A stretch of DNA of 64,000 nucleotides, from the NCBI GenBank assembly GCA_012729695.1, contig JAAYCP010000027.1, positions 1-64,000 on the forward strand, read 5' to 3'. Positions 1 through 64,000 of the stretch are shown here, in pieces. Source of the stretch: Actinomycetales bacterium (GTDB lineage: Bacteria; Actinomycetota; Actinomycetes; Actinomycetales; Dermatophilaceae). Below the pieces are notes generated by a model. The model did no database searches. It was given only the letters and a program-made list of their open reading frames with translations, and was not told where the DNA came from. The position numbers and the translations under genes are program-made. Each line of letters begins with the position of its first letter. The first letter of the stretch is position 1.

Positions 1-640
1 CGGGCGGTGTCACCTGGTGGCTGCGCGGGATCCGGCGCGTGCGCTGGAGGGGACGCTGGTGGAACACCATGACCCGACCCAGCCCATTGTCACGGCGCCA
101 CCGGTCGATGTGGAGGATGAGCTCCTCGACGAGCTGACCCACGGCCCCCACCGTGCTGACGAGCTGCAGCTCCTCGTCGACGTCCACCCCCGCGGCGGCG
201 AGCTCCCGCACGACGCGGGCGCCCAACCCCACGACCCGCCGCTCTGCTGCCTCCACGGAGTGCTCGCGCAGCCAGTCCGCGACCTCCTGGGCGATGACAT
301 GGTTGATCGGCCCGCACATCCCCTGGTCCGTGCCGATGACCACGACGACGGTCGCAGGCTCGGGCTTCGAGGGGCCGCCCTTGCTGGGGACGGTGTTGGT
401 GGGGACGGTGTTGGCGGGGAAGGAGTTGAAGGGGAAGGAGTTGGCGGGGATGAGGTGCGGGTGGATCGAGAAGAGCGCCTGGAAGCCGAGCTCGACCGTC
501 TCCCGATAGTGCCGCAGGGCCTCGACGGCCTCCTCGAACTCGTGGATGGAGACGGCCGCCAGGCCCTTCATCGTGGCCACGACCGAGAGCAGCTCGCCGC
601 CGAGCACGAGTCGACGCTGGAGGGTCGCCGCGGTCGTCAT
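1..640 (-). CDS. atpG: N-type ATP synthase gamma subunit (3' end truncated by window edge)
   Basis: Hand translation from ATG at 640: MTTAATLQRRLVLGGELLSVVATMKGLAAVSIHEFEEAVEALRHYRE...; gamma-type N-terminus, last gene of the atpDCQRBEFAG order; contains in-frame pentapeptide repeats. Confidence 0.8.
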   Translation of the reverse strand, partial: MTTAATLQRRLVLGGELLSVVATMKGLAAVSIHEFEEAVEALRHYRETVELGFQALFSIHPHLIPANSFPFNSFPANTVPTNTVPSKGGPSKPEPATVVVVIGTDQGMCGPINHVIAQEVADWLREHSVEAAERRVVGLGARVVRELAAAGVDVDEELQLVSTVGAVGQLVEELILHIDRWRRDNGLGRVMVFHQRPLQRTRRIPRSHQVTPP

Positions 641-642
641 GC

Positions 643-2175
643 TCAGCCCTCTCCGCCGGCCAGGTCCAGAGCGACACGCTGGATGTCCTCGAGCTCCTCG
701 GGTCTGAGCCGGCCGCCCTTCGCGAGCCGCGCGAAGAGCTCTGACCGGCGCGCGACGACCCCACGGGCGAGCCGGTCGGCGACGGACGCCACCTCGGCTG
801 CGGGCACTGCGTCGAAGGCTCCTGCCACCGCGGCCGCGAGCGTCGCGATCTGACGGTCCACGGGGAGTGTGTCGTACTGGCTCTGCTTGAGCACCTCGCG
901 GACCCGGCGTCCCCGCTCGAGCTGTGCCTCACGCTGTGCGTCCAGGCGGGCGCCGTAGCGACTGAACCGTTCCAGCTCCTCGAACTGCGCATAGGCGAGG
1001 CGCAGGTCTCCGGCGACGGCCTTGTACGCGGGGAGCTGGGCGCTACCACCCACCCGCGAGACCGACCGGCCGATGTCGATTGCGGGCAGGACACCCTGCT
1101 GGAACAGCTTGGGCGAGAGGTAGACCTGCCCGTCGGTGATGGAGATGAGGTTGGTCGGGATGTAGCCGGACATGTCCTGCGCCTGCGTCTCGATGATGGG
1201 CAGGGCGGTCAGCGACCCGCCCTTGCGCAGTCGCGTAGGCCGCTCGAGGAGCCGGGAGTGCACGTAGAAGATGTCACCCGGGTAGGCCTCCCGCCCCGGG
1301 GGCCGGCGCAGGAGGAGGGAGAGCTCGCGGTATGCGCGGGCGTGGCGGGTGAGGTCGTCGTAGACGATGAGCACATCGGCACCCTGCTCCATGAAGTACT
1401 CCGCCATGCTCGTCGCGGCGTACGGGGCGATGTACTGACGGCCCGGCGGGTCATCCCCTGTCGCGACGACGACCGCCGTGTAGTCGAGCGCTCCGTGCTG
1501 TCGGAGGTCGGCGATGACCTTGGTCACCGCCGAGCTGCGGATCCCCACAGCGCAGTAGACACAGACGACGCCGTTCCCCCGCTGGTTGATGATCGTGTCG
1601 ACGGCGATCGCGGTCTTGCCGGTCTGCCGGTCGCCCAGGATGAGCTGGCGCTGGCCCCTCCCGACCGGCACGAGCGCGTCGATCGCCTTGATCCCTGTCT
1701 GAAGTGGCGACTCCACCGGTGCGCGGTCGAGAATCGGTGCGGCCGGACGCTCGATCGGCCACCGCTCACGGGATGGGACCTGGCCCCCACCGTCCAGCGG
1801 GCGCCCGGTCGGGTCGATGACCCGGCCGAGGATGTGCTCGCCCACGGGGGTGCTCATCGCCTCACCGGTGCGCTCCACCAGATCACCGGCGGCGAGGTCG
1901 CCCATCTCGTCGACGAGGATCACGCCGACCCGCTCAGGAGTCAGGTCGTATGCCATCCCCAGCTTCCCACCCGGGAAGCGCACGAGCTCCTCGGAGGTCA
2001 CCCCCGGCAGCCCGGTCACCTCGGCGATCGCCCCATCGACGCGGAGCACCCTGCCGATCTCGGCGACGGAGGGCCGGGCCCGATGGCCGTCGATGACCGA
2101 GTCCAGGGTGTCGAGACGGTCGCGCAGGGTGGCGTACCACTCCCCGAACGCGGCCGAGTCGCGCACTCCGGTCAT
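643..2175 (-). CDS. atpA: N-type ATPase alpha subunit
   Basis: [13 protein letters not shown]..., Walker [17 protein letters not shown]1 alpha signature [17 protein letters not shown]. Confidence 0.93.
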
Positions 2176-2966
2176 TCGCTCTCCCCGTCGGCCTCGGTGG
2201 GGGTGACCTCGGTGCGCAGCACTTGAGCGAACTCGCGCTCCACACCGTCCAGATAGTCGGCGACCGACCAGCCCACGGAGTGCGCTCCGAGCCGGACAAC
2301 GATGCCCGAGATGATGGTGCTGTCCTGCTCCCAGCGGACGGCACGGTCTGCGTCTCCGGTGAGCTCGCTCAGGACCTGCTCGATCTCGTGCCTGCCGGTC
2401 AGGGATGGCTCGAACGCGGTGCACACCACCACGGGAGCGTGGTCGGACGCCACCGACGCCGCGATGGCGGCACGATCCTCCGTGGACAGCTCCGCCATGC
2501 GCTGACGCAGCCCCGAGAGGATGGCATCCTCGAGCGTGCGGTCGGCCAGGTCGGCCAGCAGCCGGCGACTGACCTCGACGGCCTTCTCCCCCGTCGTCCG
2601 CTGCAGGTGGCTCAGCAGGGCGTGCTGGTGGTTGCGCAACGACTCGCGCCACTCCTGTGCCTGTCGATCCACGTCCTCGCGGGCCTGCTGCAGGAGCTTA
2701 CGCTGCTGGGCGGCCGCCTGCGCTCTGGCCTCGTCGAGGATCTCCTCACGAGTCCGGTCGAGCTCCCGCCGCTCCGCCCGCAGCCGGGCGAGCTCCTCCT
2801 CAGCCTCCCGGGCCAGGGCGGCTGCACTCGACTCCTGCTCAGCGATGGTCCGACGACGCTGGTCCATCGCCTTCACGATCCGGTCGTAGAGCAGGAACTT
2901 CAGCGCCACGACGAGGATGGCGAAGTTGAGCAGCTGGGCGAAGACCGTGAACCAGTCGATCAGCAC
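2172..2966 (-). CDS. atpF: N-type ATPase b subunit (likely GTG start at 2966)
   Basis: [41 protein letters not shown]: single TM plus long coiled coil; AGGAGG upstream. Confidence 0.85.
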
Positions 2967-3006
2967 GGCGGGTCCTCCTGGGGAGGCCAGCGCGTCCAGG
3001 CACCCG

Positions 3007-3141
3007 TGGTGCAGAGACCGATGGTGCAGAGATCGATGGTGCATCGATCGCTGGTGCAGGCATCGGTGGCGCAGAGGTCGACGATGCAGAGGCCGATCAT
3101 GCGGGGATGGGTCATGCAGGGCCGCCGAGTCATGCGGGGGG
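3007..3141. repeat. Degenerate ~15-bp tandem array (about 8-9 units) filling the atpE-atpF spacer
   Basis: Units TGGTGCAGAGACCGA / TGGTGCAGAGATCGA / TGGTGCATCGATCGC / TGGTGCAGGCATCGG / TGGCGCAGAGGTCGA / CGATGCAGAGGCCGA / TCATGCGGGGATGGG. Confidence 0.85.
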
Positions 3142-3405
3142 TCACCTGAACAGATCGAGGAAGGGGTTGGCGAAGATGAGGATCAGCGAGACCACGAAGC
3201 AGTAGATGCCCGAGGACTCGATGAACGCCAGGCCGACGAACAGGGTGCGGGTGATCCCGGCGGACTCGTCGGGCTGCTGGGCGAGTGAGGCGAGGCCCCG
3301 GTCCAGCGCCCGGGCCTCCCCGATCGCGGCGGCGGAGGCACCTATGGCGACCGTCAGGCCGGCGGTGATCACCGATCCGAGGGCCACGATGGCAAGTGGG
3401 TCCAT
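3142..3405 (-). CDS. atpE: N-type ATPase c subunit
   Basis: MDPLAIVALGSVITAGLTVAIGASAAAIGEARALDRGLASLAQQPDESAGITRTLFVGLAFIESSGIYCFVVSLILIFANPF; two-helix c subunit. Confidence 0.95.
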   Translation of the reverse strand: MDPLAIVALGSVITAGLTVAIGASAAAIGEARALDRGLASLAQQPDESAGITRTLFVGLAFIESSGIYCFVVSLILIFANPFLDLFR

Positions 3406-3408
3406 CGG

Positions 3409-4164
3409 TTACTGCTCCTTTCCCGAAGACTCGGTTGTGTCTGTCGCTGCCTCGGGCGTGCGCCCCTCGGCTCCCGACGCGGACTTCTGCGTGACTGTCA
3501 TGCCCGAGGCGATGTAGACGATGGCGAGGACCGCGAAGATGTAGGCCTGGATCATGCCGAACACCAGCCCGAGCGCCTGGAAGAGGACCGGGAAGATGAA
3601 CGGCACGACGACCAGGAGGATGGCGACGATCTTGGCGCTGCTCATCATGTTCCCGAAGAGACGCACCGCCAGGGCCAAGGACCGGGTGATGTCCCCGAGG
3701 ACCGTGAAAGGGAGCATGATCGGTGACGGCTCTACGTAGCGGCGCAGGAACGCCCGCGGGCCCTGGCGGGCGACGGCATACCCCGGGACCGCGAGGAAGA
3801 CGGCGAGGGCCAGGGCGGCGGTGGTGGACAGCGACGCGGTCGGCGGCAGGTATCCCGGGATGATGGCGAGCAGGTTGGCGACGGCGATGAAGAGGAAGAG
3901 GGTGCCGACGAAGGGCAGGTAGGCAGTCGGCCGGTCGCCGCCGGTGACCTCCGAGATCTCGTCCCGCAGGAACTCCACGACGGCCTCGAGAGCGTTCTGC
4001 CCCTTCGGGATGTCGGTCGACGAGGTCAGGCGGCGGGTCACCAGCCAGGAGGCCACTATGAGCACCGCCATCAGCACCCAGGTGAAGGCGATGGTGGCGT
4101 TGATGGTGACGAAGCCGCGCTGCCACAGGATCACCTCGTCGGGGCTGAGCTGGGTCATGTCCAT
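3409..4164 (-). CDS. atpB: N-type ATPase a subunit
   Basis: LSLAVRLFGNMMSSAKIVAILL a-subunit signature with conserved Arg. Confidence 0.93.
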   Translation of the reverse strand: MDMTQLSPDEVILWQRGFVTINATIAFTWVLMAVLIVASWLVTRRLTSSTDIPKGQNALEAVVEFLRDEISEVTGGDRPTAYLPFVGTLFLFIAVANLLAIIPGYLPPTASLSTTAALALAVFLAVPGYAVARQGPRAFLRRYVEPSPIMLPFTVLGDITRSLALAVRLFGNMMSSAKIVAILLVVVPFIFPVLFQALGLVFGMIQAYIFAVLAIVYIASGMTVTQKSASGAEGRTPEAATDTTESSGKEQ

Positions 4165-4448
4165 GCCGACTCCTCACTCCGCCGGCCGCGGCGGCGGACG
4201 ATCGACACGACCACGGTCCGGGCCAGGAAGAGCCCGACGAGGCCGGCGACCCCGCGCACCGGACGCCCATCCATCATGAGGAGGAAGAGAGCGGCGACGA
4301 TGGCCGTGCGGATGATGAGGCTGCCGGCCGCCCACAGTGCGGGGCGCTCACTGTCGACGAGGCGCTGAACGCTCCACCGCAGTCCGCCGAAGAAGATGAG
4401 GCCCGCCAGTGCCCCGACGGCCACGCCGAGGGTCACGTCACCGATCAC
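4155..4448 (-). CDS. atpR: N-ATPase subunit AtpR-like membrane protein (GTG start)
   Basis: VIGDVTLGVAVGALAGLIFFGGLRWSVQRL..., multi-TM, syntenic position between atpQ and atpB. Confidence 0.75.
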   Translation of the reverse strand: MIGDVTLGVAVGALAGLIFFGGLRWSVQRLVDSERPALWAAGSLIIRTAIVAALFLLMMDGRPVRGVAGLVGLFLARTVVVSIVRRRGRRSEESAWT

Positions 4449-4795
4449 GGCTGTCCTCCTCAGGTGAGGCAGGTGCCCCCGGCTCGTCCAGCGGGTCGAG
4501 GGACTCGACGTCCTGCGGGTCACCGGACTCGCGGACCACCCAGAACCACGCGTTGAGGACCCCGATCGTCAGACCGACGACGAGCAGGCTGACGACCCAC
4601 GAGAAGGTCGCCGGCGCGACGCGGTCGAGCCATCGACCCAGGGCCACACCGAGGACGGTGGGAAGGGCCACCGACCAACCGATGAGACCGAGCATGCCCA
4701 ACCACGACCACACGCTCCGGGAGCGTCGACCGGCCCGAAGGCGGCGGGCCGCCTGCGTCCGGACCTCCGCCTCGAAGTGCTCCCGGTCGGTCATC
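4438..4795 (-). CDS. atpQ: AtpZ/AtpI-like protein (AtpQ of N-ATPase operons)
   Basis: [57 protein letters not shown]: two-TM AtpZ/I-like. Confidence 0.75.
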
Positions 4796-5180
4796 GGGGC
4801 TCCTCGAACTCGAACATCTCGTGCAGGATCTCGTTCTCGATCCGGACCTGGGCGGACCGCGCGGCCTGTTCCGTCTCGTCCAGCCGCCGGAAGGCCTCCT
4901 CGACCATCCGCTCGAGATCCTCGAGCCGCTCGCCCGGCACGGCGGCGAGGGTCGAGATCCGGACCTGCGGGCCGGCCTTGGTGAGGACCCCACCGTTGAC
5001 CGCGACATAGTGGTCGACGCCCTCCTCGTCGGTGTACGTGAGGATGCCCGGCTCGAGCACCACCACATAGTCGAGGTGCCGGGGCAGGAGCGTGAACGAG
5101 CCGTGCGTGCCCTCGGCCGAGACCTTCGTGACGGGTCGATCGACCGTGATGCGGTTGGGGATCGCGATGGTGAGCTGCAC
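4791..5180 (-). CDS. atpC: N-type ATPase epsilon subunit
   Basis: MQLTIAIPNRITVDRPVTKVSAEGTHGSFTLLPRHLDYVVVLEPGIL epsilon fold. Confidence 0.9.
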   Translation of the reverse strand: MQLTIAIPNRITVDRPVTKVSAEGTHGSFTLLPRHLDYVVVLEPGILTYTDEEGVDHYVAVNGGVLTKAGPQVRISTLAAVPGERLEDLERMVEEAFRRLDETEQAARSAQVRIENEILHEMFEFEEPR

Positions 5181-5183
5181 CTC

Positions 5184-6855
<1,672 letters not shown>

Positions 6856-7006
6856 GGGTGGGGAGTCGCTGTGCGACCACGAGAGTATGGCTGATTCTGC
6901 CGTCGTTCTCCAAATCGCGTCGACCGCAGCCTCACGAAGGAGCGCTCCGGTGGGCGTGTGCGGGAGCCTCCCGCCGGCCCTTCGCCGCCACTCGTAGGGT
7001 CCGTGA

Positions 7007-7714
7007 TCAGGCACGCCGCTCGTCGTTCGGGCTGTCTCCCTGGGCGTGGTCGAGCACGGGGGCGCGCAGGTTCCATCCCTGCAGGCGCCACGTCGAGCCG
7101 GCCAGGACCGGGAAGCTCGGGGGCGCGGCCGCGAGGGTGGACTCGGCGACCTCGGCCCAGTGGCAGTTGCCGAACCCCCCGAAGAGGTGCCACATCCGAG
7201 AGATCTCCAGGCCGAGCAGCGTTCCGACGATGACCCGCGCGGTGATCCCGTGGGTCGCGAGCACAGCGGTCCGCCCCGGCTCGAGCTCGCCGAGGACCTC
7301 TTCGAGCAGCGGTCGCACCCGTACCTGGACGTCGCTGAGCGACTCGCCGGTCACCCCACGCTTGAAGTCCTCGCCGAGGAGGTGCCGCCGCCGGTCCTCG
7401 GGATACCTCTGCTGGACGAGCTCGCCCGACATACCGGTCCACTCCCCGACCGCGATCTCGCGCAGCCGCGGGTCGTAGCTGACCGGGCAGGAGGCCGCCC
7501 CGGCGACGATGTCACCGGTCACCGCAGCGCGTTGCAGGTCGGAGGCCACGACGGCGACTGGCGATGACAGGGCGATGACCATGGCCGCGGCCTCGGCCTG
7601 ACGGACTCCTGCGGCGGTCAGCGGCGAGTCGAACTGGCCCTGCCAGACACCCTCACGGTTGGCCTCGGACTCGCCGTGCCGCAGGATGATGAGGCGGCGT
7701 GCAACGTTGGCCAC
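7007..7714 (-). CDS. Histidine phosphatase (phosphoglycerate mutase-like) family protein
   Basis: LIILRHGESEANREGVWQGQFDSPLT RHG motif. Confidence 0.9.
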   Translation of the reverse strand: MANVARRLIILRHGESEANREGVWQGQFDSPLTAAGVRQAEAAAMVIALSSPVAVVASDLQRAAVTGDIVAGAASCPVSYDPRLREIAVGEWTGMSGELVQQRYPEDRRRHLLGEDFKRGVTGESLSDVQVRVRPLLEEVLGELEPGRTAVLATHGITARVIVGTLLGLEISRMWHLFGGFGNCHWAEVAESTLAAAPPSFPVLAGSTWRLQGWNLRAPVLDHAQGDSPNDERRA

Positions 7715-7717
7715 GGT

Positions 7718-8113
7718 TCAGTCGTCCGCCGCGGACGCCGACTCGGCCGGGTGCAGGGGCACGCCGAGGTCGACGACGGGACAGTCCCGCCACAACCGCT
7801 CGAGCTCGTAGAAGGCTGCCTCCTCCTCGTGCTGGACGTGGACGACGATGTCGCCGAAGTCGATGAGGACCCAGCGTGCGTCGCGATCGCCCTCCCGACG
7901 GATCGGCTTGGCGCCGAGGTCGCGCAGGTCGTCCTCGATGGCGTCGACGATCGCGCCGATCTGACGCTCGGAGGCGGCGACGACGATGACGAAGACGTCG
8001 GTCAGGGCCAGCTGTGCTGAGACGTCGATCCCCTGGATCGACTCGGCGAGCTTGTCGGCCGCCGCCTTGGCGGCCGCGACCGCCAGCTCGAGTGAACGCT
8101 CGGTCGCGGTCAC
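7718..8113 (-). CDS. rsfS: Ribosome silencing factor RsfS
   Basis: AQLALTDVFVIVVAASERQIGAIVDAIEDDLRDLGAKPIRREGDRDARWVLIDFGDIVVHVQHEEEAAFYELERLW. Confidence 0.93.
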   Translation of the reverse strand: MTATERSLELAVAAAKAAADKLAESIQGIDVSAQLALTDVFVIVVAASERQIGAIVDAIEDDLRDLGAKPIRREGDRDARWVLIDFGDIVVHVQHEEEAAFYELERLWRDCPVVDLGVPLHPAESASAADD

Positions 8114-8146
8114 GGGGCTCCCTTCGGAGTTGTGGAGGTAACGACG

Positions 8147-8755
8147 TTACGGGGTGGTGGGCCGAACCGGACGGGTCGGCACCTCAGGAGAAGCATCGTC
8201 GACGTACAGCCGGTACTTGTTGATGTACTGGACGACCCCGTCGGGGACGAGGTACCAGACCGGCTCCCCATCGGCGACCCTCGTACGGCAGTCCGTCGAG
8301 CTGATGGCCATGGCGGGCACCTCTTGGAGGATGACGCGATCGTGAGGCAGTCCGGCCTCGCTGAGTGAGTAGCCCGGACGCGTCACTCCGACGAAGTGCG
8401 CCAGCTCCCAGAGCTCGTCCGCGTCCTTCCAGGACAGGATCTGCTCGAGGGCGTCGGCACCGGTGATGAAGTACAGGTCCGCCTCCGGGCGAAGGGCCCG
8501 CAGGTCGCGCAGGGTGTCGATCGTGTAGGTGTCACCCGGCCGGTTGATGTCGACGCGGGAGACCGTGAACCGTGGATTCGACGCAGTCGCGATGACCGTC
8601 ATCAGATACCGGTGCTCGGCGTCGGAGACGCCTTCCTTCTGGTACGGCTGACCCGTCGGGACGAAGACCACCTCGTCGAGGCCGAGGAGGGACTGCACCT
8701 CGCTCGCAGCCACGAGGTGGCCGTGGTGAATGGGGTCGAAGGTGCCACCCATCAC
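8147..8755 (-). CDS. nadD: Nicotinate-nucleotide adenylyltransferase
   Basis: [18 protein letters not shown] nucleotidyltransferase signature; ISSTDCR. Confidence 0.94.
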
Positions 8756-8795
8756 GCCGAGTCGGAACCGGCGGCGGGCCGACGCCGACGCCGGG

Positions 8796-9029
8796 TCAGT
8801 GCTTGTGCTGGGCGCCAGGGTGAGTCCCGTGGAACGGCTCGACGTAGTCGTCTCCCGGGCGCGCCCACTTCTGAGCGGTGCCCCGGAATGCCCACGTGAG
8901 CATGAGCGCCGTCGCGAACAGAGCCAGGGCGATCAGGCCGTACAGGATGGCGGGCATGGGGAGCTCGCGTCCCTCGCCCTCGGCCGCGGCGAGAACGCCG
9001 GTCAGGGCGTTGAGAACAGTCGTCGACAT
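8796..9029 (-). CDS. Small membrane protein, unknown function
   Basis: 77-aa ORF with one TM helix, directly upstream of nadD. Confidence 0.6.
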
Positions 9030-9232
9030 GCGCCCCAGCCTACAAGGCCGACCGGCGACTCGGGTGCAGCCCGTCCCGCTGTCCTGCGGCCGGACATCTG
9101 GCAGGGCGAGATGACAGGCAGCATGACAGTGCGACGTGGCGCCATCGGCTGGGCATAGGACCGGGGCGACCTGGCAGCGCGCTGTGAGCCCGCCGGTAGG
9201 CCGTCGTCACATCCGTCACCCGACACGCCGTG

Positions 9233-9311
9233 TTGTCCACGACTTCTGTCCACAGCCCTGTGCACAACGTGAGGATTACGCATACCCGACTGTGGACAGC
9301 GACGTGGACGA
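9233..9311. promoter_or_regulatory. Cluster of DnaA-box-like 9-mers
   Basis: TTGTCCACG (9233+), CTGTCCACA (9246+), TTGTGCACA (9260-9268, -), CTGTCCACA (9291-9299, -), TCGTCCACG (9303-9311, -). Confidence 0.45.
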
Positions 9312-9578
9312 AAATCCTGTCCGCCCGCGATCTTGCACGACCTCCTCGAGGGGACTACACAAGGGGGTGGCACTTCTGCGGATTGGCCCTCAAGGGCACA
9401 GACGCAGAACAGAATCAATCGGAAAACGGCTCCACCCATCGCATCCGGCCGCTCCCCCTGCACGGCCGGGACGCGGGACCCATGAGCGACGTCGTGGGGG
9501 TGGAACGAGACCAGGAGATTCTGGTGCCACACATGCAGGTCCGCATGGAGCTGCGCTCCCACCGTCGCAGTGGACATG

Positions 9579-9610
9579 GAGGCCCCCGGAGCCATGGCTC
9601 CGGGGGCCTC
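9579..9610 (-). terminator. Strong palindromic hairpin downstream of proA
   Basis: GAGGCCCCCGGAGCC ATGGCTCCGGGGGCCTC palindrome. Confidence 0.7.
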
Positions 9611-9699
9611 ATCCATGTGCCGGGCCCGGGAGCCGGGCTCAGGAAGGTGGAAGCGGTGTCCCCGAGCTCAGGCCGGTCCGCACCGCAGCGCGCAGCGGC

Positions 9700-11049
9700 T
9701 CAGCCCCTCACCTGGCCGTCGCCCTCGACGATCCACTTGGTCGTCGTCAGCTCCGGCAGCGCCATCGGACCGCGGGCGTGCAGCTTCTGCGTCGAGATGC
9801 CGATCTCCGCCCCGAAGCCGAACTCGCCACCGTCGGTGAAGCGGGTGGAGGCGTTGACCATCACCGCGGCTGCATCTACCTCGGCGACGAATCGCCTTGC
9901 AGCAGCGCGGTCTTCGGTGATGATCGCCTCCGTGTGCCCGGTGCCGAAGCGGGTGATGTGAGCGATGGCCTCATCGAGACTGTCCACGACCGCCACGCTC
10001 ATCTCCAGACCGTGGAACTCCTCCGCGAAGTCGGCATCCGTGGCCAACCGGTGCGGGACGTCGATGGAGCGCGCCACGACACTGGCGCGCGGACCGGTGG
10101 CCAGGGTGACTCCGGCAGCGTTGAGCGCCTCGAGCACACGCGGCAGGAACGTCCCGGCCAGCTCGGCGTGGACGAGCAGCGACTCGGCCGCGTTGCAGAC
10201 GCTGGGACGCTGCGTCTTGGAGTTGAGCGTGATCGCGAGCGCCTTCTCGACGTCGGCAGCGGCATCGACGTAGAGGTGGCAGTTGCCGATGCCGGTCTCG
10301 ATGACCGGCACAGTGGACTCGGTCACGACAGTGGCGATGAGGTCGGCACCACCGCGCGGGATGAGCAGGTCCACCAGGCCCCGGGCGCGCATGAGCGCCC
10401 GGACGGCGTCGTGCCCACCCTCGAGCAGGGAGACCGAGTCCGCCGGCAGGCCGCACTCCTCCAGGGCGCCACGGATGACCTCCACCAGAGCGCGGTTGCT
10501 GCTCGCGGCAGCCGAGCCACCACGCAGGATCACGGCGTTGCCGCTCTTGAGTCCGAGACCGGCAGCATCCACCGTCACGTTGGGGCGGGCCTCGTAGATC
10601 ATGCCCACGACGCCCATGGGGACGCGCACCTGCCGAATCTGCAGACCGTTCGGCAGGGTCGAGCCGCGCACGATCTCCCCGACCGGGTCTGGCAGGCCGG
10701 CGACGTCCCTCAGCGCCTGGGCCACAGCCGCGACTCTGGCCCCGTCGAGACGCAGGCGGTCGAGCAGGCTCTCCGGCATTCCCCCGCCTCGACCCCGCTC
10801 GAGGTCCTCCTCGTTGGCGGCCACGATCTTCGCGGTGCCGGCATCGATCGCGTCGGCGATGGCGCGCAGGGCCGCGTCCTTCTCCGCCCGGGAGAGTAGG
10901 GCGAGCGTCCGGGCGGCAGTGCGTGCTCCGGTCGCGAGACGCCGCACCTCGGCGGCACCCTCGGCCGTCTCCGCCCGCTGCCCGGCCTGCTGCGATGCGG
11001 CGTCCACGACCTCGTCCTGGATCTGACTCTGGTTCTCCGTGACGGTCAC
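9700..11049 (-). CDS. proA: Glutamate-5-semialdehyde dehydrogenase
   Basis: [43 protein letters not shown]; active-site region [16 protein letters not shown]. Confidence 0.95.
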
Positions 11050-11105
11050 TGGTTCTCCTTCGGGGCTGACTGCGGCCTCATAGCCGACTCGGGCTCGGGG
11101 GCGTC

Positions 11106-11165
11106 CTGAGTCCCAACGTCCTGGATCTCAATGTTCTGGATCTCAATGCTCTGGATCTCTGTCCT
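11106..11165. repeat. 15-bp tandem array upstream of proA
   Basis: CTGAGTCCCAACGTC / CTGGATCTCAATGTT / CTGGATCTCAATGCT / CTGGATCTCTGTCCT. Confidence 0.8.
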
Positions 11166-11280
11166 GGCCCTCGATGTCGTGGACCGAGGTGCGTGCGCCG
11201 AGCGCGAGCGCGACGGCGACCACCACACCCACGATCAGCGTGATGCCCACGCCGACGAAGAGGAGCAGGGTGAAGCTCAT
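11143..11280 (-). CDS. Tiny single-TM protein (45 aa), unknown
   Basis: MSFTLLLFVGVGITLIVGVVVAVALALGARTSVHDIEGQDRDPEH. Confidence 0.4.
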   Translation of the reverse strand: MSFTLLLFVGVGITLIVGVVVAVALALGARTSVHDIEGQDRDPEH

Positions 11281-11431
11281 GCCTGCCATCGTAAGGCGGC
11301 GACCCGGGAAGACCCCCGAGCGTTCCACATACGCATCCTTCTGTCTCCCCCGGCCCACGCACCGGCGACGCCTGGCCAGGGTGACGCGCGGGACGTGCCC
11401 GAGCACCGCCCGCCGGTGCGAGAATGTCCCG

Positions 11432-12289
11432 GTGACCACGACCATCCTGTCCATCCAGTCCTCGGTCGCCTACGGCCATGTCGGCAACAGCGCGGCTGTC
11501 TTCCCGCTGCAGCGACTCGGGGTCGAGGTGTGGCCGGTCTACACCGTGCACTTCTCCAACCACACAGGCTACGGCGCGTGGCGGGGGCCGCTGCTCGCCG
11601 CCGAGGACGTGCACGACGTGATCGTGGGCGTCGAGGAGCGGGAGGCGATGCCCGAGATCGACGCGGTGCTGTCGGGATACCAGGGCGGCACCCAGATCGG
11701 GGACGTCATCCTCGACGCCGTGGCGCGGGTCAAGGCGGCCAACCCCGCGGCGATCTACGCCTGCGATCCCGTCATGGGGAACGCCGCGTCGGGGTGCTTC
11801 GTCCACCCCGACATCCCAGTTCTCCTGCGCGACAAGGTCGTCCCGAAGGCCGACCTCATCACGCCGAACCAGTTCGAGCTCGGCTTCCTCACCCGGACGG
11901 AGCCGACCGACCTGGACTCCACGCTCGCCTCCGTGGACCAGGCCCGTGAGATGGGGCCGAGCACGGTCCTCGTCACGTCCGTGCTGCGTCCCGACCGGCC
12001 CGAGGGCACCGTCGAGATGCTCGCCGTGCACGGCGACGGCGCATGGATCGTGCAGACCCCGCACCTGCCGATGAAGGCCAACGGCTCCGGGGACGTCACC
12101 GCAGCGCTGTTCACGGCTCACCTGCTCGAGACCGGTGACGCGGCGCTCTCGCTGGCGCGGACGGCGTCCAGCATGTTCGACCTGCTCAACACCACCCTCG
12201 ACTCCGGCCGGCGCGAGCTGCAGATCGTCCAGAGCCAGGACTACTACGCCCACCCGCGGATGCAGTTCGAGGTCACGCAGGTCCGCTGA
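11432..12289 (+). CDS. pdxY: Pyridoxal kinase (GTG start)
   Basis: TTTILSIQSSVAYGHVGNSAAVFPLQRLGVEVWPVYTVHFSNHTGYGAWRG; ribokinase-type MKANGSGDVTAALF. Confidence 0.93.
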   Translation: MTTTILSIQSSVAYGHVGNSAAVFPLQRLGVEVWPVYTVHFSNHTGYGAWRGPLLAAEDVHDVIVGVEEREAMPEIDAVLSGYQGGTQIGDVILDAVARVKAANPAAIYACDPVMGNAASGCFVHPDIPVLLRDKVVPKADLITPNQFELGFLTRTEPTDLDSTLASVDQAREMGPSTVLVTSVLRPDRPEGTVEMLAVHGDGAWIVQTPHLPMKANGSGDVTAALFTAHLLETGDAALSLARTASSMFDLLNTTLDSGRRELQIVQSQDYYAHPRMQFEVTQVR

Positions 12290-12428
12290 GGGTCGGGGAT
12301 CAGCCTGTCCCAGGCCTGTCTGTGTCTGATCGCCACCCCACGTCCGCCTCTGGGACCCTCGGCCTGGCCAGACGTCGGTCGGCGTTGCCCACGCTGCAGA
12401 CCCGGCCTCCGGGCGCGAGGCGTCGGCG

Positions 12429-13571
12429 TCAGAGGACGACGAGGTCGTCGCGGTGGACGACCACCCGCTCGTAGTGCGGGCCCAGCTCACGGGCCAGCTC
12501 CCGCGTCGATCGACCGAGCAGACGCGGCAGCTCCGTCGAGCTGAAGTTGACCAGGCCTCGGGCGACGACGTGGCCCGACGACGTGACCAGGTCGACCGGG
12601 TCACCCTCGGCGAATCTGCCTGCGACGTCGACGATGCCGGCCGGCAGCAGGGACTTGCGACGCTCCGTGACGGCAGCGACGGCGCCCTCGTCGAGGACCA
12701 GGCGGCCGCGAGCAGTGGTCGCGTGCGCGAGCCACCGCTTCCGGGAGGCCTTGGTCGCCGCGGCGGGGGCGAAGGCGGTCCCCACATCGTGACCGTGGAT
12801 GGCCCGCTTGACGTCGGGAAGGCGGGTCAGCACGGTGGGCACGCCGGCCGCGCCGGCGATGCCGGCCGCCTCGACCTTGGTCACCATGCCGCCGGACCCC
12901 ACCGCGGAGCCGGTGCCTCCGATGCGGATGGCCGCGAGGTCCTCCGGCGAGCCGACGAACGGCACCCTCGAGGTGCCCGGCTCGGAGGGTGGCCCGTCGT
13001 AGAGAGCATCGACATCGGTGAGGAGCACCATGCCGTCGGCACCGACGAGATCCGCGACGAGCGCGGCCAGCCGGTCGTTGTCACCGAACTTGATCTCGTC
13101 GGTGGCAACGGTGTCGTTCTCGTTGACGATGGGCACGATCCCGATCTCGAGCAGCCGCTCGAGAGTGCGCCGGGCGTTGACGTAGTGGGAGCGTCGGGTG
13201 ACGTCGTCGGCGGTGAGCAGCACCTGCCCGACGGTCAGGCCGTGGGTCGCGAAACGCTGCTGATAGGCGGCGATGAGAGCACCCTGCCCCACGGAGGCAG
13301 CCGCCTGCTGGGTCGCGAGGTCCCTCGGGCGCTGGGTCAGGCCCAACGGGCCCATACCGGCGGCAATGGCGCCGGACGAGACGAGGACGACCTGCTGCCC
13401 GGCGAGCCACCGAACCGCTAGGACGTCGACGAGTGCATGCAGTGCTTCCGGGTCGAGCTGGCCTCCAGCGACGGACGTGAGCGACGAGGACCCCACCTTG
13501 ACGACGATCCTGCGTCCCGTGGCCACGGCGGCACGGACCGCCGCCGCCTCCTCACTCATCGTCATCGGCAC
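12429..13571 (-). CDS. proB: Glutamate 5-kinase with PUA domain
   Basis: [13 protein letters not shown]...[25 protein letters not shown]. Confidence 0.95.
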
Positions 13572-15075
13572 TCACCCACTGTCCGGCACGTCGCTCGGCT
13601 GCCAGCTGCTCCCGCGCCTCGGCCTGGGCGTCCCTGCGCGCGTGGAACTCCTCGCGCTTCTCGGCGCGTGTCTTGCGGCTTGAGTCCTCGAGCCGCACAT
13701 CGGTCCCGCGTGGTCCGGAGAGGTGCTCCGCACCACCCATCAGCGTGGGCTCCCAGTCGAAGACGACGGCGTTGTCCTCCGGGCCGATGAGCACCGTGGA
13801 GCCGGCAACGGCACCAGCCGCGTAGAGGGCCTCTTCGACGCCGAGGCGCTGGAGCCGGTCGGCGAGGTAGCCGACGGCCTCGTCGTTGGAGAAGTCGGTC
13901 TGTCGGACCCACCGGGTGGGCCGCTCCCCCAGCACCCGGAACACCTCGCCGTCCGGTCCCTCCTCGCGCACGACCGTGAAGCCGCTGTCGTCGACCGCCT
14001 TGGGCCGCAGCACGACCCGAGGCGCCTCCACCACGGGCAGCTCCTCTCGGGCCTGCTCGACATGGCGGGCCAGCGCATACGTCAGCTCCTTGAGGCCGGT
14101 GTGCGCCACCGCTGAGACGATATGCACCTCGAGGCCGCGGGCCTCGAGGTCCGGCTTGACCATCTCGGCCAGCTCGCGCGCGTCGGGCACGTCGGCCTTG
14201 TTGAGGACGACGATGCGGGTGCGCTCCGAGAGGGGCTTGCCGCCCAGGGAGTCGTCCGGCACGTAGGCGGCGAGCTCGGACTCGATGACGTCGAAGTCGC
14301 TGAGCGGGTCGCGACCGGGCTCGAGCGTGGCGCAGTCGATGACGTGCACGAGGACGGAGCAGCGCTCGACGTGGCGGAGGAACTCCAGGCCCAGACCCTT
14401 GCCCATCGAGGCCCCGGGGATGAGCCCTGGGACGTCGGCGATGGTGAACCGCTGGGCGCCGGCCGTGACCACCCCGAGGTTGGGCACGAGGGTCGTGAAG
14501 GGGTAGTCAGCGATCTTCGGCTTGGCCGCCGAGAGCACCGAGACCAGGGAGGACTTCCCTGCGCTGGGGAAGCCGATGAGGGCGACATCGGCGAGCGACT
14601 TCAGCTCCAGGATGATGTCGGTGGACTCGCCGGGCTCACCGAGCAGCGCGAAGCCGGGCGCCTTGCGGCGGGGGCTGGCCAGGGCTTTGTTGCCGAGACC
14701 GCCGCGGCCGCCTCGGGCCGCGACGTAGGTCTGACCCGGCGCGACGAGATCGGCCAGGACGTTCCCGGCCCGGTCCTTGACGACCGTGCCGGCCGGCACG
14801 GGGAGGATGAGGTCGGCGCCGTCGGCGCCGTTGCGCTCGCCCCCGGCGCCGGGAGCGCCGTTCTGGGCCTTGCGGTGGGGCGTGTGGTGGTAGTCGAGCA
14901 GCGTCGTCACCTGCGGGTCGACCGTCAGGATGACGGAGCCGCCGCGGCCCCCGTTGCCGCCGTCAGGACCGCCCAGCGGCTTGAACTTCTCGCGGTGGAC
15001 CGAGGCCACTCCGTTGCCACCCTTGCCCGCGGAGACGTGCAGGATGACCCGATCGACGAAGGTGGCCATGTGCAT
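13552..15075 (-). CDS. obgE: GTPase ObgE/CgtA
   Basis: [52 protein letters not shown]1. Confidence 0.96.
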
Positions 15076-15153
15076 CTGCTCCTGCGAGTGCGACCGGACG
15101 AGCGAAGGACGTTCCTCGTGCCGGGCTTCTGGGACGGGCTAAGCGCCCTCGGC

Positions 15154-15187
15154 GTACCGGAACGTTCCTATTGTCACGTTCTTGTAC
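15154..15187. repeat. 34-bp palindromic element, solitary copy (4th copy in window)
   Basis: GTACCGGAACGTTCCTATTGTCACGTTCTTGTAC; same loop TCCTATTGTC as copies at 24183-24345. Confidence 0.85.
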
Positions 15188-15288
15188 GGGCTGGGCGCCT
15201 GGGTCGGGTTGGTGTCGGGTGGTGTTGGTCTGGCTGGTGTTGGTCTTGTGGTTATCGTGCGGGTGGTTTCACCCGGTCCGGGACGACG

Positions 15289-15323
15289 CGAGGGGCGGGC
15301 CGAAAGGTGGCCCGCCCCTCGCA
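15289..15323 (-). terminator. Terminator downstream of rpmA
   Basis: GCGAGGGGCGGGCC GAAAGGT GGCCCGCCCCTCGC, 14-bp perfect stem. Confidence 0.8.
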
Positions 15324-15371
15324 TACCTTGTGCGGCTCAGGCGAGCGGCACCGGTGGTGTCGTGAACGCGC

Positions 15372-15629
15372 TCAGGCGTCCACGGGAACGACGTTGACGG
15401 TCTTGCGGCCGCGCTTGGTGCCGAACTCGACGGCGCCGGCGACCAGAGCGAACAGCGTGTCGTCGCCACCGCGACCGACGCCGTTGCCCGGGTGGAACTT
15501 CGTGCCGCGCTGGCGGACGAGGATCTCACCGGCGTTGACGACCTGGCCGCCGTAGCGCTTGACGCCGAGGTACTGGGCGTTCGAGTCGCGACCGTTGCGG
15601 GTCGAGGACGCACCCTTCTTGTGTGCCAT
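15372..15629 (-). CDS. rpmA: 50S ribosomal protein L27
   Basis: [48 protein letters not shown]. Confidence 0.98.
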
Positions 15630-15686
15630 GTCTGTTACCTACTTCGTGAGTCGTGGATGCCGTTGGGGTAGATCAGAGGGTGATGA

Positions 15687-15995
15687 TCAGAGGTTGATCT
15701 CGGTGACCTGCACGCGGGTCAGGTGCTGACGGTGGCCCTGACGCTTGCGGTAGCCGGTCTTGTTCTTGAACTTCATGATCGTGATCTTCGGGCCCTTGGC
15801 CGGACCGAGAACCTCAGCCTTGACCGAAACCTTGGCGAGCTTGGACGCGTCGCTCGTCACGGTGGTGCCGTCGACGACGAGCAGAGGGGTCAGGTCGATG
15901 CTGTCGCCAGTCGAGGCGCTGACCTTGTCGATGATGAGGGTGTCGCCGACGGAGACCTTCTCCTGACGACCACCTGCGCGAACAATCGCGTACAT
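15687..15995 (-). CDS. rplU: 50S ribosomal protein L21
   Basis: [25 protein letters not shown]...[20 protein letters not shown]. Confidence 0.97.
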
Positions 15996-16204
15996 GGGGT
16001 GAACTCACTTTCGGTTATGACGGTGATGCGCGCTCTTTGGTGACCGGCTGATAGTTGCCCGGAACGAGCAGTCCGTGGACAGCAGGTATCGCGGGGACAC
16101 CGCTCGGTGGGCGCACCGAGGATCTAATCTACCGTGCCGGGCGGTGCCCGACCAAACCAGCGACCGTGCGGTCAGAGCACGCTGGCGCGTGGGGTGTGAC
16201 CGGA

Positions 16205-19200
16205 TCAGTCCTCTGGGGTGAGGATGCGGACCTCGCTCGCGCCGGGAGGACCGGCCGGGGCGATGACTCGGCCGCGCTTACGGCGCTGCCGGGGCCGGGG
16301 CTCCGGCGTGTCCAGAGGCGCGATCTCGGGTGCCTCAAGCGAGGCTGCGACCTCGTCAGGCGCCTGGGTCGGCACAGATGCGACCTCATCAGGTGACTCC
16401 TGCGGCACGGACGCGACCTCGCTGGCGCCGGCCTCGGCCGTGGCCGGCTCCGAGGCCGACTCGGCTTCGCCGGCCGTTGCCGGCTCGTCGCCTTCAACGG
16501 CCTCGGGGCTCTGCTCGGACTCGGCCTCGACTCGGGGCTCAGCTGTGTCCTCGGGGCCGGGCTCGGCTGCGTCCACCACCGACCCGGTCTCCTCGCCGGC
16601 CTCGAGTGCCGTCTCGGTCGCTTCGATCAGGGACGCCTCGGGCGTTTCCGGTGTGCCGGCGTCAGCCACGGTGGGTGCACCCGAGTCTGCCTCAGCGTCA
16701 CCTTCAGGGGCGCTGGATGCGGCGGCGGCCTTGAGTGCAGCCGCGTGGGCCGCTGCCGCGATCTGAGCCGCAGTCGGTCCGTTGGTGGCCGGCTTGACCA
16801 CCGGCTGGCGCTCGCGGCTCTCTCGGCCACCCCCGTTGCCACGACCACGGCCGCGGCTCCGACCCGAACCGTTGTCCTCGCCGGAGGGCTGGTCCAGGGG
16901 GTCGGAGTGCACGATGACGCCCCGTCCGCCGCAGTGCGCGCACGGCTCGGAGAAGACCTCGAGCAGACCGGTTCCGACGCGCTTACGCGTCATCTGGACC
17001 AGGCCGAGCGAGGTCACCTCAGCGACCTGGTGCTTCGTGCGGTCACGGCCCAGGCACTCGAGGAGGCGACGCACGACGAGGTCCCGGTTGGACTCGAGGA
17101 CCATGTCGATGAAGTCGATGACGATGATGCCGCCGATGTCCCGCAACCGGAGCTGTCGGACGATCTCCTCGGCCGCCTCGATGTTGTTCTTGGTGACCGT
17201 CTCCTCGAGGTTGCCGCCCGACCCGACGAACTTGCCGGTGTTGACGTCGATGACGGTCATCGCCTCGGTCCGGTCGATGACGAGCGAGCCACCGGACGGC
17301 AGCCACACCTTGCGGTCGAGCGCCTTGGCGATCTGCTCGTCGACGCGGTACTCGGTGAACAGGTCCTTCTCACCGGTCCACTTCGTGAGGCGCTTGGCCA
17401 GGTCGGGAGCGACCTCGTCGAGGTAGTCGGCGATGTCCTGGTAGGCCTTGTCCCCGGAGACGATGAGGGAGGTGAAGTCCTCGTTGAAGACGTCGCGGAT
17501 GACCTTGACCGTCAGGTCGGGCTCGCCGTGCAGCAGCACCGGGGCGCCGCCCTTCTTCTTGCCGGCCTTCTCCGCCTTGGACTTGATCCGCTCCCAGGCC
17601 CGGGTCAGTCGCTCGATGTCGGCGGTGAGCTCCTCCTCGGAGGCTCCCTCCGCGGCCGTGCGGACGATGACGCCCGCGTCGTCGGGCACGATCTTCTTCA
17701 GGATCGACTTCAGCCGGGCGCGCTCGGTGTCGGGGAGCTTGCGCGAGATGCCCGTCATGGACGCCTCGGGCACGTAGACGAGGAAGCGTCCCGGGAGGGA
17801 GACCTGCGAGGTCAGCCGTGCACCCTTGTGCCCGATGGGGTCCTTGGTCACCTGCACCAGGACGGTGTCACCGGAGGTCAGGGCGTTCTCGATGCGCCTC
17901 GGGATGTTGCCCTCGAGACCAGCGGCGTCCCAGTTGACCTCGCCGGCGTAGAGGACCGCGTTGCGACCCTTGCCGATGTCGACGAAGGCGGCCTCCATCG
18001 ACGGGAGGACGTTCTGGACCCGGCCGAGGTAGACGTTGCCGATCATCGAGGCGCCGGTCTCCCGGGAGACGTAGTGCTCGACGAGGATGCCGTCCTCCAG
18101 CACACCGATCTGCGTGGTCGCCTCCCGCTCGCGGACCACCATGACCCGCTCGACGCTCTCGCGGCGCGCGAGGAACTCGGCCTCGGTGATGATCTGGCGG
18201 CGGCGGCCGGCCTCACGGCCCTCCCGGCGACGCTGCTTCTTGGCCTCGAGCCGGGTCGAGCCCTTCAGCGCCGTGACCTGCTCGCGGGCCCGTGCCCCCC
18301 GGCTCTCGTCACTCTCGGCGGCATCGGTACCGCCGCGGCGGCGACGCCGACGACGGCGCGACGACTCACCACCCTCGGCCGAGTCGCCGGAGTCCGTGTC
18401 GGACCCGTCCTCGCGGGCCCGGTCCGTGTCGCTGCTCTCGTCGCGGCCGGACTCCGAGTCGGAGCCCTCCTGGCCCTCCTGGGCGCTCTCGTCGGCCGAC
18501 TCCTCCGCGCCTGCGCTGTCGGCACCCCGCGAACGGCGGCCGCGGCCGCCGCGGCGGCGGGAGCGTCGGCTCGAGCCGTCACCGGACTCATCGGCGCCAT
18601 CTGCTCCCGACGTGGGCTCAGTTGTGGCCTCTGCCGACTCGTCCGCCTCCGTGAGTGCGGGTCGAGCGGCCTCGGCCTCCTCGTCCTCCCGGGCGGCTGC
18701 CTCGTCCTCGACCCGGCGTACGGGGGCGCCGGCAGCGGCGGTGGCCCTCCGGCGGCGCGGAGCCACCGGCTCGGGAGCCTGGAAGAGCAGGCCGAAGGTA
18801 GGGATGACCGGCGCTGCCGGCTCGGGTCCGTCCTCGGCTTCTTCTGCCTCAGCGTCTTCAGCCTCAGCGTCTTCTGCCTCGAGGGTTTCTGCGTCGATGG
18901 CCTCTGTATCGGTGGTCTCTGCGTTCGTCGAGTCCCCTTCGTCCGCACCGTCGCCGACCTCCGCCTGCGTGGCGACCTCGTCGTTCTCCGAGGTGACGTC
19001 CGTAGCCTCGGGGCTCGGCTCCTGCGCGGTAGCAGCCTCCTCGGGCGTCGCCTGAGCGGCGGCGACCGCGGCCTTCCGCGACCGACGGGCCCGCTTGGCG
19101 GCGGGCGCCGTCGCGGTGTCCTCCCGGTCCGTCGAGGACTCTGTGCCTGCGGCGTCGGGGCTGCCAGCGGCCGTGCCCTCAGGCGCCGGGGCGTCAGTGC

Positions 19201-19528
19201 CCGGAACGTCAGCGGCCTGGGCGTCCGGGGAGCCATCGGCATCGGTCGCACCGGCCTCCGCCGCCGGAGCGGCCGACTTCCGGGTGGAACGGCGTGCCGT
19301 CGTCCCCTTCGTCGCACGCTTACGGGCGGTCGCCTTCACCGGTGCAGGCTCGGCGCGGGTCTCCGTCTCAGCGGAGTCAGCCGCAGCGTCAGAAGCAGAG
19401 TCTGGGGCAGCGTCCGAAGAGCCGGTGTCGGTCGCTCCGGGCCCGGACTGGGCGCCGGTCAGCTCACCGGTCGTCGCGGCCGAGCCCTCGGTCGATGCTT
19501 GGGAGTAGTCGGTGGGTTCGGAAGCCAT
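16205..19528 (-). CDS. rne: Ribonuclease E/G family protein with long acidic/low-complexity N- and C-terminal extensions
   Basis: GNVYLGRVQNVLPSMEAAFVDIGKGRNAVLYAGEVNWD; MTVIDVNTGKFVGSGG; GGIIVIDFIDM. Confidence 0.95.
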   Translation of the reverse strand: MASEPTDYSQASTEGSAATTGELTGAQSGPGATDTGSSDAAPDSASDAAADSAETETRAEPAPVKATARKRATKGTTARRSTRKSAAPAAEAGATDADGSPDAQAADVPGTDAPAPEGTAAGSPDAAGTESSTDREDTATAPAAKRARRSRKAAVAAAQATPEEAATAQEPSPEATDVTSENDEVATQAEVGDGADEGDSTNAETTDTEAIDAETLEAEDAEAEDAEAEEAEDGPEPAAPVIPTFGLLFQAPEPVAPRRRRATAAAGAPVRRVEDEAAAREDEEAEAARPALTEADESAEATTEPTSGADGADESGDGSSRRSRRRGGRGRRSRGADSAGAEESADESAQEGQEGSDSESGRDESSDTDRAREDGSDTDSGDSAEGGESSRRRRRRRRGGTDAAESDESRGARAREQVTALKGSTRLEAKKQRRREGREAGRRRQIITEAEFLARRESVERVMVVREREATTQIGVLEDGILVEHYVSRETGASMIGNVYLGRVQNVLPSMEAAFVDIGKGRNAVLYAGEVNWDAAGLEGNIPRRIENALTSGDTVLVQVTKDPIGHKGARLTSQVSLPGRFLVYVPEASMTGISRKLPDTERARLKSILKKIVPDDAGVIVRTAAEGASEEELTADIERLTRAWERIKSKAEKAGKKKGGAPVLLHGEPDLTVKVIRDVFNEDFTSLIVSGDKAYQDIADYLDEVAPDLAKRLTKWTGEKDLFTEYRVDEQIAKALDRKVWLPSGGSLVIDRTEAMTVIDVNTGKFVGSGGNLEETVTKNNIEAAEEIVRQLRLRDIGGIIVIDFIDMVLESNRDLVVRRLLECLGRDRTKHQVAEVTSLGLVQMTRKRVGTGLLEVFSEPCAHCGGRGVIVHSDPLDQPSGEDNGSGRSRGRGRGNGGGRESRERQPVVKPATNGPTAAQIAAAAHAAALKAAAASSAPEGDAEADSGAPTVADAGTPETPEASLIEATETALEAGEETGSVVDAAEPGPEDTAEPRVEAESEQSPEAVEGDEPATAGEAESASEPATAEAGASEVASVPQESPDEVASVPTQAPDEVAASLEAPEIAPLDTPEPRPRQRRKRGRVIAPAGPPGASEVRILTPED
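18846..18935. repeat. In-frame 15-bp tandem repeat inside rne (acidic pentapeptides)
   Basis: GCCTCAGCGTCTTCA / GCCTCAGCGTCTTCT / GCCTCGAGGGTTTCT / GCGTCGATGGCCTCT / GTATCGGTGGTCTCT. Confidence 0.75.
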
Positions 19529-19718
19529 GGGGCATCCCTCCAGGTAGGCCGGGTCTTCCGAGCCACACCAAGGGACGTATGCGGGAGCTCGCTCCCCGTC
19601 ACCACTCGGAGCACCGGGTGCTCGAGTCGGATCGCGGACGCATGCGCGTACAGGACGCAGACGCCGCGGAAGTCAGGCGGCTACAGGTGATGGGGCTCGC
19701 GCTCGGCGCGTCACCCTC

Positions 19719-20480
19719 TCAGCTGCCGACGGCTTCCTTGTCGGCAGCCAGTGGATCGGCCACCCGCGCGGGTGCGGTCTGCAGTAGCCCTTGGGCTCGG
19801 CGGGTCACTACCGGTGACACGGCGCTCTCAAGGTCGGCCACTGATCGCAGCGCGGTCAGGATGTCGTCGGGTCGGACAACGGGTGTGGTGTGTTGCACGA
19901 CCACCCGCAGTATCGCATACCGCGCTGAGTCCGGCCCTTCTTCGACGCGCACCTCGGCCGCGACGATGGGCTCGCGGGCATCGAAGGTCTTCGGCCCGTT
20001 CTTGAACACCCGGGTCACCGGAGCCGCCTCGACCGCCAGCAGCTGCTCCACTGCCGCACGGACCCGCTCCGGGTCGGTGCCCGGGAAGGCGATCTCCCAC
20101 TCGCTGGCCTGCAGCCGCTCGGCGAGGGAGCCGGTCCGGGCCTCGACCACCTCGAGGATGTTGAGGCCGTCGGGCAGTGACTCGTCGAGCGCCACACGGA
20201 CCCGCTCGGGGTCGACCCGCTCGGTCACGCTGATCTCAAAGTACTCCGCCTCGCTCGCGGCCCCCGTCGGTGCCGCGCCGGCGTACGAGATCTTGGGGTG
20301 CGGGTGGAAGCCCGCCGAGAACGCCATCGGCACCCCGGCTCGACGCAGGGCCCGCTCGATCGCCCGGGCGAAGTCACGCGAGCTGGAGAAGCGCAGCCGG
20401 CCGCGCCGCGCATACCTGATCCGGAGCTTCTGGACAGGAGGAGGCGGCGGGGGTCCGTCGGGGGTGCGTTGTCGAGACAT
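19719..20480 (-). CDS. TIGR03936 family radical SAM-associated protein (DUF2344)
   Basis: KLRIRYARRGRLRFSSSRDFARAIERALRRAGVPMAFSAGFHPHPKISYAGAAPTG. Confidence 0.92.
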   Translation of the reverse strand: MSRQRTPDGPPPPPPVQKLRIRYARRGRLRFSSSRDFARAIERALRRAGVPMAFSAGFHPHPKISYAGAAPTGAASEAEYFEISVTERVDPERVRVALDESLPDGLNILEVVEARTGSLAERLQASEWEIAFPGTDPERVRAAVEQLLAVEAAPVTRVFKNGPKTFDAREPIVAAEVRVEEGPDSARYAILRVVVQHTTPVVRPDDILTALRSVADLESAVSPVVTRRAQGLLQTAPARVADPLAADKEAVGS

Positions 20481-20604
20481 GGTGGCTCCAGTATCGCCGA
20501 CCCGGCGAGTCCCTCCTCCGACCGGGAACAGCCGGCGCGGAGTCGGAGGAACAGGTGCGTCACCCGCAGACCCACCGCGGATCCGGATCCACTACCTTTC
20601 GGGC

Positions 20605-21972
20605 ATGGCCAACCTCGACCGATCCCGTCTCGCCGACCTGCTCGCCGTCGAGCAGGCGACCTACACCGACCGACACCCGCGCAGTGCCGAGCTGTTCGCC
20701 TCGGCGACGAACCTCTTCGGCAGGGTGCCGATGACCTGGATGAACATGTGGAGCGGCGGCTTCCCGCTCTACCTCGACCGGGCGCAGGGGAACCGGATCA
20801 CCGACGTCGACGGGCACACCTACATCGACTTCGCCCTCGGGGACACCGGTGCGATGGCCGGGCACTCCCCCGCCGCGACCGTGGCCGCGGTGACCCGGCG
20901 GATGAGCGAGCTCGGCGGCATCACGGCGATGCTCCCGACCGAGGACGCCCAGTGGGTCGGCGCGGAGCTCACCCGCCGGTTCGGACTGCCGCTGTGGTCC
21001 TTCACGCTCACCGCCACCGACGCCAACCGCTGGGCCATCCGGCTCGCCCGGCTCGCGACCGGACGGCCGAAGATCCTCGTCTTCGGCCACTGCTACCACG
21101 GCTCGGTCGACGAGGCCTTCGCCGTGCCGGGTCCGGACGGCAAGACCTACTCGCGGGCAGGCAACGTGGCCCCACCCGTCGACCCGTCCCTCACGACCCG
21201 CGCGGTCCCCTGGAATGACCTCGAGGCGGTCGAGGCGGCCCTCGCGCACGGCGACGTCGCCGCGATCCTCACCGAGCCGGCGCTGACGAACATCGGCATC
21301 GTCCTGCCGGAGCCGGGCTTCCTGGAAGGCCTGCGGACCCTCGCCACGAAGTACGGGACCCTGCTGATGATCGACGAGACGCATACGATCTCGGCCGGCT
21401 GGGGCGGCGCTACGCGGGCCTGGGGCCTGGAGCCGGATATCTTCGTCATCGGCAAGTCCATCGGAGGCGGGATCCCCTCCGGTGCCTACGGGATCAGCGA
21501 GGAGGTGGCTGCCGCCGTCACCCGCCACACCGAGTCAGGCGACGCGGACATCGTCGATGTCGGTGGGGTCGGCGGCACGCTCGCCGGGAACGCCCTGTCG
21601 CTCGCCGCGATGCGGGCCACGCTCGGCGAGGTGCTCACCGAGGAGGCCTTCGGGCGGATGATCGCGCTGGCGACGGACTTCACCGCAGGCGTGCAGGCGA
21701 CGCTCGACGAGCTGGACGTGCCGTGGTCGATCTCGCAGCTCGGGGCGCGGGCGGAGTACCGCTTCGTCCGGCCGGCGCCGGTCAACGGTGAGGACTCGGC
21801 CGCTGCCGCCGACGACGACCTGGACGCCTACATGCACCTCGCGATGTGCAACCGGGGCCTCCTGATGACGCCGTTCCACAACATGGCGCTCATGGGACCC
21901 GACGCCTGCGCCGAGGACGTCGCCCGGCACACGGAGGTGTTCCGCGAGGTCGTCTCCGCCCTGTTCGGGTGA
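20605..21972 (+). CDS. PLP-dependent class-III aminotransferase (GSA-aminomutase-like)
   Basis: DVDGHTYIDFALGDTGAMAGHSPAATVAAV...LLMIDETHTISAGWGG...FVIGKSIGGGIPSGAYG. Confidence 0.9.
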   Translation: MANLDRSRLADLLAVEQATYTDRHPRSAELFASATNLFGRVPMTWMNMWSGGFPLYLDRAQGNRITDVDGHTYIDFALGDTGAMAGHSPAATVAAVTRRMSELGGITAMLPTEDAQWVGAELTRRFGLPLWSFTLTATDANRWAIRLARLATGRPKILVFGHCYHGSVDEAFAVPGPDGKTYSRAGNVAPPVDPSLTTRAVPWNDLEAVEAALAHGDVAAILTEPALTNIGIVLPEPGFLEGLRTLATKYGTLLMIDETHTISAGWGGATRAWGLEPDIFVIGKSIGGGIPSGAYGISEEVAAAVTRHTESGDADIVDVGGVGGTLAGNALSLAAMRATLGEVLTEEAFGRMIALATDFTAGVQATLDELDVPWSISQLGARAEYRFVRPAPVNGEDSAAAADDDLDAYMHLAMCNRGLLMTPFHNMALMGPDACAEDVARHTEVFREVVSALFG

Positions 21973-22078
21973 GGGTCCGACCCTTCTCTCCCCGGAGGGA
22001 AGGGCCGACTTCGCATAGGCAGAGTAGTCCTGCGATGTCCGAGGACGTCTTGCGAAGTGACGTATGCGCGGGCGCGGC

Positions 22079-22114
22079 GGGCGGGGATCCGGGCGGGGAT
22101 CAGGGCGCGGATCA
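22079..22114. repeat. 12-bp tandem repeat x3 at the 3' end of the TIGR03960 gene
   Basis: GGGCGGGGATCC / GGGCGGGGATCA / GGGCGCGGATCA. Confidence 0.7.
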
Positions 22115-24097
22115 GGACTCGGCCGGGGCGTAGCGCTGCGCGTCGGGACGGATCACGGTGAGCGGGAGAAGCGTCTTGCCGGTGGGGCCGATCTCGATCT
22201 CGGTGCCCATCTGAGGGCACACACCGCAGTCGAAGCAGGGCGTCCAGCGGCAGTCCTCGACCTCGGTCTCGTCGAGGGCGTCCAGCCAGTCCTGCCAGAG
22301 CCACTCCTTGTCGAGCCCGGAGTCGATGTGGTCCCACGGCAGGACCTCGGTCTCCTCACGCTCGCGCGTCGTGTACCAGTCGACGTCCACACCGAACTCC
22401 GCGAGCGCCGTTGCCGCGCAGGACATCCAGCGCTCGTACGAGAAGTACTCGGACCACCCGTCGAAGCGGCCGCCGTCGCGCCACACGGCCTCGATGACGC
22501 GGCCGACCCGGCGGTCGCCCCGGGAGAGCAGTCCCTCGATGATGCCGGGCTTGCCGTCGTGGTAGCGGAAGCCGATGGCCGAGCCGTACCGGCGGTCGGA
22601 GCGGATCGCCTCGCGCAGCTTCTCCAGGCGGGCGTCGGTCTCGTCGGCGCCGAGCTGGGCGGCCCACTGGAACGGGGTGTGCGGCTTGGGGACGAAGCCG
22701 CCGATGGAGACGGTGCACCGGATGTCCCGGCGGCCGCTGACCTGCCGGCCCGTGTCGATGACCCGCTTGGCGAGCTCCGCGATCTGGAGCACGTCCTCGT
22801 CGGTCTCGGTCGGGAGACCGCACATGAAGTACAGCTTCACCTGACGCCAGCCGGCGCCGTACGCAGCCGCGACGGTCCGGATGAGGTCGTCCTCGCTCAC
22901 CATCTTGTTGATGACCCGGCGGATCCGCTCGCTGCCGCCCTCCGGCGCGAAGGTGAGCCCGGAACGGCGCCCGTTGCGGGTCAGCTCGTTGGCGAGGTCG
23001 ATGTTGAAGGCGTCGACGCGCGTCGACGGCAGTGACAGGCCGGTGTTCGTGCCCTCGTAGCGGTCGGCGAGACCCTTGGTGATCGTCGCGATCTCGGAGT
23101 GGTCCGCGCTTGAGAGGGAGAGCAGACCGACCTCCTCGAAGCCGGTCGCCTGCAGCCCGCGCTCGACCATCTCACCGATTCCGGTGATGGAGCGCTCCCG
23201 CACCGGCCGGGTGATCATCCCGGCCTGGCAGAACCGGCAGCCCCGGGTGCAGCCGCGGAAGATCTCGACCGACATCCGCTCGTGGACCGACTCGGCCAGC
23301 GGGACGAGCGGCTGCTTCGGGTACGGCCAGGCGTCCAGGTCCATGACCGTATGCTTCGCGACCCGCCACGGGACACCGGACCGGTTCGGGGCGACCCGCT
23401 TGATCCGGCCGTCGGGCAGGTAGTCGACGTCGTAGAAGGCCGGCACATAGACCCCGCCGGTCTGCGCGAGCCGCATGAGAAGCTCCTCGCGGCCCCCCGG
23501 GCTGCCCTCAGCCTTGTGCTCGGCGACGATGTCGGTCACCGCGAGCACGGCCTCCTCGCCGTCGCCGACGATCGCGGCGTCGATGAAGTCGGCAACCGGC
23601 TCGGGGTTGAAGGACGCATGGCCACCGATGATGACGATCGGGTCCCCGTCGGTGCGATCGCGCGCGTGCAGCGGGATGCCCGCGAGGTCGAGGGCCGTGA
23701 GCATGTTCGTGTACCCCAGCTCGGTCGAGAAGGAGATCCCGAACAGGTCGAAGTCACGCACGCTACGGTGCGCGTCCACGGTGAGCTGCGGGACCCCCGC
23801 CGCACGGAGCTCGGCCTCGAGATCCGGCCACACCGCATATGTCCGCTCGGCGAGGGCGTCAGGACGCTCGTTGATCACTTCGTAGAGGATCATGACGCCC
23901 TGGTTGGGCACACCGACCTCGTAGGCGTCGGGGTACATCAGAGCCCACCGCACGGTGAGCTCCTCACCGCCTGGACCGAAGCCGCCGATGTTCCAGTCCT
24001 TGACGGTCGAGTTGAGCTCGCCGCCGACGTACTGGATCGGCTTGCTCACCCGCGTCAGCAGCGGCTCGAGCTCGTGGAATCGGGACTGGCCAGGCAT
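22112..24097 (-). CDS. TIGR03960 family B12-binding-domain radical SAM protein
   Basis: IFRGCTRGCRFCQAGMITRPVRERS radical SAM Cx3Cx2C; SKPIQYVGGELNSTVKDW. Confidence 0.94.
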   Translation of the reverse strand: MPGQSRFHELEPLLTRVSKPIQYVGGELNSTVKDWNIGGFGPGGEELTVRWALMYPDAYEVGVPNQGVMILYEVINERPDALAERTYAVWPDLEAELRAAGVPQLTVDAHRSVRDFDLFGISFSTELGYTNMLTALDLAGIPLHARDRTDGDPIVIIGGHASFNPEPVADFIDAAIVGDGEEAVLAVTDIVAEHKAEGSPGGREELLMRLAQTGGVYVPAFYDVDYLPDGRIKRVAPNRSGVPWRVAKHTVMDLDAWPYPKQPLVPLAESVHERMSVEIFRGCTRGCRFCQAGMITRPVRERSITGIGEMVERGLQATGFEEVGLLSLSSADHSEIATITKGLADRYEGTNTGLSLPSTRVDAFNIDLANELTRNGRRSGLTFAPEGGSERIRRVINKMVSEDDLIRTVAAAYGAGWRQVKLYFMCGLPTETDEDVLQIAELAKRVIDTGRQVSGRRDIRCTVSIGGFVPKPHTPFQWAAQLGADETDARLEKLREAIRSDRRYGSAIGFRYHDGKPGIIEGLLSRGDRRVGRVIEAVWRDGGRFDGWSEYFSYERWMSCAATALAEFGVDVDWYTTREREETEVLPWDHIDSGLDKEWLWQDWLDALDETEVEDCRWTPCFDCGVCPQMGTEIEIGPTGKTLLPLTVIRPDAQRYAPAES

Positions 24098-24182
24098 CCA
24101 TCCAGGGTATGCGCCGCGTCGGAGCAGCCCAAATGTCACCTTCCGCCTCGGGCTGGGTGGGTGGTTGGGCGGGCGGGCTGGC

Positions 24183-24345
24183 GTACCAGAACCTTCCTAT
24201 TGTCACGTTCTGGTACGGCTGCGAGCTGGCGCGGGCCAGGCGGGCGTACCAGAACGTTCCTATTGTCACGTTCTGGTACAGGCTCCGGCCGCGGGAGCGC
24301 GCCGGGCGGGCGTACCAGAACGTTCCTATTGTCACGTTCTGGTAC
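24183..24345. repeat. Three tandem copies of the 34-bp palindromic element (24183-24216, 24246-24279, 24312-24345)
   Basis: GTACCAGAACGT-TCCTATTGTC-ACGTTCTGGTAC; copies 2 and 3 identical with perfect 12-bp stems, copy 1 has one change. Confidence 0.95.
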
Positions 24346-24370
24346 AGGCTCCGGCGCGCCAGACGCAGAC

Positions 24371-24403
24371 GTGGGGCCCACCGCCACGAGCGGTGGGCCC
24401 CAC
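24371..24403 (-). terminator. Terminator downstream of fadD-like gene
   Basis: GTGGGGCCCACCGC CACGA GCGGTGGGCCCCAC. Confidence 0.75.
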
Positions 24404-24439
24404 GTTCCGCGCCGCCGGCCGTGCCGGGGTCAGGCGCGA

Positions 24440-26293
24440 CTAGTTGTGGTAGTGCGCGTCCAGGATGTCCTGGTACTTCTCGGCGACGACCTTGCGCTTG
24501 AGCTTCATGCTCGGCGTCAGCTCGCCCTCCTCGATGGTCAGGTCCTTGTCGAGGATGGTGAAGCGCTTGATCTGCTCCCAGCGGTTCAGACCCTTGTTGA
24601 GCTCGTCGATGTAGCCCTGGACCATCTCGCGCACCTCCGGGGAGGTGACGACCTCGGCGTAGGACTTGTCGGCCATGCCGTGCTGCTCGGCCCAACCCTG
24701 CATCGCCTCGGGGTCGAGGGTCACCAGGGCGGAGACGAACTTGCGGTCCGCGCCGTAGACGACGAGCTGGGCGGCGTAGGGGCAGACACCCTTGAACGTC
24801 GACTCGATCGTCGAGGGGGCGACGTACTTGCCACCGCTGGTCTTGAAGAGGTCCTTCTTGCGGTCGGTGAGCCGCAGGAAGCCGCGCTCGTCCAGCTCGC
24901 CGATGTCGCCGGTGTGGAACCAGCCGTCGGGGTCGAGGACCTCGGCGGTGGCCTCCGGGTTGTTGTGGTAGCCCTGCATGACGCCCTCGCCACGCAGGAG
25001 CACCTCACCGTCATCGGCGATCTTGACCTCGGTGCCGGGCAGCGGCCAGCCGACGGAGCCGATCTTCAGTGCCCACGGACGACCCACGAACGAGGCAGCG
25101 GTGGTCTCGGTGAGGCCGTAGCCCTCGAGGATCGGCAGGCCCATGCCGTAGAACCACTTGGCGATGTCGTGGTTGAGGGCCGCCGAGCCGGAGATGAACA
25201 TACGCACGCGCCCACCGAAGCGCTCGCGGATCTTGGTCCCGATGATCTTGTCGGCGATCTTGTGCTGGACCGCCAGCAGGCCGCTGGGGCTCTTGTTCTC
25301 GGAGGCCAGCTCGGCCACCTTGGCACCCACCTCGGAGGCCCAGGAGAAGAGCTTGTGCTTGATGCCGCCCTCTTCCTCCATCATCATGCCGATGCGCGCG
25401 TACACCTTCTCGAAGATGCGCGGGGCGGCACCCATGAAGGTGGGCCGGACGACCGCGAGGTTCTCGACGATCTTGTCGACCCGACCGTCGATAGCCGTGG
25501 GGAAGCCGACCTGCATCGGGAAGGTGAGGAGCACCTTGCCGAAGACGTGGGCCAGGGGCAGCCAGAGGAACTGCACGTCGTCGGGGTTCGAGATCCCCAT
25601 GGCGGTGATCGCGGCGGACTCGTAGGTCCAGGTGCTGTGCAGGAGGCGGACACCCTTCGGGCGACCGGTCGTGCCGGAGGTGTAGATGATCGTCGCCAGG
25701 TCAGAGGGCTTGACGTTGTCGATCCGGGCGTCGACGACGCCGGGCTCGCCGGCCAGCAGCTCACGACCGAGGTCGGCGAGCTCCTCGAAGGAGATGACCC
25801 AGTCACCGTCGGTCGCGCCGTCGATGACGACGACCTTGCGCACCGAGGGGATCTGGTCCTTGATCCCGCGCAGCTTCTCGACCTGCTCGTCGTTCTCGGC
25901 GAAGACGACCTGCGTCTCGGAGTCCTGGAGGATGAAGGCGACGTCGTCCGAGATGGTGGTCGGGTAGATCGTCGTGGTCGCGGCACCGGCGCACATGTTC
26001 GCCAGGTCGGCCAGCGCCCACTCGACCCGGGTCGCCGAGGCGATGGCGACGCGCTGCTCGGCCTCGACACCGAGGGAGATGAGTCCGGCGCTCAGCGCGT
26101 AGACCTTCTCGCGGGTCTCGGCCCACGTCATGGTCTGCCACTGCTCGTTGGCGTCGGGGTACATGTAGGCCGGGCCGTCGGGGGTCTGCGCCACTCGGTC
26201 CCGGAAGAGGTGACCGACGCTCTGGTAACGGCTGGTCAGCAGGCTCTCGTCGAACTTCTCATCGGAGGGAACCAAGATCTGTTGTGCGGGCAT
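24440..26293 (-). CDS. Long-chain fatty-acid-CoA ligase (FadD15-like AMP-dependent synthetase)
   Basis: TIIYTSGTTGRPKGVRLLHS; LPILEGYGLTETTAA; GWFHTGDIGELDERGFLRLTDRKKDL. Confidence 0.94.
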   Translation of the reverse strand: MPAQQILVPSDEKFDESLLTSRYQSVGHLFRDRVAQTPDGPAYMYPDANEQWQTMTWAETREKVYALSAGLISLGVEAEQRVAIASATRVEWALADLANMCAGAATTTIYPTTISDDVAFILQDSETQVVFAENDEQVEKLRGIKDQIPSVRKVVVIDGATDGDWVISFEELADLGRELLAGEPGVVDARIDNVKPSDLATIIYTSGTTGRPKGVRLLHSTWTYESAAITAMGISNPDDVQFLWLPLAHVFGKVLLTFPMQVGFPTAIDGRVDKIVENLAVVRPTFMGAAPRIFEKVYARIGMMMEEEGGIKHKLFSWASEVGAKVAELASENKSPSGLLAVQHKIADKIIGTKIRERFGGRVRMFISGSAALNHDIAKWFYGMGLPILEGYGLTETTAASFVGRPWALKIGSVGWPLPGTEVKIADDGEVLLRGEGVMQGYHNNPEATAEVLDPDGWFHTGDIGELDERGFLRLTDRKKDLFKTSGGKYVAPSTIESTFKGVCPYAAQLVVYGADRKFVSALVTLDPEAMQGWAEQHGMADKSYAEVVTSPEVREMVQGYIDELNKGLNRWEQIKRFTILDKDLTIEEGELTPSMKLKRKVVAEKYQDILDAHYHN

Positions 26294-26309
26294 CGTTGTC
26301 CACTTCCAC

Positions 26310-26350
26310 GTTGTGCAATCAGGGGTTGTGCAAATCGGTGAGGGTTGTGC
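26310..26350. repeat. GTTGTGCA direct repeats upstream of fadD-like gene
   Basis: GTTGTGC at 26310, 26325 and 26343 (also 26281). Confidence 0.55.
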
Positions 26351-26415
26351 ATGGGGATTCGGTCCGCCCCGAAGGGCAGGCCGATCCTGCTCATCGTTTC
26401 ATACCCAACTCGGGT

Positions 26416-26429
26416 AAGCGAACGCTTAG
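26416..26429. promoter_or_regulatory. Palindromic candidate TetR-family operator
   Basis: TAAGCG-AA-CGCTTA in the fadD-like upstream region. Confidence 0.4.
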
Positions 26430-26476
26430 GTGACCGGGATCGCACTCTGCAGCCCGATGCGGAACCGGGCGCGGCC

Positions 26477-27610
26477 TCAGCGGGCCGATCGGCGCGTGTC
26501 GAGGTGCACGCCGAGCACGATCCCGACGGCGATCCAGCACGCGAACATCGATGAGCCGCCGTAGGAGAGGAAGGGCAGGGGCAGGCCGGTGACGGGGGTG
26601 AGCTGGAGGTTCATCCCGATGTTCTCGACCACCTGGGCGGTGAACCACGTCGCGACGCCGGCGGCGACGAGGTGGGTGAAGGCGGTGTCGCCGCGGACGC
26701 CGACGAGGACGGTCCGGGCGATGAGGAAGGCATAGACCACGATGATCCCGAGGGCGCCGAGGTAGCCGAGCTCCTCGGCCGCGACCGAGAAGACGAAGTC
26801 GGTCTCCTGGAACGGAATGAGCCCACCCTGCGTCGACGGTCCGGCGAACAGCCCGGTCCCGGTCCACCCGCCGCGACCGATCGCGATGGCGACCTGGTTG
26901 ATCTGGTAGCCGATGCCGAGCGGGTCGCTCTGCGGGTCGAGGAACACCGTGATCCGGTCCCGCTGGTAGCCCGTGAGGAGGGGCGAGAACCACAGGGCCA
27001 CGGACCCGACAGTGGTCAGGACCGCCCCGAGGAGGATCCAGCGCAGGCGGATCCCGGTCACGACGACCATGCCGACGGCGAGGACGGCCAGGACGGCTGC
27101 CGAGCCGAGGTCCGGCTGCCGGAGCACCAGGAGGATGGGCAGACCGGCGACGACGGCTCCCACGGCCAGTCGCCCCGCCCCGAGCCGCTCCCCCCGGTCC
27201 AGCGGTCGTCCGAAGAGCGCTGCGAGCGCGAGGACGACGGAGACCTTCGCGATCTCGGAGGGCTGGATCGACATCCCGATCGGCAGCACGATCCACGACC
27301 GCGACCCGTTGATGGTCGAGCCGAGCGGGCCGAGGACGGCGAGCAGACCACCGATGCCGAGGAGGTATGCGACGGGCGCCGCAAGCCGCATGACGTGCGG
27401 CGGGACGCGCATGACAAGGAGGGCCAGGGTCAGGCCGATCCCGGTGTTGAGGACGTGCCGGACGAGGTAGGTCGTGCCCGAGTCGGCGCGGGTCGCGGAG
27501 TAGACCAGGACCGCCCCGACGAGAGAGGCACCAAGGGCGGCGACGACGAGTCCCCAGTCGGCGTCCAGCCACCACGCGCGTCGCCGATCGGGCGGGGCAG
27601 GTGGGAGCAC
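26477..27610 (-). CDS. rodA: RodA/FtsW/SpoVE (SEDS) family protein
   Basis: GSTINGSRSWIVLPIGMSIQPSEIAKVSVVLALA; GLPLPFLSYGGSSMF. Confidence 0.94.
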   Translation of the reverse strand: MLPPAPPDRRRAWWLDADWGLVVAALGASLVGAVLVYSATRADSGTTYLVRHVLNTGIGLTLALLVMRVPPHVMRLAAPVAYLLGIGGLLAVLGPLGSTINGSRSWIVLPIGMSIQPSEIAKVSVVLALAALFGRPLDRGERLGAGRLAVGAVVAGLPILLVLRQPDLGSAAVLAVLAVGMVVVTGIRLRWILLGAVLTTVGSVALWFSPLLTGYQRDRITVFLDPQSDPLGIGYQINQVAIAIGRGGWTGTGLFAGPSTQGGLIPFQETDFVFSVAAEELGYLGALGIIVVYAFLIARTVLVGVRGDTAFTHLVAAGVATWFTAQVVENIGMNLQLTPVTGLPLPFLSYGGSSMFACWIAVGIVLGVHLDTRRSAR

Positions 27611-27616
27611 CAGGCC

Positions 27617-28699
27617 TCAGTCGGGAAGGTCGACAGCGGGATGCGCGGTCTGTCCCTGGCCCTCTGCAGCGGCCGGCGGGGCCGGGTCAGCAGAGCCTCC
27701 CGGGGAGGCGGGCGAGGCGGACTCGGGTGTCAGCGGGGGCGCGATCGCCGCGAAGAGCACCTCACGGCACCGGGCGACGTCGTCGTTCATGGCGTCGAGG
27801 AGCTCCTCGACCGACTCGAACTTCAGGGTCGGCCGGATCCGCTCGATGAACTCCACCATGACGCGCTCGCCGTAGAGGTCGAGGTCGGTGCGGTCCAGGA
27901 CGTAGGACTCGACCCGCCGGGCCCGGGTGCCGTCGAAGGTCGGGTTGGTGCCCACCGAGATCGCGGCCGGCATGGTGCGCTCAGGGTGGTCGAGGGGTTG
28001 GTCCAGCCGGGTCAGCCACCCTGCGTAGACCCCGTCCGCGGGGATGAGTCCGAGGCTCGTGGGGCTCATGTTGGCGGTCGGGAAGCCGAGCTCGCGGCCG
28101 CGGTGATCGCCGTGGACGACCTCACCGACGAGCCGGTGCGGTCGGCCGAGGATCTCGGCCGCGTGCGCGACGTCCCCGTCGGCGAGCCGCTCACGCACCC
28201 GTGAGGAGGACCAGCGCGCGTCGTCGCCCTGGTCGTCGATGACGATGACCTCGAAGCCGAGCTCCTCCCCCAGCTCGCGCAGCAGCTGCACGTCCCCCGT
28301 GTAGTCCTTGCCGAAGCCCCGGGCGTCCGCCCCCACGACGAGCGCCCGCACCTGCAGGCCTTCCACGAAGGTCGAGACGATGAAGTCCCGCGCGCTCTGG
28401 CTCGCGAACTCCCGGTCGAAGTGGAGGACGAGGAGCCCGTCGATCCCGAGATCGGCGAGGAGGTGCTCACGCAGCTCGCCCGGCGTGATGATCTCCGGTG
28501 CGCTCTCCGGGTGGAACACGTGCCCCGGGTGCGGGTCGAAGGTGACCGTCACGGACGGCACCTGGTGCCGGCGGGCGGCCGTGATGAGCGCGTTGATGAC
28601 GCTCTGGTGCCCGCGATGGACCCCGTCGAAGTTCCCGAAGGTCGCGACGCAGGGTGTCAGCGAGTCGGGAGTGTCACTGAGACGGGTCCAACGGTGCAC
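27617..28699 (-). CDS. ribF: Bifunctional riboflavin kinase / FAD synthetase
   Basis: VATFGNFDGVHRGHQSVINAL; GRELGFPTANM; AISVGTNPTFDG. Confidence 0.95.
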   Translation of the reverse strand: MHRWTRLSDTPDSLTPCVATFGNFDGVHRGHQSVINALITAARRHQVPSVTVTFDPHPGHVFHPESAPEIITPGELREHLLADLGIDGLLVLHFDREFASQSARDFIVSTFVEGLQVRALVVGADARGFGKDYTGDVQLLRELGEELGFEVIVIDDQGDDARWSSSRVRERLADGDVAHAAEILGRPHRLVGEVVHGDHRGRELGFPTANMSPTSLGLIPADGVYAGWLTRLDQPLDHPERTMPAAISVGTNPTFDGTRARRVESYVLDRTDLDLYGERVMVEFIERIRPTLKFESVEELLDAMNDDVARCREVLFAAIAPPLTPESASPASPGGSADPAPPAAAEGQGQTAHPAVDLPD

Positions 28700-28710
28700 G
28701 AGTCGGAAGT

Positions 28711-29658
28711 CTACGAAGTCGCGGGGGCGAATACGACACGGGACCGGGTGCGCGGCTCGCTCTCGTCCAGCACGGCGATGAGTCGACCGTCCGGCGCGAG
28801 GCCGGCGACGGGCTCGGAGCGCCCCGGCTCGGCGGACTCGATCCTCGCGCCGTAGGACAGTGCCCGCGCCTCCGCCTCGTCCAGCTCGCGCACTGCGAAC
28901 GAGCGGCGCGCCACCTCCTCGAGGGACAGCAGGGGCAACGGCTCCCCCCGCTCGACGAGCTCGCCCAGGGCGTCGAGGGTATGCGTCACGTCCTCCCCGA
29001 AGCCGCCCACCCGGGTGCGGCGCAGGGCGGTGAGATGGCCGCCGACACCGAGGGCGGCACCGAGGTCCCGGGCCAGGGCGCGTACGTAGGTCCCGGAGCT
29101 GACCGTGACCACGACGTCGACGTCGAGCACGGGGACTCCGTCGACGGTCTGCGCACGCTGATCGAGGACGACGAAGCGGCTCACCGTGACCGGCCGGGCG
29201 GCGAGGGCCACCTCCTCACCGTCCCGGACCCGCGCATACGATCTGCGTCCGTCGACCTTGATCGCGCTGACGGAGCTCGGGACCTGCTCGATGGCGCCGG
29301 TGAGGTCGGCAACCGCCGCCGACACCCGCTCGGGGTCGAGGTCTGCGGCGCCTGGCGCCTCGATGACCGTCCCCTCCGCGTCGTCGGTGTCCGTCGCCTG
29401 GCCGAGCCTGATGGTCGCCGCGTAGTCCTTGTCGCAGCCGACGAGGAAGGTGAGCAGCTTCGTGGCCTTGTTGATCCCGAGGACGAGCACGCCGGTCGCC
29501 ATCGGGTCGAGGGTGCCGGCGTGCCCGACCTTGCGGGTGCCTGCGAGGCGGCGGACCCGGCCGACGACGTCGTGGCTCGTCCACCCGGAGGGCTTGTCGA
29601 CGAGGAGGACCCCGTCACCGGCGGGAGCGGGACGCGGATGGGAGCCGGCTGCGCTCAC
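28711..29658 (-). CDS. truB: tRNA pseudouridine(55) synthase
   Basis: GVLLVDKPSGWTSHDVVGRVRRLAGTRKVGHAGTLDPMATGVLVLGI. Confidence 0.95.
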   Translation of the reverse strand: MSAAGSHPRPAPAGDGVLLVDKPSGWTSHDVVGRVRRLAGTRKVGHAGTLDPMATGVLVLGINKATKLLTFLVGCDKDYAATIRLGQATDTDDAEGTVIEAPGAADLDPERVSAAVADLTGAIEQVPSSVSAIKVDGRRSYARVRDGEEVALAARPVTVSRFVVLDQRAQTVDGVPVLDVDVVVTVSSGTYVRALARDLGAALGVGGHLTALRRTRVGGFGEDVTHTLDALGELVERGEPLPLLSLEEVARRSFAVRELDEAEARALSYGARIESAEPGRSEPVAGLAPDGRLIAVLDESEPRTRSRVVFAPATS

Positions 29659-30122
29659 CGGGTCGCGTCGACGCTGTCGTCGCTCGTGGCGTCCTCGGCC
29701 TCGACGCGGTCCTTCTTGTACGGGTCCTCGTCCCCTGCGTAGGTCGCGGTGTTCGCGGCAGCTGCCGTGGCGGCATCGCGCTCCCGCGCCTCGCGGAGCA
29801 GGTCCTCGATCTGGGCAGCCGACTCGGGAATGGCGTCGGCGAAGAACTCCACCGTCGGCGTGAGCCGGATGCCGAGCTGTCGTCCCACGAGGGAACGGAT
29901 CTTGCCCTTGTTGCGCGTGAGGAGCTCCGAGGTGGTGGCCTGCTGGGACTCGTCGCCGAAGACCGTGTAGTAGATCTGCGAGTGCTGCAGGTCGTTGGTC
30001 ACGCGGACATCGGTGATGGTGACGAAGCCGAGGTCGGGGTCCTTGATGAGCGAGGTGAGGTTGGCGGCGACCACTTCCTTGATCCGGTCGGCAACTTTGC
30101 GAGCGCGGGCGGCATCAGCCAT
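29655..30122 (-). CDS. rbfA: 30S ribosome-binding factor RbfA
   Basis: MADAARARKVADRIKEVVAANLTSLIKDPDLGFVTITDVRVTNDLQHSQIYYTVFG. Confidence 0.95.
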   Translation of the reverse strand: MADAARARKVADRIKEVVAANLTSLIKDPDLGFVTITDVRVTNDLQHSQIYYTVFGDESQQATTSELLTRNKGKIRSLVGRQLGIRLTPTVEFFADAIPESAAQIEDLLREARERDAATAAAANTATYAGDEDPYKKDRVEAEDATSDDSVDATR

Positions 30123-30327
30123 GGCAGCCTCCAGGGGACGGGTGGGACGGATGGACAGTGGTACTTCGACCATATGCGATGCCCGGACACGGGAGCGAGA
30201 ACGTCTGCCGGGGGGGTCGCTGTGCGATGTCAGGGGCCGCCATCCGAGCCATACGGGTGGGGGTATACGGTGAAGGGGCAGGGGCGTCCAGCCCGACCCG
30301 ATCCCGTTTAAGGAGTGACCGTCACCC

Positions 30328-30951
30328 ATGCGCACCACCCGCTCCGTCCTCGGTCCTGCTGCCGTCGCTGCAGCAGCCGTCCTCACGCTCGGCCTCACCG
30401 GCTGCGGCGCCGATCCGGCGGGCGAGGGACCGATCTCCTCCACGGATGGCGCACCTGGTGCAGCGGCCACCTCGCCGGCCGTCGCCCCGACCGTCGATCC
30501 GGGGGACGTGCTCACTCTCGAAGACGGCTGGGCCAAGGCCGTCGCGGACACGGGTGAGCACGCCATGACCGGCGTCTTCGGCATCCTGACCAACCCGACC
30601 GACACCGACATCCACGTCGTCGGCGCCCGTACCCCGATGGCCGGGCTGGTCGAGCTGCACGAGACCACGATGGACGGCGGAGCGATGGTCATGCGGGAGG
30701 CACAGGGCGGCTTCATCGTCCCCGCCGGTGGCACGCTGCTCCTCGAGCCCGGCGGCCGCCACATCATGCTGATGGAGCTCACCGAGCCCGTCCCTGCCGG
30801 CAGCACCGTGGAGATCACCCTGATCACCGAGGACGGCACCGAGGTCACGGCGTCCGTGGCCGCGCGCACCTTCGCCGGCGCCGAGGAGACGTATGCGCCC
30901 GGCCAGCCCGCGCATACCTCCACCGGTGCGACGGAGACCCACTCGTCATGA
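30328..30951 (+). CDS. PCuAC-domain periplasmic copper chaperone lipoprotein
   Basis: Signal/lipobox LGLTGCGA; VELHETTMDGGAMVMREAQGGFIVPAGGTLLLEPGGRHIMLMEL (H..M/HxM copper motif). Confidence 0.92.
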   Translation: MRTTRSVLGPAAVAAAAVLTLGLTGCGADPAGEGPISSTDGAPGAAATSPAVAPTVDPGDVLTLEDGWAKAVADTGEHAMTGVFGILTNPTDTDIHVVGARTPMAGLVELHETTMDGGAMVMREAQGGFIVPAGGTLLLEPGGRHIMLMELTEPVPAGSTVEITLITEDGTEVTASVAARTFAGAEETYAPGQPAHTSTGATETHSS

Positions 30952-32171
30952 CCGGGCGGGTCGGTCGCCGGGCGCTGGTCTCCTCGATCGGCGCCCTGGC
31001 CGGGACCGCTGCCCTGAGCGGATGCGTGAGCCGCGCCGAGACGCCGCCCACGCGCAGCCGCTCCGAGTCGGGCTCCACCGTCGGGGGCACGTCGGTTGCG
31101 GATCGGGCGCAGGAGGTCCGGTCCTTCTTCGGCCCGCGCCAGAGCGGCGTGGACGACGTCCCGCAGGCCTTCCTCACCCTCGTGGCCCTGGATCTGGCGC
31201 CTGACGCGGACCGCGACACACTGCGGCGGCTGATGGCCGTCTGGACCGACGACATCGCCCGGCTGATGGACGGGCGGGGCACCCTCACCGATCAGGAGCC
31301 CGAGCTGGCCGCCCGACCTGCATCGCTCACGGTCACGGTCGGCTGGGGTCGGGGTGCCTTCGAGGCCGGCGGGATCACCCCTCCCCCGTGGCTGACACCC
31401 CTTCCTGCCTTCCAGATCGATCAGCTCCAGGACCGGTGGAACGACGGCGATCTCGTGCTCCAGGTATGCGCCGACAGCCCGGTCACCGTCGCCCATGCGG
31501 TGCGTCGACTCGTCACCGGCGCCGCGCCGATGGCGGTGCAACGCTGGGTGCAACGCGGATTCCGGGAACCCCTGCTCGATGCCGGAGCCGAGCGGATGCG
31601 CAATCTCCTGGGGCAGATCGACGGAACCGTCAATCCCACGTCGGACGACCCGCACGACGAGCCGCTCATCTGGGACGACGGCTCCACGTGGCTCGAACAC
31701 AGCACCGGGCTCGTAGTCCGACGGATCGCGATGGACCTGGACAGGTGGGACCGTGCCGACCGCCGCTCGCGCGAGCACATCATGGGGCGGCGTCTCGCCG
31801 ACGGGGCGCCGCTGACCGGCGGCACCGAGCTGTCCCCGCCCGACCTCGAGGCCCTCGCGGAGGACGGCTTTCCCCTCATCGACACGTTCTCGCACGTGCG
31901 GCGGTCGATGGCGCAGGCCCCGCACGAGCGCTTTCTGCGACGGTCCTACAACTACGACGATCCGCCGAGCGGGACCGGGGTGAGCGATGCCGGACTCATC
32001 TTCCTCGCCTTCTGCGCCGACCCGGTGCACCAGTTCGTCCCCGTCCAGCGGCGTCTCGCCGAGGCCGACCTGCTCAACGTCTACACGACACCGATCGGGT
32101 CCGCGGTCTTCGCGGTGCTCCCGGGGTGCCGTGAGGGCGAGATGCTCGGAGGGCCGCTGCTGTCGAGCTGA
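30948..32171 (+). CDS. Dyp-type heme peroxidase with Tat/lipoprotein-like signal
   Basis: GRRALVSSIGALAGTAALSGC; RNLLGQIDGTVNPTSDD; RRSYNYDD...GLIFLAFCADPVHQFVPVQRRLAE. Confidence 0.93.
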   Translation: MTGRVGRRALVSSIGALAGTAALSGCVSRAETPPTRSRSESGSTVGGTSVADRAQEVRSFFGPRQSGVDDVPQAFLTLVALDLAPDADRDTLRRLMAVWTDDIARLMDGRGTLTDQEPELAARPASLTVTVGWGRGAFEAGGITPPPWLTPLPAFQIDQLQDRWNDGDLVLQVCADSPVTVAHAVRRLVTGAAPMAVQRWVQRGFREPLLDAGAERMRNLLGQIDGTVNPTSDDPHDEPLIWDDGSTWLEHSTGLVVRRIAMDLDRWDRADRRSREHIMGRRLADGAPLTGGTELSPPDLEALAEDGFPLIDTFSHVRRSMAQAPHERFLRRSYNYDDPPSGTGVSDAGLIFLAFCADPVHQFVPVQRRLAEADLLNVYTTPIGSAVFAVLPGCREGEMLGGPLLSS

Positions 32172-32188
32172 CAGCAGCGGCCCTCCGG
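32148..32188. terminator. Hairpin overlapping the Dyp peroxidase stop codon
   Basis: CGGAGGGCCGCTGCTGTC GAGCT GACAGCAGCGGCCCTCCG. Confidence 0.75.
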
Positions 32189-32250
32189 CGCGTGACGACC
32201 CGCGGCCTATGCGCGCGGCTTCGCCCACGCAGAGCGTGGGACCCGGCGCA

Positions 32251-35055
32251 TCACGCGCGCGGCTTCTCGCGCATTTCGTAGGTGGCGATGAGGTCACCGA
32301 CCTGCAGGTCGTTGAACGACCCGAGGTTGATACCGCACTCGAAGCCCTCGCGGACCTCGGTGACGTCGTCCTTGAACCGCCGCAGACCGGCGATCTCGAC
32401 GTTCTCGGCGATGACGACACCGTTGCGGGTGATCCGGGCCTTGGCGCCGCGCTTGATCTCGCCGCTGCGCACGATCGATCCGGCGATGTTGCCGAACTTG
32501 CTCGAGCGGAAGATCTCGCGGATCTCGGCGGTGCCGAGCTCGACCTCCTCGTACTCGGGCTTGAGCATGCCCTTCAGGGCCGCCTCGATCTCCTCGATCG
32601 CCTGGTAGATCACCGTGTAGTAGCGGATCTCGACGCCCTCACGCTCGGCGTACTCCGCGTTCTGACCCTCGGCCCGAACGTTGAAGCCGATGATGATCGC
32701 GTCGGAGGCCATCGCGAGGTTGATGTTGTTCATCGTGATCGCACCGACGCCACGGTCGATGATCCGCAGGTCGACCTCGTCGCCGACGTCGATCTGCAGC
32801 AGCGCGTCCTCGAGGGCCTCGACCGAACCCGACACGTCACCCTTGAGGATGAGGTTGAGGGTGTCGACCTTGCCCTGCGCGAGAGCCTCGGTGAGGTCCT
32901 CGAGCGAGATGCGCTTGCGGGACTTGGCCAGCGACGCCTGACGGTCGGCGGCCTCGCGCTTCTCGGCGATCTGGCGCGCGGTGCGGTCGTCCGGGGCCAC
33001 CACGAAGGTGTCACCCGCCCGCGGCACCGAGGACAGCCCGAGGACCTGGACGGGACGCGACGGACCCGCTTCCTCGACCGGCGTGCCGTGCTCGTCGAGC
33101 ATGGCGCGGACGCGTCCGTAGGCGCTGCCGGCGACGATGGCGTCCCCGACGTGGAGCGTGCCGCTCTGGATGAGGACGGTCGCGGTCGCACCGCGGCCCT
33201 TGTCGAGGTTGGCCTCGATCGCGACACCGCGGGCGTCCCGGTCGGGGTTGGCCCGCAGGTCGAGCGCCGCGTCGGCGGTCAGCAGGACGGCCTCGAGCAG
33301 CTCGTCGATGTTGCGACCCTCCTTGGCCGAGACATCGACGAACATCGTGTCGCCGCCGTACTCCTCGGCGATGAGGTTGTACTCGGTGAGCTGCTGGCGG
33401 ATCTTGGACGGGTTCGCGCCCTCGACGTCGATCTTGTTGACCGCGACGACGATCGGCACGTCAGCGGCCTGGGCGTGGTTGAGCGCCTCGATCGTCTGCG
33501 GCATGACACCGTCATCGGCCGCGACCACGAGGATCGCGATATCGGTGACCTTCGCACCACGGGCACGCATGGCCGTGAAGGCCTCGTGACCCGGGGTGTC
33601 GATGAAGGTGATCGCCCGGTCGACGCCCTCGTGCTCCTTGTGGATCTGGTACGCACCGATGTGCTGGGTGATGCCACCGGCCTCACCGGACCCCACGTCG
33701 GCGTTGCGGATCGCGTCGAGGAGTCGGGTCTTACCGTGGTCGACGTGACCCATGACGGTCACGACCGGCGGACGCGGCTGGAGGTTCTCCTCCTCCTCGT
33801 TGTCGACCCCGATCTCGAGATCGATGTTGAAGGAGTCGAAGAGCTCGCGCTCCTCCTCCTCCGGGGAGACGACCTGGACGTCGTAGCCGAGCTCGGCACC
33901 GAGGAGCTTGAAGGTGTCCTCGTCGAGGCTCTGGGTGGCCGTAGCCATCTCACCGAGGTGGATCAGCACGGTCACCAGCGCTGCCGGATCGGCGTTGATC
34001 TTGTCGGCGAAGTCCATGAGCGAGGAGCCACGGCGCACGCGGATGACGGTCGAGCCGTCACCGCGCGGGACGGAGACGCCACCGATCGTGGGCGCCTGCA
34101 TCTGCTCGAACTCCTGGCGCTTCGCGCGCTTGGACTTCCGGCCACGGACCGGACGACCACCGCCACGACCGAAGGCACCCTGAGTTCCACCACGACCGCC
34201 GGGACCACCCGGACGACCGCCGCCGAAGCCACCGCGGCCTGCGGGAGCACCGCCGCCGCCACCGGGACGACCGCGGCCGCCAGCGGGACGCTCGCCGGGA
34301 CGGGGAACAGCAGCCCGGTCGGGCATCATGCCCGGGTTGGGGCGGACACCGCCAGGGCGGGGAGCAGCCGGGCGAGGGGCGCCCGGAGCGCCACGACCCG
34401 CCGGCGGCCGCGGCATACCCTGCTGCGGAGCGAACGGGTTGTTGCCCGGACGCGGGGGCGCGTCACCGCGACCCTGACGCATGCCCTGGCTGGACGCGAA
34501 GGGGTTGTTGCCCGGACGCGGTGCGCCGGGGCGGGCGCCCGGACGGGGCGCGGAGCCACCGGGACGGTCACCCGCAGGGGCCGCGGGGGCAGCCGGAGCG
34601 GGACGGGGACCCGGGGTGGGTGAGGTGCGAGCGGCCGGTGCTGCGGGAGCGGCTGCCGCCGGCGCGGCCGGTGCCGGTGACGCAGGACGGGCCGGCGCTG
34701 CCTTCGCGGCCGGAGCGGGCGCAGGCGCAGCCGGGGCTGGAGCCGCCGGACCAGGGGCCGGGGCGGCGGGACCGGGGACGGGAGCAGCAGGGGCTGTCTG
34801 CTTCGCCGGAGGGGCGGCGGCCGGGGCAGCCGAAGCGGCTGCACTCTTCGCAGGCGCAGTCTTCGCAGCAGGCGTCACGGCGCTGTCGGCGTCGGCCTGC
34901 GGCGGGTACTTCTCCTTGTAGCGACGCACGACGGGCGGCTCGATCGTCGAGCTCGCAGTCTTGACGTACTCGCCCATCTCGAGGAGGCGCTCCAGCAAGA
35001 CCTTGCTGGGGACGCCGACCTCTTTGGCGAGGGCGCTGACTCGGACTTTGGACAC
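32251..35055 (-). CDS. infB: Translation initiation factor IF-2
   Basis: [19 protein letters not shown]; long Pro/Ala/Gly-rich N-terminus. Confidence 0.97.
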
Positions 35056-35118
35056 GTTTCTCCTTCTTGGTGGTCCAAGCCCGCGTGCGCGAGATGGACC
35101 GGTTAGTGCTGGGGGATG

Positions 35119-35149
35119 CTCATCGCTGAGTACTCATCGGGTGCTCATC
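35119..35149. repeat. Short direct repeats upstream of infB
   Basis: CTCATC at 35119, 35133, 35144 with related flanks (GCTCATCGCTGAGTACTCATCGGGTGCTCATCAGCG). Confidence 0.4.
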
Positions 35150-35255
35150 AGCGTCAAACCCGCTTCCGGTTCTTCAAGTCGTGCCGGTCGGGCGACCGTC
35201 ACGTCGGACATGGCATTGCTCCCACCCGCTCGCACACCTCACCACCGTCAGGTGG

Positions 35256-35570
35256 TCAGGACTGCAGACGCTCGAGGTATGCGGTGAGCGGCTCGACATC
35301 GATCGGGGCCCGCACTCGCAGGGCCCGAGCGAAGGCTCGTCGCCGTACCGCCTGCTCGAGGCAGCCGGGCTCGGGGTGCAGCCAGGCGCCACGCCCTCCG
35401 AGTCGACGCCGCACATCGGGGACGACCTGGATCGCTCCGGTGTCGTCCTCGCGTGCCGTCACGCGCAGGAGTACCGACCGGCTTTCCGTCCGACGGCATC
35501 CCACACACGTGCGAAGAGGCACATGCGCGGACTGCCGCGGCCGGGGTCCATTCCGGTCGGTCCTATCCAT
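35256..35570 (-). CDS. YlxR (DUF448) family RNA-binding protein
   Basis: HVPLRTCVGCRRTESRSVLLRV...RRLGGRGAWLHPEPGCL. Confidence 0.92.
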   Translation of the reverse strand: MDRTDRNGPRPRQSAHVPLRTCVGCRRTESRSVLLRVTAREDDTGAIQVVPDVRRRLGGRGAWLHPEPGCLEQAVRRRAFARALRVRAPIDVEPLTAYLERLQS

Positions 35571-35658
35571 TCTAACGCTCCTGCGCCCGGACCGCGGCAT
35601 CGACACCATGGTGCGGGCAGTCATCGAGCCCCGGGAGGCCTGGTCCGAGGGTCTGGTA

Positions 35659-36723
35659 CTACGGCGCTGACGGTGTCCCACTCGCGGCCGGGGGTGACGC
35701 CGCGGTGTCGGGTCGGATGTCGATACGCCAGCCGGTGAGCTTCGCCGCGAGCCGGGCGTTCTGCCCCTCCTTGCCGATCGCGAGGGAGAGCTGGTAGTCC
35801 GGCACGACGACCCGGGCTGCCCGCAGCCGCGGGTCCACGACCTCGACCGACTCCACCCGTGCCGGGGAGAGGGCGGCTGCGATGAACTCGGTCGGCTCCT
35901 CGGAGTAGTCGACGATGTCGATCTTCTCGCCCCGCAGCTCGGTCATGACCGCCCGCACCCGGGCACCCATGGGGCCGATGCAGGCACCCTTGGCGTTGAC
36001 GCCGGGCACGGTGGACCGCACGGCAATCTTCGTCCGGTGCCCTGCCTCACGGGCCAGGGCAGCGATCTCCACCGTGCCGTCGGCGATCTCCGGGACCTCG
36101 AGCGCGAAGAGCTTCTTGACGAGGTTGGGGTGGGTCCGCGAGAGCGTGATCTGCGGGCCCTTCAGCCCCCGCCGCACGCTCACGACGTAGCAGCGCAGCC
36201 GGTCGCCGTGCTTGTACTCCTCGCCGGGCACCTGCTCGGCGAGCGGCAGGATGCCCTCGACGGAGCCGAAGTCGACCGTCACGTGCCGCGGATCCGGCGA
36301 CTGCTGGATGACGCCGGCGACGATGTCCCCCTCCTTGCCCCTGAAGTCGCCGAGGATCGCCTCGTCCTCGAGCTCGCGCAGCCGCTGCACGATGACCTGC
36401 CGGGCCGTGGCCGCGGCGATGCGTCCGAAGCCGGTGGGGGTGTGGTCGAACTCCGGGCCGAGCTCCCGACGCATGCGGACCCTCGGGGTCTGGTCCTCGT
36501 CATCGGGGTCGGCAGGCACCTCCTCCGGCACCTCGTAGACCTCGCGCGCCCAGATGACGACGTGCCCGGTCTTGCGGTCGAGCTCGGCCCGGGCGTTCGG
36601 GTAGTGGTCCTCGGTGCGCATGTAGGCCTGGAGCAGGGCGCTCTCGATCGCCGGGATGAGGACGTCGAGGGACACGTCCCGCTCGCGCTCCAGTGCTCTC
36701 AGTGCTTGCAGATCGATGTCCAT
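35659..36723 (-). CDS. nusA: Transcription termination/antitermination protein NusA
   Basis: [34 protein letters not shown]...[34 protein letters not shown]. Confidence 0.96.
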
Positions 36724-36730
36724 GCTGTCT

Positions 36731-36775
36731 TCCCTCTCACGTCTTTCCTTCTCACGTCTTCTCTCACGTCTTCTG
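36731..36775. repeat. Tandem CTCACGTC repeats in rimP-nusA spacer
   Basis: CTCACGTC at 36736, 36751, 36763 (15- and 12-bp steps). Confidence 0.6.
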
Positions 36776-36856
36776 TCGCGCCTGGGTTCTCCTGCGTTCG
36801 CGTGGTCGTCGCGCGTCGCTGGCGTGCCGTGGGGCGCCGGCGTCCTTCGTCGTTGC

Positions 36857-37357
36857 TCAGTCCGGCCTGGAGAACTCGACCTCGATCCGCGCCCGGGCGA
36901 TCTGCGCATACTCGATCGTCTCGGTGCGCTCCGGCTCCTTCTTCGTGGCAGCGACCCGCACGGTCAGCGACTGCGGTCCGGCGGAGACGATGCGGGCGGT
37001 GAGGTCCGGCAGGCCGTCGCGGGAGATGACCACCAGTCGTCCGACACCGCGTTGGTAGTGCCGCGGGCGGGTGAGCGGCCGCCCGACCCCGGCGGACGTC
37101 ACCTCGAGGGTGTAGGGCTGCTCCCCCAGCAGGTTGCTGTCGTCGAGCACCGCACTGACGGCGCGGGTGGCCTCGGCGATCTCGTCCAAGGACATCGCAG
37201 GGCTCGGGCTGTCCACGACCGCGGTCTCGTCCGTCGCGCGGTCCAGGGCGATCCGCACGACGCGTCGCCGACCGGCAGGGGTCACCTTGACCTCGTCGAT
37301 GACGAGAGGCGCCAGCACAGGCTCGATGAGGCGGGCGATGCGGTCTTCGGCGCTCAC
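36857..37357 (-). CDS. rimP: Ribosome maturation factor RimP (GTG start)
   Basis: [39 protein letters not shown]...[28 protein letters not shown]. Confidence 0.92.
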
Positions 37358-37627
37358 GGGAGGCAGCCCCTTCTGCAGTTGTCGGTGTGGACGTGTATGC
37401 GGTTGGCGTCGACAGTGGCCTGCGGGCCCTGAGCTTCCGGCACCAGATCCACTCCCTGGAGTGAGGCACCGGACGTCTGAAGGCACTGGAGCGGACGGAC
37501 CGTCGGTGGATCAACTGTACCCACGAGCGCTGCGCCTGGGGCACGGCTCGGGACGGCAGTTGCCCTCGTCACGTGGCCCTCTCTCCGGTCGGGCCGTCCG
37601 GGGACCGCGGGATAGGTTTGCCTCTGT

Positions 37628-38800
37628 ATGCGCGGAATCCCTTCCTCTGCGGCCGGCCTCCTCACCGGCTCCGGTGCTGTGCCCGGGCGACCTGGCCGGC
37701 GGGCCCTCATCGTCGGCGCGCTCGCGGCAGGGGGGCTGACACTGGCGGGCTGCTCCATCCGACTCGAGGACAGCGCACCCGAGATCCCCTTCATCCCGAC
37801 GCGGGACCCCGTCCCCGCCGAGCCGGCGCTGCTCTGGCTGCTCGCCGACTGCCGCTCGCTGGCGCGAGCCGTAGGGGCTTCGACGCCTGATCCGAGCGGT
37901 GCGACGGGGAGTCAGCAGGCTGTCTACGAGGAGCAGGTCGCTGTCCTGCGCACCGCGCTCTACCGCGCGGGGGTCCCCATCGAGACCTTGGACGAGGTGC
38001 TGGCCGGGCCGACGCCCAGGACGACGTCGACGAGTACCGCCACGGCGGCGGCCACGCCGACGCCCTCCACCACGGCTGAATCGAACCCGGACGGACCAGT
38101 CACGAGCACCGGTGGGGCAGTCTCGACCACTGACGGGCTGGACACGAGCACCGATGGCCCGGGCGCGACCTCGGACGGGACAGCCGCGGACTCGGACGGC
38201 GCGGGGCCGATCTCGGACGGGCCTGCGGCCGCGCTGGAGCGCCTCCCGGAGCTCGTGCAGTGTGGCGGCGGCCTCTACCCCCTCGTGCTGAGCATCCTCG
38301 CGCAGCGCTGGGCCGCCGTCGATCTCGGCGGAGGTCTGATCCCTGAGGCCGCGGTGCAGGCCGACCCGGCCCGACTCTGGGACCTGCCCTTCCTCGCCGT
38401 TCCCTTCGCCCAGCTGACCGATGCCGCGCGCTACGGCTTCCAGGTGGTCGCCGCCCAGAGCCGCGAGGCCACCCGCGATCTCGCCCTTGAGGGCCTGCAC
38501 CACATCGAGGCGCTGTGGCGCGAGCAGGACACCCGCTCCGGCGGACGGGCACCCTCCCCCGCGTTCGGCTATCCGCTGCCCTTCCCGGTGAACTCGGAGG
38601 AGTCGGCGGCACAGCTCGCGACGCACGTCATCTCCGGGCTCATCGACGGATACGGCGGCCTCATTCCCACCATGGTCGGGTCGGCCCAGGAGGAGTGCGC
38701 CCCCGACCTGGTGACGTGGCTCGGCACGGCGGCGGCGATCGGCACGTGGTGGGGCGTGCCGCTGCAGGCCTTCCCCGGCACCCGGGCACCCGACTCGTGA
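37628..38800 (+). CDS. DUF4439 (ferritin-like) domain protein with Tat/lipoprotein signal and repetitive Ser/Thr/Gly/Asp linker
   Basis: PGRPGRRALIVGALAAGGLTLAGCSIRLED; EEQVAVLRTALYRAG; C-terminal AREATRDLALEGLHHIEALWRE-type helices. Confidence 0.75.
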   Translation: MRGIPSSAAGLLTGSGAVPGRPGRRALIVGALAAGGLTLAGCSIRLEDSAPEIPFIPTRDPVPAEPALLWLLADCRSLARAVGASTPDPSGATGSQQAVYEEQVAVLRTALYRAGVPIETLDEVLAGPTPRTTSTSTATAAATPTPSTTAESNPDGPVTSTGGAVSTTDGLDTSTDGPGATSDGTAADSDGAGPISDGPAAALERLPELVQCGGGLYPLVLSILAQRWAAVDLGGGLIPEAAVQADPARLWDLPFLAVPFAQLTDAARYGFQVVAAQSREATRDLALEGLHHIEALWREQDTRSGGRAPSPAFGYPLPFPVNSEESAAQLATHVISGLIDGYGGLIPTMVGSAQEECAPDLVTWLGTAAAIGTWWGVPLQAFPGTRAPDS

Positions 38801-38834
38801 GACAACCGGGGCGGCGTCGCGTGACGAGGCACTC

Positions 38835-39743
38835 GTGAGGCAGGACTACCCGGCCGCAGCACCCCTCGTTCCGCAGGTCTGGCTGGACCGGATCGCCCGG
38901 CTGCCGGCAGAGGGTGGGCCGTCGGGATCCGACTGGGCTCGTCAGGCGCGTCGCCTGGTCATGGAATGCCTGGACGAGTGGGACCTCATGGTGACGGGAC
39001 CGCCCCGGACCGGGTGGACTGCCGTCGTGTTCCCGGTGCGGCGTGCCGACGGCGCCCTCGCTGTCCTCAAGGTGGGCTGGCCCCACGTGGAGTCGGCCGC
39101 CGAGCACCTCGCCCTGCAGCTCTGGGGTGGCGAGGGTGCGGTCCGGCTCCTCGCAGCCGACCCGGGCCGAGGGGCACTGCTGCTCGAGCGCCTGGATGCG
39201 TCGAGGACGCTCATGAGCGAGGACGCTTTCGAGGCGTGCGCGATCATCGGCGGGCTGCTGCAGCGGCTGCACCGCCCTGCTCCCCCGACGATCCCGCCGC
39301 TGAGGGACTGGCTCGTCCCGCACCTGGACAGCCTCGACCATCCGGCCGTCCCCCGCCGGTTCGCGGCGCGCACCAGGTCCTTGGCTGCTGAGCTCCTGCA
39401 GGACGGGACGAACCTCGTGCTGCACACCGACCTGCACTTCGAGAACGTCCTGGCCGGCGACCGGGAGCCCTGGCTGGCCATCGACCCGAAGCCCTTCGCC
39501 GGCCACCCCGGCTTCGAGTTCCAGCCGCTGCTGCGGAACCGGGTCGAGGAGCTCGGCACCGGCTCAGCCCTGCGCTGGAGCGTCCGTCAGCGCCTCGACC
39601 TGGCCGCCGAGGCGGCAGGGGTCGACGTCGAGGAAGCGCGGCTGTGGAGTCTGCTGCACACGGGGATCCAGATCCTCTGGGCGCGGGACGATCCAGCCAC
39701 GGCCTCGACACACATCGCCCTGTTCAAGGCCCTCGAGGACTGA
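38835..39743 (+). CDS. Aminoglycoside/hydroxyurea phosphotransferase-like kinase (APH(6)-like)
   Basis: GAVRLLAADPGRGALLLERLD; LVLHTDLHFENVLAGDREPWLAIDPKPFAGHPGFEFQPLLRNR. Confidence 0.88.
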   Translation: MRQDYPAAAPLVPQVWLDRIARLPAEGGPSGSDWARQARRLVMECLDEWDLMVTGPPRTGWTAVVFPVRRADGALAVLKVGWPHVESAAEHLALQLWGGEGAVRLLAADPGRGALLLERLDASRTLMSEDAFEACAIIGGLLQRLHRPAPPTIPPLRDWLVPHLDSLDHPAVPRRFAARTRSLAAELLQDGTNLVLHTDLHFENVLAGDREPWLAIDPKPFAGHPGFEFQPLLRNRVEELGTGSALRWSVRQRLDLAAEAAGVDVEEARLWSLLHTGIQILWARDDPATASTHIALFKALED

Positions 39744-39868
39744 ACCTGCGCTCGCCTGGAGTGATCGGGTGAAGCAGCCGGGGCCGCCCTCGTCACCTGA
39801 CCGACGGCTGGGAGGCCATGGTTGGTACTGTCGCAGCAACTCGGGCCGAGAAGTGATGAGGAGACACC

Positions 39869-40747
39869 ATGGGCATCTCGATCGACCTCACCAAGGTCCG
39901 CGGCATCGACATGCACGTCCACTGCGAGGTTGACGACCACGGGCACACCGCGCTGCCCCAGTCCTTCCTGGACGCGTCGGCCGCCTACTTCAAGGCCGGT
40001 GTGCGCACGCCGTCGGTCGCGCAGATCGGTGAGCGCTACCGCCAGCTGAACCTCGCGGCCGTCATCTTCACCGTCGATGCCGAGCACAAGCTCGGGCACC
40101 GCCGGATCACGAACGAGGACGTCGTCGCCAGCGCTGCGGAGTTCCCCGACGTCTTCATCCCGTTCGCGAGCATCGACCCCCACCGTCGCGACGAGGGTGT
40201 CGCCGAGCTGCGCGAGCTGGTCGGGTCCGGCCGGGTGCACGGGCTCAAGCTGCATCCGTCACTGCAGGAGTTCGCCCCCAACGACGGGACCGCGTTCGGA
40301 CTCTACGAGGTGCTCGCCGAGCACCGGCTGCCGGCGATCTTCCACACGGGCCAGACAGGCATCGGTGCCGGGATGCCAGGCGGCGGCGGAATCAAGCTGC
40401 GCTACTCGGACCCCATGCTGCTCGACGACGTGTGCGCCGACTTCCCCGACCTCACCGTCATCATGGCCCACCCGTCCGTCCCGTGGCAGGACCAGGCCAT
40501 CTCGATCGCGACGCACAAGCCGAACGCCTACATCGACCTCTCCGGCTGGTCCCCGAAGTACTTCCCACCGCAGCTGGTCCGCGCCATCAACGGCCTGCTG
40601 CGCAAGAAGGTGCTGTTCGCCACGGACAACCCGGTCATCGACCCGGAGCGCTGGATGGCGGACTTCGACCAGCTCGAGCTCAAGGACGGTGTCCGCGAGC
40701 TCGTGATGAAGGAGAACGCCGCCCGGGTCCTCGGCCTGGAGGCCTAG
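39869..40747 (+). CDS. Amidohydrolase-2 family TIM-barrel hydrolase
   Basis: IDMHVHCEVDDHGH; HGLKLHPSLQEF; PAIFHTGQTG; LFATDNPVIDPERW. Confidence 0.88.
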   Translation: MGISIDLTKVRGIDMHVHCEVDDHGHTALPQSFLDASAAYFKAGVRTPSVAQIGERYRQLNLAAVIFTVDAEHKLGHRRITNEDVVASAAEFPDVFIPFASIDPHRRDEGVAELRELVGSGRVHGLKLHPSLQEFAPNDGTAFGLYEVLAEHRLPAIFHTGQTGIGAGMPGGGGIKLRYSDPMLLDDVCADFPDLTVIMAHPSVPWQDQAISIATHKPNAYIDLSGWSPKYFPPQLVRAINGLLRKKVLFATDNPVIDPERWMADFDQLELKDGVRELVMKENAARVLGLEA

Positions 40748-40843
40748 CACAGTCTCCTCACCGGCCAGGACGCTTTCCGGGAGCCAACCTGCCCTGCCCG
40801 TGACCCCTCGCCCGGCGCGTTGGACGAGTCCTACCGTCGAGGG

Positions 40844-41128
40844 ATGGCACCCAAAGGTAAGGCAGACGACGGACCCGGCCCCTCGGTCAAGGATCCAGAG
40901 CTCTACGAGGCACTGCGCGAGGACGGGGCGAGCAAGGAGAAGGCCGCTCGCATCGCCAACGCGGCGGCCGCCACCTCCCGTGAGGAGGTCGGCCAGCGCG
41001 GCGGTGACGCCGGGAGCTACGAGGACCGCACGGTCGAGGAGCTTCGCAAGCGGGCCGCCGAGCTCGAGATCGAGGGGCGTTCGTCGATGACCAAGGACGA
41101 GCTCATCGACGCTCTCCGCAACCACTGA
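40844..41128 (+). CDS. Small Rho-N / SAP-like domain protein (DUF7218-like)
   Basis: MAPKGKADDGPGPSVKDPELYEALREDGASKEKAARIANA...EDRTVEELRKRAAELEIEGRSSMTKDELIDALRNH. Confidence 0.8.
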   Translation: MAPKGKADDGPGPSVKDPELYEALREDGASKEKAARIANAAAATSREEVGQRGGDAGSYEDRTVEELRKRAAELEIEGRSSMTKDELIDALRNH

Positions 41129-41465
41129 CCGGACTCCCAGGCCCGTCCCACCCCGGTGCGCTGCACCCCGCGTCGGGCGACACCGTCGTCCGCTGCACCG
41201 GCTCTCCGTTCGACCGTTACTCCGTCGATTGACCCTTCCGCCCCTGTTCGACCTTTCCTCCGGCCCGTGACGCTTGATCCCCCGTTCGACCTCTCCTCAC
41301 CCGATCGACCCGTACTCCCTCCTTCGACGGAAATTGCCGGCGAACTTCGGGGCAACCGGTGAGCGACGGAGGAAGTGTCGAACCAGGACGCGACTGCTGA
41401 GGCAACGCCGGGAGACCCAAACGCGCTCCCCGCGATCCGGGCGACCCTCGTGAGTGGCTGGCCGG

Positions 41466-42245
41466 CTACCAGAAGCCGATGACGTCGCCGCCGATGCGCA
41501 CGATGAAGGCGGCGACGACGACGATGAACACGACCCGCACGAAGGTGCTGCCGCGGGCGACCGCGGTCCGGGCCCCCACATACCCTCCGGCGATGTTGGC
41601 CGCGGCCATCGCCAGTCCCACCTTCCACATGACGTGGCCGCCGGGGACGAAGACGACGAGCGCTCCGAGGTTCGTGGCGAAGTTGGCGATCTTGGCCTTG
41701 GCGCTCGCCTCGAGGAACGCATAGCCGAGCGTTCCCACGAGCGCGAAGACGAGGAAGCTGCCGGTCCCGGGCCCGAGAGCGCCGTCGTACATGCCGATGA
41801 CGAACCCCACCACCATCGCGATGACCGTATGCCGGGCTCCCGCATGCTTCAGAGCCGTCACCTGACCGAGGGCCGGCTTGGCGAGCGTGTAGGCGCCGAC
41901 GAGCACGAGCATGACGAGGATGATCGGGTTGAACGCCGCCTTGGGGATGTTGACGCCGATGAGCGCGCCCCCGATGGCCCCGAGGAAGGCGACGAAGGCC
42001 ATGGGCAGCGCCGTGCGCAGGTCGGGCCGGACCCGTCTGACATACGTGATCGAGCTCGTCGCGGTGCCGAAGATCGAGGAGATCTTGTTGGTCGCGAGGA
42101 GCTGGGCCGGGGTTGCCCCGGGGAAGCCGAGGACGAGCGCCGGCAGCTGGATGAGCCCACCACCCCCGACGACCGCGTCCACCCAGCCGGCGCCGAACCC
42201 GGCCAGCGCCATGAGGAGCAGCAGCGTGAGGTCGGGCTCACCCAC
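41466..42245 (-). CDS. TSUP family (TauE/SafE) transporter
   Basis: ALAGFGAGWVDAVVGGGGLIQLPALVLGFPGATPAQLLATNKISSIFGT. Confidence 0.93.
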   Translation of the reverse strand: MGEPDLTLLLLMALAGFGAGWVDAVVGGGGLIQLPALVLGFPGATPAQLLATNKISSIFGTATSSITYVRRVRPDLRTALPMAFVAFLGAIGGALIGVNIPKAAFNPIILVMLVLVGAYTLAKPALGQVTALKHAGARHTVIAMVVGFVIGMYDGALGPGTGSFLVFALVGTLGYAFLEASAKAKIANFATNLGALVVFVPGGHVMWKVGLAMAAANIAGGYVGARTAVARGSTFVRVVFIVVVAAFIVRIGGDVIGFW

Positions 42246-42257
42246 GAGCGGGCCCGG

Positions 42258-44024
42258 TCACTCCTGCCCGATCTCGGCGCGGATCGCGGCGACCGCGTCA
42301 GCGACGGCGACGTTGCGCCGCTCGCCGCTGCGACGGTCCTTGATCTCCAGCTCGCCATCGGCCAGTCCTCGGCCCACGACCACGATGGTCGGGATGCCGA
42401 TGAGCTCGGCGTCCTTGAACTTCACCCCGGGGCTGACGCCCTTGCGGTCGTCGAGCATCACCTCGACGCCGAGGCCCTCGAGCTCGCGGGTGAGCTCCTC
42501 GGCGTAGGTGAAGACCTGGTCGTCCTTGCCCGTGGCGACGATGTGGACGTCGGCGGGCGCCAGCTCGCGCGGCCAGATCAGGCCGAACTCGTCGTGGTTG
42601 CCCTCGGCGACGCAGGCGACGGCGCGGGAGACGCCGATGCCGTAGGAGCCCATGATGACCGTCCGGAGCTTGCCGTTGCTGTCGAGGACCTTCAGGTCCA
42701 GGGCCTCGGAGTACTTGCGGCCGAGCTGGAAGATGTGGCCCATCTCGATGCCGCGTGCGGTCTCGAGCGCCTCGCCGCAGGAGGGGCAGGCGTCGCCGGG
42801 GCGCACGTCGGCTGCCTCGATGACGCCGTCGGCGGTGAAGTCCCGACCGGCGACGAGGTTGAAGACGTGCTTGCCGGGCTCGTCCGCCCCGGTGACCCAC
42901 GACGTGCCCTCGACCACGCGGGGGTCGAGCAGGTAGCGGATGCCGCTGGGCCGGTCGAGGCCGAGGACGCCTGGGCCGATGTAGCCCTTCGCGAGCGCGG
43001 GGTAGGCGGCGAAGTCATCCTCGTCGAACGGGGTGAACGTGGCCGGCTCCACCTGCGCGGCGAGCCGCTTCTCGTCGACCTCGCGGTCCCCGGGGAGCCC
43101 GATGGCGAGCGGCTCACGGGTGCCGTCGGGGTGGGTGAGCATGAGGATGACGTTCTTGAGTGTGTCCGCCGCGGTCCACTCGCGCCCCTCGGGGTGCGGG
43201 TGGTTCGCGTTGGCCGCGGCCACCAGGGTCTCGATGGTCGGCGTGTCCGGGGTGTCCTCGACGTGGGCGGCCGGGAGGCCCTCCAGCGGGATGGCGTCGG
43301 GCACGGGCACCCGGACCGCCTCGACGTTGGCGGCGTACCCGCACGAGGCGCACCGCACATACGTGTCCTCGCCGTTCTCGGCGGTGGCGAGGAACTCCTC
43401 GCTCTTCGACCCACCCATCGCACCGGCCATCGCCTGGACGATGACGTAGTGGAAGCCCAGGCGGTTGAAGATCTTGATGTAGGCGTCCCGGTGCTGCTGG
43501 TAGCTCTTGTCGAGACCGGCCTCGTCGATGTCGAAGGAGTACGAGTCCTTCATGATGAACTCGCGTCCGCGGAGCAGTCCCGCGCGGGGACGCGCCTCAT
43601 CGCGGTACTTGGTCTGGATCTGGTAGATCGACAGAGGCAGGTCCTTGTAGGAGCTGTACAGGTCCTTCACCGTGAGGGTGAAGAGCTCCTCGTGCGTGGG
43701 GCCGAGCAGGTAGTCGCCGTCCTTGCGGTCCTTGAGCCGGAAGATGTTGTCGCCGTACTCGACCCACCGGCCGCTCGCCTCGAAGGGCTCCTTCGGCAGC
43801 AGCGCGGGGAAGAGCAGCTCCTGGGAGATCTGGTCCATCTCCGCGCGGATGATCGTCTCGACGCGGCGGAGCACCTTGAGGCCGAGCGGGAGCCAGGTGT
43901 AGATGCCGGGGCTCACCCTGCGGATGTAGCCGGCCCGCACGAGCAGCTTGTGGCTCGGGACCTCTGCGTCCGCCGGGTCCTCACGCAGGGTGCGAAGGAA
44001 CAGGGACGACATGCGCATGGCCAC
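42258..44024 (-). CDS. proS: Prolyl-tRNA synthetase (bacterial type with insertion domain)
   Basis: [63 protein letters not shown]. Confidence 0.96.
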
Positions 44025-44144
44025 GGTGGCTCTCCTGGGTCGGGCGGAGGATCGGCACGCCGCACCCTCGTGGGCGGGGCGTGATGGGTGAACCCGGCAA
44101 GGATACCGAGCCGAGCGAGGGGGTCAGTTCACGCGAGGGTCGGG

Positions 44145-45137
44145 TCAGGCACCGGGAGCCATCGGCTCCGGACGCTCCGCGGACTGCTCGGTCCCGGCGG
44201 TGACGCCCTCCGGCAGCACCTCGAGGGGCGGCTGCTCGGTCCCGGACGGCTCCACCTCGTCGTCGGGGAGATGCACGATCCGGTCCTCGTACCGTGCCCG
44301 CGTCCCGTAGACCTTGAAGCCGAGGCGCTTGTAGAGCTCGAAGGACGGGTTGTTGACGTTGACGGTGAGCCAGGCCGAGTCGCTGCCGGACTCCTTGAGG
44401 GCGGTCAGCGTGCGGACAACCAGGTGCGCGCCGATCCGGTGACCGCGCCAGGTCGGCACGACTCCGACCTGGTCGATCCAGTTCGCCGACACCGTCACCA
44501 GGCCGATGGGCGCCCCGCCACGGCTGTATGCGACGCGCGAGGTCTCCGGCCGGATGTCCGGGTCGTTGGTGAGATCGGCGAGCCACTCCTCCTCGGTCGT
44601 CTCCGTGAAGCCGGGTGTGTCACTGAAGGACTCGTGGAACGCGACGTAGAAGTCGTGCGCGGTCTCATCGGTGAAGGGCTTGGTCGTGACACCGGGCGGC
44701 AGCGGGATCCGCGAGATGTGGGTCAGGTCGTGGCGCATGACCTTCTCCGCGAAGGTGCGCCGCAGGCCGCTGGAGGCGAACAGCGACTCGGCCTCGGGCG
44801 ACATCGTCTCGGCGACGACCTTGAAGTGCATGGCAGGAGCCTTGCTCCGCGCCCAGTTGACGAGCTCCTCGCCATGTCCCTGGCGCCGGAAGGACGGGTG
44901 CACCAGTCCACTGGCCAACCGGTTGCCGGCCTCGTCGTAGCTCAGCGACGCGACGGCCACCAGCTCACCGAGCTCGTCCCGGCCGGCGATCGTCTCGTCG
45001 CCGAAGAAGTAGCGCCTGATGTGAGCGTCGTCGAGCAGGTCCGGCAGGCCGCCGTCCTGCCGGAGGCACACCTCGGCCAGGTGCTTGACCGCATCGAAGT
45101 CGCTCGGCTGCAACTCGGACCACTGGAGGTTGGACAT
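44145..45137 (-). CDS. GNAT family N-acetyltransferase (tandem-domain)
   Basis: LVHPSFRRQGHGEELVNWA; VVPTWRGHRIGAHLVVRTL. Confidence 0.88.
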   Translation of the reverse strand: MSNLQWSELQPSDFDAVKHLAEVCLRQDGGLPDLLDDAHIRRYFFGDETIAGRDELGELVAVASLSYDEAGNRLASGLVHPSFRRQGHGEELVNWARSKAPAMHFKVVAETMSPEAESLFASSGLRRTFAEKVMRHDLTHISRIPLPPGVTTKPFTDETAHDFYVAFHESFSDTPGFTETTEEEWLADLTNDPDIRPETSRVAYSRGGAPIGLVTVSANWIDQVGVVPTWRGHRIGAHLVVRTLTALKESGSDSAWLTVNVNNPSFELYKRLGFKVYGTRARYEDRIVHLPDDEVEPSGTEQPPLEVLPEGVTAGTEQSAERPEPMAPGA

Positions 45138-45222
45138 GCCCCAAGGGTAGGCCGTCCCGACCCTGCGAAAGTCAGTGCGCCGCACCCCGGGTCGTGAACG
45201 TCACACCCTGGGCGGACCTGGG

Positions 45223-46083
45223 TCACAGGAGGACGGTCATGAACTCGCCGGTCTCCACGAAACCCACGCGGCGGTATGCGGCGCGCGCCGGGGAGTTGAA
45301 GTCGTTGACATAGAGGGTGACCAGCTGAGCGACGTCGCGCATGATCTGCTCGACGGCCGAGGCGATGAGCGGCACCGAGTACCCCCTTCCCCGCAGCTCC
45401 GGGGCCAACCAGATCCCCTGGAGCTGCACACACCCGAGGGCAGCGCTGCCGATGTCGGTCTTGAAGATCACCCGGTCACGCCCGTCCGCATCCGGTTCGG
45501 TGGCGATGTAGGTGTGACCACGGCGGATGAGCGCGGTGATCGAGCTGAGGTAGGAGCGCGGAGACCCGGTGTAGGGGCGGTAGCCGATCTCATGGGTGAA
45601 CATGTGCTCCGCCGCCGGGAGCACGATGGACGCCTCGTGCTCTCTGGCCGGCCGCACCCGGGGGTCGAGCGGGATGCCGAGACTCGACGGCGGCGTGCTC
45701 GTAGCGCAGAGCGGCTGGCGGCCCCGGATGTCGCGTGGCTCTCCCCAGGTGGGCTCGATGAGATCCCACATCGAGCGGACCTGATCGCGCGGTCCGAGGA
45801 TGCTGGCCACCTGGCGGCGGCTCCGACGGAACCGGTCGGCGAACGAGGAGCGGGTGTCCAGCGTGGTCGCTACGGGGATGATGTTGGCGTTGGCCCACAC
45901 CAGGGAGTCGAGCTCGCGACCGGTGCGATGGGCGAGCAGCGCCTGAGGGAGGGTCTCGATGGCGCCCTCGAGGATGCGCGAGGCGACGAAGACATTGCTC
46001 GCGATGTCGCGCGCGCAAACCTCCAGGGCCGCCGCACGGTCGGCGGGCTGGAGTGGTCGGATAGGAGACCTCGTGCGCAGCAC
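45223..46083 (-). CDS. GNAT acetyltransferase with DUF4081 N-terminal domain
   Basis: QLQGIWLAPELRGRGYSVPLIASAVEQI...VTLYVNDFNSPARAAYRRVGF. Confidence 0.87.
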   Translation of the reverse strand: MLRTRSPIRPLQPADRAAALEVCARDIASNVFVASRILEGAIETLPQALLAHRTGRELDSLVWANANIIPVATTLDTRSSFADRFRRSRRQVASILGPRDQVRSMWDLIEPTWGEPRDIRGRQPLCATSTPPSSLGIPLDPRVRPAREHEASIVLPAAEHMFTHEIGYRPYTGSPRSYLSSITALIRRGHTYIATEPDADGRDRVIFKTDIGSAALGCVQLQGIWLAPELRGRGYSVPLIASAVEQIMRDVAQLVTLYVNDFNSPARAAYRRVGFVETGEFMTVLL

Positions 46084-46281
46084 GCTGCCAGGCTAGCCGC
46101 GTTCGATCCGCGGTGGGTCGATTGCGAGGGCGGTCCTACCCGGATGGACCACGAGGTGCTCAGGGAGTGACCCACTCCCCTGACGCTCACGTCGCGGGTT
46201 TCCGTTGGGCCCCTCACGGGTTGGGGCTCCGCCGGCGATCCCTCCGGTCGATGTGGCCCGCCGTCCTGCGAGAGAGGTGGG

Positions 46282-47439
46282 TCAGCCCACCGTCACCGTG
46301 GGCGCTCCGCCCGTCTCGTCGATGGGCTCGCCCATCTCCTCGGCGATGCGCATGGCCTCCTCGATGAGGGTCTCGACGATCTGGCTCTCCGGGACGGTCT
46401 TGATGACCTCACCCTTGACGAAGATCTGGCCCTTGCCGTTGCCGGAGGCCACACCGAGGTCGGCCTCGCGCGCCTCGCCCGGTCCGTTGACGACGCAGCC
46501 CATGACGGCGACGCGCAGCGGCACGGTCATGCCCTCGAGTCCAGCGGTGACCTCTTCTGCGAGCGTGTAGACGTCGACCTGGGCGCGGCCGCACGAGGGG
46601 CAGGAGACGATCTCGAGCTTGCGGGGGCGCAGGTTGAGGCTCTGCAGGATCTGGTTGCCCACCTTGACCTCCTCGACCGGCGGGGCCGAGAGCGAGACCC
46701 GGATGGTGTCACCGATCCCCTTGGAGAGCAGGGCACCGAAGGCGACCGAGGACTTGATGGTGCCCTGGAACGCCGGGCCGGCCTCGGTCACACCGAGGTG
46801 GAGCGGCCAGTCGCCGCGCTCGGCGAGCAGCTCGTAGGCGCGGACCATGACGACGGGGTCGTTGTGCTTGACCGAGATCTTGAAGTCGTGGAAGTCGTGC
46901 TCCTCGAACAGGCTCGCCTCCCACACGGCCGACTCGACGAGAGCCTCCGCGGTGGGCTTGCCGTACTTCTCCAGCAGCCGCTTGTCGAGGGAGCCCGCGT
47001 TGACGCCGATGCGGATGGAGACGCCTGCGGCCTTGGCGCGCCGGGCGATCTCGCCGACCTGGTCGTCGAACTGACGGATGTTCCCCGGGTTGACCCGGAC
47101 CGCCGCGCACCCGGCATCGATCGCAGCGAAGACGTAGTTCGGCTGGAAGTGGATGTCCGCGATGACCGGGATCTGGCTCTTCTGAGCGATCGCGGGCAGC
47201 GCCTCGGCGTCGTCGCGGCTCGGGCAGGCCACGCGCACGATGTCGCACCCAGCTGCTGTGAGCTCCGCGATCTGCTGCAGGGTGGCGTTGACGTCCGTCG
47301 TCGGCGTCGTCGTCATCGACTGCACCGAGACCGGGGCATCGCCACCGACCTCGACCTTGCCGACCTTGATCTTGCGCGACTTACGCCGCGGTGCGAGGAC
47401 GGGCGGCGGGAGAGCGGGCATGCCGAGTCCAACAGTCAT
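46282..47439 (-). CDS. ispG: 4-hydroxy-3-methylbut-2-enyl-diphosphate synthase (IspG/GcpE)
   Basis: [50 protein letters not shown]-like [30 protein letters not shown]. Confidence 0.96.
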
Positions 47440-47487
47440 AGGACCAGTATCCCAGGCGAACACAGGTGCCCTGTCGCCGACAAGGTG

Positions 47488-48846
47488 CTAGCCGAGCCGG
47501 ACCGGGTTGACGAGGTCGGCGTAGATGAGGAGAACCGCCATGCCGATGAGCAGGATCGAGACGGCGTACGCGAGGGGAAGCGCCTTGGCGACATCGACCG
47601 GCCCAGGGTCCGGGAGCCCGCGGGCCCGGGCCCAGGCCTTCTTCACGGCCTCCCAGATCGCCCCGGCGACGTGTCCGCCGTCGAGCGGGAGGAGCGGGAT
47701 GAGGTTGAAGACGAACAGCGCGATGTTCAGGCCCGCCAGGAGCAGCACCAGGGTGGCGAGCTTCTGTCCGGGGGTCTCGAAGAAGGTGATCTGGCCGGAG
47801 GCCACCTCACCGGCGATCCGGCCCACGCCGACGACGGAGACCGGGCTCTCGACGTCACGCTCCTGGCCGGTGAAGGCCGCGTTGTAGACACCGACGAGCT
47901 TCTGGGGCAGCTTGGCGACGATCTGCGCCGTCCCGCTCACCATCTCCCAGATCATCCCCGGGACCACGGTCGGACTCTGTCGCTCGATGGCCGTGACCGG
48001 CGCCGACGCGATCCCGAGGAACCCGGTCTGGACCATGACGGGGTTGCCGTCCGCATCCGTCACGGGCAGACCGTTCTCGTCCAGGGCGGGCAGCTCGTTC
48101 GTGATCGGGGTCGCCTCGAGAGTGAGTCGCTCCCCTGCCCGCTCCACGACGATCTCGGTCGGCTGTCCGGCGCGGGGTCGCACGATCGTCGAGACGTCGC
48201 GGTTCTGCTCGATCGGCTGACCCGCGACGGACACGATGACGTCGCCCGGCAGGATCCCCGCCTCGGCCGCCGGCGTGAGCGGGTCGTCCGCCGCGCATAC
48301 CCGGTCGGCAGTGACCTGGTCCGCCGGCACGACGCACTGACTGACCTGGCCGACCAGGGCGCCCGGCTTCTCCACGGCCGTCCCGTAGGTCATCACCAGC
48401 CCCGCGAGAAGGATGGCTGCGAGCACGAGATTCATGACCGGCCCGCCCAGCATGATGATGATCTTCTTGCCGGTGCCGAGCTTGTAGAACACGCGGTCCT
48501 CGTCACCGGGGCGGAGCTCCTCGAAGGATGCGGCTCTGGCCTCGTCCACGAGCTGCGACATGCGTCCGGTGCTCGACACCCGGACCGTCCCCGGCTCCTG
48601 ACCCGGCCGCGGCGGGAACATCCCGATCATCCGGATGTAGCCACCGAGGGGAATGGCCTTGAGGCCGTACTCGGTCTCACCGCGTCGGCGCGACCAGACG
48701 GTCGGCCCGAAGCCGACCATGTACTGCGGCACGCGGACCCCGAACTTCTTCGCGGGCACGAGGTGCCCCAGCTCGTGCCAGCCGATGGAGAACCCCACCC
48801 CGGTGGCCACGAACAGCACACCCAGGACATACCAGAGGACGTTCAT
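47488..48846 (-). CDS. M50 site-2 protease (RseP/Rip1-like) with PDZ domain
   Basis: VGFSIGWHELGHLVPAKKFGVRVPQYMVGFGPT HExxH; GGHVAGAIWE. Confidence 0.93.
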   Translation of the reverse strand: MNVLWYVLGVLFVATGVGFSIGWHELGHLVPAKKFGVRVPQYMVGFGPTVWSRRRGETEYGLKAIPLGGYIRMIGMFPPRPGQEPGTVRVSSTGRMSQLVDEARAASFEELRPGDEDRVFYKLGTGKKIIIMLGGPVMNLVLAAILLAGLVMTYGTAVEKPGALVGQVSQCVVPADQVTADRVCAADDPLTPAAEAGILPGDVIVSVAGQPIEQNRDVSTIVRPRAGQPTEIVVERAGERLTLEATPITNELPALDENGLPVTDADGNPVMVQTGFLGIASAPVTAIERQSPTVVPGMIWEMVSGTAQIVAKLPQKLVGVYNAAFTGQERDVESPVSVVGVGRIAGEVASGQITFFETPGQKLATLVLLLAGLNIALFVFNLIPLLPLDGGHVAGAIWEAVKKAWARARGLPDPGPVDVAKALPLAYAVSILLIGMAVLLIYADLVNPVRLG

Positions 48847-48916
48847 CCATCTCCTCGACTCAAGAACTCGATCACCAGGTCTGATGCGTTGCTGTCTTCC
48901 GACCACGCGGGCGTGA

Positions 48917-50173
48917 TCAGAGCGCCGGTGAGCCGGCCCCCGCGATCGTGGCGGCGGCGGCTGCGCGGGCCCAGGTGTCGGCCTGCAGCACCTGCTCAAC
49001 GCTCAGCTCTGCCGTGGTGCTCCCGGGAGCATCGACTCCGGTGCTCACACTTCCACCGTCAGCGTACGCCTCGACGACCCGGGCGACCGTGTCGACGATG
49101 TCGAGGAAGCCGATCCGGCCGTCGTGGAACGCGTCGACGCACACCTCGTTGGCGGCGTTGTAGACCGCAGGGAAGGTGCCACCGGCGGCACCGACCTCTC
49201 GCGCCAGGCGCACGGCCGGGAAGGCGTCGTCGTCGAGCGGGTGGAAGTCCCACTGCTGCGCGACGGTCCAGTCGCACGGCTCGTCGACGTCCGGGAGGCG
49301 CTCCGGCCAGGACAGCCCGAGGGCGATCGGCACGAGCATCCGCGGCGGGCCCATCTGGGCGATGGTGGAGCCGTCGTGGAACTCGACCATCGAGTGGATC
49401 CACTGCTGCGGGTGGACGACGACGTCGATCTTCTCGAAGGGCAGGTCGAAGAGCAGGTGCGCCTCGATGACCTCCAGACCCTTGTTGACGAGCGTTGCGG
49501 AGTTCGTGGTGACGACCCGCCCCATCGCGTAGTTCGGGTGGGCCAGCGCCTCCTGCGGCGTGACGTCGACGAGCTCTCGGCGGGACCGCCCGCGGAACGG
49601 CCCGCCACTCGCGGTGACGACGAGGCGGCGCACCTCCTCGCGGCGTCCCCCACGCAGCGACTGGGCGATCGCGGAGTGCTCGGAGTCGACCGGCACGATC
49701 TGGTCAGGACCGGCCGCGGCCTTGACCAGCGGGCCGCCGACGATGAGCGACTCCTTGTTCGCGAGAGCGAGGACCGAGCCGGCCCGGAGGGCGGCGAGCG
49801 TCGGGCGCAGGCCGATCGAGCCGGTGATCCCGTTGAGGACGACGTCGGCACCGACCCCGGCTGCCGTCACCGCCGCCTCGTCCCCCACGACGACGTCGGG
49901 AGCGTATGCGTTGGGCGCCAAGCCCTCCCGACCCGCCACGCCGCGGATCGCCTCGCGCACCTCCTCGGCGCTGCCTGTGGCCATCGCGACGAGGGGTGCC
50001 CTCGTGGCCACCGCCTGCTCCGCCGCGAGCGCCGTGTTGCTTCCGGCGGAGAGAGCGAGGACCTCGTACCGACCAGGGTGCTCGTCGATGACCTTCAGGG
50101 CCTGGGTGCCGATCGACCCGGTCGAGCCGAGGATCGAGACGGTGCGGACGGCGGTGGTGGTCGGTGCGGTCAC
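48917..50173 (-). CDS. dxr: 1-deoxy-D-xylulose-5-phosphate reductoisomerase
   Basis: TVSILGSTGSIGTQALKVIDEHPGRYEVLALSAG; PVDSEHSAI; ASGGPFRG. Confidence 0.95.
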   Translation of the reverse strand: MTAPTTTAVRTVSILGSTGSIGTQALKVIDEHPGRYEVLALSAGSNTALAAEQAVATRAPLVAMATGSAEEVREAIRGVAGREGLAPNAYAPDVVVGDEAAVTAAGVGADVVLNGITGSIGLRPTLAALRAGSVLALANKESLIVGGPLVKAAAGPDQIVPVDSEHSAIAQSLRGGRREEVRRLVVTASGGPFRGRSRRELVDVTPQEALAHPNYAMGRVVTTNSATLVNKGLEVIEAHLLFDLPFEKIDVVVHPQQWIHSMVEFHDGSTIAQMGPPRMLVPIALGLSWPERLPDVDEPCDWTVAQQWDFHPLDDDAFPAVRLAREVGAAGGTFPAVYNAANEVCVDAFHDGRIGFLDIVDTVARVVEAYADGGSVSTGVDAPGSTTAELSVEQVLQADTWARAAAAATIAGAGSPAL

Positions 50174-50210
50174 GGGGACCATTCTGCCCGGAGCCCGGAC
50201 CGGCACCGTG

Positions 50211-50270
50211 TTGGCTGGACGAGGACCGTGGTGGCTGGACGAGGACCGTGGTGGCTGGACGAGGGCGGCT
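50211..50270. repeat. 20-bp tandem repeat x3 in the dxr / metal-chaperone divergent intergenic region
   Basis: TTGGCTGGACGAGGACCGTG / GTGGCTGGACGAGGACCGTG / GTGGCTGGACGAGGGCGGCT. Confidence 0.9.
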
Positions 50271-50283
50271 TGACGTAGGTCAA
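50270..50283. promoter_or_regulatory. Candidate Crp/Fnr-family operator TTGAC-N4-GTCAA
   Basis: CTTGACGTAGGTCAAG, 71 bp upstream of the chaperone ATG; Crp/Fnr gene in same locus. Confidence 0.6.
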
Positions 50284-50354
50284 GGACAGATCCGGGCCAG
50301 TCGGGTGGAGTGGAAGAGCACCCACACCCACGACCACCGGGAAGGAACCTCCTC

Positions 50355-50642
50355 ATGACCACCACCAAGACCACCCAGACTGCCGCCACGGCAAAGACCA
50401 CGCAGGCGCCGAAGACCGTCAGGACCGCGACCATCCGCACCGAGCCGTTCACCTGCCCCTCGTGCATCACGAAGATCGAGGGAGCCGTCGGCGCCATGCC
50501 CGGGGTCCAGGACGTCCGGGTCATGTTCAACTCCGGCAAGGCCAAGGTCGTCTTCGACGAGGCCGTCGTGAGTGGCGAGCAGATCGCCGCGACGATCGAC
50601 GCTCTCGGCTATCGCGTGACCAGTACGCGCGTCAGCTCCTGA
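50355..50642 (+). CDS. Heavy-metal-associated (HMA) domain metallochaperone
   Basis: RTEPFTCPSCITKIEGAVGAMPGVQDVRVMFNSGKAKVVFDE, CxxC motif. Confidence 0.92.
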   Translation: MTTTKTTQTAATAKTTQAPKTVRTATIRTEPFTCPSCITKIEGAVGAMPGVQDVRVMFNSGKAKVVFDEAVVSGEQIAATIDALGYRVTSTRVSS

Positions 50643-50654
50643 GCAGGGGAAACC

Positions 50655-52619
50655 ATGAACCCCCTCACGTCGAAAGCGAGAGTCGCCGGCCTGTCCGGCG
50701 CTCTGCTCGTGGTCGCCCTGGCCCTGCACCTGCTGGGAGAGGGTCCGCTCCACACCCTGCGGGACGCGGTCCTGATCATCGCGTCCCTCCTCGCGGGGAC
50801 CCCGATCGCGGTCAGCGCCTGGAAGTCCTTGCGGCTCAGGCAGTTCAGCATCGATCTGCTCGTCACGGTCGCCGTCGTCGGTGCGCTCGTCATCGGTGAG
50901 TACGTCGAGTCCTCCGTCGTGTCGTTCCTCTTCGTCTTCGGCTCCTTCCTCGAGCTCCGCACGATCGAGAAGACCCGTCGTTCCCTGCGGGACCTGATCG
51001 ACCTCGCACCCCAGGAGGCCGAGGTCATCCGTGCCGACGGACCCGTCACCGTCCCGGTCGACGAGGTCGAGGTCGGCGAGCGGGTCGTCGTCCGCACCGG
51101 GGGCAGGGTGCCTGTCGACGGCACCGTCGTCCACGGCCGCGCCTCGATCGACGAGTCGGCCGTCACCGGTGAGCCGCTCGCCGTCGTCAAGGACGTCGGC
51201 GACCAGGTCTGGTCCGGCACGGTCCTCGAGGGCGGATACCTCGAGCTCACCGCTGACCGCGTCGGCGAGGACACCACCTTCGCCCAGATCATCGAGCTCG
51301 TCGAGGAGGCGCAGGACTCCAAGGCGAGGACCCAGAGGTTCCTCGACCGCTTCGCCTCCTGGTACACCCCGATGATCGTCGTAGCGGCGGTCGTGGCACT
51401 CCTCGTCACCCAGGACCTCAGGTTCGCCCTGACCTTCCTGGTCATCGCCTGCCCCGGCGCGCTGGTCATCTCGACCCCGGTCTCACTCGTGGCCGGTATG
51501 GGTAACGCAGCCCGGCATGGCGCCCTCATCAAGGGTGGCGAGGCGCTCGAGCGGCTCGCGCGGGTCGACACCCTCGTCCTGGACAAGACCGGCACGATCA
51601 CCGAGGGACGGCCGGAGGTGAGCCACGTCCTCACTGCCGGCGACGCATACTCCTCTGCGGATGTCCTGCGGCTCGTCGGATCGCTGGAGCAGGCGTCGGA
51701 GCACCCGCTCGGGCGCACCCTGGTCCGGGCTGCCCAGGAGCGGGACCTCACCCTCAGCCCGTCACCGGCGGGCGTGGAGGTCATCACCGGCAGCGGGATC
51801 CGCGGCCTGGTCGATGACGGCGGGACGGACCGCGCCGTCGCGGTCGGCAGCGATCGCCTGCTCAGCGACGGTGGGTATGCCGTGCCCGCCGATCTCGCAG
51901 CGAAGGCCCAGGCGCTCGAGCAGGCCGGCAGCACCGTCTCCTGGGTCGTCGTCGACGGCACCGTCGCCGGACTGGTCGCCGTCACCGACCAGGCCCGTCC
52001 GGACGCTCGTGAGGCGCTGGCAGTGTTGCGCCGCAAGGGAATCGACCGGATCGTGATGCTGACGGGCGACAACGCCCACACCGCGCGCGCCGTCGCCGAC
52101 CAGGTGGGGATCGACGGGCCACAGGACGTCGTCTCCGCTCAGCTGCTCCCCCAGGACAAGGTGGCGGAGGTCAGGCGCCTGCGCGACGCGGGGCACCGCG
52201 TCGCGATGATCGGCGACGGCGTCAACGACGCCCCGGCCATCGCGACGGCCGATGTCGGCCTGGCCATGGGCGGCGGCACGGACGTCTCGCTGCAGACGGC
52301 GGACGTCGTCCTCGTCGGCAACCGGTTCGACCAGCTGATCCAGGCCCGCTCGATCGCCCGCGCGACTCTGTGGAACATGGCGCAGAACACCGCCATCGCG
52401 CTGGCGACCGTCGCCGTCCTGCTCGCAGGCGTCGTGGGCGGAGTCGTCACGATGGCGAGCGGCATGCTCGTCCACGAGCTCTCGGTGCTCGCGGTCATCC
52501 TCAACGCCATGCGGCTGGTCCGTCGCCGGGACAAGGATGCCGCTCAACTTGCCCGAGCGCGCCCGGCTGCGGCCTCACCCGTCGCCGGCGAGCAGCGTGA
52601 GCCCGTCCAGGTCGGATAG
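50655..52619 (+). CDS. P1B-type heavy-metal translocating ATPase with CPG membrane motif, no N-terminal HMA domain
   Basis: FLVIACPGALVISTPVS; DKTGTITEGRP; SEHPLG; MIGDGVNDAPAIATADVGLAMG. Confidence 0.94.
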   Translation: MNPLTSKARVAGLSGALLVVALALHLLGEGPLHTLRDAVLIIASLLAGTPIAVSAWKSLRLRQFSIDLLVTVAVVGALVIGEYVESSVVSFLFVFGSFLELRTIEKTRRSLRDLIDLAPQEAEVIRADGPVTVPVDEVEVGERVVVRTGGRVPVDGTVVHGRASIDESAVTGEPLAVVKDVGDQVWSGTVLEGGYLELTADRVGEDTTFAQIIELVEEAQDSKARTQRFLDRFASWYTPMIVVAAVVALLVTQDLRFALTFLVIACPGALVISTPVSLVAGMGNAARHGALIKGGEALERLARVDTLVLDKTGTITEGRPEVSHVLTAGDAYSSADVLRLVGSLEQASEHPLGRTLVRAAQERDLTLSPSPAGVEVITGSGIRGLVDDGGTDRAVAVGSDRLLSDGGYAVPADLAAKAQALEQAGSTVSWVVVDGTVAGLVAVTDQARPDAREALAVLRRKGIDRIVMLTGDNAHTARAVADQVGIDGPQDVVSAQLLPQDKVAEVRRLRDAGHRVAMIGDGVNDAPAIATADVGLAMGGGTDVSLQTADVVLVGNRFDQLIQARSIARATLWNMAQNTAIALATVAVLLAGVVGGVVTMASGMLVHELSVLAVILNAMRLVRRRDKDAAQLARARPAAASPVAGEQREPVQVG

Positions 52620-53282
52620 GACGATGTGACGTGCCCCGCGCCGGCTGATCATTCCGGAGTCGCTGAGCCGCCGCAGTGCGCGGCTCAGCGACTCCGGCGT
52701 GGTGTCCAGGAGTGAGGCGATGTCCTTCTTGGTCATCGGCAGGGTCACCTCGACGGCCCCGTCGACGTGCCGACCGGGCAGGGTGAGCAGATAGTCCGCC
52801 AGTCGCGCGGAGACCTCGGTGGACGTCACCGCGGCGAGCCGTGCCTCCGTCTCGTTGAGCCGTGCACTGAGCGTCCGGAGCATCCGCACAGCGATGGACG
52901 GGTGGGCGGCGACGAGCCGGGCGAGATCGGCATGGCGGAACACGCAGACGTTGGTCGGTTCCAGCGCGGTGATCGTGTGGTCCGGGCGTGCGCCGGTGAG
53001 GAAGGCCGACTCTCCGACGAACTCGCCGGGACCGAGAACCCGGACCAGGCGCTCCTGCCCCTCCGCAGTGGACCGGGTGAGCTTGAGCCGACCCGTGTGG
53101 ACGACGAGGAGGTTGGAGACGTCGCTGCCCGCCGCATACGCGATCTCGTCGCGGGCCAGGTGCGCCGGGGTGGCGACCGAGGCGACCTGGAGCTGGTCGG
53201 CGCGACGCAGGCCCTGGAACACGGGGACCAGGGCGACACACAGGTCGGAGTCCTCGGAGGCGTCCTGATCGGCCATGGTCAT
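52575..53282 (-). CDS. Crp/Fnr family transcriptional regulator
   Basis: cNMP-like fold VHTGRLKLTRSTAEGQERLVRVLGPGEFVGESAFLTG; HTH MTKKDIASLLDTTPESLSRALRRLSDSGMI. Confidence 0.92.
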   Translation of the reverse strand: MTMADQDASEDSDLCVALVPVFQGLRRADQLQVASVATPAHLARDEIAYAAGSDVSNLLVVHTGRLKLTRSTAEGQERLVRVLGPGEFVGESAFLTGARPDHTITALEPTNVCVFRHADLARLVAAHPSIAVRMLRTLSARLNETEARLAAVTSTEVSARLADYLLTLPGRHVDGAVEVTLPMTKKDIASLLDTTPESLSRALRRLSDSGMISRRGARHIVLSDLDGLTLLAGDG

Positions 53283-53285
53283 GGA

Positions 53286-54311
53286 TCAGCGGGTGATGAC
53301 CCGCTCCTCGATGAGCCGCTCCTGGACGATGCCGCCGAACGGCACATAGCGGCCGTTGGCAAAGTCCTTCGGGAACTCGAGGTCGACGTTGTCGGCGCCG
53401 TGCCGGTTCTTCTCGATCGAGAACACCGACCACCCGCGGTACTGCTGCATCCGCGACAGGTCGTAGACGAGGTGCTCGCGGGAGACGATCTCCTCCTTGC
53501 TCGAGAGCACGATGATGACGTCCGCCTCGTAGGCGAGCGAGGATGCACCACGCAGGTCGTGGGCGCGCATCCGGTGCCCCGACGCCAGGCTGTCCGTCTG
53601 GGCAGCGGAGATCGCGATGATCGGACACCCCACGTCGAGCGCGAGGTCCTTGAGTGCCTCGGCGATGATGGCGACCTGCTCCTCCTCCCCGCCGGGGACG
53701 GGTACGGGAACCTTCTGGACGTAGTCGATCGCGACGATCGGCGGCTCGCCGTTCTCAGCCGTCATCTCGGCGATGATGGCCTCGATCGCTCCGAGGTCGG
53801 TCCCGGCGTTGGACTCGTGGATGGAGAGCCGATCGGCGTACTGCTCGAGAGCGAGCAGCGCCCCTGGTCCGTACGGGAGATGGCTCATCGCCGTGCGCAT
53901 GCTCGACGGGGTGCCCTGCTGCTCCTCGAGGACCCGGCGGATGCCGTGCACCCCGGGTGCGAGACCGGGACTCTCCGCGAGCTCCGCGGCCTCGAGCGCG
54001 AGGAGACGCTCGAGCAGCGTGCCTGACTCGTGCTCGTACGAGAACATGATGGCCTGCCGCCCGGAGAGGGCGGCGGTGCGCAGGGCCTGGACGACGAACG
54101 TCGTCTTGCCCTGGCCCTGGGCGCCGGCGACGACGACCAGCTCACCGGAGCGCAGACCTCCGGACAGGGCCCGGTCGAGGACGTCGAAGCCGGTGGGCCA
54201 CACCTCCGCGGCCGGACTGAGGCCCTTGCGCAGGGCATCGTCGGCCTCGGTGAGGACGGTGGACATGGTCCGCCGGCGGCGGCTCTGGATCACGGTGGCG
54301 CGTTCACTCAC
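53286..54311 (-). CDS. Stand-alone DnaB helicase C-terminal-like RecA-fold ATPase
   Basis: WPTGFDVLDRALSGGLRSGELVVVAGAQGQGKTTFVVQ Walker A; PPIVAIDYVQKV Walker B; no DnaB N-terminal domain. Confidence 0.8.
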   Translation of the reverse strand: MSERATVIQSRRRRTMSTVLTEADDALRKGLSPAAEVWPTGFDVLDRALSGGLRSGELVVVAGAQGQGKTTFVVQALRTAALSGRQAIMFSYEHESGTLLERLLALEAAELAESPGLAPGVHGIRRVLEEQQGTPSSMRTAMSHLPYGPGALLALEQYADRLSIHESNAGTDLGAIEAIIAEMTAENGEPPIVAIDYVQKVPVPVPGGEEEQVAIIAEALKDLALDVGCPIIAISAAQTDSLASGHRMRAHDLRGASSLAYEADVIIVLSSKEEIVSREHLVYDLSRMQQYRGWSVFSIEKNRHGADNVDLEFPKDFANGRYVPFGGIVQERLIEERVITR

Positions 54312-54422
54312 AGGGTCATCCCACCAGGTTCGGCCGGCATCAGGGGCCAGCGGTCCATGTGTTGTCCGTTCGTCCAGTCACACAGTGTTCGTCGAGTCAC
54401 ACCATGCGCTTCCGACCAGGCG

Positions 54423-54482
54423 ATGCTCTTCCCACACATGCTCTTCCCACACATGGTCTTCCCACACATGGTCCTCCCACAC
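54423..54482. repeat. 15-bp tandem repeat x4 between DnaB-like gene and gabD-like gene
   Basis: ATGCTCTTCCCACAC x2 / ATGGTCTTCCCACAC / ATGGTCCTCCCACAC. Confidence 0.92.
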
Positions 54483-54503
54483 GATGGCGTCAGGAGGCCG
54501 TCT

Positions 54504-55970
54504 CTACAGTGCGATCCCGACGTACTTGACCTCGAGGTACTCGTCGATCCCCTCGAAGCCGCCCTCCCGGCCGAAGCCGGAGTGCTTCACGCCGCCGAAG
54601 GGCGCCGCCGGGTTGGAGACGATGCCGGTGTTGACGCCGATCATCCCGAACTCCAGCGCCTCGGCGACCCGGATGACCCGGGCGTAGTCGCGCGTGAAGA
54701 CGTAGCCGACGAGGCCGTACTCGCTCGCGTTGGCCTTGGCGATGACATCCTCCTCGTCACTGAAGGTGGTCACCGGCGCCACCGGGCCGAAGATCTCCTC
54801 CGAGAAGACGCGCGCGTCGGTCGGCACGTCGGCGAGCACGGTCGGCTGGTAGAAGAACCCGCGGCCGGCCTGCGGGGCGCCACCGACCAGCGCCTTTGCC
54901 CCGCGCGAGATCGCGTCCTGGACCAGCTCGTCGACCCCGTCGCGCGCCTTGGCCGTGATGAGCGGGCCGACGTCGACGCCCTTCTTGGTGCCCTTCCCCA
55001 GGGTGAGCGCGCCCATCCGGGCAGCGAGCCTGCTGGTGAACTCCTCGGCGACCGACTCGTGTGCGAAGAACCGGTTCGCGGCCGTGCAGGCCTCACCGAT
55101 GTTGCGCATCTTGGCCAGCATCGCGCCCTCGACGGCCGCGTCGACATCGGCGTCCTCGAAGACGATGAACGGAGCGTTGCCGCCGAGCTCCATCGACACC
55201 CGCAGCAGCTGCTCGGAGGACTGCTTGACGAGGACCTTGCCGACCGCCGTCGAGCCGGTGAAGGTCAGCTTGCGCAGCCGCGGGTCGCGGATGATGGGCT
55301 CACTCACCTCCGAGGAGCGCGAGGTCGTGACGACGTTGACGACACCCTTCGGCACTCCGACCTGCTCGAGGATCTCCGCTAGCGCGAGCATCGTCAGGGG
55401 CGTCTCGTGGGCGGGCTTGACCACCATGGTGCACCCCGCGGCCAGCGCCGGCCCGATCTTGCGAGTTCCCATGGCCAGTGGGAAGTTCCACGGCGTGATC
55501 ATGAAGGTCGGACCCACCGGCTGCTTCATCGTCAGCAACCTCGTCGCCCCGTTCGGCGCCACGGAGTACCGTCCGTGCACACGGACGGCCTCTTCGCTGA
55601 ACCAACGGAAGAACTCGGCGCCGTAGGCCACCTCACCGCGCGCCTCGGCGAGCGGCTTGCCCATCTCGAGAGTCATCAGGGTCGCGAGCTCCTCGGTCCG
55701 CTCGACGACGGCGAGGTATGCGGCGCGCAGCAGCTCGGCCCGGTCACGGGGAGCGGATCTCGCCCAGTCCCGCTGGGCCTCCACTGCGGCGTCCAGCGCG
55801 GCCATACCGTCCTCGACCGAAGCGTCGGCGACGCTCGTGAGCACCGCTCCGGTCGCCGGGTCGTGGACGTCGAATCGCGCGTTGCCCGAGGCCTGTCGCC
55901 ACTCCCCCGCAATGAACAGGTTGGTCGGGACCGATGCCAAGAGGGACTTCTGTGTCACAGCCATGTGCAC
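54504..55970 (-). CDS. NAD(P)-dependent succinate-semialdehyde dehydrogenase family
   Basis: PVGPTFMITPWNFPLAMGTRKIGPALAAGCTMVVKPA; MELGGNAPFIVFEDAD; NIGEACTAANRF. Confidence 0.9.
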   Translation of the reverse strand: MHMAVTQKSLLASVPTNLFIAGEWRQASGNARFDVHDPATGAVLTSVADASVEDGMAALDAAVEAQRDWARSAPRDRAELLRAAYLAVVERTEELATLMTLEMGKPLAEARGEVAYGAEFFRWFSEEAVRVHGRYSVAPNGATRLLTMKQPVGPTFMITPWNFPLAMGTRKIGPALAAGCTMVVKPAHETPLTMLALAEILEQVGVPKGVVNVVTTSRSSEVSEPIIRDPRLRKLTFTGSTAVGKVLVKQSSEQLLRVSMELGGNAPFIVFEDADVDAAVEGAMLAKMRNIGEACTAANRFFAHESVAEEFTSRLAARMGALTLGKGTKKGVDVGPLITAKARDGVDELVQDAISRGAKALVGGAPQAGRGFFYQPTVLADVPTDARVFSEEIFGPVAPVTTFSDEEDVIAKANASEYGLVGYVFTRDYARVIRVAEALEFGMIGVNTGIVSNPAAPFGGVKHSGFGREGGFEGIDEYLEVKYVGIAL

Positions 55971-56108
55971 AGCGTAGGGGTCGGTGCCGACGGCGTGGGG
56001 AGACCCTTGTCAACGCTACGGGGATAGGCCAAGGTATGACCCACGACACACTCCCCCCGGGCCCGGCCTGAGCCGGCCGTGGCCGGGCTGTCCCACATGA
56101 GGAGCGGC

Positions 56109-56633
56109 ATGGTTTCGGTCAGTGTCACTGTGGACGGCGTCAGACGGACAGCCGATGTGGAGCCGCGAACGCTCCTGGTCCATCTCCTGCGCGAGCAGTT
56201 CGGCAGGGTCGGCACCGTCATCGGGTGCGAGACGAGCAACTGCGGGGCCTGCACGGTCCTGCTCGACGGCGTGAGCGTGAAGTCTTGCTCGGTCCTGGCG
56301 GTGCAGGCCGACGGAGCCACCGTCGACACGATCCAGGGACTGGCGGCGCCGGACGGCACCCTGCACCCGATCCAGCAGGCCTTCCACGAGAACCACGGTC
56401 TGCAGTGCGGCTACTGCACCCCCGGCATGGTCATGCGCACCGTCTCCCTTCTCCAGGAGAATCCCGACCCGACCGAGGACGAGGTCCGTGCAGGCCTCAA
56501 GGGCAACCTGTGTCGCTGCACCGGCTACCAGGGGATCGTCAAGGCGGTCCAGGCGGCAGCGGCGGCGTTGTCCACGAGCGCAACGTCGACCAGCGCAGAA
56601 CGCACCCACGCGGCCTCGGAGGTGACCTCATGA
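56109..56633 (+). CDS. Molybdenum hydroxylase (2Fe-2S) small subunit (CoxS/XdhC-type)
   Basis: [17 protein letters not shown]...[13 protein letters not shown]...[16 protein letters not shown]. Confidence 0.94.
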
Positions 56634-59053
56634 CGACCGCCCCCGAGATCGCACCGGAGCAGACCCCCGAGCGCGAGGTCGGCAAGGCACGGCTGCGTAA
56701 GGAGGACCACCGCCTCCTCACCGGTCGGACCCGGTGGACCGACAACCTCAACCTGCCCGGCATGGTCCACCTGGCCCTCGTCCGCTCCCCCTTCGCCCAC
56801 GCCCGCATCGTCTCGATCGACACCAGCCAGGCGACCGCCGCGGACGGCGTCGTCGGGGTGTGGACCGGCGAGGACCTCCCTGAGCAGGGCGCGATGCCGA
56901 TCGCCTGGACCGTCAGCGAGGACCTCAAGGTGCCGTCCTTGCTGCCGCTCTCGGTCGGCTCGGTCAAGCACGTCGGAGACGTGGTCGCGGTCGTCGCGGC
57001 CACCACCCAGGCCGCCGCCCTCGACGCCGCGGAGCTCGTCGACGTCGACTACGAGGAGCTGCCCGCCGTCGTCGACCCGCTGGCCGCCCTCGAGGAGGGG
57101 TCGCCGCTCGTGCACCCCGACCTGGGGACGAACGTCTGCGCGACGTGGGGCATGGACTCGGTCACCCTGGGCACCGGTGGCAACGTGGAGGAGGCCATCT
57201 CCGCCGCCGAGAACGACCCGGACCAAGTCGTCATCCGCCGGACCCTGCGGCAGAACCGGATCACCCCGGGCTTCATCGAGCCGCGCTCGATCGTCGTGGA
57301 CCCGACCGCGGAGCAGGTCACGATGTGGTCGGCGACCCAGGTCCCGCACATCCTGCGCATCCTGCTCGCCATGACCCAGCCCATCGAGGAGCACCGGCTG
57401 AGGGTCATCGCGCCCGACGTCGGCGGGGGCTTCGGTGGCAAGCTGCAGGCGACCGCCGAGGAGGCCCTCGTCCTCCTCATCGCGCTGCGGCTGCAGACGC
57501 CGGTGAAGTACACCGAGACGCGCAACGAGTCGATGCAGTCGGCACACCACGCCCGTGACCAGATCCAGCGGCTCACCCTGGCGGCGCGCCGGGACGGCAC
57601 GATCACCGCGTTCGACGTCGACCTCATCGCCGACATGGGTGCCTACCTCGGCATCCTCACGGCCGGCATCCCGCTCCTCGGCGGCTTCATGTTCAACGGG
57701 ATCTACAAGATCCCCGCCTACCGCTTCTTCTGCACCGACGTCTTCACGAACAAGGTGATGACGGACGCATACCGCGGTGCCGGCAAGCCCGAGGCGACCT
57801 TCGGGATCGAGCGGATGATGGACGAGCTCGCCGCCGAGCTCGGGATGGATCCCATCGAGGTCCGCCGGCGGAACTGGATCAAGCCGGGGGAGTTCCCGTA
57901 CGCCACCGTCGCGGGTCTGACCTACGACTCGGGCAACTACGACCAGGCCACCGACACGGCACTGGAGATGTTCCGCTACGAGGAGCTCAGGGCCGAGCAG
58001 GCCCGCCGCCGGGAGTCGAACGACCCGGTGCAGCTCGGCATCGGCGTGTGCACGTTCGTCGAGCTCTCCGGCCTGGCGCCGAGCCGGGTCCTGGGTTCGC
58101 TCAACTACGGCTCCGGCGGATGGGAGCATGCGAGCATCCGGATGCTCCCGACCGGCAAGGTCGAGGTCGTCTCCGGAGCGACTCCACACGGACAGGGCCA
58201 CGCGACGGCCTTCGCCCAGCTCGTCTCTGACGAGCTCGGGGTGCCGTTCGAGGACATCATCCTCATCGCGGGCGACACCGCCTCCTCCCACAAGGGCATG
58301 GACACCTACGGCTCGCGCTCCCTCGTCGTCGGCGGGATGGCGATCGTCGGCGCGGCCCGCAAGGTCGTCGCCAAGGCGCTCCCCATCGCCGCGCACCTGC
58401 TCGAGGCGAGCCCGGAGGACGTCGAGTTCCGCACCGGCCGCTTCGAGGTCAAGGGCACGGACTCGTCGGTGTCGATGACCGAGGTCATGCTCCACACCTG
58501 GCTCTGTCACAACCTGCCGGACGGTCTGGAGCCGAACCTCGACTCCGACTACACCTTCGACCCGGAGAACTTCTCGTTCCCCACAGGCACCCACCTCGCC
58601 GCTGTCGAGGTCGACACCGAGACGGGACGGGTCCACGTGCGCGACTACGTCTGCGTCCAGGACGTCGGCGTCATCGTCAACCCGCTCATCGTGGACGGTC
58701 AGGTGCAGGGCGGCTTGAGCCAGGGCATCGGCCAGGCACTCTTCGAGGAGATCCTCTACGACGAGGACGGTCAGCTCAAGAGTGGCACCCTCGCCGACTA
58801 CTACCTGCCGAGCGCCGTCGATGTGCCGCACTACCGCACGGCGTACACCGTCACCGAGGCGACGACCAACACCCTCGGAGTGAAGGCCGTCGGCGAGACC
58901 GGGACGACTGCGGCTCCGCCGGCGATCGTCAATGGTGTCCTCGACGCCCTTCGCCCCCTCGGCGTCCCGGACGTGACCATGCCCCTCACACCGGTGAAGG
59001 TGTGGTCCGCCATCCAGCAAGCTCGCGGCTCTCAGGAGGAGGTGACCGGATGA
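56630..59053 (+). CDS. Xanthine dehydrogenase / form-II CO-dehydrogenase-like Mo large subunit
   Basis: [45 protein letters not shown] (AYRGAG, not form-I AYxCSFR); ATGA overlap with small subunit. Confidence 0.93.
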
Positions 59054-59907
59054 GGCCCGTCGACTTCGACTACGCCGCTCCAGAGGACATCGCCGGGGTG
59101 GTCCAGGCCCTCGTCGACGGCGGCGACGACGCGAAGATCATCAGCGGTGGGCAGTCACTCATGCCGGTTCTGCGTATGCGCATGGCCGCCCCTGAGCTCC
59201 TCGTCGACCTCCGCAAGGTCGACGGTCTTCGCGAGATCCGCCAGGAGGGAAGCGAACTCGTCATCGGGGCGATGGTCACCCACCACACGCTCGCGACCGA
59301 CCCCCTCGTCGCAGAGCACGCCGGCCTCCTGGCCCAGGCGGCAGCGACCATCGGCGACGCCCAGATCCGCTACCGCGGGACGATCGGTGGCGCACTGGCC
59401 CACGCCGACCCCGCCGGCGACCTCGGTGCCGCCGTCCTCGCCCTCGACGGGTCGGTGGACATCGTGGGCCCGGCCGGGGAGCGCACGGTCGGTGCTGCCG
59501 AGTTCTTCCAGGACTACTTCACCACCGCCGTCGGTGAGGACGACGTGGCCGTCGCCGTGCGCATACCGAGTCATGCCGGCTGGGGCAGCTGCTACGAGAA
59601 GTTCACCGTGGTCGCCCAGGCGTGGGCGGTCGTCGCGGTCGGTGCGACCCTCCGGATCGCCGACGGTGTCATCCAGGAGGCGAAGGTCGCGATGGCCAAC
59701 ATGGGGCCCACTCCCCTGCGGGCCTCCCAGGTCGAGGCAGCGCTCGCCGGCGCCGCCGTCGACGCGGGCACCCTCGACGCCGCCGGCTCCCGCGCCGGTG
59801 AGGGCACCAACCCGCCGGAGGACAGCGCAGGAACTCCCGAGTACCGTCGCCATCTCGCCGGGGTGCTCGCCCGCCGGGCACTGCGGTCCGCAGCCGGCGT
59901 GGAGTGA
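59050..59907 (+). CDS. Molybdenum hydroxylase FAD-binding medium subunit (CoxM-type)
   Basis: DFDYAAPEDIAGVVQALVDGGDDAKIISGGQSLMPVLRMRMAAPELLVDL; GDAQIRYRGTIGGALAHADPAGDL. Confidence 0.94.
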   Translation: MRPVDFDYAAPEDIAGVVQALVDGGDDAKIISGGQSLMPVLRMRMAAPELLVDLRKVDGLREIRQEGSELVIGAMVTHHTLATDPLVAEHAGLLAQAAATIGDAQIRYRGTIGGALAHADPAGDLGAAVLALDGSVDIVGPAGERTVGAAEFFQDYFTTAVGEDDVAVAVRIPSHAGWGSCYEKFTVVAQAWAVVAVGATLRIADGVIQEAKVAMANMGPTPLRASQVEAALAGAAVDAGTLDAAGSRAGEGTNPPEDSAGTPEYRRHLAGVLARRALRSAAGVE

Positions 59908-59921
59908 CCGGAGGAGTGCCG

Positions 59922-60653
59922 ATGAGAGTCTCGATCAACTCCGACATGGGCGAGTCCGTGGGGATCCACTCGTTCGGACACGACGACGCCCTCCTCGGGC
60001 TCATCGACACCGCGAACGTCGCCTGCGGCTTCCATGCGGGCGACCCGAGCGGAATCGCGGAGACCGTCCGCAAGGCCGCTGCGGCCGGGGTGACCATCGG
60101 TGCCCACCCCGGACTGCCGGACCTCATCGGATTCGGCCGTCGGGAGATGAAGCTCCTGCCCGACGAGGTGCGGGACATCGTGCGCTACCAGGTCGGGGCC
60201 CTCGTCGGCTTCCTCGACGCCGAGGGGGTGCCGCTGGACCACATCAAGCCGCACGGCTCGCTCTACGGCATGGTCGCCCGCGACGAGGAGCTCATGGAGG
60301 CCGTCTGCGACGTCGCCGAGCAGTATGAGGTGGGCGTCTTCGGCATGACCGGCACCGCCCACGAGCGGGTCGCGTCGCGACGCGGCCTGCCGTTCACCTC
60401 GGAGTTCTACGTCGACCTGGGCTACCGCGCCGACGGCTCCCTCATCATCGCCCGGAGGCCCCAGGCCACTCCGGTCGAGATCGCCACCGAGCGCGCGAAG
60501 CGCGCCCTCACCGAAGGGGTCGCGATCGCCGACACCGGGGAGCGTCTCCCCATGACGTTCACGAGCATCTGCGTCCACTCCGACACCCCCAACGCCACCG
60601 ACGTTGCACGGGCCATCCGGGCGGTCGTCGACGAGCACCGGGAAGAGCCCTGA
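59922..60653 (+). CDS. pxpA: LamB/YcsF family, 5-oxoprolinase subunit PxpA
   Basis: MRVSINSDMGESVGIHSFGHDDALLGLIDTANVACGFHAGDPSGIAETV; HIKPHGSLYGM. Confidence 0.93.
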   Translation: MRVSINSDMGESVGIHSFGHDDALLGLIDTANVACGFHAGDPSGIAETVRKAAAAGVTIGAHPGLPDLIGFGRREMKLLPDEVRDIVRYQVGALVGFLDAEGVPLDHIKPHGSLYGMVARDEELMEAVCDVAEQYEVGVFGMTGTAHERVASRRGLPFTSEFYVDLGYRADGSLIIARRPQATPVEIATERAKRALTEGVAIADTGERLPMTFTSICVHSDTPNATDVARAIRAVVDEHREEP

Positions 60654-60725
60654 GAACCACCCAGCACCACCCCCGAAGCCACCCACCCGAGACAACGAAC
60701 AGATAGTCGACGAGAGCGAGCCCTC

Positions 60726-60971
60726 ATGGCAGAGCACCAGGTCCAGTCCCCGCTGCCCGGCATCTTCTACCGCCGCCCGGCCCCCGACCAGCCGGCCTTC
60801 GTGGAGGAAGGCGACGCGGTGACGGCCGACCAGACGATCGGGCTGGTCGAGGTCATGAAGCAGTTCTCCGAGGTCAAGGCGGGGGCCTCCGGCACTCTCG
60901 TGTCGTTCACCGCGGAGAACGAGGGGCTCCTCGGACCTGGGGACGTCATCGCCACGATCGAGACGGACTGA
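60726..60971 (+). CDS. Biotin carboxyl carrier-type protein
   Basis: 81 aa; VEVMKQFSEVKAGASGTLVSFTAENEGLLGPGDVIATIE biotinyl domain. Confidence 0.88.
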   Translation: MAEHQVQSPLPGIFYRRPAPDQPAFVEEGDAVTADQTIGLVEVMKQFSEVKAGASGTLVSFTAENEGLLGPGDVIATIETD

Positions 60972-60979
60972 CGAATCCC

Positions 60980-62341
60980 ATGCGTCGGCTCCTCATCGCG
61001 AACCGCGGCGAGATCGCGACCCGGATCATCCGGGCCGCCCGCGAGTTCGGGATCGAGTCCGTGGCCGTCTGCAGTGAGGCCGACGTCGGCGCCCTGCACG
61101 TGCGCATGGCCGACGCGCATGTCGTGGTGGGGCCGGCGCCCGCCGCGAAGAGCTACCTCAACACCGAGGCGTTGCTCGCTGCGGCAGCGCAGGTCGAAGC
61201 CGACGCTGTCCACCCCGGCTACGGGTTCCTCGCCGAGAACGCCCGGTTCGCCCAGGCCGTCATCGACGCGGGACTGACCTGGGTCGGGCCGACTCCGGAC
61301 GCCATCAGTCTCATGGGCGACAAGCTCGGGGCCCGGGCCACCGCTCAGGCGGCGGGGGTGCGGACGGTCCCCGGCACCGTCGACCCGCTCCCCGACGCGG
61401 CCGCTGCCGTCGAGGCAGCCAAGGACATCGGCTTCCCGGTCGCGCTCAAGGCGTCTGCGGGTGGCGGCGGTCGAGGCATCCGGGTCGTCACGACGCCGGA
61501 GGAGCTCGCTGCCCAGTACCCGGTCGCGCAGGCCGAGGCGCAGGCTGCCTTCGGTGACGGAACGGTCTACCTCGAGCGGCTCGTCGAGCCGGCCCAGCAC
61601 ATCGAGGTGCAGGTCTTCGGCGACGGCGAGTCGGTCATCCACCTCGGTGAGCGAGCCTGCTCAATGCAGCGTCGGCGGCAGAAGGTCATCGAGGAGGCAC
61701 CCGCACCCGGGCTTCCCGATCAGGTCCGAGCAGCCATGTGCGAGGCGGCGGTCGCGCTCGCCCAGCAGGTCCACTACCGGGGCGCCGGGACCGTCGAGTT
61801 CCTCTACGACCCGCAGTCCCAGGAGTTCTTCTTCCTGGAGATGAACACCCGGATCCAGGTCGAGCACCCGGTGACCGAGATGGTCTACGGCGTCGACCTC
61901 GTCCGTGAGCAGCTCCAGGTGGCCCGGGGCGAGCCGTTGTCGATCAGCCAGGAGGAGGTCGACCCGCGCGGGCACGCCATCGAGGTGCGTCTCACGGCCG
62001 AGAACCCTGCGTTCAACTTCCTGCCCAGCCCCGGAGTCCTCACCCGTTTCCGGATGCCCGGTGGACCGTTCGTGCGCGTCGACAGCGGCTTCGAGGAGGG
62101 CTCCCAGATCAGCCCGTACTACGACTCGTTGGTGGCCAAGATCATCACCTGGGGCCGCAACCGCGACATCGCCCGCACCCGGATGATCCGAGCCCTCGAG
62201 GAGGCCGACATAGGCGGGATCGAGACCACGGCGCAGTTCCTCCGCGACCTCGTCGACGTCCCCGAGTTCCGCTCCGGCGAGTACCACACGATGTTCCTCG
62301 AGCAGTACCTCGCCAGACCCGAGTCAGCAACCGCCCAGTGA
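60980..62341 (+). CDS. Biotin carboxylase subunit
   Basis: RLLIANRGEIATRIIRAAREFGIESVAVCSEAD; ASAGGGGRGIRVV; EFFFLEMNTRIQVEHPVTEMVYG. Confidence 0.94.
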   Translation: MRRLLIANRGEIATRIIRAAREFGIESVAVCSEADVGALHVRMADAHVVVGPAPAAKSYLNTEALLAAAAQVEADAVHPGYGFLAENARFAQAVIDAGLTWVGPTPDAISLMGDKLGARATAQAAGVRTVPGTVDPLPDAAAAVEAAKDIGFPVALKASAGGGGRGIRVVTTPEELAAQYPVAQAEAQAAFGDGTVYLERLVEPAQHIEVQVFGDGESVIHLGERACSMQRRRQKVIEEAPAPGLPDQVRAAMCEAAVALAQQVHYRGAGTVEFLYDPQSQEFFFLEMNTRIQVEHPVTEMVYGVDLVREQLQVARGEPLSISQEEVDPRGHAIEVRLTAENPAFNFLPSPGVLTRFRMPGGPFVRVDSGFEEGSQISPYYDSLVAKIITWGRNRDIARTRMIRALEEADIGGIETTAQFLRDLVDVPEFRSGEYHTMFLEQYLARPESATAQ

Positions 62342-63243
62342 GTCAAGGAGGCACCGTGACGACCCAGTCCAGTCGGTACACCTGGGGTGCCGATGAGCAC
62401 CTCGTCGTGCAGATCTCGGAGGAGATGAGCCTGCCGGCGAACTTCACCGCGATGGCGATGAGTCGAGGGATCGAGGAGCGGGGGCTGACCGGGGTCACCG
62501 ACATCTGCCCGTCCAACGCCTCCCTCCTCGTCCGCTTCGACCCCGACCTCATCGCCCCGCAGGCCCTCGAGGAGGCGGTGCGCGAGGTGGAGGCAGAGGT
62601 GGCGCACGACCCGCACCTGAGCCTGGAGACCCGGATCGTCGAGATCCCGGTCTGGTACAACGACCCCTACACCAACGAGACCGGGGCCAGGTTCCGCGAC
62701 CGCCACCAGCGTCCAGAGGGCAACGACCTCGACTTCGCCGCGATCGAGAACGGGCTGGATTCCGCCGAGGCCTTCATCGAGGCCCACTCGTCCGCTCCCT
62801 GGATCACGTCAATGGTCGGGTTCGTCGCAGGCCTGCCCTTCCTGTTCCAGATGGTCGACCGCGACCGCCAGCTCGAGGTCCCGAAGTACCTTCGCCCGCG
62901 CACCGACACCCCGGAACGGACCATCGGACACGGGGGTTGCTTCTCCTGCATCTACTCGGTGCGCGGTGCGGGCGGCTACCAGATGTTCGGTATCACGCCG
63001 GTCCCGATCTTCGACCCCAAGCAGCGGCTGGCCGACTTCAGCGAGTTCATGGTCTTCTTCCGGCCCGGTGACATCGTGAAGTTCCGGGCCATCGACGAGG
63101 CGGAGTACTCCAGCATCCGGAGCGAGGTCGAGGCCGGCACCTTCCGTGGCCGGTATGCGCCGGTGGACTTCGTCCTCCAGGACTTCCTCGACGATCCCGA
63201 TACGTACAACTCGCGTCTGCTGGAGGTGCTCGATGCCCATTGA
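62338..63243 (+). CDS. pxpB: 5-oxoprolinase subunit B family / allophanate hydrolase subunit 1-like (KipI), N-terminally extended
   Basis: PVWYND, SMVGFVAGLPFLFQM, VPKYLRPRTDTPERTIGHGGCFSCIYSVRGAGGYQMFG; ATGA overlap with upstream gene. Confidence 0.87.
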   Translation: MSQGGTVTTQSSRYTWGADEHLVVQISEEMSLPANFTAMAMSRGIEERGLTGVTDICPSNASLLVRFDPDLIAPQALEEAVREVEAEVAHDPHLSLETRIVEIPVWYNDPYTNETGARFRDRHQRPEGNDLDFAAIENGLDSAEAFIEAHSSAPWITSMVGFVAGLPFLFQMVDRDRQLEVPKYLRPRTDTPERTIGHGGCFSCIYSVRGAGGYQMFGITPVPIFDPKQRLADFSEFMVFFRPGDIVKFRAIDEAEYSSIRSEVEAGTFRGRYAPVDFVLQDFLDDPDTYNSRLLEVLDAH

Positions 63244-64000
63244 GATCATCGAGCCGGGGCTCGGTAGCACCATTCAGGACCTCGGCCGGCCCGGCTACTA
63301 CCGCTACGGCATCCCGCCGGGCGGCGCCGTCGACCTGTACTCCGCCCGCGCCGCCAACCTCCTCGTGGGCAACGACGAGGGGGCTGCCCTCATCGAGTCC
63401 CCGTACCTCGGCCCGAAGCTTCGCGCGACCGAGGACACCGTCATCGCGGTCACCGGTGCCCAGATGGAGCTCCAGGTCAACGGAGCCGGTGCACCGTCCT
63501 GGGAGGCAGTGCCGCTCAGCGCAGGGGACGTCGTCTCCTTCGGCTTCCTCACCGCCGGTGCCCGGATCTACATCGCGGTGGCCGGGGGCATCGACGTCCC
63601 CGAGGTCCTCGGCAGTCGCTCGACGTATGCGATCGGCAGCTTCGGCGGCTTCGAGGGCCGGGCCCTGCTGGCAGGCGACGTGCTGCCGACCGGCTCGGGC
63701 GGCGCCCGGCCGGGCCGATCCGTGCCGGAGGACCTGCGCCCGTCCTTCTCACGGAGTATCGAGGTCCGTGTCGTCATGGGCCTGTACGACTACCGGCTCT
63801 CGGAGGCCGGACTGCGGGCCTTCCTCGACGAGGAGTGGACGTTGAGTCCGGTGGCCGACCGGATGGGCTTCCGCTACAGCGGGCCCACGCTGGAGTGGAT
63901 CGAACGGGAGCAGCCCTTCGGAGCCGGGTCGGACCCTTCCAACATCGTCGACGCCGGCTACCCGGTCGGCTCGATCCAGGTCCCCGGTGGCCTGGAGCCG
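63233..64000 (+). CDS. pxpC: Biotin-dependent carboxyltransferase family / KipA (PxpC), truncated by window end
   Basis: MPIEIIEPGLGSTIQDLGRPGYYRYGIPPGGAVDLYSARAANLLVGNDEGAALIE; DRMGFRYSGP; overlaps pxpB by 11 bp. Confidence 0.9.
   Translation, partial: MPIEIIEPGLGSTIQDLGRPGYYRYGIPPGGAVDLYSARAANLLVGNDEGAALIESPYLGPKLRATEDTVIAVTGAQMELQVNGAGAPSWEAVPLSAGDVVSFGFLTAGARIYIAVAGGIDVPEVLGSRSTYAIGSFGGFEGRALLAGDVLPTGSGGARPGRSVPEDLRPSFSRSIEVRVVMGLYDYRLSEAGLRAFLDEEWTLSPVADRMGFRYSGPTLEWIEREQPFGAGSDPSNIVDAGYPVGSIQVPGGLEP

Follow-up and report, generated by a model that had tools for sequence, protein, structure and literature searches.

The window analysed here (the whole stretch of 64,000 nucleotides) contains four copies of a 34-bp palindrome at two loci. 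A single copy of the form GTACCGGAACGT-TCCTATTGTC-ACGTTCTTGTAC lies at 15154-15187 (plus strand), between its upstream neighbour rpmA (ribosomal protein L27; 15372-15629, minus strand; PF01016) and its downstream neighbour, the obg/cgtA GTPase gene (13552-15075, minus strand; PF01018). The other three copies (24183-24216, 24246-24279 and 24312-24345, all on the plus strand) form a head-to-tail array. This array is preceded by an AMP-binding (acyl-CoA ligase) gene (24440-26293, minus strand; PF00501) and followed by a gene for a radical SAM/B12-binding protein (22112-24097, minus strand), of which the start is uncertain (the ORF opens at 24139). Ordinary long hairpins are also present after rpmA (15287-15321) and after the AMP-binding gene (24368-24404); they are terminator-like, have no T run and stand outside the palindrome family.

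When the window was searched with the pattern TCCTATTGTCACGTTCT, four matches were obtained against 0.02 expected, which confirmed the four hairpin copies listed by the first-pass annotation. All have the GTACCAGAACGT-TCCTATTGTC-ACGTTCTGGTAC form (at 15154, 24183, 24246 and 24312). As had been described, copies 2 and 3 of the array are perfect palindromes with a 12-bp stem, both identical to the consensus, and copy 1 carries one stem substitution (AACGT to AACCT). Copies 2 and 3 also have a common flank (aggctccggc), and thus the element and its flank were duplicated in tandem as the array expanded.

The genome-wide search proposed by the same annotation was carried out in the source draft genome (G000; 3.04 Mb in 310 contigs) and gave about 101 copies in 55 loci with 1-9 copies each; the backward-pattern control gave none. 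Further copies were found in related species (see below). The loop is TCCTATTGTC in 78 copies, TCCTATTGGC in 16, TCCAATTGTC in 5 and another sequence in 2. Stems are perfect in 39 copies and have one mismatch in 43, and 30 copies are identical to the consensus. The core element of 34 bp is preceded by C (-1) and followed by G (+1) in nearly all copies, giving a unit of approximately 36-38 bp, and positions -2 and +2 are always G or C. A given half-site variant may turn up in the left or in the right arm, mostly without its counterpart in the other; spread of an active palindromic form, followed by decay of the copies, would produce this pattern.

The arrays of G000 consist of head-to-tail copies with a unit of 44-96 bp that includes flanking DNA, and therefore they grow by tandem duplication. 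A CRISPR-like array might be suspected from a 34-bp palindromic repeat with a period of about 65 bp (63-66 bp in several arrays, e.g. the nine units of contig C290). However, the spacers within an array are near-copies of one another, which refutes this reading; moreover, the period ranges from 44 to 96 bp and the copies occupy 55 separate loci, about half of them single copies. We give a CRISPR-like array practically no chance.

Many G000 contigs terminate in palindrome arrays (e.g. C5, C19, C61, C72, C73, C182, C290 and C308), so that about 101 copies is probably an underestimate; such repeats also break draft assemblies of this genus. A diverged hairpin on C61, CCCCACCAGAACGTGCCACCTGGCACGTTCTTCC, has AGAACGT/ACGTTCT in common with the family and a different centre, and is possibly a relic. 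Lone half elements (TTGTCACGTTCTGGTAC and GTACCAGAACGTGAC) were seen next to whole ones on C42 and C298. Upstream of the C222 array, a half element resembling the version of a second genome, G066 (GCGCCACAACCTGACA), adjoins G000-type copies, which suggests that an older version was replaced at this one site.

Nearly all of the 55 loci in G000 are intergenic. Gene 3' ends are favoured, with a median distance of 44 nt to a stop codon versus 100 nt to a start, and in gaps between codirectional genes the element is nearer the upstream stop in 14 of 17 cases. Some copies lie between divergent genes. The first-pass annotation had placed the copies, all in one orientation, between a gene terminator and the next minus-strand gene. 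Both window loci do show this arrangement behind a terminator-like hairpin, but genome-wide the orientation is independent of transcription (11 versus 6, no bias).

A smaller number of copies is found within genes, where they sit in dispensable protein loops. The type III PKS gene contains an in-frame element encoding VPERDNRNVLV, and the SelO gene contains two in-frame copies. The RNase H/histidine phosphatase fusion has an element in its linker in three species, with three species-specific sequences. One G066 gene with an in-frame element shows a net gain of seven residues (+21 bp) compared with its closest relatives in G093 and G000. The type III PKS copy was considered as a clean single-base empty site and rejected, as the surrounding loop is too variable.

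These positions bear on whether the palindrome acts at the RNA level, as a bidirectional terminator or a 3' mRNA stabiliser. The hairpin is very stable (-18 to -31 kcal/mol; z about -6.5 to -7.4) and gene 3' ends are preferred, both of which speak for such a role. However, there is no orientation bias and no T run, both window loci already have ordinary terminator-like hairpins, and copies are found in coding sequence, between divergent genes and in arrays. The earlier suggestion of a protein-binding RNA hairpin is not supported by the same orientation data, nor by the presence of copies inside genes on either strand. An RNA-level element is thus considered very unlikely, and the palindrome looks like a mobile DNA repeat of REP/RPE type rather than an mRNA signal, although it may have a secondary RNA effect.

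Among 188 genomes of the family, the motif is carried only by three of the four species of this genus. The generalised motif GTNCNNNAACNTNNCNATTRNNANGTTNNNGNAC gave 100 matches in G000, 36 in G066, 8 in G093 and 0 in G020, and none in the remaining 184 genomes of the family. A narrower pattern, run on 395 genomes sampled across the order, revealed no additional carriers, and order-wide covariance and pattern searches gave no true match outside the genus; a single match in G421 was rejected because the motif is absent there and its genome contains no pattern matches. The strict consensus matched nothing in GTDB-named genomes or IMG/VR. A relaxed pattern matched DUPF01 (Intrasporangiaceae bacterium AS08sgBPME_284), apparently identical to G093, among the GTDB-named genomes and nothing in IMG/VR; one clostridial match, lacking the long stem, was rejected as chance. 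There was no Rfam match at the sites, and the earlier statement that no named family has this sequence holds for Rfam and the literature searched. On these searches, the palindrome family is confined to a single genus of sludge actinobacteria (Intrasporangiaceae/Dermatophilaceae).

When the three carrier species were compared, their stems were found to differ: GTACCAGAACGT in G000, GTCCAGCAACCT in G093 and GTGCCACAACCT in G066. The complete G093 version is GTCCAGCAACCT-TCCTATTGTC-AGGTTGCTGGAC and that of G066 is GTGCCACAACCT-GGCAATTGCC-AGGTTGTGGCAC, with the loop GGYAATTRCC. The element ends are cGTAC...GTACg, cGTCC...GGACg and cGTGC...GCACg, and the three versions have a common half-site skeleton, cGTnCnnnAACnT (per arm, C-GTnCnnnAACnT). 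Between G000 and G093, five of the 12 stem pairs are altered on both sides (31 cells versus 14.6 in shuffles). The invariant loop proposed from the window is indeed kept between these two species, but it is replaced in G066, and G000 itself has minority loops. Likewise, the proposed compensation in the stem is seen between species only; within the window, the copy at 15154 has two non-compensatory substitutions (G-T and C-T). From the window alone, neither the variability of the loop nor the species-specificity of the stems could be fully appreciated.

At the orthologous site of the 15154 copy, the element is absent from G020, G066 and G093, and for both window sites no copy of this family was found in these three genomes where the gap is comparable. 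Of about 36 sites in G066, 6 coincide with an element in the orthologous region of G000; the Poisson probability of this overlap is 0.0006-0.007, if 2000 or 1200 gaps are assumed to be available. The six coincident sites weigh against the reading favoured below, which would have to explain them by ancestral insertion plus homogenisation or by hot spots of insertion. No excess of direct repeats indicating target-site duplication was found around G000 and G066 elements beyond z of about 2.5 (90 length/offset settings). As a separate observation, the orthologues of the array site (24097-24440) contain sigma-factor-like and anti-sigma-like genes in G066 and G093, with none in G000 and G020, and the G093 orthologue has a degenerate copy of the second G093 palindrome family at the same place.

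Some of these features would also suit a functional double-stranded DNA binding site that is not mobile, serving a nucleoid or chromosome organiser or an AbiEi-like regulon, with the symmetric arm changes reflecting altered protein specificity. The half-site skeleton GTnCnnnAACnT is conserved in both arms, the same variants appear in either arm, some sites are common to species, and AbiEi proteins bind inverted repeats (PMC7319586). A static site is nevertheless difficult to reconcile with head-to-tail arrays with duplicated flanks, in-frame copies within genes, replacement of the stem across a whole family between species, and the finding that most sites are not common between species. In addition, wholly different palindromes lie beside a homologous gene in other genera (see below). 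We regard a non-mobile binding site as improbable. The REP-like or non-autonomous mobile palindrome put forward by the first-pass annotation is supported: the element is abundant, differs in sequence from species to species, forms tandem arrays, prefers gene 3' ends, has in-frame copies within genes and is restricted to one genus.

The same annotation had proposed looking for an associated RAYT/TnpA-REP transposase, and no such gene was found: the RAYT model (PF01797, Y1 transposase) gave no match in G000, G093, G020 and G066, drafts that are 94-100% complete, while control genomes were positive. Among 307 flank proteins, neither a recurring gene family nor a recurring transposase family was observed beside the elements. 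Since no neighbour family recurs, the candidate partner described below was visible only through one gene, the sole case noted in the G000 element loci retrieved of a single gene with an element site on either side.

This gene, the only DUF559 gene of G000 (C298:4601-5440), is bracketed by inverted copies identical to the consensus, with a further one-mismatch copy downstream. Its G066 orthologue has the upstream copy, and the contig stops 22 bp past the gene. In G093, a DUF559 gene whose locus is unrelated lies between inverted copies of a different 34-bp palindrome, CCGCCATAACTTCGCAATAGCGAAGTTATGGCGG, which is dispersed in the G093 genome. A second G093 DUF559 gene is bracketed by inverted double-hairpin copies, of which the downstream one is degenerate. 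All 11 of 11 proteins have an AbiEi-like N-terminal part. The C-terminal part is a Vsr-like DUF559/REase_MTES_1575 nuclease domain in which Y-D-G...H residues are conserved (consensus EYDGRxH); the structure of an endonuclease-like relative, 3hrl, has been solved. A DnaA-box-like sequence, TGTGGATAA, was noticed 37-49 bp before the start of the AbiEi-DUF559 gene in six Micrococcales members and 134 bp upstream in G066a; G000 C298:4601-5440 and G093 C210 are among the loci where it was noted. In the sampled DNA it is otherwise very rare: 50 kb of Arthrobacter ERGS1:01 contains a single occurrence (beside the DUF559 gene), and the window contains none.

Relatives of the gene in other genera were taken from plasmid-collection records. 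In Tsukamurella tyrosinosolvens, palindromes of one family lie on both sides of the gene, with orientation weakly resolved; this palindrome occurs in 18 places in that strain, plus one unrelated weak match. Arthrobacter StoSoilB13-1 also has palindromes on both sides with orientation weakly resolved (37 places, in that strain only), and in Arthrobacter ERGS1:01 the two flanking copies have the same orientation and the downstream one is interrupted (22 places). The StoSoilB13-2 gene has a palindrome upstream only (11 places), and the Nonomuraea palindrome, present in at least 40 places, is about 1.7 kb from the DUF559 piece. The bracketing palindromes differ in sequence between genera, each being dispersed essentially only in its own strain. 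The PLSDB plasmid records NZ_LR134451-NZ_LR134468 and NZ_LT559118.1 resemble pieces of chromosome (serS, gatA, purB, pks13) and are apparently mislabelled; one plasmid-labelled PLSDB record is an 11.85-Mb Nonomuraea sequence.

By an automatic criterion, strong palindromes were present on both sides of 3 of 16 DUF559 genes and 0 of 144 control genes (Fisher p about 8e-4). When inspected copies were accepted, the number of two-sided genes rose to 6 of 16; ERGS1:01, StoSoilB13-1 and G093b were counted as two-sided by sequence inspection, one copy of each being under the automatic threshold. A figure of 5 of 11 two-sided genes is a looser comparison than 3 of 16. Inverted two-sided flanks are clear for the G000 and G093a genes. 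The flanking palindrome is a dispersed family in five strains and there is none in G020, a set of genomes too small for a copy-number correlation. On plasmids of Geobacillus and Sutcliffiella, the genes for short DUF559 proteins have no matching palindromes on their two sides, and the DUF559 matches in IMG/VR are weak. In a phage record from a faecal scaffold (MT837503.1), a DUF559-like ORF ends near a 53-bp near-perfect palindrome (AGTGGCAGGCTTCGACCGGTATC...GATACCGGTCGAAGCCTGCCACT, centre 1898). The literature searched contained no relevant paper connecting DUF559 with REPs, RAYTs or palindromes.

Not every gene and palindrome are associated in this way. DUF559 genes without flanking palindromes are Tsukamurella 2-4, G066b, G093c and those of G020, and the G093 copies of the G000-type family have no adjoining DUF559 gene. 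Both observations count against a partnership with the nuclease. In favour of it, G020, with its unflanked DUF559 genes, has no palindrome family above two copies in 400 kb. The genes without palindromes would suit a mobile REP-like palindrome whose transposase (Y1/RAYT or DDE) is lost, unassembled or still to be recognised, with DUF559 as an incidental neighbour; CGTC REPs are known without a dedicated transposase (PMC3733652), and G000 is a draft of 310 contigs. Against this stand the absence of PF01797 from all four genus genomes, the lack of a recurring transposase family among the 307 flank proteins, and the finding, beyond chance, that DUF559 genes from several genera, at loci unrelated to one another, lie between copies of the palindrome that is dispersed in the same strain. 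We consider such a different transposase, with DUF559 as an incidental neighbour, unlikely, though a serious competitor.

In its behaviour the element is REP-like, yet it is outside the known REP families. Similar to GTAG REPs and REPINs, it is a palindrome of 20-40 bp with high copy number and species-specific sequence, mostly intergenic near 3' ends and found in tandem clusters (PMC2817692, PMC3733652). RAYT genes are described as always having two inverted REPs at their sides, co-evolving with them and predicting REP abundance (PMC2817692), and the candidate partner gene here similarly lies between two inverted palindromes that match the dispersed family of its genome. In contrast to GTAG REPs, the elements carry no terminal GTAG (GTRG) tag and there is no Y1 transposase, the candidate partner being an AbiEi-DUF559 PD-(D/E)XK protein. 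Their arrays are head-to-tail, unlike the head-head pairs of REPINs. The host differs too: it is an actinobacterium, and the main text of the 2013 REP survey (PMC3733652) never uses the word Actinobacteria.

Two further classes, the CGTC REPs and the Rickettsia palindromic elements (RPE-4 and RPE-6), resemble the element in having no known transposase and in having in-frame copies in unrelated genes, and the G093 version starts with CGTC. However, CGTC REPs have an 8-9 bp stem, a 4-5 nt loop, an AT stem start and an unpaired CCA tail (PMC3733652), whereas the present palindrome has a stem of 12 bp or more around a 10-nt centre, lacks a tail, and in two of its three species has CGTA or CGTG at the 5' end. 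Bacterial MITEs are likewise small non-autonomous palindromic repeats with an intergenic preference, but the present elements are much shorter, no target-site duplication was detected and no related IS was found among the flank genes. As for the protein, the N-terminal half of the candidate partner matches models of AbiEi, the antitoxin of the AbiE type IV toxin-antitoxin system. In contrast to AbiE, no toxin partner gene is evident beside the DUF559 gene at the annotated loci seen, the C-terminal half is a Vsr-like nuclease, and palindromes are present on both sides and genome-wide.

The repeat family itself is well supported. With regard to its origin, we slightly favour a REP-like DNA palindrome that multiplies within the genomes of one genus with the AbiEi-DUF559 protein as partner enzyme; the case for the palindrome-nuclease partnership is one of association, drawn from a small sample of bracketed genes. 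The wider proposal, that AbiEi-DUF559 proteins of actinobacteria are the enzymes of REP-like systems unrelated to RAYTs, each spreading or maintaining its own palindrome family, is advanced more tentatively, at a little under even chances. According to the partnership model, the AbiEi-like domain would recognise the palindrome, either in its cruciform state or folded into a hairpin where the DNA is single-stranded at the fork, the nuclease domain would cut it, and repair would copy the element to new sites and homogenise the family within the species. PD-(D/E)XK and Vsr-type enzymes hydrolyse DNA with no covalent intermediate, so the element would spread via break repair or gene conversion rather than by classical transposition. 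To our knowledge, no PD-(D/E)XK enzyme acts alone as a transposase, which is a point against the partnership. The promoters of AbiEi-type proteins contain inverted repeats to which these proteins themselves bind (PMC7319586, PMC3985639), and by analogy the candidate partner could recognise the palindrome; the same activity could account for the upstream copy without mobility and to that extent counts against the partnership.

Few bacterial repeats are as common as REP sequences. The REP partner enzymes described in the literature covered are HUH tyrosine transposases, and the CGTC and RPE classes have none. If the proposed partnership is true, several actinobacterial families would have a second, unrelated gene family lying between genome-specific palindromes, and REP-like repeats would be explained in a phylum absent from the 2013 REP survey. 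The orphan nuclease family DUF559/MTES_1575 would gain a function, REP populations could be driven by a nuclease without a covalent DNA intermediate, and the spread of RAYT-less REPs would become directly testable.
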